Shown piece by piece: positions 1 to 64,000 of a stretch of 64,000 nucleotides of DNA; the first letter of the stretch is position 1; every line of letters starts with the position of its first letter. The DNA lies in NCBI GenBank assembly GCA_949152475.1, contig OX424570.1, forward strand, positions 8,544,181 to 8,608,180. Reading direction: 5' to 3'. The notes below the pieces were generated by a model. That model did not search any database. It saw only the letters and a program-made list of their open reading frames with translations, and was not told the DNA's origin. This DNA is from Terebella lapidaria (lineage: Eukaryota > Annelida > Polychaeta > Terebellida > Terebellidae). The position numbers and the translations under genes were made by a program.

Positions 1-290
1 TGGCGAGTGATATTCACAACACATATGATATAGCAATGATGCATGTATTTTTGGTCCTTGATCGAACACGGTAGGATAGTAAACTGAACACAACGCAGTA
101 TGAATGTATGTACACACACAATAACTAACTAAGACACTTATCGTCATGTGATATGGTCTGCCGAATATTAATTGAAAAAGGCGGCGAGAGTATCATGATG
201 AGCTCGGCTAATCACCCGCGATATAGTGATATCCCCGATTCGATCATGACCATGATGGGTGTGAATGCTGATAGTTCAGTTTTACCGCCA

Positions 291-397
291 AGGTCACATG
301 GATGCTAAACGATTACTAGCGCTTCAGCGCCTCCTGTGTTTTTCCCTAGGTCACACAGATGCTAAGCGATAACTGGCGCCTCATCGCCTTCTGTGCC
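291..397. repeat. Two-copy direct repeat, 57-bp period
   Basis: Two similar stretches, about 291-340 and 348-397, each start with aggtcaca, run through gatgctaa and a GCGC-containing middle, and end in ctgtg. They may be a fragment of a dispersed repeat. No gene is recognised in 1-600. Confidence 0.5.
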
Positions 398-601
398 ACT
401 TTTTATCTGAGCTGCTATGCGATGCCCGTGTCATCTCCATCCACCCTGCCACATCTCTTAAGTCGGTGACCGACCTAGTTCTTTTGTCTAGGGGTCAGGC
501 CATGTTAGTGCCACTGACGTGAGCTCAGATTTTTTGGACGGAACTTCGACACACTGTAAGGATAATGCAATTTCTGCAAAATAAGGCATAAGTGAGGGGG
601 T

Positions 602-914
602 GATACGATGTCCGAGATACTACTGCCCATTTATGTACTTCACAAAATGTTAGCAGCGGTTGATATTCTCCAGAAATCACGTTTATTTCATCAATATTTA
701 CCCCCAATTTCAACACGGTGATCACGTTCATCGTCATTTTCAAATACTTCTGATGTCCGATACGATGTCCGAGATACTGCTGCCCATTTATGAACCTCGC
801 AAAAAGTTAGCAGCGGTTGATAATCCCCAGAAATAACGTTTATTTCATCCATGTTTACCTCCAAATTCGACACGGTGATCACGTTCATCGTCATTTTCAA
901 ATACTTCTGGACAT
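602..914. repeat. Tandem duplication, 157-bp unit
   Basis: Two head-to-tail copies begin with gatacgatgtccgagatac at 602 and 759. Both contain the same body ending in cgttcatcgtcattttcaaa. On the minus strand both give a similar open frame (MKMTMNVITV...), but this follows from the duplication and I see no sign of a real protein. The copies differ at scattered positions, so the duplication is not brand new. Confidence 0.75.
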
Positions 915-1802
915 TTATTTAAATGGTCTCTACACGGAAGTTGAGGTAATGATCTCTGGTTTCATATAGCCTGTGAATATGTTGTAAGTTTCAGTTATTC
1001 CTAAAGGGTTTGGGGATTTCAGTTATTCCACCGATTTGGGGATCACAAAAAAGTCTCTTTTGACAGGGAAGTCTTATTTCGTATATGTACGATTGCAATT
1101 ATTTTTCCATGCTCTATTACCATTGTTCCAGCACAATCCCTCAGTTCTCGAGCATTCCGAAGCTCATGTATGATGTTGGCATTGACAAAAACGAAGACAT
1201 TATTGACTGATTGGTCAGCCAATGCCCTTGCCCTTTACCGAAGGATAAATTCCAGTGACTCTGTGCTCTTTTTGTCCTCAATCATTCTTTGTCTTAGCTT
1301 TTCTCTGTGGTTTGTAATGCCGGGATGTCCCAACGATTCTGAGATTTTCTTGGTCTCAGATGGGATGTCTGTATCTAATCTGTCCATTAGTTGCTTGGGA
1401 TTGGAATGCATCATATGCCACCCTTTTCGCTGTCTCGATTGATTGTCTGTTCTTTGGTTTAGTCCACGGGAATTTATGTAAACCAATTTTGTGTAAATCA
1501 AATCACTTGGTTATGTACAGTATTTCGGCAACCGATTTCAACAGACGCTGGTTCACGATAGAGTGACAATAATGGTGCTTTATCGCCAATATTATCGGAT
1601 TTGAAATATGTTTGTGGAATTTGATCAAATAATGAGAAGAATTTGATCAAAAAGAAGAATTCCAGAAACAACTACATATACCACACTGTCTGCCCCTGAT
1701 GACGCCAGTGTGTCTTTTGATAAAGTAATTGGTCGGGCTTTGTTTCTATTGCAAAATGTTGTATTTTATGTTTGTTATTGGAATCATCAAAATTTGGCTG
1801 TA
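915..1802. other. No recognised gene; one uncertain minus-strand open frame
   Basis: Most of this stretch shows nothing identifiable. The minus strand at 1235-1501 has an 88-codon frame with a charged, helix-prone C-terminal half (residues such as REKLRQRMIEDKK). It could be an exon fragment of an unknown gene, but there is no recognisable domain and the plus strand is open over the same region, so chance is equally likely. Confidence 0.3.
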
Positions 1803-2636
1803 AAGGGCCATTTATACTGCATCGCTTTCGCTTCGCTATCACTTCACTTTCATTGAAAAGCTAATCGCTAATCGCTAAAAGAAGACATAGATTATTTTCA
1901 AAACTACACTAGAATATCAGCGGGATGTTTTGAACATCTGATAGAAAAGTTGTAATCTTATATAATCAAATGTCAAAGATTTTTGATATCTATGACAACG
2001 TCATAGATCTCATACCATGCCGTATAAAATTGGCAATCACACTGAGGTAGGCATATATGTTTAGAAATATAATTTCTAAGGTCCATCATATGGAGTTTGG
2101 TGTATTTTATAGATATTTATGGATATTCATATTGAATTAACATACAATGTACGATGGTTATTAGGCCTATGTGCCTGAATATGGGCTTCCCGATTTTGTC
2201 GTATTATGATTGATTTGATACTATTAATTGATAGTATATTGTTAAGATATAGACATATCGACACTTTTTCTTTTCTTTTCTTCTTCTAAGTTATTTTATG
2301 CATACGTGTTATATTATAAAGTTTTGGCATCAGGAGATTCCAAGAAATCATTCTCTCATCCGTACCGCATACACTGTATAGCCGTCTTCTATCTGCAACA
2401 TCATTGCCGAAGTGTATGGGATAATGTAATGAAAACAATACACGTTACCCTTCTTTACTAGTACTATTTTGATATATTATGTAACCTTATATGCTGTATC
2501 AATCAGACAGATCCACTATCAGTTATCATGTAGTCAGAGGCTTTTAAAACACAACATCATAAAGCGAATCGCCGGCGAATCGCTAGCAATTCGCTTTTGA
2601 AAGCGAAGCGAAAGCGATGCAGTATAAATGGCCCTT
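1803..2636. mobile_element. MITE with about 34-bp terminal inverted repeats
   Basis: The left end (1803-1838, starting aagggccatttatactgc) reappears in reverse complement at 2601-2636. Inside the TIRs lie several GCGATTCGC/GCGAAGCG-type short motifs in inverted arrangement (1830-1875 and 2565-2610). The 834-bp interior is AT-rich and holds no usable open frame, so this is a non-autonomous DNA transposon. The flanking TA-rich bases do not give a clear target-site duplication, so the superfamily is not assigned. Confidence 0.8.
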
Positions 2637-2849
2637 ATTGGTGGTTATAGATTGATACTTACATTTAGATACATTAAGTTGGCATCTCAATGGATCATAA
2701 CCAGATGGCATGTTTCGAATAACTTGTCAGTCTTTGTGTCTATCTAGCATTTTGAGGTGGAAATGAACAGTACTAAACGGATCTTAAGAATGAAATACGC
2801 TCCCCAACACGCTTTAGAGACAATCATGTTTCTGTCTAGAAGAGCAGTC

Positions 2850-3135
2850 CGTCCATAGGTTCAATAAACTCAATAGGTTATTGAACCTCCATAGGTTCAA
2901 TAAGCCTTTTGGCTTGTGATAAGGTTCCTATGTACAGTGTACTCTGCCGGAACCCGCTCTTGTATATACCGGAATTTTGTCCATACCGGCGTTCCTCTTA
3001 GGTCCCGATTTCTTCCCATTTGTTTCTGTAGAAAGCAACTCTCGATATACCGGATGTTGTCCATTCTGAAAACCGGCCGTATCTCTGTGACCCAACCGGC
3101 CATATCGCATTGTCCAAACCGGCGTTATCCCAATG
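2850..3135. repeat. Short inverted repeat and ACCGG-rich stretch
   Basis: At 2855-2905 the motif cataggttcaataa occurs twice with its reverse complement between, making a small palindrome. From 2945 to 3125 the motif ACCGG recurs about six times at irregular spacing, followed by GTCC or CGTT. It looks like a degenerate dispersed repeat; the open frames on both strands here are probably incidental. Confidence 0.4.
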
Positions 3136-3649
3136 ATTCAAATCTGCGGCGACTAAATTGCAATTAGCGATACTTCATCGGATCACAGACCGATGTCAGA
3201 GGCTGCGCTTTAGTCACACGTCTTTGTAAACACAACAGCATCGGGAACATGGCGCTGACAAATTGTAATTAACAACAACTAAACTTCGTCAGTTAGGGTA
3301 GTTTGAAGAATGCATGATTTACCTGACATGATTTCTAGAGTAAATCACTGCTAGCTCATCACTGGGGTGAAACGCATTGTTCAAAGTGATTATATCAGCG
3401 CATGCTATAAACGCAGACAACAATCTATGACATCGTGTCATCTTGTCTCACTATATATGTTCTGCAGTTGGTTTTAAGATGTGCTAATAGCACAAGATTA
3501 TAATGATGTCAATGGTCCTACAATTATTCATCGATTGACCCAAATTATTCACTTGAATGTTCCGCAAGAAATCCATACAGATCCGACCTATCACCAATAA
3601 CATGATATTGACTACGCCGATATCAATAGTTTGTAACTACATGTATTTA

Positions 3650-4075
3650 AAATAGCAGGCCGGTATTTAGTTACTTTGTGTTATGTGTTTGAATACAATA
3701 TGTTTTTTAAAAACATTTTATATCTATTTACATATTCAATACAAGATAATAAAACACGAGCACAATTTTGACGATTACTATCCAACCGAGTTGTCTTTCC
3801 ATTCGTTTTAACACATATTTTATGCCAGTTTTGTATATAATCAAACGAAGTGTATCCATCAAACCTAAAATTAAAGAAATGCCCAAATTGCTCCTTAAAA
3901 TCCACACCAAGTACATTTCTAGTGTGTATCTGCATATAAAATGTAGTTATGAGAAAATAGTCAGTGATATACCGTGGTGTGCGTGGGATTGTCAGTCCAT
4001 CTTGCACTTTTATGCTTTGTTTACATCTACGTGTGATGGATACAGTTCCTGTATTTACGCGTGAACTGCTTGTCC
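3650..4075 (-). repeat. Dispersed repeat, inverted partner of 28010-28440
   Basis: Read on the minus strand, this segment aligns with the plus strand at 28010-28440 at roughly 70-75% by eye. Shared landmarks are gaactgtatccatc, gatgtaaacaaa, gatacacttcgtttg and agacaactc/agacaacta. One short frame stays open in both copies (core DTLRL-YKTG-RQLG), so the ancestral repeat may have carried a coding segment. No known domain is recognised. Confidence 0.6.
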
Positions 4076-4229
4076 AAAGTACTAAAACTACTTAATAGGC
4101 CAGTTGTAGTTCGTGTTTCGTCCTTTGTCCACACTGGTTTCTTTAAAGTTTGCGATTGAATCTTTCTGAAATATTGCAAAAAATATGCCTGAATTAATTT
4201 TGAAGAGGAGAGAGGTATTTCTTATTTTT

Positions 4230-5600
4230 AGGTTACCGGACCTTTGGTCCGCTAACCTATTGGCATGGCGTTGCGTCCGGCGTCCGGCATCGGCGTCGGC
4301 GTCGTCCACATTTTTATCTTTTTTGTTTACGGACCAATCTTTCTGAAATTTTGCACAAAAATGCACAAAAATAATTCAAGAAGGATATATTTTTTAGTTT
4401 TTTGATCTTCGCAATTTTTTCAAAATGGCGGCCGTTTTTGTCGAAAATCGGCCAATTTTGGACTTTGGCGGCCATTTTCTCAAAATCTGTTCAGTAACTT
4501 TTTTTCTTTTTGATACATAACACTCCTCATATGTACTCCTATGATGTCTATAAATTTCGTCGCGATTGAATCGCTCGAAGTGGGCCATCTTGGCCCAAAC
4601 TCGGCCCAAATGGAACTTTCCCATGTTAAATTCTCCTATGCTTTATAATGGGACACATTAAGCCTAATATCTCACTTAATATTGAGATTAGAGACTAGGA
4701 ATCAATTGTGGACATATAGGAAATGATATATGCTGAATATTGTCGTGACCTTGAATTTGACCTTTGACCTCATTTTCAAGGTCACAGGACAAAATTGCCA
4801 ATATCTTGCTTATTAGCTACTTTACAGCTTAGGAATCAATTGTGAACATATAGGAAATGATATATGCTGAAAATTCTCATGACCTTGAATTTGACTTTTG
4901 ACCTCATTTTCAAGGTCACATGACAAAATGGCTAATATCTCGCTTATTATCGACTTTACAGCTTAGGAATCAATTGTGAACATATAGGAAATGATATATG
5001 CTGAATATTCTCGTGACCTTGAATTTGACCTTTGACCTCATTTTCAAGGTCACAGGACAAAATGGCCAATATCTTGCTTTTTAGCGACTTTACAGCTTAG
5101 GAATCAATTGTGAACATATAGGAAATGATATATGCTGAATATTCTAGTGACCTTGAATTTGACTTTTGACCTCATTTTCAAGCTCAACAGGACAAAATGG
5201 CTAATATCTTGCTTATTATCGACTTTACAGCTTAGGAATCAATTGTGAACATATAGGAAATGAGATATTCTGAATATTTTAATTATATTGAGTTTGACCT
5301 CTGACCTAAATTTCAAGGTCAGTCATTTTATTTTCAAAGTCAGATTACAAAATGGCTTATATCTCACTTATTATCGAATTTACAGCTTAGGGGTCCATAG
5401 TGAACATATAGGAAATGATGTATGCTGAATAGTTTGGTGATCTAGAATTTAACCTTTGATCCCATTTTCAAGGTTAGAGATATGGCGATTTCAGTGGTCA
5501 CCTTGAATTTGACCTTCAACTTTCTCGGCTTAACTCTGTATATTTCTCCGGTAACCTTTCTAGCCGATTGGGCTAATTTTTTTTCTTATTGTTACGTTTC
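4230..5600 (+). mobile_element. Hairpin-headed GGTCA repeat element, copy 1
   Basis: The copy starts with a 29-nt near-palindrome (4230-4258; 13-nt arms aggttaccggacc / ggtccgctaacct, loop ttt), then attggcatggcgttgcgtcc and a GTC/GCC-rich run. A body with tttctgaaattttgca and a cat-agg-agaattta motif follows, then a tandem array, and the copy ends near agccgattgggct. The same order appears in reverse at 56175-58023 and again at 62673-63830. It encodes no recognisable protein, so it looks like a non-autonomous element of unknown class. Confidence 0.7.
4680..5480 (+). repeat. Tandem array, about 135-bp unit, rich in TGACCT half-sites
   Basis: About six diverged units repeat with a period of 133-150 bp. 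Each carries taggaatcaattgtgaac, aggaaatgatatatgctgaa, a run of gaccttgaatttgacctttg type, and caaaatggctaatatct. The units lie inside the hairpin-headed element and recur, inverted, at 56230-56760. Two units hold the exact motif TGACCTTTGACCT (4758-4770 and 5026-5038). Confidence 0.85.
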
Positions 5601-5739
5601 TTCTCAAAATGACGTTTCTTCTCAAAAGGACTTGAAAAATGTAAGCTCAAACAATGTAAGCTGTGTGGAGTAAACTCTTTTAGTATTGACACATTTAAAT
5701 AGGAAGTCACATATACCATGTATACATGTAGTTATTTTA

Positions 5740-6240
5740 GTGGTGACCTTGGTTTTGACGTTTTGTGACCTTGAAATGTCAAAACTGCAACTCGAGTTAA
5801 GGAATGGGGTTGTGCTTCCAGTAAAATTATTACCTGGGGGATATTTCTGTCCATTTTAAAACTTATATTAGGTTGTGATTTGCCTCTTTGCTGGTGAAAG
5901 CTGTTCTCAACTATGTCGCTGTTCAGCCGTGCCGGAACGATTGTCGCACCTGGGGTAAATTGTTGATACATGTTGATCAACTCACATAATTCGGTGACAT
6001 ATCTGTCAAGATCGTCATGGGCCTCCGCGAACACCAGCAGTCGAGCATGCTTCTTGGGATACTTGTTTTTCGTATTCTATCAAGATGACTTATATATTGA
6101 CACATTCAAATGTGAAGTCACACATAGCGATTTCAGTGGTTACCTTGAATTTGACTTTGAGTGACCTTGAAATGTCAAAGTTGGTTTACCTTGAAATGTC
6201 AAATTTGGTTTACCTTGAAATGTCAAATTTGGTTTAAAAA
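5740..6240 (+). repeat. TGACCTTG-rich stretch ending in a 27-bp triplication
   Basis: This continues the GGTCA-type repeat landscape. At 6165-6236 a unit containing ttaccttgaaatgtcaaa occurs three times head to tail. The frame open through it is a by-product of the repetition. Confidence 0.6.
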
Positions 6241-7735
6241 CCAATCATTTGCGGCTCAACAGTATACAATTCAAATATATAGTCAGAAACACAATATGCA
6301 CAACATTAGAGGAAAGATAAATAATGCGAATCGTATGTCATTATGTGAAATATTTGAGCATTTGGTATTATATTATTGTTTACGTAATGAAAGCTGGGGG
6401 ACAAAATTAGCTGTTATTTTACATCAGTTTTGACCCCTAAGTTCAAATTAAAACAATTTAGACATCCAACACATACCTCAGGAATTGCGTGTTTGTCAAA
6501 TACCCTATGGTTTATGGTAACTATCCACAAAGTACTATTTATTACTCAACAATAGGGTAAATACATCAATATTATAGATCAATCTAAAAAAAAGCCTCGT
6601 ATCTACTTGCATGATTGGCTAGCAATAGTGTTACATTGCATGGATCTCAATGAAATCCAACACATGTCCCTTACCCTCCCATGATGCTAGGTCTATTTTT
6701 TAAACACTTGTCAAGCGCAGCAATCGGGAGAAACTACTTGTCACATTTTATCTCTCCCTCGAGGCTAGAAGCACACCCTGAAGTATAAAAGCAAGTTTTA
6801 TTTTCTTCTCCCATCTACATTTGTGGGGACAAGCCAAGCTGTACTCGCCTATCGTAGTCAAACCTGGCACTGATGGGATACTCAGATACCCCTCAATTAT
6901 ATAAGGGGCCAGTCGATACTACAACGTTATCTCACGTTCGAACCACTGAGTTTGCCAATACGTTGTTACTTACAGGTAGAAGAGCGGTGATCAATGTTTT
7001 CAAAAGACGTGTGATCAACAGTATGCCTGAAACATGCCCTGCAATTCCCAATCTATAAATCCAGGGTCAGGCAAACTCGAAATATGTTGTTCAAAGAACA
7101 TCCACAAAACACCAACTACTTATACACCATGGATTTTCCCTCGCTTTAATATCTGTGCTGGTTTTATTGAAATACCGAGGCATTCGAAACTTTATAGAGT
7201 GCGCAATGCGGGGTCAAATTTCCACACGGATATTCAACAATCAGAGCAAATCTGAGACAGTCAGAGACAAGAGCAAATCAGACACTGATAACAATATAAG
7301 AGCAAATGAGCTGTAGGCGTTGCCATTTCAGTTCTTCGATAGACCGTCATGATATCAGAATAAAGAAACTCATCATGACGCTACCAAAATATCAATGGTA
7401 TGGTATTCGACAAGACCAAGGGGAACCATGACGGGGCACATGGTTGCCTTTGGGGTGTCAACGTCTGCCGGCTACAGAAATCGTACAACATGCGATACTC
7501 AATTGAAATTATACTTTATGATTCTTTATTGGCCATTACATCTTATATTTTAGGGAGATGCTGCATTTATTTATCTCCGGTGATAATTCTTCAGTTTTGC
7601 AGTTTATATTTCCAACAAGCAGCTTATATTTCCAACCAAGAATCTAATTCCTGATAAAAGTTATTCTTACAGTGGATCGTTTTTATCTACCATTCCGGTT
7701 CTACTTATCACCAAGTATGAAAATATGCCTAATTG
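6241..7735. other. No gene seen
   Basis: Both strands hold only short, low-complexity open frames. There is a small direct repetition of agagcaaatc near 7240-7310 but no recognisable element. Confidence 0.4.
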
Positions 7736-7774
7736 CCTTATTCAGACGAACCGGCACCAGTTTAAAAGGCAAGA

Positions 7775-7850
7775 AGGCCACGGTGTCTCCAGCGACCTAG
7801 ACTATTCTGTGACATTTGAATTATCTCGAAATGCCTCGCAAATTTCAGTT
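7775..7850 (-). repeat. Recurring minus-strand block, copy D
   Basis: On the minus strand this gives gctggagacaccgtggcctt, translating to AGDTVAFLPFK. The same block opens the copies at 11813-12035 and 25990-26110, and a related one lies in each unit of the 7960-11110 duplication. Confidence 0.5.
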
Positions 7851-7959
7851 GGGGGCAAGTAGGTGGGCAGACCTTTCAAACATCTGGAGAACTTATCTCT
7901 CTGCAATTTGGGAGACCTATGGCTGGAATTGAGACATTTGTGGTCGCACTTTATTGCTG

Positions 7960-10900
7960 GTCTTGAGGCGATGATTCTTGAAAGGAATGTTATTTCTTTT
8001 TACGGGGCAATCGATACATTTGATCGTTGCAAGCAGACAGCTTTTTAGTCGTAAATTTGGGATCTATAAGAGCAATGCTTTGCTTTTTTTTTCGCGAACA
8101 CAAAATAACAACCAAGCGTAACTACCAAGCTGTTTTTAACGATACTTTTTTATATTTTTTTATATTGACGTGTTTCCTCTTTTCATTGAGGATCCTGATT
8201 AGATATATTATATTCACATCAAGCAAGTAGATCCGTTTTTTTCTTCATAGCTACCCACAAGTAATCCAGATAATTCCATCATCATGCAAAAGGCAAAACA
8301 AAAACATCTAAATCATCGAAGGGGAACCTAAATTTAACTGGATAACAAACAACTTGATCGGAGATTGGCAGGGAGCTGGGAGTTGGGTGGAGGGGGTTGG
8401 GGGGTTGGGGGGGGGATCCACGAATAAATCGTTTTCAAAGTTGGTGGTGCCAACTTTCTCGAATGTTTGTATCGACAGGTGTGTGGTAGCAAATATACCA
8501 ACTCCACGTATATATCCATTGTTGTAATCAAAACGCGATTGAAATAACATACATGTATTCTGAATGAATGAATTTTGGGAATGTTTTGAAGTTAAAACTT
8601 CTGAGCTGAAATATGCATCACTGAATGGATGCATATTGTATTACCACCCTTATGTCATGTTTCTACACAAACAAAAAGTACACAAAATATTTCCAAGCAG
8701 GATTTTTCCCCCTGTTTTTTTTTCCCCTGTGGCTAAGACACATTTATCTGCCATCCTCTCATGGCTATCACGGTCAATACTTCCGTGCCGCCACCCCAAA
8801 TTAGCGTTGATTGTCCCCGAGAAACGTGTATTGTTCACCTCAAATCGCAACTTCAGGCCTCCATTTATGCTCCTGAGGGCACAGACTTCCTCCTGCAGAC
8901 AACCCGACGCCGCTCTAAATGGCGACAAGGCCATGGCATTTGAAGCAATTTAAATCGTTTTCTGACTTGATCATTGAGGTACTTTCAAACATATGGTAAA
9001 TGACCTAGGCCACTTCACGAGGCAGACGTTGCAAACATATGGGTATATTGCAGATATTGACTTCGACTTGCATCCATTGACTGTTGTGAAGGTCGCGGTG
9101 AATATCTGATGATGTAATTAGATCATCTAATAGCGTTCATGTGATAACTTCAATAGAAGTGGATGTTCGTGTTTGCAAAGCAATACACCAGTGTACTTGG
9201 ATATAGCGTATTTTTCTGTGCGTATTTAGATGACTCTAGTCAAAAGCAACCATCTCCTGTTTTCAGTCAATAGCGGTTAGTTAAATACCTATCCACCCAC
9301 CATTGGTGTATGTAGTCAACACACCCATACCTACATTAATAGATACTTGAATACTGATACAATTTGTCAAATATATCGTATGTGCTTTTAGGCGCATGTG
9401 CCTATTTACAAGCGAAACAGTGCATCTTCTCAAATATAAGCGCATGCACCTATAAACGAGACGAGATAAGAAATCAACGTCGCACAAAAATTCGATTCTT
9501 AACTTATATGCACATACACCTAAAGCGTGAAAATACGGTATGCTTTCTTCACCCTTCCAATATTTGAACATGCCCAATTGGTTAATGGCTGAATGAGAAT
9601 CTATAATAATGTGACCATTCGATACATTCAGGCATTGTTGCAAGCGGACAATTAGTCCTCACTTTGCGATATAAAGGAGCAACGCAACTACATGTATGCT
9701 TCTCTATTGCGCGAAGATGTAATGACAACTAAGCGTATCAAGCAGTTTATAACTATAATTTACAATGCAAATTACTCCAAAGTGTGATAGTTTTATGTGT
9801 TCCCCTTCCTACTAACATCATACATTTGGGTATCTGATCAGGTATATTATATTTACATCATGCACGAAGATTAGTTCATATTTTGTTCATGGCTCCCTAG
9901 AAGTAATCCAGATAAATCACACATTGTGGAACATTTGATGAAAAGCAAATTTTAATCACCAGAAGCGACTCTGTGCGGTGGATAGTAAACAACTTGATCA
10001 CAGAATAGCACGGGTGGGTGAATGCACGAATACATCGTTTCCAGATGTTGGAGCAAACTGTCTCGAATGTTTGTATGGACATATTGTAATACACCCACTC
10101 TACATTCATCAATATATAATCAAAGTTAATGTCATATGCATCACATGTATTAATGTCATATGACATCACATGTTTTTAGTTCAATTTACTGAGCCAAACA
10201 AGCAACAGGGAACGGAGCCGTATAAAGCACTGCCGCAATAATTTCATGTGGTTTACACAACACAAGTAAGTATACAAGAAACGGAACCTTTCCAGGCAGA
10301 ATTTCTTTCCCTGTGGCCACGGTACATGTATCTTCTATCGTCCCCCGGATATCACGGTCAATATTTTTGGACCATCACCCCAAATCGGCGTTGATTGTCG
10401 CCGAGAAACTTGTGATCGGCTCAAGTCGCAATTTTCAGGTCTCCACTTATGCTCTTGAGGGCACAAATTTCCTCTTGCAGACAACCCGACGCCGCTCTGA
10501 ATGGCGACAAGGTCAGGCTGTTTGCAGCGATTCAAATCGTTTCTGACTTGACCATTAAAGTGCTTGGTAAATATGCTGAATTATTTGTCACACTTGGTAC
10601 GTTATAAACATATGGTTTTATATGTTGACTTAGCTGACAACACTTCCCAGTTGCTATAGCTAGGGCTGTAGATGGCTGGTGGTGTGATTTGGTCATTCAC
10701 ATAGAGTTGAGGTGATAACTCCAGTAGAAGTGGATCTTCGTATTTGCAAAGCAATATATTGCACAAGTGTGCTTGGACTCTAGTCGACCGCAGCCCTGTT
10801 CTGCTTTAAGTCAATAGGGTGTTACTTGAAATACCTGCCGTCCCACCATTGTTTTTAGTAACCAACAAACCCATACGTTAATATAATATACTAGAATAAT

Positions 10901-11110
10901 GACACACATTATCAAACACACTATATGTTGGTGCTTATTGGCGCATGCGCCTCTTTGTAAGCGAAACAGTGCATCTTCCCAAATATAAGCGCATGCGTTT
11001 ATAAGCGAGACGAGAAAAAAAAATCGATTTTAACTTATATGCACATGCACCTAAAGCGTACAACTGCACTATGCTTTCATCATCTGTCCAATATTTGAAC
11101 ATGAACTATA
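7960..11110. repeat. Large tandem duplication, unit about 1.55-1.6 kb
   Basis: Unit 1 (about 7960-9580) and unit 2 (about 9580-11110) align collinearly. Matching pairs include 8027/9640 (ttgcaagc-gacag/aat), 8265/9895 (aagtaatccagata), 8425/10025 (cgaata-atcgttt-ca), 8775/10347 (tatcacggtcaata), 8890/10480 (gcagacaacccgacgcc), and 9380/10925 (gcgcatg-gcc). The offset shrinks from about 1613 to 1545, so indels have accumulated and the duplication is fairly old. A roughly 200-bp block near 8770-8960 and 10340-10545 is the best conserved part. Confidence 0.8.
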
Positions 11111-11780
11111 GGTTGCTGTGTGAATCTGAATCTATAATTGATTTTTTTGCGCCTGTGGTGTATGCAAATTTTCAACTTAATTAGGTCTGTCAGAAGAACA
11201 GGCACGCTCCATGCCAATTAGCATGAAACACATTGTCACAAATTCAAATAATTCCTTCAAGGAATATGCACACTACGAATGGGAAGGTTGTTTCCATGAG
11301 GATTCTTTTAAAACTTGTGTGACATTATACCATGCGGAAGATCAAGGGATGCATTTGAAACGTCTCTGGTGATGATGATTTCAACAGAAATGAATATTCT
11401 TTTCTCCAGAGGAATGAATATAATTTCACATATGAAATATCTTTATTTTTATGTTGGCAGTTAATGAAACGAGGACGTTTGGAATAAACGAACAGCCTAA
11501 ATTTCAGATTTTGGTTTCGTGCACATAACTTTCTGCAGAATAAATAGTATAAACAAATTAAGATGCAGATTTTTACTGGACAGAGCGAATGCTCGCTACA
11601 TAGAGCAAATAAATTTAGTTCGCTACATGGAACAGCATAACTTAGTAGGAACATGAAATAAACAGTTTCAAGCATGCTCTGATTAAGATGTTGTCTGATA
11701 CCCAAATATATACAATACTACAAAGTGGTGTACATAAAGTATGAAGACATACCAAGTGAAGACAGTTGGATTGGCTATTT
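11111..11780. other. No gene seen
   Basis: A 126-codon minus-strand frame (11325-11705) has a composition typical of chance frames and no recognisable motif. Nothing else is supported here. Confidence 0.35.
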
Positions 11781-11812
11781 TCACTTCAGTATGGTCTACG
11801 ACAACACTCCTT

Positions 11813-12035
11813 TTACCTCCTCCTTTGAATAAGGTGGCCAATACTCTCTGGCTGTCTCACTTGATTAGCCAGGATTCGTAGCTTAAAAGCGTGTATTGTT
11901 CTCTTCCAGTTGTGCCTCCAGGTCACCACTCTGTTCTCGAGGGTATATGTTCTGTTCTTTAGACAACGTGGCGTAACTCTAAACGGCGACAAGGTCACCG
12001 TATCACCAGCTATTTTAATGGTACTCTGACCTAAA
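11813..12035 (-). repeat. Recurring minus-strand block, copy C
   Basis: Minus-strand reading gives AGDTVTLSPFRV followed by a Cys- and Arg-containing stretch, parallel to LSPFRAASGCLQ in the 8.8 and 10.4 kb copies. An ag lies immediately before the conserved gctgg, as expected of a 3' splice site, but no matching upstream exon is found. It could be a repeated exon or part of a dispersed element. Confidence 0.45.
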
Positions 12036-12554
12036 GTACCTTGTAAAGATTCAGTTGTCTAAATGTGAAGAAGTGCAAATTGATTTTTTTTGGATATACG
12101 CACCTCTTTCTTGCCTGTTGCGAAAATTGTAGAGGCAACTGACTCTTGGGCAAGGTAGATCCGAACATTGAGCTAGTACCTTCAATCGAACGTGTTTGTA
12201 AACAAACCCATAACGAGGCTTGCTTGGATAATACAAACTTATTTGCCTTAATTGAAGGACGTTTCACCCACTTCTGTTTCCGTTTGATGATAGGCTTCAT
12301 CAGAATAAACCCACTGCCCCTCTCTTTTTCATGAATATACATGCCTTCATATAATACACATTACCTCTGGTATGTACAGAAAAAAGCATGACGCGTTCGA
12401 CTCTCGTGCTATTTGCTTAACATTTTTGATTGACCATTCTGGCGTTCTTCAATACTTAATATGCAAGCAAATTGAAATGTTCCACACATGACTAATACTT
12501 TTAAATTTGACTCCTGTCAACGTTAGTTTTCATTTATTGCTTACTATTTTTTGA

Positions 12555-12655
12555 CATATATACTTAAATACTATTTAACAGTGTTTGAATACTTAAATAC
12601 AAGTTAACAGGGTTTGCATACCTGAATACTATTTAGCAGTGTTTGAAATAAACTG
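12555..12655. repeat. Short tandem repeat, about 42-bp unit, three copies
   Basis: Three imperfect units contain acttaaatac followed by tttaacagtgtttgaat. Confidence 0.65.
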
Positions 12656-12679
12656 CACGAACTGATGCAACATCGGATA

Positions 12680-12895
12680 TCATTGTATTTGGGTCCGACA
12701 CCAGACAAATACCAATTATCCTTAATGCTTGAACCGTTGAGTTCAGTGGTACTTAGGCTGGCAGGAAGAGGGAGATAAACCATTTCGATTCTAAGCTTTC
12801 ATGGGCTTAGACGCTGCCGACTTCAACAACCGAATTGTCTGCTTGCAAACGACACCAATTAAGTACAAAGCAGAATATCAATAGACCTCCCGGTT
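12680..12895 (+). repeat. Dispersed direct repeat, partner of 20650-20900
   Basis: This segment and 20650-20900 share accagacagata/accagacaaata, aattatcct, ggtac/gatacttacc-type sequence and gggagataaac, in the same order and orientation with substantial divergence. They lie on either side of the 5.1-kb inverted repeat. No protein is recognised. Confidence 0.55.
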
Positions 12896-13283
12896 GATAG
12901 TAGGCATTGCTCAAACCCGATAAAGGAAACGGGCCTGTGTGACGAGTATAAGGAGATGAGTATAAATCAGTGTAAAACTCGATTTGCGGAACTAGAATTT
13001 TGCAAGTATTTGAAACTTATATTGCATTTGAAATGATCATTCTGCTATGTTGAACGTGTTCAGATGTTTGAAGTTCCTTGATGAAATGATTACGTGCACA
13101 TATCAGGCTAAACTCGCAAAGAATCATATGCCTACATTAAACGTCAGATCTAGGACCATATACATGTATGCGTTAACCCTTTCACTGCCGGAGTCCACTT
13201 CAATGTGTCATCAGTACAGTGTTGAATATAGCAGGGAAATACTTCAAAATAGGGGATATTGCACTGCTTAGTTAGCTTATAAA

Positions 13284-13670
13284 GTGAAGTTTGTGTGGAG
13301 CAGATGCAGCACTCAGGCATGGGATATTCCTGTGAAATTGCTCAATTTAAAGCAAAACTTGCTCAGTTCTAACAAAATGTCAAGCTGTCGAGAAATCAGA
13401 TATTTTTTCCTATCGGTATCACTGGCATTGATGTTTCAAGACTGGATACGACAGTCACGCAACACTCTAAGTTCCACTTTCTTTTCATTTCCCGTCTTAT
13501 CCAGTCTGGTATCCACCGACATGGAATCCAACAACGGACTCGCCCACTACGGTCACCCATCTCTCCTCTCTCCTTGCCACATGATCATCGTTCGCAGCAA
13601 ATCAACAGAAGAAGAGGGACAGAGAGGACATCAGAGTATTGATTTTCCAACATATAAATTGCTACACTGA
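13284..13670 (+). other. Unassigned 128-codon open frame
   Basis: A single open frame starts with ATG. Its composition is mixed, with a short hydrophobic run around residues 40-52, and no domain is recognised. No splice signals or conserved context support it. I regard it as probably non-coding and record it only because it is the longest frame in this stretch. Confidence 0.2.
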
Positions 13671-13864
13671 TCTTGAACTCTAATTGTCAAAACATGTTCG
13701 TAAATGTTGCTGGAAACACATTTTCTGCATAGACTATAATACGAAATCAAATTACACATCACGAAGGTACATAAAGAGAATCTTATACATTATTTTGAGA
13801 AAAACTGTCTGAATAGATTTTGACAAGATGGCCATCAAAGACAAAATTCATCGGTTTTTACCTT

Positions 13865-14270
13865 TCAAGGTCATTGAAGGTCAAATTCAAGGTCATCACT
13901 CAAACCGCAATATATGATTTCCCATTTGAATGTGCCAATACTTAGGCTCTATTTTGGAGTCTTCTATGAGTTTACTCCGCACAGCTCCCATTGTGAAGGT
14001 AAAATGAGGGGAAACATGAGGGGAATGTTTTTAAAACAAAAATCTCAAAATTGATCGGACGGTTTTTGAGAAAATGGCCATCAAAAATTCAAAATTGGCC
14101 ATTTTTCGACAAAAATGGTCGTTCTGACCTTCCAAAGTCTTTGAAGGTCAAATTCAAGGTCATCACTCTAACCGCAATATATGATTTCCCATTTGAATGT
14201 GCCAATACTTAGGCTCTATCTTCAAGTGTTCTATGAGTTTACTCTGCACAGCTCCCATTATGAAGGAAAA
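13865..14270 (+). repeat. Two diverged GGTCA-type repeat units
   Basis: Units at about 13867-14000 and 14135-14266 share gaaggtcaaattcaaggtca, ccgcaatatatgatttccc, gtgccaatacttaggctcta and tgagtttact-cgcacagctcc. They are related to the sequence at 5640-5760 (opposite strand) and 23390-23450. Between and after them come stretches with aaaatggcc motifs, also found in the hairpin-headed family. Confidence 0.7.
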
Positions 14271-15454
14271 TTGGGTGATATTTTCCAAGTCCAAAAATTT
14301 TTTCAATGGCCAAAAAAAAAAATGGCTCAAAACGAACAGTGACTTGATTTGGGACAAAAAAAAAAATTTTCGCCGACCCGTCAAAAAATCAAAATGGCCG
14401 CCACACGCAGACCGGCGATTCAAGGGCAACGAAACTTATCCGAATGTTTTGAAACAAAGATCTCATAACTGATCAGACAGTTTTGGAGAAAATGGCCTCC
14501 AAAGTCCAAAATTGGCAATTTTTCGTCAAAAATGACCTAGTACGGGCGCCCAAATCCATAGGAGCCTTAGTTTTTGAGTTTGTTGCACCCAAAAGGTGGA
14601 AAAGGTCTGACATATGTATCTGGTCTGGAAATGTATCAGGAACAAGAATAGCCCGGGTGTCTGTTTCCACCATGTCAGCATCATATCTCAAATTTGCATT
14701 TTGTTAGGGTACCCCTTGTCGATTTTCGGTGCGTTTTTCGCACATCAAATTTGGGGGTATGGTAACCCTATGGCTTGTAACTTTTTTTTGGATGATGGCA
14801 TGAGCAAATCAATAATACCACTGCCAAGGAAATTGAAAATCCTATTAAAATATACCAGATAATATTTTTTTGGCTGATTATTACACGACGTGCAACAGTC
14901 AGGACACCTGATGATATAATTGCCTGAAGCGAAAGCACAATGCTTGAAATGAATTTGTTTAAATATTATGTTGTGACATGATATAATAAATTAGCGTGAC
15001 TTCTGAATTGTATATAAGTGCATTAAAATCATGTCCAATGACGATTACTTTGCTTGGTGAGATTGAATCACAGCAAAACACTCCCCTTCGTTAGATATGA
15101 AATGCACCGTTAACACGCAAAACATGAATGTTTTTCATTTCACCTTAGTAAACTTTGATTACTAATGGTTTATGTTGTGTAATTCCGTGCCATTTTCATA
15201 TTGATTTTGCTTTATGAAGATTTTTCATCAAAATGGACCCTAGTGAGATGAGAAATAACTGTTCTCATTATTTTTGCATATTAATTGTGTGCAAATCCAA
15301 GATGGCCGCCAATTATCACCACAAATCTAATAATCGCCATATCTATGGCCCTAATTGACATAGAAACATCAAATTTGTGTCGTTTTATATGTTTTCAGGC
15401 ACAATGAATCCAATGAAACGATTCTTTTAATGATACTTGTTTGTATTTATTGTT

Positions 15455-15600
15455 AAAAAAAGGTTACTCAGTCAGCTCAGTCTGAATGTGGGCCGACTTC
15501 TCACCAATGCAGTAGGTTTAGGGAGGTTGAATCCCCTACCTCGGCAGTGGTATGTGGTCGCCAAACCGTGCGAGTGTGTTTTCACCCGACTCTGTAGTTC
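15455..15600 (+). repeat. SINE-like segment with a B-box-like motif
   Basis: The sequence gtcagctcagtctgaat resembles an A box, and gggaggttgaatcccc about 45 bases later resembles a B box. The copy in the other arm lies at about 18775-18905 on the opposite strand. It may be a tRNA-related SINE, but no tRNA cloverleaf was established. Confidence 0.4.
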
Positions 15601-15676
15601 TGTACTACATTAATAACCACCTTCAAGCCAAGACCCGAGCCAATAAGAGATATTGAAATAAGCATATACTCATTCA

Positions 15677-16096
15677 TCAATTGTTGACACACCATATCAC
15701 CATCATCGTCCTGGTCGTTTTCCACATCCTTCGGCTTATCGAAAGTAGGTACATGTTCAGGCTTGCTTCAGTTGCATCAAACTTGCAAAGTTTTGTGCAA
15801 GTTACGTTGAACAGTTCTCCTGGCATTGCTGTTATACTCTCACATTCCACGAGTTTCTCAACTGCCTGGTGCTGGTGGTGTGTGCTCTCGTGCCAGCCCA
15901 GGTCTACTGGATTCAAAACTGCAGGTTCAGACGCAGTGTCCTGAGACCATATTTTGCTTAATGCAATATTTGTAATATTTATATGACACACTGGTGACAT
16001 TGTCTGGAATGAATTGCATTCAGCCTGTTTGTCTTTACTTTTGGATGCCCAGTGACACTTGCATCCATAATGGCAAGAACTCTTAGTAGGCTGCAA
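15677..16096 (-). CDS. Unknown Cys-rich open frame in left arm
   Basis: A 139-residue frame runs on the minus strand. The first 45 residues hold several cysteines and histidines (CHYGCKCHW, then C and C-H further on), like part of a zinc-binding tail; the rest is polar with no recognised domain. The mirrored copy at 18368-18694 keeps residues from MSP onward almost unchanged, including KIWSQDTASEP and DLGWHESTHH, which hints that this once encoded protein. Its lack of an obvious start or partner exons argues for a remnant. Function is unknown. Confidence 0.35.
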   Translation of the reverse strand: MQPTKSSCHYGCKCHWASKSKDKQAECNSFQTMSPVCHINITNIALSKIWSQDTASEPAVLNPVDLGWHESTHHQHQAVEKLVECESITAMPGELFNVTCTKLCKFDATEASLNMYLLSISRRMWKTTRTMMVIWCVNN

Positions 16097-16640
16097 TCTT
16101 GGAACATTTTACATAGAACTGGATTTGATACACCATCTTTTGTCTCCAGTGCCTGTTATGACTGGTTGTTTATTTGATTCTATCAGTTTATCACCATTTC
16201 CTTGATGAACCTTTAATATTGATAATATGTGTGCACCTGTGAAATTTGGCTTTCTACAGGCAACGAAGTATGATGCCGCCAATGTATGTATCCTGTTGCT
16301 CTCAGTTACTAAATGGCTCACACCCCAGTAACCTCAACATAATGGTGTTTTCCAAATCCATGGATGAAATTGTCAGCGACTTCAATAAGCCTTTCGCTGG
16401 TTCTGACACTGTGACTTCAAGTATAAAGCTGTGACAATGTGATTCTCTACAGCAATAGTAAATTATCTGTATAAAGAGGGTATCCACCCAGATTCACCTA
16501 AGCTAAAACCGATCAGAAACTAGGAATCCTTTACTAGATGTGGGTCCCTCGTATTCTTGGATACCCAGGGTTTTATCCCCGATACGTGTCCAATTATTGG
16601 ACAAAGGATTGTGTAGGACAAAGATCGAAGTTGGGACACC

Positions 16641-17734
16641 ATTAAAAGCCGAGACTGTTTATGTGTCATTCCGGACCGTTCTGTCTTCTCTGTAGTGTAT
16701 GAGCAGACTCTGGCTCCAGTCAGGCTATCTGGAGTTTGACCTTGATTTGGTCCGTCATTGCGGATGGACCAGTATCCTAATCAAGTTGTTGTATTATGGA
16801 GGCCTTGCCATTGCCCCCGTATACCTCCACAATAGGTGACATGCATGTTCACTTCTAGCCATGCGTGATTATTGTCGGCCTAACCAACCCACTAACCTGG
16901 GATCCAACGGCAGCGATCTGTCTCGCAGGAATCTGGAATACCCCATCCTTCAGAAATCCAGCTGCTTCTGGATGTAAACTTCCGATATCATCTGCTGTGG
17001 GTGTCTGTTTCTGTCCTAGTCACATGCCGAATAATAACATCTATGTACTGTTCACACGAATATCCAACGTCCTTGGTTGTGGAACTCACTTGTCATTGGG
17101 GTAACTTCACCATCAATTGCCTACAGCGGAGGATGTCTATGGAGCCTGTGTCTGTAAGGAAGGGCAGCAAATGACTTGAAGTCTATTTGCTTTCCAAAGA
17201 TCAAGAAGAATCCCACTATGCCATCCGAGGAAGCCCGTGCCTGAGACGTATTCAACTGTTGCAGGGTTCAGAAAAATCCACTTGCCCGAGAGGGGAGTCC
17301 AGCCTAGGAACCGACGAACGGTAGTCCAACGGCTGACCACCAAATTGGGGGAACCCCAAATGTGCCCTGGCACATACTCCCCCTCTTCGGAAATCTTGTC
17401 CTTGACATTTGGACACGTCCCCCGTTGGGCGCCAAAGTTGCAGGGTTTGGAAAAATCCACTTGCCCGAGAGGAGATTCGAACTCAGTACCCTATGAACGG
17501 TAGTTCAACACTCTACCAAGTGAGCTAAAGGGATATTTCACTAGCCGAACTAGTAGAAATGCTGACTACCAAATTGGGCGAACCCCGAATGGACCCTGGC
17601 ACAGAAACAAAGAAGTTGTATGTGGACAGTTCTGCAAGCCACCTTAGATCACTGCACGGAGATCAGCACTGGTGCATACATAACTGACTGGGTTATTTGC
17701 CTCCTCACGGTGAAAGTGTTGAACTGAAGACAAT
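16641..17734. other. Spacer of the inverted repeat
   Basis: This single-copy loop of about 1.1 kb lies between the arms. It holds two copies of a tRNA-like unit at its right side; the rest shows no recognisable gene on either strand. Confidence 0.5.
17462..17531 (-). repeat. tRNA-like SINE head
   Basis: On the minus strand the sequence has an A-box-like tagctcacttggtaga followed about 35 bases later by the B-box-like gagttcgaatc, with cggtagttcaa-type sequence between. A degenerate second copy lies at 17282-17341. Both are followed on the minus strand by ccaaaccctgcaac or its variant. The copies have drifted and lie in a repeat, so this is a tRNA-derived SINE rather than a working tRNA gene. 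Confidence 0.6.
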
Positions 17735-19738
17735 AGTGAAACTTCGATTATTGTCCTAGACAATCTTTTGTCCAATAATTGGACACGAATCAGTGATAAA
17801 ACCCTGGGTATCCAAGAATACGATGGATCCACATTTGGTAAAGGGTTCCTAGTGTCTGATTGGTTCGAGCTCAGGTGAATCGGGGTGGATAACCTCTTTA
17901 TATAATAGATAATTTACTGTTGCTGTAGAAAATCACATCGTCACAGCTTTATACTTGAAGCCACAGAGTCAGAACCAGTGAAAGGCTTCCTGAAGCCGCT
18001 AACAATTTCATCCACGGATTTGGAAAACTGGATTATGTTGAGGTTAATGGGGTGTGAGCCAATTAGTAACTGAGAGCAACAGGATACATACAATGACGGA
18101 ACCATACGCCTCTTGCCTGTAGAAAGCCACATTTCACAGGTGCACACATATTATCAATGTTAAAGGTTCATCAGGATTATGGTGATAAACTGATAGAATC
18201 AAATAAACAACCAGTCATAAAACGCACTGGAGACAAAAGATGATGTATCAAATCCAGGTTAATGTATAATGTTCCAGCCTAGTAAGTTTTCTTGCCACTA
18301 TGCGTGCAAGTGTCACTGGGCATCCAAAAGTAAAGACAAACAGACCGAATCCAATTCATTCTAGACAATGTCACCAGTGTTTCTTATAAATATTACAAGT
18401 ATTGCATTACTAAGCAAAATATGGTCTCAGGACACAGCGTCTGAACCTGAAGTGTTGAATCCAGTAGACCTAGGTTGGCACGAGAGCACACACCACCAGC
18501 GCCAAGCAGTTGAGAAACTCGTGGGATGTGACAGTATACCAGCAATGCCAGAAGAACTGTTCAAAGTAACTTGCACAAAACTTTGCAAGTTTGATGCAAC
18601 TGAAGCAAGCCTGAACATGTACCTACTTTCGATAAGCCGAAGGATGTGGAAAACGACCAGGACGATGATGGTGATATGGTGTGTCAACAATTGATGAATG
18701 AGTATATGCTTATTTCAATATCTCTTATTGGCTCGGGTCTTGGCTTGAAGGTGGTTATTAATGTAGTACAGAACTACAGAGTCGGGTGAAAACACACTCG
18801 CACGGTTTGGCGACCACATACCACTGCCGAGGTAGGGGATTCAACCTCCCTAATCCGACTGCATTGGTGAGAAGTCGGCCCACATTCGGACTGAGCTGAC
18901 AGAGTAACCTCTGTTTAACAAGTTAATACAAACAAGTATCGTTAAAAGAATCGTTTTACTGGATTCCTTGTGCCTGAACACATATAAAACGACACAAATT
19001 TAATGTTTCTATGTCAATTAGGGCCATAGATATGGCGATTATTAGATTTGTGGTGATAATTGGCGGCCATCTTGGATTTGCACACAATTAATATGCAAAA
19101 AAAAATGGAAACCATTATTTCTCATCTCATTAGGGTCCATTTTGATGAAAAATCTTCATAAAGCAAAATCAATATGAAAATGGCACGGAATTACACAACA
19201 TAAACCATTAGTAATCAAAGTTTAATAAGGTGAAATGAAAAACTTTCATGTTTTGCGTGTTAACGGTGCATTTCATATCTAACGAAGGGGAGTGTTTTGC
19301 TGTGATTCAACCTCACCAAGCAGAGTAATCGTCATTGAACATGATTTTAATGCACTAATATACAATTCAGAAGTCACGCTAATTTATTATATCATGTCAC
19401 AACATAATATTTAAACAAATTCATTTCAAGCATTGTGCTTTCGCTTCAGGCAATTATATCATCAGGTGTCCTGACTGTTGCACGTCGTGTAATAATCAGC
19501 CAAAAAAATATTATCTGGTATATTTTGATACGATTTTCAATTTCCTTTGCAGTGGTATTATTGGTTTGCTCATGCCATCACCCAAAAAAAAGTTACAAGC
19601 CATAGGGTTACCATACCCCCAAATTTGATGTGCGAAAAACGCACTGAAAATCGACAAGGGGTACCCTAACAGAATGCAAATTTGAGATATGATGCTGACA
19701 TGGTGGAAACAGACACCCGGGCTATTCTTGTTCCTGTT
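17735..19738. repeat. Right arm of the 5.1-kb inverted repeat
   Basis: Mirror of 14636-16640. Its outer end runs into a hairpin head of the GGTCA-family type (19740-19866), so this arm is continuous with a recognisable element end, while the left arm's outer flank is different repeat sequence. Confidence 0.85.
18368..18694 (+). CDS. Unknown open frame in right arm, mirror of 15677-16096
   Basis: This 108-residue frame is nearly identical to the C-terminal three quarters of the left-arm frame. The upstream Cys-rich part is still visible (KCHWASKSKDK) but separated by a stop, so this copy is at least partly decayed. No function can be given. Confidence 0.3.
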   Translation: MSPVFLINITSIALLSKIWSQDTASEPEVLNPVDLGWHESTHHQRQAVEKLVGCDSIPAMPEELFKVTCTKLCKFDATEASLNMYLLSISRRMWKTTRTMMVIWCVNN

Positions 19739-19739
19739 C

Positions 19740-19866
19740 TGACAAATGTATGGGGAAATTCATCATGTCAAAAAAAAGTTACAGACCCGGACGGACGACG
19801 GACGGACGACGGACGCCGGACGACATACCACGAGAATAGCTTATCGGCCCAAAGGGCCGGTAAGCT
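19740..19866 (-). mobile_element. Hairpin head of the GGTCA repeat family
   Basis: On the minus strand this starts with the 29-nt near-palindrome (19838-19866; arms agcttatcggccc / gggccggtaagct, loop aaa), then a GTC-rich run, ending against the outer end of the inverted-repeat arm. Confidence 0.7.
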
Positions 19867-20649
19867 AATTATTAAACTAATATCAGACGTTCAAGAAACA
19901 TCAGCGTGAGCCTGAATCTTTCAGAGATGGCGATTGAACCGATTTCATTTGTGGGGAGTGATTGCAAGAGATTGCCAGAAGTCATGTGGGGGAGCATAGT
20001 TTATGGTGGGTATGAGGTGACATGTTTGACAGATATTGACACCTCAAATGCTGACATGACACCATACTGAAAACTCTGACCTGGAACAAAATTTGGGAAT
20101 ATGTCTTTTAATGTCTGTTGTGCTTGATGGGTCATCAGTACAACAGGCAAGATGTGGTAATATACGTGTTGTTTCTTTGAAGATCGTATATACGGGCAGA
20201 AACTTTTATGTACAGGAGCATCATTTCTCGTTTCACGAATGAGCGGCATTCTGATCACATTTTGCTAGTGGGAACCTATAAGCAATGGATAACTATAGTT
20301 GTTTGCAATATTTCAGAATATTTGTGATATCGTATTGTGTAGTATATCTGTGAGGTAGCAGTTTATTTATTGAATTTGTATTATATATTTTGAGTAATCG
20401 CTTTTCATGGGTACTATGTGTAGTATTGATATGTGGAATAACATTATCGCTGATGGATATCGGGATTTTTGACGTACAAGAAACGGTCTAATGTTTCTGA
20501 TGGCCGTCGAATTTCCAAAAAGCTGAGATAAGTATGCCAAATAACAGGGAAAATATTGGCGCAAGTAGCAAAAGTATATGTTACACTTAATCAACACTAA
20601 TCAAATTTTGATGTATAACATTGGAGTATACTTCAGTATATCTTCAGCT

Positions 20650-20900
20650 CACCAGGAACCACTATGTTTTACGACAACACCAGACAGATACAAATTATCC
20701 TCCATTTGCCGACTCGCTAGGTTCAATGATACTTACCCTGTCTTAAGCTGGCTGGAAAGGGGAGATAAACTATTTTGGTCCTAAGTTCATGTGGTCATGG
20801 GCATCGAAATTGGGTAATACGGAATTGACTTCACAGATAAATCGTCTGGTCGCCAATGATACCGCTTTAATGCAAAGTAATTTTAATATCAACATACCTT
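20650..20900 (+). repeat. Dispersed direct repeat, partner of 12680-12895
   Basis: Shares the ordered landmarks given for 12680-12895. The rest of 19900-21480 shows no recognisable gene. Confidence 0.55.
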
Positions 20901-21489
20901 TCAGGCTTATATTAAAGACAAAAACCCGATGAGAGGTGCTGCGAAAGAGGAGACACAAAAAAATTACGCGAGATTCGTACAACAATTTCACTCTCTAGGA
21001 CATAATTAGCTGATCATTCAGTATTGTGTGGTTTTTATGATAAAATGCATTGATGACAATTATAATTACAGCTTTACGTCGAGGTAACAGTGAACATCAG
21101 GGCAACATAAATATATGAATGAAGGATCGTGATCTGTATGAAGAGTGTACATCATGGACACCATGGACTCCATTTACCTTGAATTCATCAATATTGCGTT
21201 GATAAAATGTATCTTTAATATAATGGAAATGAGATCAAATAGCTGGAAAGCTGGAATTTTTCATAGTTCTTCTCTACGGGCAATGTTATATGGATGACTG
21301 CTCTGTTTATCGTCGAATGTAGCAGAAATCATGTTTAGAGGGACACTGTCCTGCTTTTCCGGCATGGATTCTACTGCCTACGATTCGTGGAGCTTCCGTC
21401 CACAGACAAACGGATGCCCGCTTATGCCTCAGTCACATTTTCACCGATGACTCCGCAGTTGAGGTTGTGATGCCTAAAGAGAATGAAAT

Positions 21490-21700
21490 TCAATCAATCA
21501 ATCAATCAATTTATTCAGAACTGTACGGAAAATGTACACTACGACACTTTTTTTACAAATCAGTCATATACAGTCCAAAGCAATGAAATGAGTCATTTGA
21601 CTGTACCCTCGCATAACATTTGATGATTAGTTCACACAATAATTTGATGATTACTGGTGAGAATTTGGTTCATTTGGTCACAGAGCTTCGCAGGGTCATC
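21490..21700 (-). mobile_element. 3' end of a non-LTR retrotransposon with (ATTG)n tail
   Basis: On the minus strand an aataaa signal (in ctgaataaattgattg) is followed directly by several ATTG repeats. An A-signal plus short-repeat tail is usual for CR1/L2-like LINE 3' ends. Only non-coding 3' sequence is visible, so the copy is strongly 5'-truncated. Confidence 0.5.
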
Positions 21701-22129
21701 AATGATTATCCGGCAACAATCGAACATGGGAGAGTCGGTGCAGACATCAGGGGAAAATAGCGCAGATTTTTTTTCCATGCGGGGACCTGTGGAAAAAAGT
21801 AGTGTTCAACGGTGGTGAATCACTAACACACCTGGTGGCGCACCCGTCGGAGCCCACCGAAAATTTCGACTGATCGTCCCTCATTTCTTCAGTGTTATTG
21901 AAACAACAATGTATTTGCATTGGCCTTAGTCTGAGCATAGTCACGGTCACGCATCAATGAGTAGAACTCGTGTACTGTACACTTGACTCTGCATGTCTAT
22001 ATAATGTGCTTGCATTGAACAAAGGCTGTTATTTTGCCCTGCAAATCGAGTGCATTCTATAAATATTACAACTACGCCGATCATCACAGGGCATCCTGCT
22101 GGGCGCCGAAGGATTTCCGGATTATGCCC

Positions 22130-22300
22130 CATATTTGTTCATGATTTTTTTAAGGGCCACAATGGAAATAAGCATTTTTGCTTTCTTGTGTTACCCTGTA
22201 TACTTTTTAATGTAATATTATGTGTCAAGTATTTTAAGTACATGTACATGTATTGCATTTTGATTATACAAATAAATTCAATCAATCAATCAATCAATCG
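22130..22300 (+). mobile_element. 3' end of a non-LTR retrotransposon with (TCAA)n tail
   Basis: A T-rich 3' UTR-like stretch with tgtaccctgtat-type sequence runs into aataaattcaatcaatcaat and stops. It resembles the 3' UTR at 24200-24417. No coding part is attached. Confidence 0.5.
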
Positions 22301-23530
22301 ACATTCGGCCAATTTCTAAATATTGGACAATCACCGAGCAGGTAAGAGGAGGGTATCATGCTGTCTCCAGTAGGGCATCGTTGGTTCCCCAGTCTTGAAA
22401 TTTGCACGAACATTGTCGAAAAGCGCGCTCGAGGGTGAATCTGTTTGGCAACCGACGGGCATTGGCAGCCCATCAGTAACGCCTATCTAAACATCGTATG
22501 ATGTCATGCCTAAACCCGTAATCATTGGGAAAATGATATTCTGATACTTCCGTGCGTAGACTACCCACCGGTAGTTCGACAACAAACAGAGTTTGACGCC
22601 AGTTATGGATAAGTGTCAACCGGCGATTCAAGAAATCTTTACCACATGAAGGAATGCTCGGAGCGCTTTGTAGAATAACTATGCCATAGTTCAATCCATG
22701 TTTTGAAGATGTTAATGGTCATTATCATGTCGTTCCCACAACCTGGGAAGACTTCGAACTTCTTCGAGGATATTTCTGACATTTGTGATGCCCGCCAGTG
22801 GAAAGGCTTTTGGGTTTTCTAAAATTCGGAAGTATCGAGGACTCAGAACTAATCTTTACCAACGCCTGGACCCCCATGACCGTAACAGTGGTTTCAGTTG
22901 TGCATTACCAACGCCATCACTTCGACGATCAGAAAAACAACGTTTACAGCCAGATAGTACGATATCGTACTCCAGTTAAACAGACCAATGATTCCGGAGC
23001 AAAACGTCAGCATTTGCCGTTCAAACAAAGCAATCCATTCCACTTCAAAACACCAGGACTTGTGAGCACACCTGCGGCTGTATTCAAAAAAATAATATGG
23101 AGAGTTTTTTTCGGTACTCCTACCTACGTCGTAGGCCTACGTCAAAGAATTGGGACCACGCATGTCGAATCATTCTGAAGCTGCTGTGATTTCCAAAGAT
23201 ACGGTATATCTACAGACTACACCATCCAAATATCTGAAGGTCCAACGAAGTTTACTGGAAAACTTTATATTGATAGACACAACTGTTTTTTTAAATACCA
23301 AAATTGATGTTTCCACAATTGAAGGTCATTTTCAAGCTCACCACCGATATCATCATAGTTTATGAATTTTGATCTGGATGCACCAGTGTTTAGGCTCTTT
23401 CGGCAAATAGAGTATACTCCATAGACCTCCCACTATGAAGGAAAATATAAAAAAAAACGACCGCCGTTTCGGAGAAATATTATACCAAAATATAATATTG
23501 TGGGCTGCAATATTATATCATATTCTCATA
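22301..23530. other. No gene identified; unassigned open frame 22798-23178
   Basis: A 126-codon plus-strand frame (22798-23178) has no recognised motif. Short stretches at 22555-22660 and 25315-25420 share, in inverted orientation, cggcgattcaagaaa, ttaccacatgaaggaatgct and actctgttt-gttgtcgaact, so 22555-22690 is part of another dispersed repeat. At 23390-23450 a GGTCA-family fragment appears. Confidence 0.4.
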
Positions 23531-23543
23531 TCATATTGACAAC

Positions 23544-24107
23544 ATGTGTACTAAAGTTGCTAAACAATTGAATGCACTCTCTAGAATTAATAGTCACCTT
23601 GATAAAGTTAGTAAAATGTCATTGTACAATAGTTATATTGTGTCAAATTTCAACTACTGTGCTACTGTTTGGATGTTTTCCAATCGAACCTATCTAAATA
23701 AGCTCGACAAATTAAACAAACGAGCTCTCCGAATTGTATACAAAGATGATGTGTCTTCATATGATGAGCTGTTGGGTTACGATAACACTCTTGATGTCTA
23801 TAAAAGATGTATACTATCATTGTCTCTCGAAATATTCAAAATAAGAAATAGCACTGCTCCAAGTTATCTCCAACTGTTGAACGTTAATGCACCTATGTAC
23901 CATCTCAGAGATCAGAGCACTTATGTTCTACCTAATTTTGAAACTAAAACATATGGTTACCATTCTTTTCATTATATAGCAAGTAAACTGTGGAACTTCT
24001 TAGACTATAGTATTAAGAACACTTCATCGCTTCCACAATTCAAAAGGAGAATTAAACAATGGATAAAGTCGGTTGATGTCAATGTACTCAAGTCTGAATT
24101 CTTCTGA
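23544..24107 (+). pseudogene. C-terminal fragment of a LINE reverse transcriptase
   Basis: The 187 residues match the region after the catalytic core in Jockey/CR1/L2-superclade reverse transcriptases: KLNKRALRIVYKDD, then YDELL, then LEIFKIRNSTAPSYL, then a tail with LWNFLDYSIKN, FKRRIKQWI. The RT catalytic motif with the YxDD box is absent, so the copy is 5'-truncated and cannot make a working enzyme. The upstream junction is near 23530. The frame is fully open and followed by a complete-looking 3' UTR, suggesting a fairly recent insertion. Confidence 0.85.
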
Positions 24108-24417
24108 TATACCGATCCATTTCTTCAGATCTCAATGTCCGCCTCCACTATGATTACTCAGTGTGATGATTATATTATGACTGCTGACCTCACTATTATC
24201 ATGTTTACATGAGGTGATGTGTTTGGTGCCTCTAAATATCGAGTTTCAATGTCTTGTTGTATATACATGCATGTTTTCTCTAACGCACTCACTATGCAAT
24301 ACTCATCATCGCACAGAAGCTATTCTAGCTTGTATATTACACTGTTCTTTCTGTAACTGTATATTATACGATTATATGCGATGTAAAATAAACAATATTC
24401 ATTCATTCATTCATTCA
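24108..24417 (+). mobile_element. LINE 3' UTR with (ATTC)n tail
   Basis: Follows the RT fragment directly and ends with aaaataaacaatattcattcattcattc-type sequence (tail repeats about 24396-24417). It marks the 3' boundary of the truncated LINE copy that begins near 23530. Confidence 0.8.
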
Positions 24418-25467
24418 ATTACCTCAATGGAATATTTTTAGCCATATGTGCGCAAATATTCAGAAGTGTTCAATGTAAATTCCAAGATGAACATGTGGGA
24501 ACCAAACAAACAGACAAGAAACGCAACATCATACCAAAAAGTTACCAGACCTTGTATTAAAATAAACACACATTTTCTGAATTATATAGTTGGTGTAACA
24601 CAGTTTTTTGATAATGTGAGCAATGTGCTTTCATTGTCCCCTGCAGAACACTGTACTAGTGCATTACATAAATCGTTGATATAACCATTATCTGTAAAAG
24701 GTTATAAATTGTTGCAGGTAATATTATTTACTATAAAATGACTAATTTTGGCAGACGATTTATTTGGCGGTAATGGAAAAACATCCAAATTTAGTAGCCG
24801 CTAAAATTAGTCTTTTTACAGTACCTGAAATAGCTGACCAAGTCAACCATGAGAGGCAAATTTATCATCAAGGACAATATTTTCCAAAGAAAACAACACA
24901 AAAAACCACTGAAAAAAAATCATGCTTGAGAGCAGTTTGCTGGCCCAGGTAAAAGTTGCCAGAAACTCTCACATTGGGATATTAAGCTTGAGTAAATATC
25001 AACTTGTTTATATATATAAATATATTTTTTGTTACGAAGTGCTACTGTGTTTTCAACTGTTCTGCTGAGTATGCACACTGTACGTTTGTTACGGTTGTAA
25101 GGGTGTAGGCCTTGATCAAATATATTTTCTCAATCTGCATTTTAGCCGTTACCGACAATTTGACATCCAGTGACGATGGCGGTTCTTCCAAATGTCAGCA
25201 ATTTGCAATAAAATTGTTCGAAGCAGTATAAGGCTGTGAAAATAACGAAGTGAAGTTCATTCACACTTTCAAAAGGTAGATTGAACTCCAGTGAAACGAC
25301 ACAGCTATTTTACAAAGCGCTCCGAGCATTCCTTCATGTGGTAAATATTTCTTGAATCGCCGGTTGACACTTATCCATAACTGACGTCAAACTCTGTTTG
25401 TTGTCGAACTAACCCACCGGCAGACAACTGCTGGCTCCCTCTAGATATTGGAGGCAGACTGTCTGGC

Positions 25468-25970
25468 ATCCATTTGGGCATGGATAATTTCTCGATGGTT
25501 TCATTTGGGCATGGATTGCTTCACGGTGGTTTCATTTGGGCATGGATTGTTTCAAGGTGGTTTCATTTGGGCATGGATTGTTTCACGGTGGTTTCATTTG
25601 GGCATGGACTGTTTCACGGTTTTTTCATTTGGGCATGAATTGTTTCACGGTGGTTTCATTTGGGCATGGATTGTTTCATGGTGGTTTTATTTGGGCATGG
25701 GTTGTTTCACGGTGGTTTCATTTGGGCATGGATTGTTTCATGGTGGTTTCACTTGGGCATGGATGGTTTCACAGTGGTTTCATCTGGGCATGAATGGTTT
25801 CATGGCGGTTTCATTTGGGCATGGATTGTTTCACGTTGGTTTCATTTGGGCATGGATGGTTTGACGATGCTTTCATTTGGCCATGGATTGTTTCACATTG
25901 GTTTCATTTGGGCATGGATAGTTTGACGATGCTTTCATTTGGGCATGGATTGTTTCACGGTGGTTTCATG
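25468..25970 (+). repeat. Minisatellite, 31-bp unit, about 16 copies
   Basis: The unit reads ggtttcatttgggcatggat plus tgtttcacggt, with complete phase kept at 31 bases from 25497 onward. Because 31 is not a multiple of three, each plus frame cycles through all phases and the protein period is 31 residues over three units; all three forward frames stay open through most of the array. Units differ at a few positions (for example gacgatgc variants near the right end). There is no start context, splice site or flanking domain to support a real protein. Confidence 0.95.
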
Positions 25971-25989
25971 TTTACTCGAAAGGTATAGA

Positions 25990-26150
25990 AAAGATGCATG
26001 AAAACCTCACTGGTGGCCGGAAAAAAGCAACGATGTCTCCACATCGTCCGGCGACTGGTGACTGAGGCATTGAACAACTGCAAGGTCAAGGTGTCTCCAG
26101 CAGTTTTCAAAATATATCGAGTTATCTTAAAGTGTCTTGTAAATAGAAGC
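25990..26150 (-). repeat. Recurring minus-strand block, copy E
   Basis: Minus-strand reading gives AGDTLTLQLFNASV, parallel to copies C and D. The flanking acactttaagata/acaagacac sequence also resembles the flank of copy C (aggtac-ttaggtcagag). Confidence 0.45.
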
Positions 26151-26599
26151 AAAACAGAGAAGGTTAGTGAGGCACACATACCAACCGACCTCGCGACAAT
26201 TGTTATCATATATATCTATTGAATACACAGTAAGAGTAAACTTTGTGCTGCGGATCGTTATTACTGCCACACGCAGAGCAGGCACGTACATTGGTGAATT
26301 AGCATCCAATAATTGCGAATCCGAACATAACGTCAGTCGTGGGATATTTGTACAAGAAAAATAACATCGAGAGCAAATATTTACATTGAAGATTTGCGGC
26401 CAGAGTAAATTGAAAGAGGACACCACCGGTCTCGTTATCCACCTGCCGTTGATGGTTGATTTTACGAACTTATTTCCATTAGGGAATACTTGTAGGGATA
26501 TGACGGATTTTGCAGTGGTGACATCTGCCGAGTGGACAATACTTCCTTGTGTGTGCTCACCAGGCGATAGGTTTAAATTTCTCATTTAGTAGGTGGTGT

Positions 26600-26806
26600 A
26601 TTTAAACCATTGGTTGTAGACTGAAAGGTGTTTTAGGCCACTTCTGTGGAAAGTGTGGTCTAAATCGGGCCGAGAAACCACTTTTGACAATGAGTTGAAG
26701 GATGATGTGAAATATGCCCACATATCAGGTTCCCAGGCCGAGATTTGAATTCAGGACCTATTGGTCTGCAGCCTGGCGTGCTGCCACTGAGCTACCGCAG
26801 TCCTCC
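26600..26806 (-). mobile_element. tRNA-Cys-like SINE
   Basis: The head (26806-26729, minus strand) has ggtagctcagtggcagca as A box, gctgcagaccaataggtcc matching the anticodon arm of tRNA-Cys (GCA), and gaattcaaatctc as B box. The acceptor stem no longer pairs properly (ggaggac against tgggaacc), so this is a SINE head, not a tRNA gene. The non-tRNA body runs leftward to about 26600, with a ccacttctgtggaaagtgtgg hairpin-like part. Confidence 0.7.
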
Positions 26807-26999
26807 CCCTCCCATTAGGTTTGGGGCATGGATCTCCAAGAGCCCTTTTTATTTTTGAATATAATACGCATTACGCATATATCAATACGCGAAATGACTT
26901 ACTAAGAAAATATGGTTCTATTTGCATCACCATGGTGCATCAGTCCACATGTTTTGCGGATCTGACATCTGAATATTGAGTTACCCATAATTGAACGAG

Positions 27000-27400
27000 G
27001 ATTGATGAATTGATTAATCAAGACCAATGAATTCTAGGATTCTAAGCCCCTTGATTGACGTGGGCGTAATATAAATAGATCTTCTTAGCACATCGAAATC
27101 CTTTTCCACGCCAATATATTTAGCGTTGACAATTCTAGTGTTGATGGATGGTGATTGCTTGGAGGTCGCATTACGCCTCGCTGAATCAGAGATCATCAGT
27201 CATGTCATTGACTATTGGAAATGACGGTACTAATAGAAAGGTTTTCAAAAATATTTCAACAGTTATGCGGCTTTTGATATTATGGTAAATAATTGTGCAA
27301 AAATCGGATTTCAATTTGGCCTCCTTCGTGATGTTTCTCTTCAGCATATTCACCAATAATGGATCAGTTTCCATCTTCGAATTGAGAAAATCAACTGTTT
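27000..27400 (+). repeat. Diverged direct repeat, partner of 29240-29620
   Basis: Shared ordered landmarks are gaattgattaatcaag/aaattgatcaatcaag, ttgattgacgtgggcgtaat, gcacatcgaaa/gcacattgaaa, ccaatatatt, and agcgttgatt-type sequence. Divergence is high. No protein is recognised. Confidence 0.65.
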
Positions 27401-28009
27401 ATGTTAGCTAATGCAGCTAGGTAATGTAATCAGCTCAATTCATAGTTAAATTCGAGTTGTACAGTTTTATCGCAAGAATATTCAGTTTATGAAGGGAATT
27501 TTGTATAGGATATTTGTACACTAATTTTAATATATTTATAATGAAGGAAACTTTCATTGAGTTCATGTAACACTTGGTACGAAAACAAGTTCGAATCGTG
27601 ACTGCATGGGTAACAGTAACACGATAATTTGTATCCATGTAATCATCAATCTGCTACCACTAATACAGTCAGATTTTGCTTTTTTCACGAAGCCCGACCA
27701 AATAGTTTATCCCAAGACACACTGGCGTCATTAGGGGCAGAGAGTGTGTTAAATGTAGTTGTTTCTACTGTACACCTGATGGAATTAGCATACAACTGCC
27801 CAACAGCCTAGGAAAATAATTTTGAAATCCGAAACAAACCCCATGAAACAGATATATGACAAGTACATAAGAAATTAAAGCAGCTGCCTCGGAACCAGTC
27901 ATAACTTTTTGAAAACTATATTTCATACTGAACATGCTAAACTAACTGAATAAAACATACATCAAATGTAATTTAAAAAAATATCAGTTCTCAGGGAAAT
28001 TTTGCTCGT

Positions 28010-28440
28010 TTGAACAGGCGGTTATCGCGTGAATACAGGAACTGTATCCATCCCACGCAGATGTAAACAAAACATAGAAGTGCGAGATATACTTGCAATT
28101 CAACGCACATCATGGTATATCGCTGATTATTTTCTCCCAACTACACTATATATGCACATACGAACTGGAAAATGTACTCGATGTGGACTTTTAAGCGCGA
28201 TTTGAGCATTTGTTTACATTCGAGTTTGATTGATACACTTCGTTTGTTTATTTACAAAACCGGTACAAAATGGGCACTAAGACAGACGAAAAGACAACTA
28301 GGACGGATTGTAGTCGTCAAAATCATTGTGCAAACCTTTTGTTATATTGCATTAGATGTGTTTAACAAGAAATTGGTTTTGAAAAAATTATTGCATACAT
28401 TCGAAGGCAGCAGCTTTGATCACAAGCCCAAAGGCTACTG
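28010..28440 (+). repeat. Dispersed repeat, inverted partner of 3650-4075
   Basis: See 3650-4075. Here the parallel frame runs from 28172 as an 89-codon open frame whose middle (DTLRLFIYKTGTKW) corresponds to DTLRLIIYKTGIKY in the other copy. Confidence 0.6.
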
Positions 28441-28499
28441 AGTTGATGGTGTCCTCGGGGACAGATTTAACGTCTGCCAGCAGTGACAACGACTCAGTG

Positions 28500-28570
28500 G
28501 TATGAATGTAAGTATCAATCTGTGTGAATGTAAGTACCAATGTAAGTATCAATGTGTAAGTATCAGTGAT
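28500..28570 (+). repeat. Short satellite of gtaagtatcaat units
   Basis: About five imperfect copies of gaatgtaagtatcaat-type units lie head to tail. Confidence 0.7.
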
Positions 28571-29239
28571 CGGTCTTTCGACGTATTTTTCTCAAATGTC
28601 TGACCAATATTTCCCCTTTGTGGTGTGATAAATATCGAACTTCGATGGCTAAATTTCATTCATTCATCCATATATTATGTCCAAATGTTCACTTCTGCAG
28701 CGACAGACTAAACTTATAATCATTTCTGTCAATTCGTTCATATGCTATACCATTGTACTCACATATAAAATACAGTAAGACAGGAGCTAGCTTTTTGTTG
28801 CACTCAGCCATATTGAAGATTACTCAATATGGCTATTCTCTTCATCCACTACGGCGATGTTCTTCGGGCAGTATTTACCAGTTGTTGAACACCATGTTGT
28901 ACGTCCAGAAAATGACATCTTTTCCAGCAAAGTTTTGCTCAGTCTTCATCCATCTACTGGTGCTGATTTTGCCAAACTGCTGATTCACAAAGAAAGCCAA
29001 AATGATATATAAATGTGGTAGTCCATTTCATAGCAACCACAAATAATTACACGTTCAATTCAATAATAAACAATATATATGGAGACGTCGTTGTCCATCG
29101 TACGTTATATATTATTACATGTGAAAGCAGTATTAAGCAAACATATGATCACTTTTTTCAAATAGTGCTTCATTATTCTACACATCGGACATCTGCATAC
29201 AAATACCAATGAGTTTTCCATTAATGTTACCATAGGGGC

Positions 29240-29620
29240 GATGGTTTGATAAATTGATCAATCAAGAATACGAGATTGGAGAATCCCAAGACTCTTGATA
29301 GACGTGGGCGTAATATGAATACTTAGTCAATAGCACATTGAAACCCTCTCCAAAGGCAATATATTCTAGCGGTCACCATTCTAGCGTTGATTGGTAGGTG
29401 ATTGTTGAAATGTCAAACTGTGCTTCACTCAGTCAAAAACCATCAGGCAATGGTATGAGGAATTGACAGGACTGATGAAAAGGTGTTTTTGAAAGCTCGA
29501 AGAACGATGAAGCTCTCCCATGCTGCAGTTAATAGTGCAGTTTGGTCTTCAAATTGGGTTCCAATGAAACTCTGCATATTCGTCAAGAATGAATTATTTT
29601 CCATTCCTCAATTTATAAAC
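29240..29620 (+). repeat. Diverged direct repeat, partner of 27000-27400
   Basis: Second copy of the repeat described at 27000-27400, about 2.2 kb downstream and in the same orientation. The block between includes the 28010-28440 repeat. Confidence 0.65.
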
Positions 29621-29699
29621 CAACTTATTTAATGCAGATGACGGAATTATGTATCTCCATGTAAATTCAGACAATTCTTAATACATTTATGCGCATTCT

Positions 29700-29850
29700 A
29701 CACAAACATGTTGATTTCGGAACACTGCACTGCTACAAAACCGAGCAAATACACAAAATAGTGCGCGGACCCAGAAATTCAATGACAGGGCCAAATTTAA
29801 TGCTAACTTTTTCAATTTTCGCGATTGAAGTCTGAAAAAAAATTGCCGTT
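29700..29850 (+). repeat. Dispersed repeat shared with 47305-47455
   Basis: Shared sequence includes acatgttgatttc, cgagcaaatacacaaaat, gtggacccagaaatt/cggacccagaaatt, aatgacagggc and gccgtttgactc. The second copy lies in intron 1 of the DUF6589-like gene of the large transposon. Confidence 0.7.
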
Positions 29851-29924
29851 TGACTCCCTGGTGAAGTATACCAAGTTATAATACTTATAATACGTTTGAC
29901 TCCCTGGTGAAGTATACCAAGTTA
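29848..29924 (+). repeat. Perfect 31-bp duplication
   Basis: Identical 31-base copies lie at 29848-29878 and 29894-29924 (start gtttgactccctgg, end ccaagtta), separated by 15 AT-rich bases. Confidence 0.9.
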
Positions 29925-30497
29925 ATAAGATAAAAAGGAACGCACTCCAATTGGATCACGGGCTATGAAGACCAGCACTGAGAATATTGTGTTTCGCGTG
30001 TTATAACGATTTCGATGCTTTTGAATGCCTGGCAGTGTATGTTGGTGCTTCTGAATGTCTGGTACTTACGAATGGTTCTGGAGGATGTCGCTGCGTGCAG
30101 TACACATCTTCATTCCATGATTCGTCCTTGGACGTGATCGCTAAATGGGTTCAACAATCGCGTTGAAGAATGGGAAAGATTGCTCACATTTCATGGATTG
30201 ATGTTTGTTCGATTCTTTTAATTCCTCAAAATGTGATCGGGGAAGGGTTTTATTGCCTGCAGGTTAGTAGGCCTACATTGGGCGTGAATTCTGGTGCGAA
30301 TCTACATGTTGAGATACTGTAGGCATGCATTCTCGTTAATGCGTATGTGTGTGTCAGACTGTCTGGGATATTGGATTATTTAAATCTTTATCACGCCACC
30401 AGAATACTGGTGAGACGCAATGAATTCTCTCACTCCAGTTCACAAAACGTCGAATATGACATGTTATTATACCAATTATTCTCTAGGTATAGATAGC

Positions 30498-31860
30498 TCA
30501 ATTATTGTAAAACTGCGAAGTCATTTATCTGCATGTGTGTTGATCATCACCCTTAAAATGACATTGGCGACTCTGAAAAATGAAATGAGCGACATTGGCC
30601 ATACTGCCGAAACCCAATGTGGATGGTACTAAAGAATATGGCATCAATAAAACGGATCATCATTATACTCTTTGTTTACATCAGAAACATTGCCACTGTA
30701 ATTACAACCAGCAATATTGGAATCCACAAAACATAAATGGAACTAAATAGACTTCATGTTATTGCTCAGAATGTCTGGATCGCATTTGTAGCACTATCGA
30801 GATAAACAGACGTGCTGAAGTGATAACATTGGTAGTAGAGCAACATAACAAGAAATAAAAATTGTACACCATCAAAGTCTATTAAAAATCAGATGACCGA
30901 ATAAAAAAAAAACATCTCCTCATCGTTATAGACAGTTAAATAGCATGCTCAATCCAAATCAACAACATACTGAGCGTATCCTGTCACTCACACGCACCAC
31001 ACACATATGCACACGCTCCCTGGGGACACCGACACATTAATTACGGAACCATTTGTCACACAAATCACACGTGATTCAGTTCACCAAAGATAACCCGTTA
31101 TCATCCGAACTGGATGATGGCGGAATATCACTGCGGCACAGGGCACAAACATCCTCATCCAATACATCATTGTGAGGTTTTCCATCCTTGCATTCAAAAG
31201 TTGGCTCTTGCTTGGCCATTGCTGGGCCACTGCTTGACCCTTGGCCTTGCCCTTTGCTTTGCCCTTGCCTTGCCCTTGGACTTGGTTTGTGTCTCCTCCC
31301 TCTGCAGTGGACGGTTCTGTAGTTACAGATGCTTGCCTTGTCTTGGCATGCGACACTCTGTCATCTGCCTCGCACTTGCGCTCCTGCTTTCTTTCCTGTT
31401 TTGCTTGACCAGTCCTCCTGCTCTTTCTCCAACTCTTCCATGATGGCTTCTGTGGTGATGGTCCACCCCAACCTGACCAACTTTCTCTTTTTCGTGGTGT
31501 TGATCCTGGTAGTCGTCCCTGGCAGGATGAACAGGTCTTCGACCTCATCTGGTGACAGGTCGGGCAGTGCGAGCTGTTGGGGACCTGTGCCATTATTACC
31601 GCCGGTTGTTCCTGGTCAAACTATTCACGTGTGGCCTATTCCTGAGCAGTGCTTGATGCATCAGTGGATGATAGTTGGGCCCGGTCTGTCCTCGCTGATG
31701 ATCTAGTGCTGGATCCAGGACGAGCAACGATGAATGGAACATCAGTTGGAGCAGCCTCAACAACTGGAGGCGTGAGGCTTAAAGATGGCTGTGTCTGGGT
31801 CTAATTCACGGCTCGGCGATCCAGAGGGTGAATGCCGAATATGATCTCTTGGCTCGAGAG
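30498..31860 (-). mobile_element. 3' part of a pogo/Tigger-like DNA transposon, copy 1
   Basis: On the minus strand, translated pieces run LSPDEVEDLFILP, then WTITTEAIMEELEKE, a Lys/Gln/Gly-rich linker, then a C-terminal Cys motif DEDVCALCRSD...ITCDLCDKWFRN. This order (acidic ELSPDE motif, TSEE-like helix, terminal CxxC...CDxCxxW finger) is typical of pogo/Tigger-type transposase tails. The frame is interrupted: the linker shifts frame and a TGA at 31076-31078 replaces the Trp codon kept in copy 2. The DDE core is not present. The non-coding tail runs to 30498. Confidence 0.55.
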
Positions 31861-31869
31861 ATTACGTTA

Positions 31870-34680
31870 CTAGAATGCAGGAGGTTTAGTGACTGCAAAA
31901 TGTACGTAAATGATGCCTCAACATGTTCCTCAAAATCTCAGGTTTCCTCAGTACATTGTACCCCATAATTCTACAAATTATCTTAATAACAACTATATTG
32001 CCTCTAAATCTGATGTCACCTCAGTACATTCTACTCCTCTTACTCCCCTTAATTCACCAACATTATCCTACCCATAACATTCTAATCCACCCTTACTCTA
32101 ATATCCTAAACCTAAATTTTCATCAATGAATCTGTCAAACAAAATTACCAGCCAACCAATGGGGTACTGCCACCCACTGTGAACAATCTACACAGCATTC
32201 CAAAATTGTGTCTGTAGTGACTTACATATGTCCTAACCACAGCAGGACCATTTGGGAGCACCCGACCGGGGAATTTAAGGAGTGCGGATCGCCAAACCTT
32301 TACTCCCCACCGACTGCTCTCACATGCAAATGCATCAACAACTCATATCTGAGTCACTCCAGACTTCTTTCAAAAACTCAAACTTATTAAATCATCAATA
32401 TCCAAAACTAAATTATGAGAGGTACAGGAGCAGTAACCAATAGGCGTCGACTGGTGACTGGTGACCGGCAAACCTATTTCTCTGCTCCACTACCCTCAGC
32501 TATGTATAAACATAAAAATTACTTTAGAAAAACAAACTATGGGAGGTACAGGAGCAGTACCTAAAAGGTGTCCAGATCGACAAACCTGTTTTTCTGCTCC
32601 GCCTACCCTCAGCTAGCTATAAACTACAAAAAATACTTGAATATGACCACCAACGGTTCCCCAATAATATATCATCTAAATCTTGCTTCGCCCAACTTCA
32701 GGTGCCAGGTCACAACCCTTTCAAAATATAGTTGTCACCCTGGACCCGGCCAGACTCAACAAGATAAGTCATCCTTTAAAAAAAAAAAATTCATCCTTTC
32801 AAATTTATACCTCATGGTCTCGGCCATAATACTGGACCCCTTGGGCAAGTATGGGGTATTTCCAATATGCAACTGCATTGGCCTGACATTTGGGGTCGGA
32901 TGGGGCCCGAATATATCTTCTCGCACACTGGAGCCCGACAGTTAGGGTTGACTGGTGACAGTTGATCGTTCTTGCTATCACCTGTCCTCAGGTCCCGGGC
33001 CATACTGGCATCCGCATATAGTTAACACCCTGTCTCAACCCTTGGAATCAATAAATCTTACTTTATAATTTTACCTTAATATATCTAAAAACCAACCAAT
33101 AAACCAAACTTCCCCTATTCCTACCCAATATGTCTTCTATTCCATTTCAGCCTTGTACCCACTCATCACATAATATATTGTATTCATTTTCAGCGCATGG
33201 AAAATTAACCTTCAAACCTGTTATTATTTATTACACTCTAATTTATTCATCCATAACATGCCTGTAACAACAAACTATGGTACCTTATACCGTATATATT
33301 ATGTATACCATGCTTGTAAATCATGCTTGTGTACATAATCCAGGCATTAACTCATACAGTATTATATCACTCCATTATTGTTATCAAATTTTACCATAAT
33401 ACTGGATTACTTTACTCCAGCTATCAAAACCCCTTAACATTCCATATTCCAAATTCCACATTTACTAGCATGGTCAATATAACCTATTGTATTCAATGTA
33501 TCAACTACACTATGTTAGCTTACTTCTAATCCTTGTAATCACATGTCAGGTTATACCAACTCCAATGTTATTTTACACACCTCCCAAGCCTGTAACTAGA
33601 ATACTCCACTACCATGTTCAACCAGGCATTTCAACTGTCATAGTTTGTTTTGGACTCATTATCCACTTTCCACTGTAACCAGTAGTTAACCATATCACCT
33701 ACCACCCTCAGTCCTACCTAGCAAAATCAGTCCTGTATAATCCCATTTTTGTATTGAAACCCTCAACTTTTTTGTTGAGGAACCCCGAGGAACGAAAGCG
33801 CTAAGGCATAATCTAGGCACCACTATATCAGTCTTGTTATTTTTTTGGGAAAAAAACAAATACTTCAGTCTCATCATTATCATCCATATTAGCAATCAGT
33901 TTTATATACAGGATTATCATACACAAGGGATTCACCTACAACAGGATTGGATCTCTCAGCCAAACCGACCAAGTATCACTTACTTATTCCATGTATAATA
34001 GATTCTAGTCGCTCGATCTAAGTGTTACCCGGCCCGTCCCTAAGATTTCTCTTTCGAACAATAAAGATACCTAGTAACTTTTCCATGCAAACTGCCCACT
34101 GGGGCTATATTTCAACACCTAGTGATTCATATTGCGGAAACGAGAGCCAATTATCTCAATCTTTACTTTTCTCTCGACCGTTATGTGTTAGAACGGGTTG
34201 AACCCTAAGCCCAGGCCACCCCCCACCCCACTACACTGATCGAGCGACATCCAAAGTAGGCGAATATATAAATACTAAGCATTTTCACAAGTACTGTTTA
34301 TCAACTATTTTACCTTAAATTACAGTTATCAAATAGTATTCATCTTAGCACAATACTCTAGCTTAGCCTACCAATATTCTTCAGCTAAAGTTTACCTAAT
34401 TAGGTATAGTCAACAGCTAAATAGAATATTATATATCACAAAGTCATCTAGTATCAATATTTCTCATCAAATTTTTATCTCATAATTGTCCGGTCAACAT
34501 CTCAATACAAAATTCTCCATAATTAAAACTTCAGGAAAAAGTATCCTAATAGGTTAATTCAAAACTAAAAAATAAAATAAGATAACTTTAATGAAAAAAG
34601 CTGTGAAAAAATATTAAAAACTCCCCCAACTAAAAGTTAGGTAAATCAACAAAAAAGAATCTTCGTAATAAAAAACTTCT
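31870..34680 (+). other. G-poor non-coding part of a degraded retroelement
   Basis: The plus strand is rich in A, C and T and strikingly poor in G (for example no G at all in 33061-33120). Two related units at about 32413-32520 and 32538-32633 share aggtacaggagcagta, tctgctcc and taccctcagcta; weaker relatives lie near 32240-32310 and 32940-33000. A small hairpin (ctcaacttttttgttgag, 33763-33780) is present. There is no recognisable gene; it is likely the long 5' untranslated part of the element whose ORF1 follows. Confidence 0.4.
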
Positions 34681-34683
34681 AAA

Positions 34684-36650
34684 TGAACCTAAACCTAAAA
34701 CCAAAGTTGCTGCTAAGACCACGTCCAAGGCAAGTCGAAAGACCGACTCTAGGTCTACGACAAGTCCAAAGACTGAGTCTACGCTGACTTCTATCTATTC
34801 CTTCCTAACCCCCTCGGGTATCAGGAATCAAGCCTGACGGGCCATTTCTCTCCTGTTTTCTTCAAGTCCAGATTCCTCACGGGAATCAGGCACCTCCTCT
34901 CCTCCTCCTGTCTCCCCATCCTCTGGGTCATCCTCACCCTCGTGTGTCGGTTTCCCTTTGGATGCCTCTGACTCTCTGTTACCTCAACGGGAGTCACCTG
35001 CCTACTCTCACATTCCTTTCTCGGAATACTCCTGTCCGGACTCTCTTGTCCCTCCCCCCCGGAAGAACACTCCCATGCCTCGGGACCTTAAGTGTTCTTC
35101 GGACCTTCCCCCAGCCATCCTTCCGACTGGGCCATCCTTCCGACTGGGGGATCCTTCCACCATCCTTCCACCAACCTGCACCGCAACCACAAACACATCC
35201 ACTGACACACATGACATCCCATATATACCTCACTCCAACCTCCCAATACCGCAGGTTCAAAAACTTGACACACAACCCATGCCTATGTGTGACTATCCTC
35301 ACCACCTACACCAACACATAACTCATCTACGCACATACATCACCAAAGCTCTAAAACTCAAACTACAAATGAAGGAGATGGAAGAGGTCATGAATGTAAT
35401 TGAACCTTCCTCCATCAACTTCGATCGTCTTAAAATCCGGTCGGACATCGCCAAAGCCAACATGCACTTACTCACCCAAATGCACCTCCAGTTCCCCTGG
35501 GGGCGTCAACAACTTATTACATCTATGCTAAACCAGGAAATAAACCAGCTCATGGACGAATTCTATTGCCATGCTGTCATCACCCCCAACCCGTACCTCG
35601 TGACCCAGTGGTCACTATTCACGGCTCACCAATTTATCAAACGGGACAATCAAAGCAATATGCAACATCTAAACAGGCAGGACAACTTACTTTCAGAAAT
35701 CCTTTCGACCCTAAATCATGAAATCACACCACATACATCACCACAACCATGACACCTCAGACAGCTTCACCACACCAAAATGCACCTAAAAACAATCTAC
35801 ACCCACGGCAGAGACACCGATAAAGGTCCAGAATAAATTTGCACCTTTATCGGCTCTTCCCCAACGGGAACCTCGTGTCCCGCGCGGCCAACATAAACAG
35901 AAGGCCTTTGAGCCACCTACTCCCCTAAACTCTAAAAACAAGAACAATTCTAGCCCTAAACCTTCAGGTAGCCGTAGCCAGCACCATCAATTAGCTCAAC
36001 CTAGGAAGCCCCATAAACCTAAACCATTAGTCAGACCACCACCCTCCTCTAAAAACAATTCCACAGTATTCGTTGGGGACTCAAATGCTGCCCGACTCTC
36101 TCCCCACAGGTTGTCGTTCCCAGGGGCATCCGCACTGGACATTGCCCGGCAGCTAACAACGAACCCCAGCTACATCAACAGGATTCAACACCCACACCAT
36201 AAGCAAGTCGTCCTCGCCGTGGGATCCACCGACATCCAATCCACGCCACCCCCTCAAGCAAGTACCAACATATTAAGCAGAACAGCCCTGTCCATCCGCG
36301 CCATCACCAGACTTCTCGTCGCCCTCCTCCCACTTCAAGGACCACCTCCAGGCTCTCATCCTAATCTCACACTCCGGACCCAGCAACTAACAGAATCATC
36401 TTCAACCAAACTAATCGCCAACACCTCCCAATAGTTCTCCTCGACCCTCCGACTAACTGTCTAACTGTGTCAAGCTCAAACCTCTACACTGGTACAGCAT
36501 TCCAGTCCATCCTAAGCTGCACAGATAGACCCAACCTCCATCCTATACCTGAAGATGGAGGACCACAGGTTTTTATATGAGCACTGCCCGGAATCCGGAC
36601 GGGAAGGGCATACATCTCCAATTCCGTATCCCTCAAATTAGACCACTAAA
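34684..36650 (+). pseudogene. Retroelement ORF1-like region with SGNH-esterase-like domain (fossil)
   Basis: The first part is Pro/Ser/Thr-rich with a basic start. A helical middle (about 35330-35560, MKEMEEVMNVIE) could support oligomerisation. The region from about 36065 contains VFVGDSNAARL, PGASALDIARQL, VVLAVGSTDI and, near 36600, NPDGKGIHLQ, which match in order the GDS block, the second block, the G-x-ND-like block and the D-x-x-H block of SGNH hydrolases. Esterase-like ORF1 domains are known in CR1-type LINEs. The copy is broken. The exact retroelement family is uncertain. Confidence 0.5.
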
Positions 36651-36834
36651 TGATACCCCAACGGACAGTATCCAACCCTCTTCCACCAAAGATTCTCCAC
36701 CAGACAGCCCCAACCAACTCAACCAACTCAACCCCACGGCGACCTCGACCTGCGATCCACCTAAAATACATGTAGACTGTTATGAAAATATTTTAGATAC
36801 TGTTGTATAGGATAATCTAACTCCCCTCAGCCCC

Positions 36835-37089
36835 TTGTCAGCGATAGTCAGTGCCAGTAATTTTGATATTCCAAAGAGCCAGTCATCGATAGAATTAAGT
36901 AGCTTTCGAAATAGGTCTAAAACTCAATATTTCTTGAAACCGCCAGCTCTCAAAAACATTAAGTCAGGCCAGAACCCAAATCATATTTGTAACTTATCAA
37001 ACCTTCTTATCACTAAATCAATTAGCTCACTATTATGGAAAGGCTTGAAATTTATTCCTCACTTTTCCAAACCTACCATTATTATATAA
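36835..37089 (+). pseudogene. Start of a retroelement ORF2, Penelope-like (fossil)
   Basis: A short frame ends in NLSNLLITKSISSLLWKGLKF, followed by IPHF. From memory, an N-LS...LT..E.SLL-KGL-F-P motif opens the reverse-transcriptase protein of many Penelope-like elements. The sequence stops at about 37086 where the second pogo-like 3' end begins, so the rest is absent. Old and broken. Confidence 0.4.
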
Positions 37090-37830
37090 TTGCAAAGTCA
37101 TTCATCTGCATGTGTGTTAATCATCACCCTTAAAATGACATTGGCGACTCTGAAAAATGAAATGAGCGACATTGGCGATACTGCCGAAACCCAATGTGGA
37201 TGGTACTAAAGAATATTCATTAAAACGGAGCATCATTATACTCTTTGTTTACATCAAAAACATTGCCACTGTAATTACAACAAGCAATATTGGAATCCAC
37301 AAAACATGATTGGAACTGAATAGACTTCATGTTATTGCTCAGAATGTCTGGATCGCATTTGTAGCACTACCGAGATAAACAGACATGCTAAAGTAATAAC
37401 ACTGGTAGTAGAGCAACATAACAAGAAATAAAAGTTGTACATCATCAAAGTCTATTAAAAATCAGATGAGAGAATAAAAAAACAGAAAATAACATCTCAT
37501 CATCACAGACAGTTAAATAGCATGTTCAATCCCAATTACCAACATACTGAGCGTATCCTGTCACTCACAAACACCACACACATACGCACACGCTCCCTGG
37601 GGACACCGACACATTAATTACGGAACCATTTATCACACAAATCACACGTGATCCAGTTCACCAAATATAACCTGTTATCCGAACTGGATGATGTAAAATC
37701 ATCCAGGGAATCCTTGCATTCAAAAGTTGGCCATTGCTGGGCCATTGTTTGACCCTTGGTCTCACTGGGTGGGAGCTTGCCCATGATTCTTGACGAGTCA
37801 ACTCGGTAAAAGTCATTCCTCACAGGGGAT
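37077..37830 (-). mobile_element. 3' part of a pogo/Tigger-like DNA transposon, copy 2
   Basis: Aligns with 30498-31240 at about nine bases in ten by eye, in the same orientation, over the 3' UTR and the last coding segment. The minus-strand C terminus reads NWITCDLCDKWFRN and stop, with the Trp codon intact. The 5' part is missing beyond about 37830. Confidence 0.6.
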
Positions 37831-37970
37831 TTGGCTTTTCCTTGCAGAGGCTTTCAGATGCCCCTGTTATTAAAGATTTTTGCCGATCAAAACCCCTGCT
37901 AGGAAATTTTTTTACCAAGTTAACTCGTCAAGAATCATGGGCAAGCTCCCACCCGGTGGGCCTGTAACGA
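37766..37970. repeat. Inverted repeat, about 45-bp arms
   Basis: The left arm (about 37766-37811) contains gtgggagcttgcccatgatt and cttgacgagt; its reverse complement lies at about 37921-37966. The spacer is roughly 110 bp. It could form a stem-loop and sits at the 5' break of the pogo-like copy. Confidence 0.8.
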
Positions 37971-38140
37971 TTGGTAGCCTCACCTCTATGGCCGGTTTGT
38001 TGGGCAATCAATTTCCGTGTCAAGATTTCATTCAAGCAACCTCGTGACCGTAGTCACGCGCGGACTATGGTTCATGAACTGTCCAGTATATCCGGCCTCA
38101 GTCATTTTGATTCCCACTATGTTTGATAGGATGTCATGTC

Positions 38141-38900
38141 CTAATTCTTGTTGTCAAACCAGAGTGAATCGGATGATTTTACGATAGGCTTCGGACACAC
38201 TGCTTTCTGCAGCGTGTCCTGGTCGCATATGGACATGTACTCCCTCAAAAAGGCGATGGTACATCGGTGAGTGGTCGATGGCTGCTCATAATACTCTCGT
38301 TGCGTGGTGTTGTACCTTACGGTGTTTGAATCCGCCTTGGTTTTTTGGTAGTTCTCCGTGCGCTGTACATAGTCGTGTCCATCCCTGTATCGATTAAAGG
38401 AAAGATTACCTGCTGTAAGGTTTTGATGCTTAATTACGACCACCTCGAATTCCAAAGTGTACACGATAACGTAAAACGCTGATCGTATCAGTTGTAGTCC
38501 CGTCACCGTACCGAGATTTCAGCGTTCGTAGAGCGACAGTTCTTGTTGTAGAGTGATGAAATCCGCGGACTTGGTTTCTGTGATTGATTTGCGTTTAGAT
38601 GGGGTATATTTCATAGCGAGGCCCAGACCATAGTACAGTTGTGGGAGATGATCGATGTCGATGAGCCTCACTGTTTTGCACTGTAGTTCTTTTTGAATGG
38701 ACGTTATTATTATTTGATGTATTGTGCACGATATTGCCGTTTCGCCTTCGAGCCTCGGTTATGATGTTAGCCAAGACCACATCCATGTGAGCAGGCGTCA
38801 TTGTTTGCAGTAAATGGTTGTCTACAAGGATGTCACTAAATCGGGAGTCACGTGGACTTGAGCGTCTCCAAGCCAACCAGTCGTCTCACACAGCGTGTTG
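38141..38900 (-). pseudogene. Crypton-like tyrosine recombinase remnant
   Basis: Three minus-strand pieces follow in order. 38876-38700 gives LLQTMTPAHMDVVLANIITE then ARRRNG, like the N-terminal helical domain that precedes LY..I..IQ in Cryptons. 38700-38520 gives SIQKELQ and GLGLAMKYTPSKRKSITETKS. 38506-38141 gives NLTAGNLSFNRYRDGHDYVQ, then TENYQKTK and C-x3-FLREYMS, matching the RD--GHEYV/TKT segment of the Crypton/DUF3504 catalytic domain. The pieces lie in different frames with no clear introns, and the C-terminal R-H-x-x-R...Y part is not found, so I regard this as a decayed copy. A domesticated, spliced host gene is the alternative. Confidence 0.5.
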
Positions 38901-41040
38901 CCTCGTTGTAGCTCGAATGGCCTCCAGTACACACTCCTGTAGATTGGCATCAGCTACTGAAAGAGAAGAAGGAGCGTGAACGGCAATGGCTACAGTAGAT
39001 CATGAACATCATACTTATACATGTACCAGCGTGAGGAGCAATAAACCATGAATTTCATACTTGATTGGACTGTAATGATATAGTATAAGGTCTATCGAAT
39101 AGTTAAGAGTGTTACACTGACTGCTGTCAATTCACATGTGGATATGTGTGAATATAGAAACTTATTGCATTGGCTATTTCATTAAATAGTGTGAATAGTT
39201 TCAATGTAGACTACTCATATAGGGCTGTGAATGGTAAGTACAGATCAATTCTGACGTATTGTGGCACCTATATATAGATCTGCTTTGTAATTGTTCAAGC
39301 GTTTTAGTATTCAACCCAACAAATGCTATTTCAGCGGTTACTGACATTGTTAGTGGGCGATATTAATAGATTTATCGGGTGTTTATCCTGGTAATGTGTA
39401 AATCATGAATATTTTCATTGGAATATCATCGATCAGTACTTCCCATTACAGCCCTATTGCATTCAAGTTCCAACTGAAAGATGCAAAATGGTCTGAAAGA
39501 AGAGCCATATAATTTCTATGTTGTGTAATGTTCGTACATGAAATAAAAGTGATTTGCAACAATCTCGAGAGTACCCTTACATACATGCAATGGCCGTGAC
39601 CTTGAGGTACATCACTCAGGGTCATCTCGGAAGGTACATTTATAGTGAATATCAATTTCAGTAATGTTGTTCTGGTAGAACAATGGTAGTATATCAAAGA
39701 AATGAGAATAACACAACAGTTGCTTAAGGTTACTCCAGCTTATCAGTTCAACAGGATAAAAAATACAAAAACAAGGAATTCTTCTCATGACAGTTTTTGT
39801 ACATGTAATCAAAAGGCTCTTACTATCGTTATCACATATCAAATACTTTACAGTAGTGCCTGTTCATAAGTTACAATGGAGTCCTTAATGTTTGTCAACA
39901 TCATACTCTCTCAGCAGATCCTGTCGGATCCACTTATGACTTCTGATCTGTTTGACTTTCTTGACAAAAGGTGGAAAAATGAGACGCACACCATGTTGGA
40001 TGGAGTCTCTTCCATTCGAAACCCCCTGTCCGCCATGCAGGCATCCTCTGGCTCGAAATTCTAAATTAGGTCTGACCGGTGTTACAGTACTGGAATAAAA
40101 GAAAATGGATTAAATGAAACTGAACCTCCTGGTGTGCACGCCGAAGAAATTCGAGGGGTGTTCTGTTTGTAGTTTGTAAGATTTGGGCATTGGCTTCCAC
40201 GTGTGGTGGCTTCTCTGCAGGCACTTCAAAGCAGTCTTATAATACCTGTATGTTGTTTTAGTGTTTGAAGCAATCTGGATAGCATTGTGAAAGGTCATCA
40301 GCATCAGACCACTGTGGCAGAGATACGACCTGAAACGACATGAAGGGAATCCATGGGGATATAGCTTGTGACACTGTTGAGACTGGTATTCCTAACAAGA
40401 AAAGCAAGATATTCTTGAACCAGATTGAGCTTGAACACCATCATTATCGACATTATTTCTACCTCTCTGGTTCTCTCCCTGGCAGGCCCAGTACTGCATA
40501 TTTTCTGCACCACTAGCCACCTGAATGAAGAGCCAACCAAAATGGTTCAAAGTTGGCAGTTACGTGTGGAGTTTCGCTGTCTCGTTGGATGCATTCACGT
40601 CATCAATTGATATTTTACCACGTTTTTTTTCCTTCAGACACATCAGCAACTTTTCAGTTCGTTCCGTTTGAATATCTCTTCAAGTTATTATCGTCACTCT
40701 TCAGTGTATCATTTTCTTCGGTCATTTCTTTCTCTAACTTTTGTTCACAACTTACCAACTTGACTTCACAATTCCTCATTCCATGCATTTCCTTATTTAG
40801 CACATATTGTTCTCTCCCACGGGATGGATCATTGATTGATAACAAGCATCCGTCGTAAATGCGCCAACAACAAGCTATAGCTACACCAAAACCCCCAATA
40901 AATTGAAAAATATCGGAATCCCAGATCGAAACTGCTAACAGCCGTTTTGGGTTACCTTTTCAGTTTAGTGGGCAATTTCATTCTTAACTAATTTCCCATA
41001 GTTAGGTTGCGAAATGACAATTAATGATGAAGAAATCATT
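38901..41040. other. No gene identified
   Basis: Several open frames occur (39876-40064 plus, 40304-40540 minus, 40654-40845 minus). The last reads as a charged, coiled-coil-like stretch (EQKLEKEMTEENDTLKSDD), but no domain, start or partner exon can be matched, and the plus strand is open over the same bases. Confidence 0.35.
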
Positions 41041-41479
41041 ATCATTGAGTATCATACAGAAACAGGATTGTCCACGCAATTGAACAGGTGCTCCGCAGTT
41101 TGTAGAATATACAGCTGCTTTATTTTCTGATGCAGTACACTAGTTGGCGAACCTGAGTCCTGGCAGGGGCCTGGGTGCAGGAATTCTTAAAGATTATTCA
41201 TATGTTGTAATGTTTTCACCTCTGCACTAGTTTACTCTGCACTAGATTTATACAGCCTGCGATGTTACAAGTTGCCGACATTTTTACCGAACTTTCAGAA
41301 GATCGACAGCTCTCAAGAAAATCTGTCACAATTGAAAAACCACCGGAAGAATTTTTTGGCCGTACTGACGTGACCCCTTGTGCGTGCGCAATGCTATCTC
41401 CGAAAAGGAACATTAGGCCCATGAAAGTAGTATTGCTGTCGCTATGGTACCCTAACACGAGTGACCTTGTTACCCTCGC

Positions 41480-41641
41480 CCCGATAAAAAAAAGCGAAAA
41501 TAATAAAACAAAAAATACTCCCTTTTAGAATATTTTTTATGTATTTTCATGCAAAATTTCAGAAAGACTACACTTTAACCTTTGAAGATAAAAATATGGA
41601 TGGACGACGGACGCCCACCTCCCCCCCCCCCCCCCCCCCCC
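41480..41641 (-). mobile_element. Fragment of the hairpin-headed family with a C21 tract
   Basis: The sequence gcaaaatttcagaaa, then gataaaaatatgga, then ggacgacggacgcc equals the region just inside the head in the copies at 57420-57540 and 57890-57980. The fragment breaks off at a run of 21 C residues (41621-41641) instead of the usual hairpin. Confidence 0.65.
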
Positions 41642-42163
41642 GATGATATATCGCATCTATATCACCATGTAACCAAGCACAGCTTCGTGCACGTTGTGAC
41701 TGAGAGAAACGTAAATTTTACATAAAAGGGTGAGGGTCTATGGCAAAAAATCACAGGGGTGCACGGGAGTTTCCTGATAACAAAGTCCCATCTTCATGTA
41801 TCGGCCAATACAGCGGATATTAATCTACTATTAGTACTCACCCACCGATGGAAAGCTATATTCTAGACTGCTAGATGCGGGTATTAGTCATGTAACTTAC
41901 ACACAAATATGTGACATGTTATATTATTTATTAAACATATATACGAATATATGTAAATACATGTACATATATGCAAATATCATATCGACCTACTCAAACT
42001 GTCACACATGTCTCCCCATCGGCATTTATATGGTGTTACACACTTCAACAGACTGTCACAAACAATGCACAAAAGACAAAGTTTATATTTTGCATGAGTT
42101 AGAGTACAGACACTTGTTTGGACAGTCATGGCTTTGAATTACAAATAACATATATAGTACGAC

Positions 42164-42980
42164 AGCGCATTAGGGCCATGTTGTAAAACAAAAAAAAATG
42201 GAGCTTAAGTCGTGATCTCGAATTACAAAGTCGTGATCTCGAATTACAAAGTCGTGATCTCGAATTACAAAGTCGTGATCACGAATTACGAAGTCGTGAT
42301 CTCGAATCATGTTCTACTGTAGTCCGTGATATTTAAAATTATTGTGCGTATTAGGGCTATGTCATATGTAAAGCAAATGTGGAACTTAAGTCGTGATCTC
42401 TAAGTCAAATTCGTGATCACGAATTTATTACCAATAACTTAAAGTACAATTAAAATAAAAATATAATGTGCGTTCGATAATTTCAATAGTTAAATACACT
42501 TAAATGCACTATTGCAATGGTTACAAGTCAATTTAGTCCTCCCAAAGAACCCTGATTACCATCAGTTGTCATGACCACTACCTTGATAATCAGACAATAA
42601 GGTTATGCATGATATATTTTGATATTTTATAATTTAATTATGCAAGTTGTTATTCACGGTTTCAAATCGTTTTAACTTCGAATGAAAATATTGATGCAAA
42701 ATTGAACAACTTTATTTTGTTCCACTTTACTCGTACTTTAATACCATTCACAGTTCGAGATGTAAACTTAGTAATTCGAGATCACGACTTGGTAATTCGA
42801 GATCACGACTTCTTAATTCGACATCTCGACTTTAAAATTCGAGATCTCGACTTTATAATTCGAGATCACGACTTCTTAATTCGAGATCACGACTTTGTAA
42901 TTCGAGATCACGACTTTGTAATTCGAGATCACGAATTAGACACCTTAAATTTTTGACATACAACCTGGCCCTAATACGCT
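42164..42980. mobile_element. Foldback element with inverted 21-bp repeat arrays
   Basis: The ends match in inverted orientation (agcgcattaggg at 42164-42175; its near-complement at 42969-42980). Inside the left end are five 21-bp units, gtcgtgatctcgaattacaaa, from 42209 to about 42309. Inside the right end are about eight units of the reverse complement from 42771 to about 42938. A third, internal copy of the end (gcgtattagggctatg) lies at 42346. Arms made of short tandem repeats are the hallmark of Foldback-type elements. The 84-codon frame at 42702-42956 with 7-residue repeats (IRDHDFV) reflects the 21-base period and is not a gene. Confidence 0.8.
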
Positions 42981-44314
42981 TTCGTAATATAGAGTATTAT
43001 ATCAGTACAAAAAGACGAAGATCCTGGAACGGTCATAGTTTCTGAAAAAATTGCAAATATTTTCATGTAATTTTATTGAAAAATTGGATAGATTTCTGCA
43101 AATTTCTTTAAAAAACATGGACACAATTTAACGGATACTTAGGCGTGACAATAGGTGAGGTCAGAACTAAGTGTTAGAGTTTACTTAAGGGTGGATGATA
43201 ACAATAGTGTTAAACTTATCGGTGTTCTTTACCTACATTCAGTGTGGAGAGTTGACCATCTATAGGGTTTGAGAGTATAACTTGACACTAGATTATAAGG
43301 GGTATTAGTCAAGAGTTATACAAACCCAGGCTATGCTTTCTGGAACACTTTCCCTGTATGTTTTTACATATGCTGGATATTAACCTCTTGGGAATGAAAA
43401 ACAGAACAGGTCAACAGGTCAGAACTCCAGCGAACGATAAGGTCAAGGTCACAGAAAAAATCGAAATTGAAAAGTTGTAATAACTCTGCATATTTTCTTG
43501 ATCAATTTCCTCTATTAATTTTGGCATTTTTCTATGGCCAATTCCGCATCGTTTGATACATATATATATCCCTATTATCGCCCAAAGGTCGAAAATGTAA
43601 ACGTCAACAGCTGAACTCACTGATTCGTAATATTTCACCACTGGCGATATTCAATGGAATATTGAACATAAAGCATGCAGCATAAATCCAAAGGGTGTTC
43701 GAAGTTTGGGAGGTCAGTATCAAGAAATCATTTTGTGTTCCAGAATATGTTCAAAATAGATAAAAACTGATTTTATTCATGAATATTTCTCCCATGATTT
43801 TTGTGTTTTTCTATGACCACCCATTGCACTATTTGAAAATCGGTATTATCGCCCTATTTTTTCCCCTTAAAATGGCATCCACATTGCTCGAATTGCTCAT
43901 TGTCCAGAAGACTCTAATATGGTATTTAGGTCCTCAATACTACTCATCTACCTTACGACTGTCGGCCCAAGTATCATACCCTGCGCCTTCCTCTATATTA
44001 AATAATGATTTAAAAGGTGCGAGACGGATTAAATGATATGTTTTCAGTATCAAAGCTGTAAGTATGTTATAAATAGATAAACGACCATGTAAAAAAATAT
44101 TATGATAACGACCATGATCTTCCCCGACGGATAAACCGAACGTAAAACCACAGAACCACGCGTTGTTTGTTTTGCTTTGCATGTGGGCGGGTCTATGCAC
44201 TGGCGCGAGTCAGGCCGCCCACGACAGAGGCCAGAGGCAGTCGGCTGTAACGGCGAAGTGGTATAAAGCCATTCTTGCAGTATGTGTCGATGATCATTGG
44301 ACATGTTCCCCACA
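42981..44314. other. No gene; weak internal repetition
   Basis: Segments near 43480-43580 and 43760-43860 share tgatttt/ttttgg-type sequence, tttttctatg and tattatcgcccta, suggesting an old duplication; relatives occur near 61080-61220. The left flank of the large transposon shows no coding signal. Confidence 0.4.
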
Positions 44315-44322
44315 GCACAGAT
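44315..44322. repeat. Target-site duplication, left copy (gcacagat)
   Basis: These eight bases lie immediately outside the left TIR and are repeated exactly at 55530-55537, immediately outside the right TIR. Eight-base duplications are made by hAT, P and KDZ/Zisupton-type transposases, among others. Confidence 0.9.
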
Positions 44323-44771
44323 TAGTTCCGATGAAACTGACATTGGTACTGATGGTGCCACGTGAGTGTACCATGTCAGTTTCGTTGCTTCCCCATGGCT
44401 AAGTGGGCGGCCAGTCATAGGGGGTGATTTGCGGAGTTCATATCAGATCTTAACTAACATGCATTACACAAAAGAAACACACAATTCCATACCATGCACG
44501 TTGCCACATGCGACGAACTCGTACTTTGGAAGAATCGATCGTACAAACAGTTATATTTCAGCTCCAAATCGAAAACTTTTCAAGCAAAACAAACTTTCCT
44601 GCCATTTTCCTAGTTGTCGATGTATTCGCCAGGTGGCGGGCCGAGCTCATCTCAGGGCGAGGTCATTCTCAATTAGCATATCGTGTACGGGAAATCCAGT
44701 TGTTGTCAAACAATTGCACATGTCCAACGGTATACACGTGCTGTTCTATTGGGTCTCGCGAACACGCGGTC
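44323..44771 (+). repeat. Left terminal inverted repeat, 449 bp
   Basis: Begins tagttccgatgaaactg. Near the tip is an inner inverted pair: gaaactgacattgg at 44333-44346 and ccatgtcagtttc at 44371-44383, a likely protein-binding or hairpin site. Beyond 44771 weak similarity to the right end continues with small gaps to about 44801. Confidence 0.95.
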
Positions 44772-44927
44772 AGCAGGTCAGTACATGTGATCACCTGATA
44801 CTATCCACTGGTCATATCCAAAAACGACTGATTTCCACCTGGTCACCTTTTGTCCCTGGCCTGACCAACACGTATGGTTATATATATCAGCATATTGAAA
44901 CCAATCCCATGCCCTACACAAGCCATC

Positions 44928-44936
44928 TATATAAAG
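44928..44936 (+). promoter_or_regulatory. TATA box of the DUF6589-like gene
   Basis: The sequence tatataaag lies 36 bases before the chosen ATG (44972), placing transcription start about 10-15 bases before it. This supports 44972 over upstream ATGs in the same frame. Confidence 0.5.
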
Positions 44937-44971
44937 CCCAAACACCAAAAAATGTTCATGGAGACAGAATC

Positions 44972-47900
44972 ATGGAAAAGGTTTCAACGTGTATTAACTG
45001 CCAGGGCCAGTTCAATAAGAGAGGAAAAAAAATTATCAAGTACAACCTACGGACAATTACGTCACCCAGGACCAGGAGAACGGTATTTGATAACCTAGCC
45101 AACGTCAACCATGGTTACATATGTTGCAACTGTTTCGAGACACTAAAAAACAAAACAGTGAGGAAACGTAACTCAAATAAAAGGACACTCGATTTGAGGA
45201 AAAGTTCTGGAAAACGTCCCCGAGAAGAAAGTCCAGAAAGCAAACAACCGAACAAAACACGTATTTTGGAGGTACCTGTAAAGGAACAAGACGAGGCAAA
45301 CGACAGTTGTTCGTTTCGACGAATTGCAATAGGACACATCAATAAAGGCAATTATTTGAAGTGTTTTCGGTGCCTATGTAATAACTCCGCCTCGGCCAAG
45401 CATGCTTTGCAGTCAGTGTTTCTGGAGGCCGTCGCTGGTTGTATCAGAACGGCCAGGTTCACGTGTTTCCAGGGACCCACAGAGTCGGTCAAGGACATAC
45501 AGGAATTCAACTGGGACGGATCCTGTGAGAGTATTCGCGACGCAGCTCCAGAACTACATGCCACTTTGGATGCTGTCCTGCCTGCACCAAAAGTCTTTCA
45601 AGGCCAGGTCAAGAAAGGCCCTCAGAAAGATAAAAGGTAAGCACTGTCAATCTGTATAATAATAATAACAATTCGATTGATAATAACAATCGCTACGACA
45701 TTCATAACAAAATGGGTCATTGCTCAGATTTTAGTTGGTTGTGTCGTTTACACATGCATGGTATATCAGGAATATTATTTACCAAAAAAGCCCATTGACG
45801 TCATTGGCATGTATTTAGGGATCACGGAATGCACAATAATTGCATAAATTAAAATTATGTCGTCATATGTCAATGTATATTCTCCCTAACAATCTATAAA
45901 TAATTATGCACATACGCTATTTGGATGAATTATTTGACATGTCATGTCGCTCAGCATATGTTCAACTTGTTTACTATGCCATTGAAGGCAGTGTTCAATT
46001 CTATGGATGGTGTGTATCATCATCTGCATAGAGTATTGACAGATGAATTAATGGCATTTGAAAACATGATGCAAATATGTTATTCTCACGTGATAATTAG
46101 ACAGTTATGAAGCAGAACTATGAAAATATCTCAGGTCCCCTGATGAAATATTTGATGATGATACCACAAGTAAAAAAAACATGCATGAAGATTCTGTACA
46201 GTATTATGTAGTAAAGTTATTTTTAATAACCTATATATAGCTTTCATATAAAATCATTGTCTATTTCCAGGCCAAATCAGGCTATGCCACGTACGTTTAT
46301 TTGCATGACATGTAAAGTAGTGCAATGTGTGACAATCCAGGTTCAAGTGTTGTTTTCGTACCCACATATTCCACGGTGGCATAAAAATTAGCACTAGGGT
46401 AGAAAAGCAGTCGTGATTGCACAATTCAGTTACTACGTGAGAACTCTATAGCAAATCGACAAACAAACAACTAAGAGCACTGTCCATATTAATTGCATAT
46501 AAATCTGATAATTATTGTAACTTCGTGGACCTTCAAGGCCAGAAAAGTTGTATTCGTGAAATAATGCTCATTCTGTGAAATATAACATACAATAGTGTGA
46601 AACGTCTATATTGGTAGCTGTGGGGGTCTATATGCCGGAGAGTATGCCGGATTCCACAAGCGACCGAGCTGTCTAGTTAGTGCAATATTGCGCGCAATGA
46701 GAAGCCAAACACGTCATCGCCTTTTTAAAACTTTGTCATTGAGCTGTATAGCAAACAGTATAGAAGAGCATCATGCTTCAGCCTTTCCATAACTAAATTA
46801 TTCGCTTTAGAAAGATCATTCACTACAGTTCAGAACAAAGCAGGTTGGATATTTATGGGTCTATTTTGCTGTGTGAGGTTCGATAATGTATTGGGATGGC
46901 CTAATGTATGCCACAGACATCAGTGATGTGTTTTTACGTCTGTGATGTGTGAAGAACTGGCATGAAATGGCATGAAAAGGTTGTCATTTTCATATCGTAT
47001 TTATGTTTTACCCAGTATGCTCTGAGTGTTCTAACTTGTTATACCGATTTTTGACGATATTTTTGCGATGCTATCGATATAACTTGGCATACTTGACCTG
47101 GGAGACAAACGGCAATTTTCTACAAAATTTCAGACTTCTGTCGGAAAATTTAAAGAAGTTGGCAGTCTACCTCAATATTAAAATTCAGCCCAAAATGGGA
47201 TCTCGAGAATGTGAACATATTGCAGGATTTGGTTCTGTTTACATCCATCAGGATTGAAAGCATTATTTCAACTTTACTGCAGAAAACACATTGGGTTGTA
47301 TTTTATAAAAACATGTTGATTTCTGAAGATTGCTCCGCTTCAAAATCGAGCAAATACACAAAATTGTGTGTGGACCCAGAAATTAAATGACAGGGCAAAA
47401 TTTAACATTGGGATAGATTGCCAACTTTTCAATTTTTGCCGTTTGACTCTGAGTATTTTTTACTAGAATTTGTCAGAAACAACAATTATTATACATGTAG
47501 TGTCAGGTTGATTTGGTTTTGAATTTCGACAGTTACGTCATTTTGATGCAGCAGAAATGGGGGATGAAAATTCCGAATTATTGTTTTATACAATACAGGT
47601 TTCTAACCGAGATAGAGGCTCAGAGAAGGCGAGATGCACGCATGGGCATCATTATGGCAGTTATCCTGTACAGTCACAACCCATGGGTTTACAACAGGGT
47701 GCCATCTATCCTGGGTCTGCACATGTGGTTGGAAGGTGAGTAATAATAATTGGCAGACTCTAATAAGTTACCTTTAATTTGCCTCATTTAATGCTTAAAG
47801 TGTAAGGGAAGTAAATCGACATTTTCCCAATTATAATTCATATTGAAAAGCTTCCTGCATTTTCAACGTAACAACAATAATTGTCAGCAAGACCTATTTA

Positions 47901-50900
47901 TATGTGTTTGATATTAGTCCGAAAACATGACGTCGGCTTTATAAAAAAAAAAGGCTCAAACAACTTTTTCCAACTTATTTGCAATTATAGGATCAACCCA
48001 ACGGCTTTTCAAAGCCATGAACTATCTTGGCATAAGTCAAAGCAGTGACGCCAACCGACACCACGTAGACCGTCTGAGGACCGGGTTTGACGAATCCGTT
48101 ATATCATGGAAGAAAGAATCGGAGGTAAAATACTGATTTGGGAACTGGCGTACTTGTTATTTATTAAAGCATTCTGCAAGAAATGCTTTATGGTTTTAGC
48201 ATAATTTTTTCCCCCTTTTTCGTCTTTTTCCCACTTTTTTCCGCCATTCTGAATTTCGACCGATAACTTTAGTTTGGTTCGATGTATCTTCGCCAAATTT
48301 TTCAGCATTGATTAGACCTATTATGTGGAAGAACCCTATCGTTTTTCGACCGGATTCGAAGTCCGTGAGGTCCGTGAGGATGAAATCCATGTCGATTTTG
48401 TGTTTTAGTTTCCGCACAATAACTCAAAAATCTATGCAGGCAATGGCTGCAGAACTTTGCATTGAGGTTCATATACCAACAGGGAAGAACCCAATTGATT
48501 TTTGGATCAATCCCTCAAACGACCTTAGACCTAGAGGTCCGAAACAATTTCACCCAGTCATCCTTGAGGCTCCCTGCAAATCGCGGAAACAGTGCGTCGT
48601 AGAGCGAAACAGACGTTATTTCCGGACTCATCACCCTAGACAAACGTCTTAGGGGGTATTTGACCTTGACCTCAATTTTGTTTTCGCCGAGTCGACTTTT
48701 CCCGTTATTGGCGATGTCACAATAACAGTATGTCCTAAACCGAAAAGGACAAACATACCTAAGGGTATTATTGATTAACTTTGACCTTTCATCCATAAAA
48801 TTAAATTAAATTTTTTTTCATCCATATCTTGGAAACGGTGTGTCGTAGAGCTCGTGGCAAACATGTAATAAATATTATAAATTAGTCTTAACACCGAAAT
48901 GCCTCCAATGCATATCTTTAGGCCTTGACGTATAGTTGAATATTAGGTGACATATTTGTCTTGTGCATTGCAGAACAAATGCGGAGATCAGCAAACCTTG
49001 CCCCCTGCAGGATTCAGCTTATGCTATGATAATGTTCAGTTTGCGGTCACGCCCACGTTTCGCTCTAAGGATTCCACGTCGCACTTCCACATCATGGCTC
49101 TGGCCTTTGCAGTGAAACACCGTGTCACATTTCCCATAATCATCAATTCTGAGGATGTGTTACCACAGCGAGCCCAAGATATGTCACCACTATCTTTCTT
49201 GCCAACGGATGCTGATTTACAGACCCTGCGAGCGTACATGACCTTCACGTTGAAGAACATCGTGTGCAAGCACATGAAGAACCTTCCTGGCGTGAAGAAG
49301 CCTCGTAGTCCATCGCATGAACATGAGACAGCTATGTCCCAGAAGTCACAAGTGTGCAACCTTGGTGTGTTCGAAGGCAATCCAAGTCGGACACCAGATA
49401 CCATATGCATCATGGAGAGGTTGAACAGGTACACGCCACTTCACGACGGGAAGCCTCTCCTACTGCCAGTGCACGGTGACGGAGGGACAGTCGACAGTAT
49501 TACCAAGGCCAAGAAGGGCAGATCCCTCAGCCAATCGTCAGTCAATTCCTTCACTTCCTTCGTGGAACTGACTCAGGAATTTCACAAGGAAGGACTACTG
49601 ATGGAGGTATATTTATTTCCAGTTTATATATTGTAGTTTTAGTCATTATTCTCTGTTAGATTTTGCAATGTAGAAATAGTTTACGCTTGAATTGTGATTT
49701 GTGCTAACGATTTCGGTATACAATTATATTGTTTTCTATTGTAATAGGACCTCATGAAAGAAATGATGAAAGCGGAGACGAAGGCAGAACGTGGGACACT
49801 TGCTCATGTGAAAGTGTTATTCGGCCACTATACAGCCCAAACACCAGTCATGTCCCACTTCAAAGATGTCTGGAATCTCCTTTCGGTGAATTCAATTCTT
49901 CTATCGCACCTCAAACAAATTTCGCATATCAATGATGAGCAATTGTATTTGACCATATCTATATATATATATTTTGTTGGACTGCAGTTCGTCACAGAAG
50001 CACTGGTGTGTCTGCTCTTTTTGAAAGTAGCCGACATCAGCAGTCTGGATGCAATCCCGCACGTGGAGGAGGGGGATAACACGTGGTTCGACAGGAAGAT
50101 ACAGCAAATGTTGGATCGTGTTTTCTGTCGTCCCCCCTGTGAAGACATACGGGCTGTGTGTGATGGCTGGAGGGAGAGAACAGTGCCAGCGCAAGATCAT
50201 CAGTACTGCTTCTGTAATGAAGGTCAGGGCACACAGTCAGAATAAATTCTCATATTGTTTAATCATTTTGTGATCAACACACTGAATATGACAATACAGC
50301 GTTCAATGTCCAAATCAATATAAATGATTATATTATACTGTCTGCAGAGAATGATGAATGCCCCATGGTCAGATGCTGCAATTGTGCCTGTCCCCGAGAA
50401 TGGGTGCATTTCAACTGCGCGAGTCCGCCATTGCACAGCGCACCGATGGATGACTGGTACTGTTGCTCCGAGTGCGAGGACAGTGGTGGATACATCTACT
50501 GTATCTGCAAGGAGAAGAAGGGTGGGCGAATGGTTCAATGCGCCATGGGAGACAAGTGTGCTAGGGACGAGTGGTACCACGTGTCATGTCTGAAAGTGAA
50601 GAAAAGATACAAATTCCCAGGTATGTGACAGAAGGAACTGTGAAAATGAAATATAATAACTGACGCTTTGTTTTAAATTGGCATTGATGGTGAAATAAAT
50701 ACAACTACATTATATCTAAATTGATTCTGCAGAGAAGTGGTACTGCAGCGACCAATGTCATTTACAAGAAGATCCGTGTGACGATGGAGTCCTCCAGTAC
50801 ACGTTGTCACTCCTCTGGCAAGGCCTCAATCTGCTAGTTCGCAGGGATGCAGTTCGGCGTGGAAATGGACCAGTCATGTTGATGTTCTGGAAGTTGGATA

Positions 50901-51745
50901 TTCTGCAGTTTTGGTCGAAGAACCATTCTCGATATCTCCGACTTGGACATCGTTTGCTAACATGTACAATTGTGTTCTGACTTTTATAGCATCATTTTAG
51001 CGTATATATACACATATCATCATTATAGCATATCGTACATGTTTATTGGTTATGACATTATACAGATTTTCAAATATTACAGACGCAAGTGGCTTTTTGC
51101 CAAAGGCTGACACTGAGGAAATCATTTGGAATCGTGTGGCTAATCTGAAAGGGAGGAAGGACAGCAACATTCCTTTGGATCTCCTGAATGAGTTTCTCAA
51201 CAAAGACTTCAAAGGTATCATGCCTATTAAAATCAAGAAAAGTAAAACATGACCCATTTGGACATGTATTGGCACCCTGTAACCTAAATTGTTGTAGGAG
51301 GATTGTTTCGGTATTTGTATAGAATGCATTCATTCCATGATATTACGGTACACTCTTAAGTATATATAATCTTTGGTCAATTTTAGAGATGATCAAGCAC
51401 AGTCGAGGACAATACACCACTAAGCAAATTCAGCGCTGCAGCCAGATGGGAGGAGCCTTCCGTACGGAACTACAGGAGCTGCTGCAGAATGCGGACATCG
51501 CCGGCGACGTGGACTCGATTGGAGCATACAACTCCAAGGCCCCAAACACCACCAAGCACATAGAGGAGTTTGTGGAGGAGATGGCTCCACTGGCTTTGTT
51601 TGATTACTGTCCTCCTCGGCAACACAAAGGATTCCCCGGTTACGTGCGACCTTCATCGTCGATCAAACGTCCACGTCAACTTGGAAGAACTTTGAAAGGA
51701 CATTCCCAACAAATGGATAAATGGCAAGACATTGGTAGTTTGTAA
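44972..51745 (+). CDS. DUF6589-like, PHD-finger protein; putative transposase
   Basis: I place ten exons: 44972-45636, 47599-47735, 47991-48124, 48974-49606, 49748-49885, 49988-50222, 50348-50620, 50733-50963, 51083-51214, 51387-51745. All introns are GT-AG, all phases agree, and the total is 2937 bases (978 residues) with no internal stop. Residues about 1-60 hold a paired-Cys cluster (CINC...CCNC). Residues 250-520 and 740-900 form the core I recognise as DUF6589: CYDN (D331), VHGDGG (D471), EEIIWNRV and IPLDLLNEFLN (E852). These acids could be an RNase H-type catalytic set, which is inference. Two PHD-type fingers (about 643-690 and 699-747) are inserted into the core. The protein probably acts in the nucleus on the element's ends. 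The frame continues open upstream into the TIR, so a longer N terminus is possible. Confidence 0.8.
45637..47598 (+). other. Intron 1, enlarged by a dispersed repeat
   Basis: At 1962 bp this is by far the longest intron. The part 47305-47455 is a copy of the repeat at 29700-29850, so younger DNA has probably inserted here. Exon 1 (phase 2) joins exon 2 directly in frame, so no extra exon is required within it. Intron 3 (48125-48973) is also long and AT-rich with a 114-codon chance frame. Confidence 0.6.
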
Positions 51746-52984
51746 TGTTCTTCATGTGCTAATATATTGTCATTGGTTAGGTAATGCTAATGCTAATTGT
51801 TAACATATTGTCTTTGGCTCAATTGGTAAGGCATCTACATGTACATGTTGTACTGTGTTGTCAGTAGTATTGGTCAAATGTCCGGAAACTGATTTTCCTG
51901 ATAAATCAATGTACATTTTTCGTGGCAATACATGTAGCTGCAAAGTTGTAGGATCCTGAATACATATCCACAATACCCAAACCAAATCTTTCGTATAGGC
52001 ACTGTTCATCAAGATGGTTCTAGGGACAATGGACTATATCGTAATAAGTGTCTTTCTACAGGCCCTACCTTTGTATGAATTGTGAAATGGACTGATCCTT
52101 GTATATATGCTTTGTGAATATACTGATATTTTGGACATAAATATGATTTGTAGACTGGTCTGATGCTGAACATATTGGACTCTGTTAAACAGTTATGAAA
52201 CTGACATTGCATCATTATTCGTAGATTGGCTTGATGCTACAAGATACAAAATCATCTGTACAGTAATAAAGCTGTCCATATATGATCTGTAAATTGGAGT
52301 GTTGCTAAATGTGATATACAGTGGTAAGAATGTATGTCGTTTTACTGTGACAAGTGGCGTTGTATAATTATATATTAAGTGCACTGAATATGTTGTTGTA
52401 ATTAGGTCACAAGTCACAATTTATGTTCTCTTCCATATACACGTACATGTATGCTAGGTGAATATAATTCATACTGCAATTGCGTGAATGAGTAATTGAC
52501 TTGTAAACTTCAGGGTGTTCAACGTAGTCATATTTGGTAATGGTAATCGATATTGCAATTATCATATTTTAGATTTTGGGGGGTCATGATGTACATATTA
52601 TGTGACGTGTTTTGTGTACATATACATGGGAACAAAATCCTCGTACAATCGTATTTTGAATAAAAATATTGAAGAACATTTTCATTAGTTCCACTTAATG
52701 CTTGTTACAGTTTTTTTTTAATGGAAAATAGTCATAAAGTATTGACATATTCAAATATTCATCTCAATAAATATAAAATCATGTTGACCACCGATTCCAT
52801 TTTCCTCAACAATACATCATTAGTGTTCATATCAATTAAAAAACATAACAAATTTGATTTCGGGATAAATTTCCAAATCCTGCAAAATTAATTTGGTCTA
52901 CAAAATACAAAAATAATTTCTACAAAATACTGCATTCTTCAGTTGCAGTAAAGCAGGAACGAATTTGATTGCATTGTTTGTTAT
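51746..52984. other. Region between the convergent genes
   Basis: It holds 3' UTR sequence of both genes. For the plus-strand gene, aataaa occurs at 52265-52270 and 52659-52664. Three degenerate units with gtagattgg-cttgatgct lie at about 52145, 52218 and 52282. The 15-mer atgaaactgacattg at 52195-52209 equals the TIR-tip motif at 44331-44345. No clear polyadenylation signal was found for the minus-strand gene. Confidence 0.5.
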
Positions 52985-54924
52985 TCAGTGTTCCATCGGG
53001 GCTGAACAGCACCTCTCTCCGCCACACAATTTGTTTATATCTTTTTCCTGCATGCCTTGTAACATGAGATATTTACAAATACTCTTTCGTAGACATTCTG
53101 TCTTATTTTCGATGTAATTGAACATGCAACTTTGCACGTACTTCTTATTCAGTGAGTATGCAGGCAGATATAGAATAGCCTTACACTGGCGCCCATCTCG
53201 TCCTGCACGACCAACTTCTTGCCAATACATGAGGAGATTTTCAGATGGGCCCCAGTGCAAGACGTATTGTACATCTGGCACCTGCATACCCATGGCAAAG
53301 GCAATCGTGGTGATGAGCACTCGCAAGTTGCAATCTGGATGAGAGAACAGGACAGATATGCGTTTCGCGTCCGTCTCGTGTAGGTTCCCGTGGTACATGT
53401 CGACGATTCGACGGTCGCTGTCGTCCTGCGTGTCAACCAGAATTGCATCTTTGATGGCGTCATACAATTCGCCATAAATGTTTGAGCATATGTCAATTGA
53501 TCTGAAATGTGGATAGCATATTCCGGACAAGGAAAGCAATAAATATATATATGTAACATGATGATTACACGCAGCACTCGACGGCATTGTACAATGTAGG
53601 TCATGTACTAGTACCTTGCAAATATGATTATTTTGGGCATGTTTGCCCCCTCCGCTAAAATTAGACGTGTGACCCATCCCAGGCCTTCCGTGATGTTCTT
53701 CTCAGGAGATATTTCCAGATAAATGTTTGGCCTTCTCAAAAAATACATGTATGTTTTTCGTCATGCTACACTTGGCGTTAAATATCAAAATAAATAGAGG
53801 CATACTGTACAGAAAACCTACATAAAAAAAGCTGGGTACCGATTTGAAATTTCAGCGATAACATCGTAGTCCTCTGGCGGCAAGCCAAGATGGGAGGCTA
53901 TCTCTGTCACCATATGTTGGGTGCATGTGGCTGACAGTAGGAGCACTGGGGTGCTGGGGAAAATCGTTCGGAGTCGATCCATCTTCTGATACTCTGGTCT
54001 AAATGTTTGACCCCTTCAGCAACCGAATATATTTTGTAATAATTGTTTAATTTGTTTAATAATGCAGTGATGGCAATAGGTCTAATGGTCTATGCATATT
54101 ATCGATGGGCCATGTCATCGGCATTTAGCAAAGCTCAATAATTTTTTGAGGTTCAAACTGTTAGTTAAATGAACGAGTTTTATTTCACATTAATACATGT
54201 TCGATAGGAAATTACACACCATGTCAGCATACAGTGAACTTCATCGTAAGCCAACAGGGCTAGACTGTAGTGCTTACACCTTTTTCTTAAAAGACCCAAG
54301 AGAGGTTGTGCCACCACCAGTTCAGGGTATGTTAGAATCAACTGGACTTTCTTCTCGGCGATATCTGTGAATGTTGATACCATAAATTGAAAGATGCATT
54401 TTCAAAAAAAAAAACAGGCTTCTTGGAAATCACTTGTTATATTATATGAGACCGTACATATATGAACATGCCTTCTTTCATTTCTGGTGTGAGATCAGTT
54501 GCAGCCGACAGGGCGATTACTGCCAAACCAGTCCTGCACCATCAGCGCCGTTGGTCTTGTAGAAGGCTTTTCAGAGGGTACATCACCACACAGAAATGGG
54601 ACTTTCGTGTGGGATACATCTGATATAAAATATATAATATATATCAGGACTACCTGATGACGTTGCCATCAGTAATCTTGATTTATTCAACAATGTTATT
54701 TATGGAACCACTGAATTTCCGAATATTTTCGAACGTACCATGTCCAGAAGTGTTGGTGTGTATGCGAAGATGTCGCTCTTCCCATAGTTTGTAGGCAAAA
54801 CCAGGAAAAGGCCGAGTTTGTCTTGCACAGTGATTTTCCGAAAAGCTTCAAATTGTTTGTCTCGAAATTCATAAGGAATTTTCAAAGTTCTCCGCATGTG
54901 TGTTAATACTGTGGTGAAATCCAT
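52985..54924 (-). pseudogene. RecQ-like DNA helicase of the transposon, one in-frame stop
   Basis: I place six exons on the minus strand: 54924-54739, 54619-54472, 54364-54220, 54013-53840, 53731-53615, 53501-52985, giving 428 codons. In order they show the Q-motif-like RDKQFEAF (21-28), Walker A LPTNYGKS (43-50), motif Ia YPLKSLLQDQ (76-85), the DEVH box (152-155), SAT motif III (187-189), TTIAFAMGM (321-329), QEVGRAGRDGR (351-361) and a short Cys-rich end (ECLRKSIC, LCGGERCC) like a reduced RecQ zinc region. There is no HRDC or RQC winged-helix domain, so it is a minimal core. Intron 2 uses a GC donor (gaag|gcatgt). Codon 88 is TGA (plus-strand tca, 54542-54544), consistent with a CGA-to-TGA change, so this copy is probably dead or needs readthrough. 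Likely role: unwinding DNA during transposition. Confidence 0.8.
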
Positions 54925-54956
54925 GATTTATGGGTGACATGTGTTAGAGCATTGCT

Positions 54957-54963
54957 GTTTTAT
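54957..54963 (-). promoter_or_regulatory. TATA box of the helicase gene
   Basis: The minus-strand tataaaa (in gctataaaacagc) lies 33-39 bases upstream of the ATG at 54924, the same spacing as in the plus-strand gene. It supports this ATG as the start. Confidence 0.5.
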
Positions 54964-55080
54964 AGCTTATGGTGTTTGTATATGTGTGATGCAGATCAGA
55001 TGATGGTCATCTGGTGATAAAGCTGACCAGTGGTCAGATTGTTTAATATATTGTCATGTGTAAATATCAGGTGATGTACT

Positions 55081-55529
55081 GACCGTGTGTTCGCAAGACC
55101 CAATAGAACAGCACGTGTATACCGTTGGACATGTGCAATTGTTTGACAACAACTGGATTTCCCTTACACGATATGCTAATTGAGAATGACCTCGCCCTGA
55201 GATGAGCTCGGCCCGCCACCTGGCGAATACATTGACAACTAGGAAAATGGCAGGAAAGTTTGTTTTGCTTGAAAAGTTTTCGATTTGGAGCTGAAATATA
55301 ACTGTTTGTACGATCGATTCTTCCAAAGCACGAGTTCGTCGCATGTGGCAACGTGCATGGTATGGAATTGTGTGTTTCTTTTGTGTAATGCATGTTAGTT
55401 AAGATCTGATATGAACTCCGCAAATCACCCCCTATGACTGGCCGCCCACTTAGCCATGGGGAAGCAACGAAACTGACATGGCACACTCACGTGGCACCAT
55501 CAGTACCAATGTCAGTTTCATCGGAACTA
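55081..55529 (-). repeat. Right terminal inverted repeat, 449 bp
   Basis: Reverse complement of 44323-44771 with six substitutions and no gaps. It also carries an open frame parallel to the one upstream of exon 1 in the left TIR (reading from 55486 down to 55067), which stops just after leaving the TIR. Confidence 0.95.
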
Positions 55530-55537
55530 GCACAGAT
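55530..55537. repeat. Target-site duplication, right copy (gcacagat)
   Basis: Identical to 44315-44322. Marks the right boundary of the 11.2-kb element. Confidence 0.9.
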
Positions 55538-55747
55538 GTCAGAGAACACACAAACTGCAAAGTATAATTGTATAATATCCATACGTGCACACAATTACTC
55601 ATATAATTAGGGCTACATATTCCCCTCCTAGCCGTAATGCACATAATATCCATTGTAGTGACAAATTTGTATGGTTCCCAGTAATTCACGTGCATAGATA
55701 TCTCCCGGTAATGTAGCCACATCCACAGTAAAGTTATCATACATATT

Positions 55748-55868
55748 TTTGTACCACGGTTGACACCTTTAACAATAGGCCAGACTGGGGTCTATTCAAC
55801 ATACACCACTGTCTGCCGTGGAATATAGGAACACGCTTGAGTGAACCGTGGTACAAGTCAGATAGACC
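55748..55868 (+). repeat. Inverted-repeat partner of 58906-58987
   Basis: It begins ttgtaccacggttgacacc, and aacaataggccagactg follows; the same appears in reverse complement at 58938-58987. It ends with ccgtggtacaagt, matched at 58906-58925. The pair could be the ends of a 3.2-kb unit or two copies of one small palindromic element. The first copy has about 40 extra bases in its middle. Confidence 0.65.
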
Positions 55869-55872
55869 CCTC

Positions 55873-55959
55873 GCACCCGTGGGTATGGCTCATACACTCG
55901 GTTTTCTCTCGGCTAACGCCTCGAGAATAACATCGTGTATGAGCCATACCCACGGGTGC
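55873..55959. repeat. Perfect 25-bp hairpin
   Basis: The arms 55873-55897 (starting gcacccgtgggtatgg) and 55935-55959 are exact reverse complements, separated by 37 bases. No poly-U run or tRNA-like feature follows. Nature unknown; it may be a remnant end of a mobile element. Confidence 0.85.
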
Positions 55960-56174
55960 TCGTGCTCTATCTACTAAGTACACAACATACAAACAGGCTG
56001 TGTGACCTGGTGAATTTTGTACTCCTATGTTGTTGAGCAGTGCTCAGTCATTGTATGCTATATTACAAACCTAGAGTACATGCCAATAGGTGCATACATG
56101 TGACATAGCATGTACATGTACAATTGGACAGACTTTCAAGGGTGACGCTATCAATGTTATATGATTACAAAAAA

Positions 56175-58023
56175 ATTAGCCCAATGGGCTAGAAAGGTTA
56201 CCGGAGAAATATACAGAGTTAAGCCGAGAAAGTTGACCACTGAAATCGCCATATCTCTAACCTTGAAAATGGGATCAAAGGTTATATTCTAGATCACCAA
56301 ACTATTCAGCATACATCATTTCCTATATGTTCACTATGGACCCCTAAGCTGTAAATTTGATAATAAGCGAGATATTAGCCATTTTGTCCTGTTGACCTTG
56401 AAAATGAGGTCAAAAGTCAAATTCAAGGTCACTAGAATATTCAGCATATATCATTTCCTATATGTTCACAATTGATTCCTAAACTGTAAAGTCGATAATA
56501 AGCGAGATATTAGCCATTTTGTCATGTGAACTTGAAAATGAGGTCAAAGGTCAAATTCAAGGTCACAAGAATATTCAGCATATATCATTTCCTATATGTT
56601 CACAACTGATTCCTAAGCTGTAAAGTCGGTAATAAGCGAGATATTAGCCATTTTGTCCTGTGACCTTGAAAATGAGGTCAAAAGTCAAACTCAAGGTCAC
56701 GAGAATATTCAGCATATATCATTTCCTATATGTCCACAATTCATTCCTAGTCTCTAATTTCAATATTAAGTGAGATATTAGGCTTAATGTGTCCCATTAT
56801 AAAGCATAGGAGAATTTAACATGGGAAAGTCCCATTTGGGCTGAGTTTGGGCCCAAAATGGCCCACTTCGAGCGATTCAAGGGCAACGAAATTTATACAT
56901 GTCACATGGGTACATAGGAGGAGTGTCATGCATTAATAAGAAAAAAAGTTACTGAACAGATTTTGAGAAAACGACCGTCGAAGTCCAAAATTGGCCAATT
57001 TTCGACGAAAACGGCCGCTCTGACCTTGAAACCAAGGTCAGAGGTCAAATTCAAGGTCACGACAATATTCATCATATATCATTTACTATATATCCACAAT
57101 TGATTCCTAGTCTCTAATCTCAATATTAAGTGAGATATTAGGCTTTAATGTGTCCCATTATAAAGCATAGGAGAATTTAACATGGGAAAGTCCCATTTGG
57201 GCCGAGTTTGGGCCAAAATGGCCCACTTCGAGCGATTCAAGCGCAACGAAATTTATAGACATCATAGAAGTACATATGAGGAGTCTTATGTATCAAAGAG
57301 AAAAAAAGTTACTGAACAGATTTTGAGAAAATGGCCGCCAAAGTCCAAAATCAGGCCTTTTTCGTCGAAAACGGCCGCCATTTTGAAGAAAAAGCGAAAA
57401 TCAAAAAACTAAAAAATACCTCCTTCTTGAATTATTTTTAAGTATTTTTCTGCAAAATTTCAGAAAATTCGCCCTTAAACAAAAAAGATAAAAATGTGGA
57501 CGACGACGACGACGGACGACGACGGACGACGGACGCAACGCCATGCCAATAGGTTATCGGACCATAGGGGCGGTAACCTAAAAAAAGTTACTGAACAGAT
57601 TTTGAGAAAACGACCGTCGAAGTCCAAAATTGGCCATTTTTCGACGAAAACGGCCGCTCTGACCTTGAAACCAAGGTCAGAGGTCAAATTCAAGGTCACG
57701 ACAATATTCAGCATATATCATTTACTATATGTCCACAATTGATTCCTAGTCTCTAATCTCAATATTAAGTGAGATATTAGGCTTTAATATGTCCCATTAT
57801 AAAGCATAGGAGAATTTAACATGGGAAAGTCCCATTTGGGCCGAGTTTGGGCAAAATCAAAAAACAAAAAAAGCCTTTCCTGGAAATATTTTTAGGTATT
57901 TTTGTGCAAAATTTCAGAAATATTCGCCTGTAAACTTTAATGATAAAAATGTGGACGGACGGACGCCGGACGACGGACGCAACGCCACGGCAATAGGTTA
58001 TCGGACCAAAGGGCCGGTAACCT
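56175..58023 (-). mobile_element. Hairpin-headed GGTCA repeat element, copy 2 with an internal duplication
   Basis: On the minus strand it starts with the hairpin head (57995-58023, arms aggttatcggacc / gggccggtaacct) and ends with the palindrome tagcccaatgggcta (56178-56192). A second head lies inside at 57551-57579. The segment just outside that inner head, about 57586-57850, repeats 56940-57210 (acagattttgagaaaacgac, gtcagaggtcaaattcaagg), so one copy has inserted into or recombined with another. Five diverged 135-bp units follow at 56230-56760. Confidence 0.75.
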
Positions 58024-59305
58024 AATATTCCGTTAGAGATGTCACCCAATTTTTTTACACCCTACATTCAACCAATATGCTATAAACGCTGAAATATAAG
58101 TATATACACATGATGAAATGCGTTACATACGGACATTGACGACGATGTGTATGCCTCCTTGGTCTATTGATTATGCCACACTGTAGGCCTGTCGCCCCCT
58201 CCTTTCATACGGCCGAAAACCCCCTTGGTCGACCTAGGCCAAAGACACCTACTTACGTCACCAGTCAGCACGAAAGGTTCAGGGGATGTCTCAAAAGCTC
58301 GGAGGGATTGTACGATATCTCTTTATATAGCATACTTACAGCTTTAAGGAGCAGTGTACGGTACTTGGGCCCGACTGGGGATGGTTGAAAAGGTGTTCAA
58401 CCATGACTGTCGTAAGGTCAAATGAGCTTGTGTTCTCGCATGTTAGCCCTCTTGGAAATAGAAGCCAGCGTCGCGTAACAAAGTGTTCCCGGAGTGCGTT
58501 TGGTAAGTCAATTTTGTTGTATAGCTGAGATGAGTAGAAAGTGATCTCAATGGGCACTTTTTCTGTTCCGTTCGTACACCAACATGCGCACCTTGACATA
58601 ATACCTGAAAAGGCGTCGTCAAGTATTGGACAGATACAATTGAATGACACTTTGAGCAACGTCGAGGCCAGGTTGTGGGAAAAACAAGTATATAATAGAC
58701 GACGAACAGCCGTAGGGTATGACGAGTACACAAGTCAATCCTCGAGCTTTAGCGAGATGACTAACGAGTGTAAAGGGCCCAAGTAGCGCACCTTACTACT
58801 CACCCACTGAATAGTATACCATATTTAATCCGTCTGGCACATTTTCAATCTTCATTGAATTTAGAAGAAATAGTAAGCTGCGCTACACCCTAGGTTGTGA
58901 GTTGTCTATTGTACTTGTACCACGGGTGTGTCTACGTGGAATAGACCACAGTCTGGCCTATTGTTGAAGGTGTCAACCGTGGTACAACAGAGCGATAATA
59001 CCGAGTTTTCCACCATGCAGTGGGTGTATTCCCAACCATTTTAAGTGACATTTGGCAAAAAAATTATTTCTTCCAATCAATTACATTCATGTCTGTGGTC
59101 TCAGCAAAATAGTTTACAAAACAAACTAGGCTTGATCAGATGGATGAATCTAGCATATGACATCACTAGCAGCCGCTTTTCTTTTGTTTTGTGCGTCACT
59201 CAGAGTTACCTCTGGCCTGACGTAGTTTACGGTCGATTGGCTCGAACATATACCAGAAAGCTGGCATCGCATTGCATCAAGGGATACAAAGCACCTAGAA
59301 TGGCG
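58024..59305. other. No gene identified
   Basis: The frames at 58336-58731 (minus) and 58541-58786 (plus) overlap on opposite strands and have no recognised motif. The right member of the ttgtaccacgg inverted pair lies at 58906-58987. Nothing else is supported. Confidence 0.35.
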
Positions 59306-59309
59306 TTAA

Positions 59310-59725
59310 GGTAGTCCGCTCCAAACATAAGGGAAGGAGGTCAAAGGGTTTTTTAAAATAAATACCTGTATCAACATTATCTAGAGCTTCAAAATGATAT
59401 ATTTTATAGAGTAACTGTTCAGCATCCTAAAACTGAAAAGAAAATAGGGAGTCACCGTATCCGTTCGCATGGAAAACACGATGCAAGATGTGAAAATGGA
59501 CAAAAAAATTTGCAAAAATGTCATAATTTATGTCATTTTAGGTAAATATGTGTGATTTTGATCGAATATGTAGAAGAAACGAGCACGGTGACCCCCTATT
59601 CTCTTTTCAGTATTAGGATGCTGATCATTTACTCTATAAAATAATGTCATTTTGAAGAGATAATATTCAAGAAATGACTTTTAAAATTTGACTCTCCGTT
59701 ACCTCCATGTTTGTAGCGGACTACG
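59310..59725. mobile_element. MITE with TTAA target duplication
   Basis: TTAA lies directly outside both ends (59306-59309 and 59726-59729). The ends ggtagtccgct and agcggactacg are inverted repeats, and an inner pair (gttcagcatcctaaaactga / tcagtattaggatgctgatc) extends the fold. At 416 bp with no coding content it is a non-autonomous element. TTAA targets are used by piggyBac and Kolobok; the ends do not decide between them. Confidence 0.75.
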
Positions 59726-59809
59726 TTAAGGGTCAGCCCAACTGAGAAATTGCCCTGCAAATTGTGGTCTACTTCAAAATTTAAATCTATCATTTCTGAG
59801 AATCCGCTC

Positions 59810-60556
59810 ATTGTAGATGTTTGAAACTAATTCTATCTGCTGTGTAGAAGATTATAACGATATAATTTGGCACAGATAAATATTCTAGTTTCCAAAATAT
59901 TGATATTAATAATAATATTTTCAGGTACATCCTGCACTAAAAATAAAGTATTCATGCCAGAAAATTACTCACACTGCATAATTGGTATCTTGTAATAGCG
60001 CCCGAGTCTCCGTTTTTCCATTATCCAAGGCAGTGTTGCACATTAACAGTGCAAAGTTGATACACTATTTTGCTCTTTTACCAAAATCCCAGAACACATG
60101 GCTGCACTGGTTTTCTGGTCCACATTGCATGCTTGACCCTTTCCTCAATACAACCAATGCACAAAACTCAGACCTCAAGACCAGTGGTCATGCACTGATG
60201 ACTCTGCAGGCAGAGGGTCAAGTCAGCAAAGTGGACCATAAAATCAATGCATCCATGTGCTTTGGAATTCCGGCTTGACAGCAAAATAGTGTCAAATTTG
60301 CGCTGTAAATGTGCAGCACTGACTTGGATAATGGATAATCTAAGTCTCGGGCGCTACAGCAGGATATCCATTTCACATTGTCAGTATGTTTTCAGAACCA
60401 ATACTTTGTGAATTTTTAGGCAGGATGTACCTGAAAATATTGCTAATAATTTCTATATTTTGAGAATAATGATATTTATCTCTGTCAAATAATATCATGA
60501 TAATCTTCTACATGGCATATAGAGATAATTTAGGAATAGACGTGGAATCAATTTTA
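59810..60556. mobile_element. Foldback-type element with 250-bp arms
   Basis: The left arm (about 59810-60050) and right arm (about 60293-60555) are inverted copies, with shared tagaagattat, ttttcaggtacatcctgc, gcgcccgaga/gcgcccgagt and ccattatccaag. The loop of about 240 bp carries a chance frame (59982-60278). No transposase is present. Confidence 0.7.
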
Positions 60557-60690
60557 GGCAGGATGTACCTGAAAATATTGCTAATAATTTCTATATTTTG
60601 AGAATAATGATATTTATCTCTGTCAAATAATATCATGATAATCTTCTACATGGCATATAGAGATAATTTAGGAATAGACGTGGAATCAAT
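60414..60690 (+). repeat. Perfect 138-bp tandem duplication
   Basis: 60414-60551 and 60552-60690 are identical by eye and comprise the outer half of the right arm of the neighbouring foldback. The lack of any difference points to a very recent event or an assembly artefact. Confidence 0.9.
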
Positions 60691-60714
60691 ACGCAGCATT
60701 AAGTATTCCGAGCA

Positions 60715-60910
60715 AACAAAACAGGGTCCGTTATCCAATCTCATAGTCCGGGGACAGAAAGTCATATCAGGCATACGAAGTGAGAGAAAACAAAAATGAC
60801 AGAGAAACTCATGAACCCCCGTGAATGGCCATTAGGAGGTGAAATCAGGTGTTCCGGAAAGAGTGAGCATTTCCTGCCCCACTAGGAAGTTTCATGCCTG
60901 TACATTGAGC
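60715..60910 (+). repeat. Candidate dispersed repeat
   Basis: The stretch gggtccgttatccaatctc, followed by tagtccggggacagaa and further on aatggccattaggagg and gcatttcctgcccc, has a higher GC content than its surroundings and looks like part of a conserved interspersed repeat. I cannot name the family. Confidence 0.3.
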
Positions 60911-62190
60911 GGATTTTCAGAACTTTCAGTTGGAACTTTTGAAGTATACCATGACTGACAGGGAATTCCTCCACTTGTGCTGGCCCTTAATGTAAACAAA
61001 CTCAAAATATCTTCACCACAGACCCGCAACGAAATCAATTAGAAAGCGGCATATGTATGGGCATGTAGGTGCAGATATTTAAATATTATGTTTTCTTCGT
61101 TCGATCAGAAATGTATGGCAAAATCCATAACTTTCTGCCATTATCAGTTCAATATAGGATCAGTGGTCGAACGACCAAAATCCCCGATATCGCCCAGGTC
61201 AAAAATGTAAGGGTCATCAGCTTTGATTAAGTAAATAAATCTGAAAGGGCGAGGATCTGCACTCTCTCGTTGCATATGTATAACTACGATTGTGGGACGC
61301 GGTTCGTTATATAATTTTGACATGCACCTTTCACTCTGTAGATAATTTTATCAAAGCAGTCTCCAAAGAGGCGTATTTTCAGTGTCAAGCTGCACCCCCA
61401 TTTTTCAAGGTCGCATCATATACCAAAATGTAGGCACGAGTATGATGGTGTGGTGATGTTAACGTGGATGATGATGATGATGAAGACGTGAATGTTAAGC
61501 CACGACCACTAAAGCGATGGGTAACGTACAATTCCCCTGAAATCAACGATATATATATAAATAACGATAGCTCATGAACGCCTTGATGAAATTCGCTACG
61601 ATTTGGGTTAAACATCACCCGGAGTCTTGGGTCTTGTGCATGGTGAGCATATGCCGTATGGGTAGATAGAAATGTCACAGAGGTCAAATGTCATGACCAC
61701 ACCCACCCCTGCCTATTTCTTCACCGTAGAGGGTGCACCGCGCTGTCATCTGCGAAGGGTCATTTTGAACCTTGATGACCAGAGAATAAAACGTCGTCCG
61801 AGAATTCTATCGGTAATTGTTGATGCACTGGGAACGTGAAAACCACTGGCAACTAGGCGGCCAATACTGGAGACAAACGATTATTTTGAAATGAAGTATG
61901 AAGCCGGATATACCAACGCAAGTGTCTTGGAAGATATTATGAGTATGCAATTTGTGGGTGATAACATTGGTCCATACGGTCCACTGAACAAAACTCAACA
62001 CGAAATTGTACACCGGATTCTCTCTGTTTTAACCGGCTGCATCGCCCCAGAGCACATCAGGTGCTTAACTTGTCCGGCTAGTGACTGAAAAATAGTGGAA
62101 GTATGCTGCAATGTGGTAATAAATGTAAGTACAAGGCATTCATATTCCTTGTTGAAAATGACGGCTTTAAAAAAACTTCAGTTGAGGAGA
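60911..62190. other. No gene identified; short open frame 61891-62088
   Basis: The 65-codon plus-strand frame (YGPLNKTQHEIVHRILSVL in its middle) has protein-like composition but no recognised domain or splice partner. A (GAT)n stretch lies near 61470-61485. Confidence 0.3.
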
Positions 62191-62195
62191 GAGAA

Positions 62196-62287
62196 CGAAA
62201 AATTGTGGATTCTTGGATTTGAATACTCGAGGCAGCCGAGAAATCTGAGAATCCACACTTTTTCGTTTCGCGGCCTCGAGTATTCAA
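62196..62287. repeat. Interleaved inverted repeats (pseudoknot order)
   Basis: Segment A (62196-62213, cgaaaaattgtggattct) pairs with 62248-62265. Segment B (62219-62233, ttgaatactcgaggc) pairs with 62273-62287. The order is A-B-A'-B', so the two stems cross rather than nest. Confidence 0.8.
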
Positions 62288-62672
62288 TTTTTTCATTTGT
62301 GCTAATCGTGTGCGAATTGAGCAGTTGCAATTTGCAAGAAGTGATTTTGACGTTCAGTGCTTATTTGCATGATTCGTAACTACACCAAGAGAAATGACCG
62401 TCGTTCTAATCGAAGCATGACCGTCATCAGCCGTCCGTTCTGCGGCCTCCAATTGGCTGATTAAATATTAAGTCATCCGTCGTGGCATGGACCGTCAGGT
62501 AAACGTAAGATCACTAATGCGACCACGGTGACTATTGCGACCATGGTTCATGAAACGAAGGTGCCCATGATGTTGATGTAGTATTTGGGATAGCATAGTA
62601 TTTCCACTATAAAGCCATAATCTTAGATGATACCGCCACACTTGATGTTTTCAGATTAAAATTAGTTTTTTT

Positions 62673-63830
62673 AGCTTACCGGTCCTATGGTCCGATAAGC
62701 TATTGTCGTCAGGTTGCGTCCGGCGTCCGTCTGTCGGCGTCAGCGTTGTCAAACGCTGGGAAAAATCTGTTCGATGAATATTGCTGTAATTCACAAAATA
62801 TGTTCTATGGGCCCATATCTCCGGACCATTTTTTTTCGTCGATTGAATCGTTTTTCCAAATTGGCGGCCATTTTTGTCGAAAAAATGGCCAATTTTGGAT
62901 TTTGGCGGCCATTTTCTCAAAAACTGTTCGATCAGATTTGAGATTTTTGTTTCAAAAGATTCCCCTGATATACCTTTGTGCTGTGTATAAGTTTCGTTGC
63001 CCTTGAATCGTCGGTCTGCGTGTGGCACCCATTTTGACTTTTTCGATCGGTCCCAGATAGAACTGTCCCATGTTAAATTAGCCTATGCTTTATAATGGGG
63101 ACGAATTTCTCCTGATATCTCACTTAAAATTGGGATTAGACATAAGGAATCAATTGTGCACATATAGGAAATTATATATGCCGATTATCCTTGTGACCTT
63201 GAATTTGATCTTCGACCTAATTTGCAAGGTCACAGCACAAAACGGCTAATATCTCGCTTATTATCGACTTTACAGCTTAGGAATCATTTGTCAGCATATA
63301 GGAAATGATATACATGTACTCTGAATAGTATCGTGACCTTGAATTTGACCTTTGACCTCATTTTCAAGGTCACAGGACAAAATGGCTAATGTCTCGCTTA
63401 TTATCGACTTTACAGCTTAGGAATCAATTGTGAACATATAGGGAATGATGTATGCCGAATATTTCGATGACTTTGAACCTGACACTTGACCTCGTTTTCA
63501 AGGTCAGAGCACAAAATCGCTAATATCTTGCTTATTATCGACTTGACATTTTAGGCATCAAAATGAGGACATATAGGAAATTATATATGCCGAGTTTTCT
63601 TGTGAGCCTAAATTTGACCTTTGACCTCAATAAACTGAAACCGATACAAAAGCAAAGGATATCTTTGACAGCACTAGTCCGTTCCATTCTAGTTTCATAT
63701 AATTGTATATTAGGCTCTAACACGATCGACTTACGTAGAGCAAGATTTAGGCGTGAATGATGTGCAATTATTCTCATGACTTCATGACATTGCTTTCACC
63801 TTACATATAACTGAAACATATATCTTGGGT
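62673..63830 (+). mobile_element. Hairpin-headed GGTCA repeat element, copy 3
   Basis: Hairpin head at 62673-62701 (agcttaccggtcc tat ggtccgataagct), then a GTC-rich run, aaaatggcc motifs, a ttaaattagcctatgcttta box, and four diverged 130-bp units from about 63125 (taggaaatgatatac-type boxes with TGACCTTTGACCT at about 63348). At about 63830-63930 another degenerate head starts (cagacctttggcatgatac, ggcatggcgttgtgtccg), cut short by the window end. Confidence 0.75.
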
Positions 63831-63960
63831 CCGGTAACCGCAGAGCCCTACGGCTCTATTTTTAAGTTATCAGACCTTTGGCATGATACCCTGTTGGCAT
63901 GGCGTTGTGTCCGTCGTCCGTCTGTAATATTCTTATTTCTGAAATTTGCCATCGAATCTT

Positions 63961-63977
63961 CCCCCCCCCCCCCCCCC
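63961..63977 (+). repeat. C17 homopolymer
   Basis: Seventeen consecutive C residues inside a hairpin-family fragment, at the same relative place as the C21 tract at 41621-41641, i.e. next to the GTC-rich run. Confidence 0.95.
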
Positions 63978-64000
63978 AAAATCTTTGAAGTTAACAGTCG

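Follow-up and report, generated by a model that had tools for sequence, protein, structure and literature searches.

The window (the whole 64-kb stretch of DNA that was analysed, to whose coordinates all positions below refer) contains a real and nearly intact transposable element of 11.2 kb, which is bounded by long terminal inverted repeats (TIRs) and a target-site duplication and which carries two genes. One gene encodes a protein with the Pfam domain DUF6589, which is likely the transposase, and the other encodes a RecQ-family helicase core. We give a probability of about two in three to the reading that this is an AcademH DNA transposon with a DUF6589 transposase, a link that is made by architecture, with Academ known here by description only. 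The connection to DUF6589 and a pair of PHD fingers inserted into the DUF6589 protein are what this element adds to the portions of the published Academ descriptions available to us; the presence of RecQ in Academ was already known from them.

Termini of the element

The element spans positions 44323-55529 (11,207 bp). Its left TIR lies at 44323-44771 on the forward strand and its right TIR at 55081-55529 on the reverse strand; both are 449 bp long, and their alignment (44323-44771 against 55529-55081) has six mismatches and no gaps, a divergence of 1.3%. With the TIRs taken as symmetric, the sequence GCACAGAT is an exact 8-bp direct repeat on both flanks, at 44315-44322 on the left and at 55530-55537 on the right. 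Thus the TIRs and the target-site duplication are as the original prediction had described them, with one qualification: since an A precedes the 8-bp repeat at both sides, the duplication can also be read as the 9-bp AGCACAGAT (44314-44322 and 55529-55537), which requires that the terminal A be counted as target and not as TIR. In the one copy analysed, a 10-bp direct repeat at the element ends fails.

When up to three mismatches are allowed, the first 19 bp of the TIR are found in the 64-kb window only at the two element ends, with a chance mean of 0.01, and on these grounds we set aside the possibility that the TIRs are a chance similarity. Outside the two TIRs, the longest stretches of the window that match the TIR measure 15 to 19 bp. 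The interval that separates the 3' ends of the genes holds an exact 15-bp copy of TIR positions 9-23 (52195-52209, forward strand); with an E-value of 0.08, it may be a chance match. The left TIR has, close to its tip, a palindrome with 11-bp arms at 44333-44343 and 44373-44383 (TIR positions 11-21 against 61-51; E 0.038), and the predicted DNA fold of this tip, calculated for the left TIR only, has an energy of -13.2 kcal/mol (z -4.17), with none of 200 shuffled sequences as good. None of the six TIR mismatches touches the arms, so the palindrome is also present in the right TIR. It is a possible binding site for the transposase. The G+C content of the element is 40%, the same as that of the remaining window, and an Rfam search of the window gave no match. 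The palindrome and the 8/9-bp ambiguity were absent from the original prediction, as were the PHD fingers and the nonsense codon of the helicase gene described below.

Two convergent genes and their products

Two spliced genes with their 3' ends facing lie inside the TIRs, in keeping with the predicted convergent pair; gene 1 has 10 exons and gene 2 has 6. In these gene models the splice sites were inferred from splice-site letters and homology, and since the genes are spliced, the host genome is eukaryotic. Gene 1 starts 201 bp inward from the inner end of the left TIR, with a TATA-like box at 44928-44933 (forward strand) and a second TATATA at 44879; gene 2 starts 157 bp inward from the inner end of the right TIR and has a TATA-like box (TATAAA) at 54959-54964 (reverse strand). 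The boxes of both genes were recognised as matches to the consensus only.

Gene 1 (44972-51745, forward strand) encodes a DUF6589 protein of 978 amino acids, the presumed transposase, in exons at 44972-45636, 47599-47735, 47991-48124, 48974-49606, 49748-49885, 49988-50222, 50348-50620, 50733-50963, 51083-51214 and 51387-51745. All of its introns are GT-AG and the reading frame has no internal stop. The protein matches DUF6589 (PF20231) in Pfam at E 7.7e-32 and 110.9 bits, against a curated cut-off of 27 bits; residues 378-887 (510 residues) match positions 3-393 (391 positions) of the 410-position profile, and all four of the pieces of the protein that we tested exceed the cut-off as well. The splice model is supported by the score of the first part of the protein, which reaches 59.5 bits for DUF6589 with intron 5 removed and 46.6 bits with it retained. 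When the whole protein was scanned against Pfam at E-values up to 10, a setting at which HMMER's filters discard most matches above 0.1, only DUF6589 and a sub-threshold Drf_GBD were listed, and no named transposase family. The matches below their cut-offs, for the whole protein or its pieces, were to Drf_GBD, DUF4760, Dimer_Tnp_hAT, MIMI_R596-like_C, DUF7564 and zf-LYAR. In the literature that we searched we found no mention of DUF6589, and the string PF20231 occurred only in an optics paper.

The original prediction took the DUF6589 protein to be the transposase, and we too regard this as likely, since apart from the helicase gene no further gene was recognised within the element. From their local context we propose D331 (in YDN), D481 (in HGDGG) and E852 (in NIPLDLLNE) as candidate catalytic residues; D331 lies upstream of the stretch that matches DUF6589. 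The two candidate aspartates are both encoded in exon 4, for which a single-sequence structure model was made; its mean pLDDT of 35.8 is too poor for the fold to be judged.

Gene 1 also encodes tandem ING-like PHD fingers (50192-50767, forward strand; about residues 638-750), and two introns cross the region. In terms of the DUF6589 profile, the pair falls into the gap from position 244 to position 256. When the protein was cut at residues 640 and 745, the part preceding the fingers matched the profile from position 3 as far as 242-244, and the part that follows the fingers matched positions 256-395, so the residues by which the full match exceeds its profile positions are placed at the PHD pair. 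Scanned alone against Pfam, the tandem segment matches PF00628 in two stretches (E 5.1e-7); PF00628 was not listed when the whole gene 1 protein was scanned. A match of the PHD region to Yng1 has an E-value of 1.8e-9. Taken singly, the first finger is closest to that of yeast Yng1 (E 4e-10) and aligns with ING1-3 too, and the second is closest to that of ING2 (E 5.4e-8). Judged by eye, both fingers retain the Y and W positions that we take to be the methyl-lysine cage of ING2. The PHD insertion may direct integration toward active chromatin.

Gene 2 (52985-54924, reverse strand) encodes a RecQ-family helicase core of 428 codons in exons at 54924-54739, 54619-54472, 54364-54220, 54013-53840, 53731-53615 and 53501-52985; one of its introns, directly after exon 54619-54472, is GC-AG. 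Its product matches recQ_fam (TIGR00614) at E 4.8e-52 and 177.3 bits, which is below the curated cut-off of 219.8, and ATP-dependent DNA helicase Q1 at E 3.9e-33. In Pfam, DEAD (1.6e-13) and Helicase_C (3.7e-12) are both above cut-off; RecQ_Zn_bind reaches 0.083 and 14.1 bits against a cut-off of 25, and it is the helicase core that is matched. The Q1 and the three Pfam scores were obtained with an earlier gene 2 model, in which exon 2 ran on for five more residues. The model ends at the zinc region, and the matched RECQ1 chain (531 residues) extends past residue 418. The profile searches thus agree with the domains that had been predicted for the two proteins. Codon 88 of gene 2 is an in-frame TGA (54542-54544, reverse strand), so the helicase gene is interrupted in this copy, unless the codon reflects a sequencing error or a rare allele. 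The element had been called recent, which is supported in part: the low TIR divergence and exact duplication favour it, and the interrupted helicase gene indicates some decay.

Classification of the element

The original prediction ascribed other helicases to Academ elements, and published work contradicts this. PMC3627910 lists 'RecQ Helicase in Academ'. In PMC6416283, PF00270 and recQ_fam are named among the domains of the fungal Academ copies, 1,568 of 1,938 of which contain recognisable protein domains; the same paper reports that fungal Academs are often annotated as host genes. RecQ is also described in KolobokH and in Kolobok-1_CCri, in the latter on the complementary strand (PMC9587614), and DEAD and Helicase_C domains have been traced to AcademH, KolobokH or Helitron (PMC10799480). 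Thus a RecQ helicase in a DNA transposon was already known, and so, for fungi, was the inflation of host annotation that results. AcademH is present in both animals and fungi, according to the title of Kojima 2020 (cited in PMC10799480).

AcademH fits our element best because a RecQ-type helicase, TIRs and a duplication of 8-9 bp are found together in a eukaryotic genome. The two share a helicase of recQ_fam type, and the 9-bp reading of the duplication falls within the 9 or 10 bp described for AcademH (PMC10045372); the 8 bp given by symmetric TIRs do not. Our element also differs in length, since bivalve Academ consensus elements have a mean of 5,565 bp (PMC10294476), half of the 11.2 kb seen here. 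AcademX was rejected, since a nuclease in place of the helicase and a duplication of 3 or 4 bp (PMC10045372) would be expected, whereas our element has a helicase and 8-9 bp; no nuclease family was found with either gene model in Pfam at E-values up to 1. KolobokH and Kolobok-1_CCri resemble our element in having a RecQ helicase within a DNA transposon, and in Kolobok-1_CCri, as here, the helicase is on the complementary strand. The target duplication of Kolobok is TTAA, and the target here is GCACAGAT, by which Kolobok and KolobokH are excluded. The 8-bp duplication, taken by itself, would suit hAT or Zisupton elements. We disfavour hAT, since Dimer_Tnp_hAT was found with one piece of the protein, that following the PHD pair, at E 0.09 and 13 bits against a cut-off of 21.4, was unlisted for the whole protein, and is accompanied by a sole C/DxxH motif in the tail of a PHD finger. 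Zisupton/KDZ is disfavoured by the scan of Pfam at E-values up to 10, which lists only DUF6589 and the sub-threshold Drf_GBD; Pfam presumably includes a KDZ model.

The 8 bp that symmetric TIRs yield, rather than 9 or 10, could instead mean that the element belongs to a separate, unnamed superfamily that has a DUF6589 transposase and 8-bp duplications and that gained RecQ independently of Academ and Kolobok. The lack of a named Pfam transposase at E-values up to 10 (with most matches above 0.1 dropped by the HMMER filters) and the silence of the searched literature on DUF6589 point the same way, but the combination of a RecQ helicase and a duplication near 9 bp is already on record for AcademH in the sources available to us, and the 9-bp reading can be made here, so we consider a separate superfamily unlikely, if still the strongest competitor of AcademH. 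Kinship with MULE or its outgroup Rehavkus is less probable again, and we think it quite improbable. MULE TIRs span hundreds of bp and their duplications 8-11 bp, and the 449-bp TIRs and 8-9 bp duplication of our element are similar; however, gene 1 gave no MULE match in Pfam at E-values up to 10, which would leave room for a distant kinship. According to PMC9587614, a C/DxxH signature is shared by MuDR, hAT, P, Kolobok and Dada; the gene 1 protein contains this motif just once, within the second PHD finger's tail (residue 745). Rehavkus has a minisatellite before its 3' TIR, whereas the two weak arrays in our element (46954-46977 and 48206-48239) are not near a TIR, and the paper on Rehavkus nowhere uses the word helicase. 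Finally, gene 2 might be a host RecQ gene that was captured by this single copy and is irrelevant to transposition. Its nonsense codon would suit such a history, but the helicase gene is situated wholly between a TIR and gene 1, with a TATA-like box of its own, its model stops at the zinc region whereas RECQ1 (531 residues) continues beyond residue 418, and RecQ recurs in the Academ and Kolobok elements of the reports cited above; we therefore consider capture very improbable. AcademH thus remains our preferred reading.

Peptide patterns from gene 1 matched four stretches in viral contigs, none of which encodes a relative. A degenerate pattern generalised from the NIPxDLxxExxLN motif was found in 10 viral contigs. 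None of these 10 matched DUF6589, and neither did any of 14 control genomes, so this comparison was without a positive control. In prokaryote genomes, the pattern was found in 99 stretches. In tblastn searches of 109 loci from the pattern searches, gene 1 had no match at E-values up to 0.1, and gene 2 matched two loci, L037 (E 3e-27) and L067 (E 0.009), which are presumed to be bacterial helicases. As the collections searched were of viruses and prokaryotes, the failure to find a gene 1 relative in them says little.

Proposed mechanism and comparison with known systems

In the mechanism that we infer for an AcademH element of this kind, the DUF6589 domain of gene 1 would supply the central part of a catalytic fold of RNase H type, in which D331, D481 and E852 are the putative catalytic residues. 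The transposase would attach to the long TIRs, where the palindromes close to the tips may be its binding sites, and mobilise the element, and joining to a staggered target cut would produce the duplication of 8-9 bp. The ING-like PHD pair would read histone H3 tails, probably K4-methylated, and so guide the reaction to active chromatin or permit it there, while the RecQ helicase might act on the intermediate by unwinding the ends or by aiding gap repair or copying. A broader proposal, which we make tentatively and rate as doubtful, is that DUF6589 is the catalytic domain of a group of helicase-bearing transposases and is interrupted in this lineage by two adjacent fingers that read methylated H3K4. 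The result would be a transposase that carries its own chromatin guidance, detects active promoters and has RecQ as its partner.

The uncharacterised Pfam family DUF6589 is now located beside a RecQ helicase, inside TIRs and target duplications. If other genomes show the same arrangement, the DUF6589 or RecQ-like genes annotated in them may belong to transposons. Should DUF6589 prove to be the transposase of Academ, we would infer that the element is of a known kind, with a PHD pair as a feature for which we found no mention in the portions of the published Academ descriptions available to us.

PHD fingers are already known in transposition from Rehavkus and from RAG2 (PMC8355894). The Rehavkus finger is a point of likeness to our element, although the part of its description available to us states no histone binding. 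In the RAG1/RAG2 lineage, as would be the case here, a transposition machinery is tied to a PHD finger, one that binds H3K4me3 (PMC8355894). That finger is in the partner protein RAG2, whereas here a pair, with predicted histone binding, lies inside the presumed transposase domain itself; if this pair does read histones, the element would be a further case, besides RAG2, in which DNA transposition is linked to histone marks.

Repeats and open frames within the transposon

A stretch near 29.8 kb in the window matches pieces of the first intron of the DUF6589 protein gene, the presumed transposase gene of the 11,207-bp DNA transposon. The intron pieces lie at 47078-47164 and 47300-47405, and their counterparts at 29801-29880 and 29695-29800 (80% and 86% identity); these shared pieces probably represent another repeat family within the element. 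At the element's left terminal inverted repeat (TIR), a 424-codon open frame (44366-45640) starts within the TIR and runs into exon 1 of the same gene. The right TIR contains a comparable frame that stays open for 139 codons.

Tandem repeats in the window

Satellite-like arrays flank the element on both sides, at 4696-5321, 56260-56781 (and 56661-57378) and 63145-63629, and share a similar unit of 134-140 bp; by eye, the array at 56260 is in the opposite orientation. Two copies of a 138-bp unit, with 100% matches, lie at 60414-60690. The units of two 21-bp arrays, at 42207-42307 and 42766-42934, appear by eye to be mutual reverse complements, and a 31-bp repeat present in 16 copies (25471-25969) has one frame that is mostly open (25445-25864).

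Possible retrotransposon sequence

An open frame of 203 codons at 23496-24107, which gave no Pfam match at E up to 1, looks by eye like the terminal part of a polymerase from a non-LTR retrotransposon.
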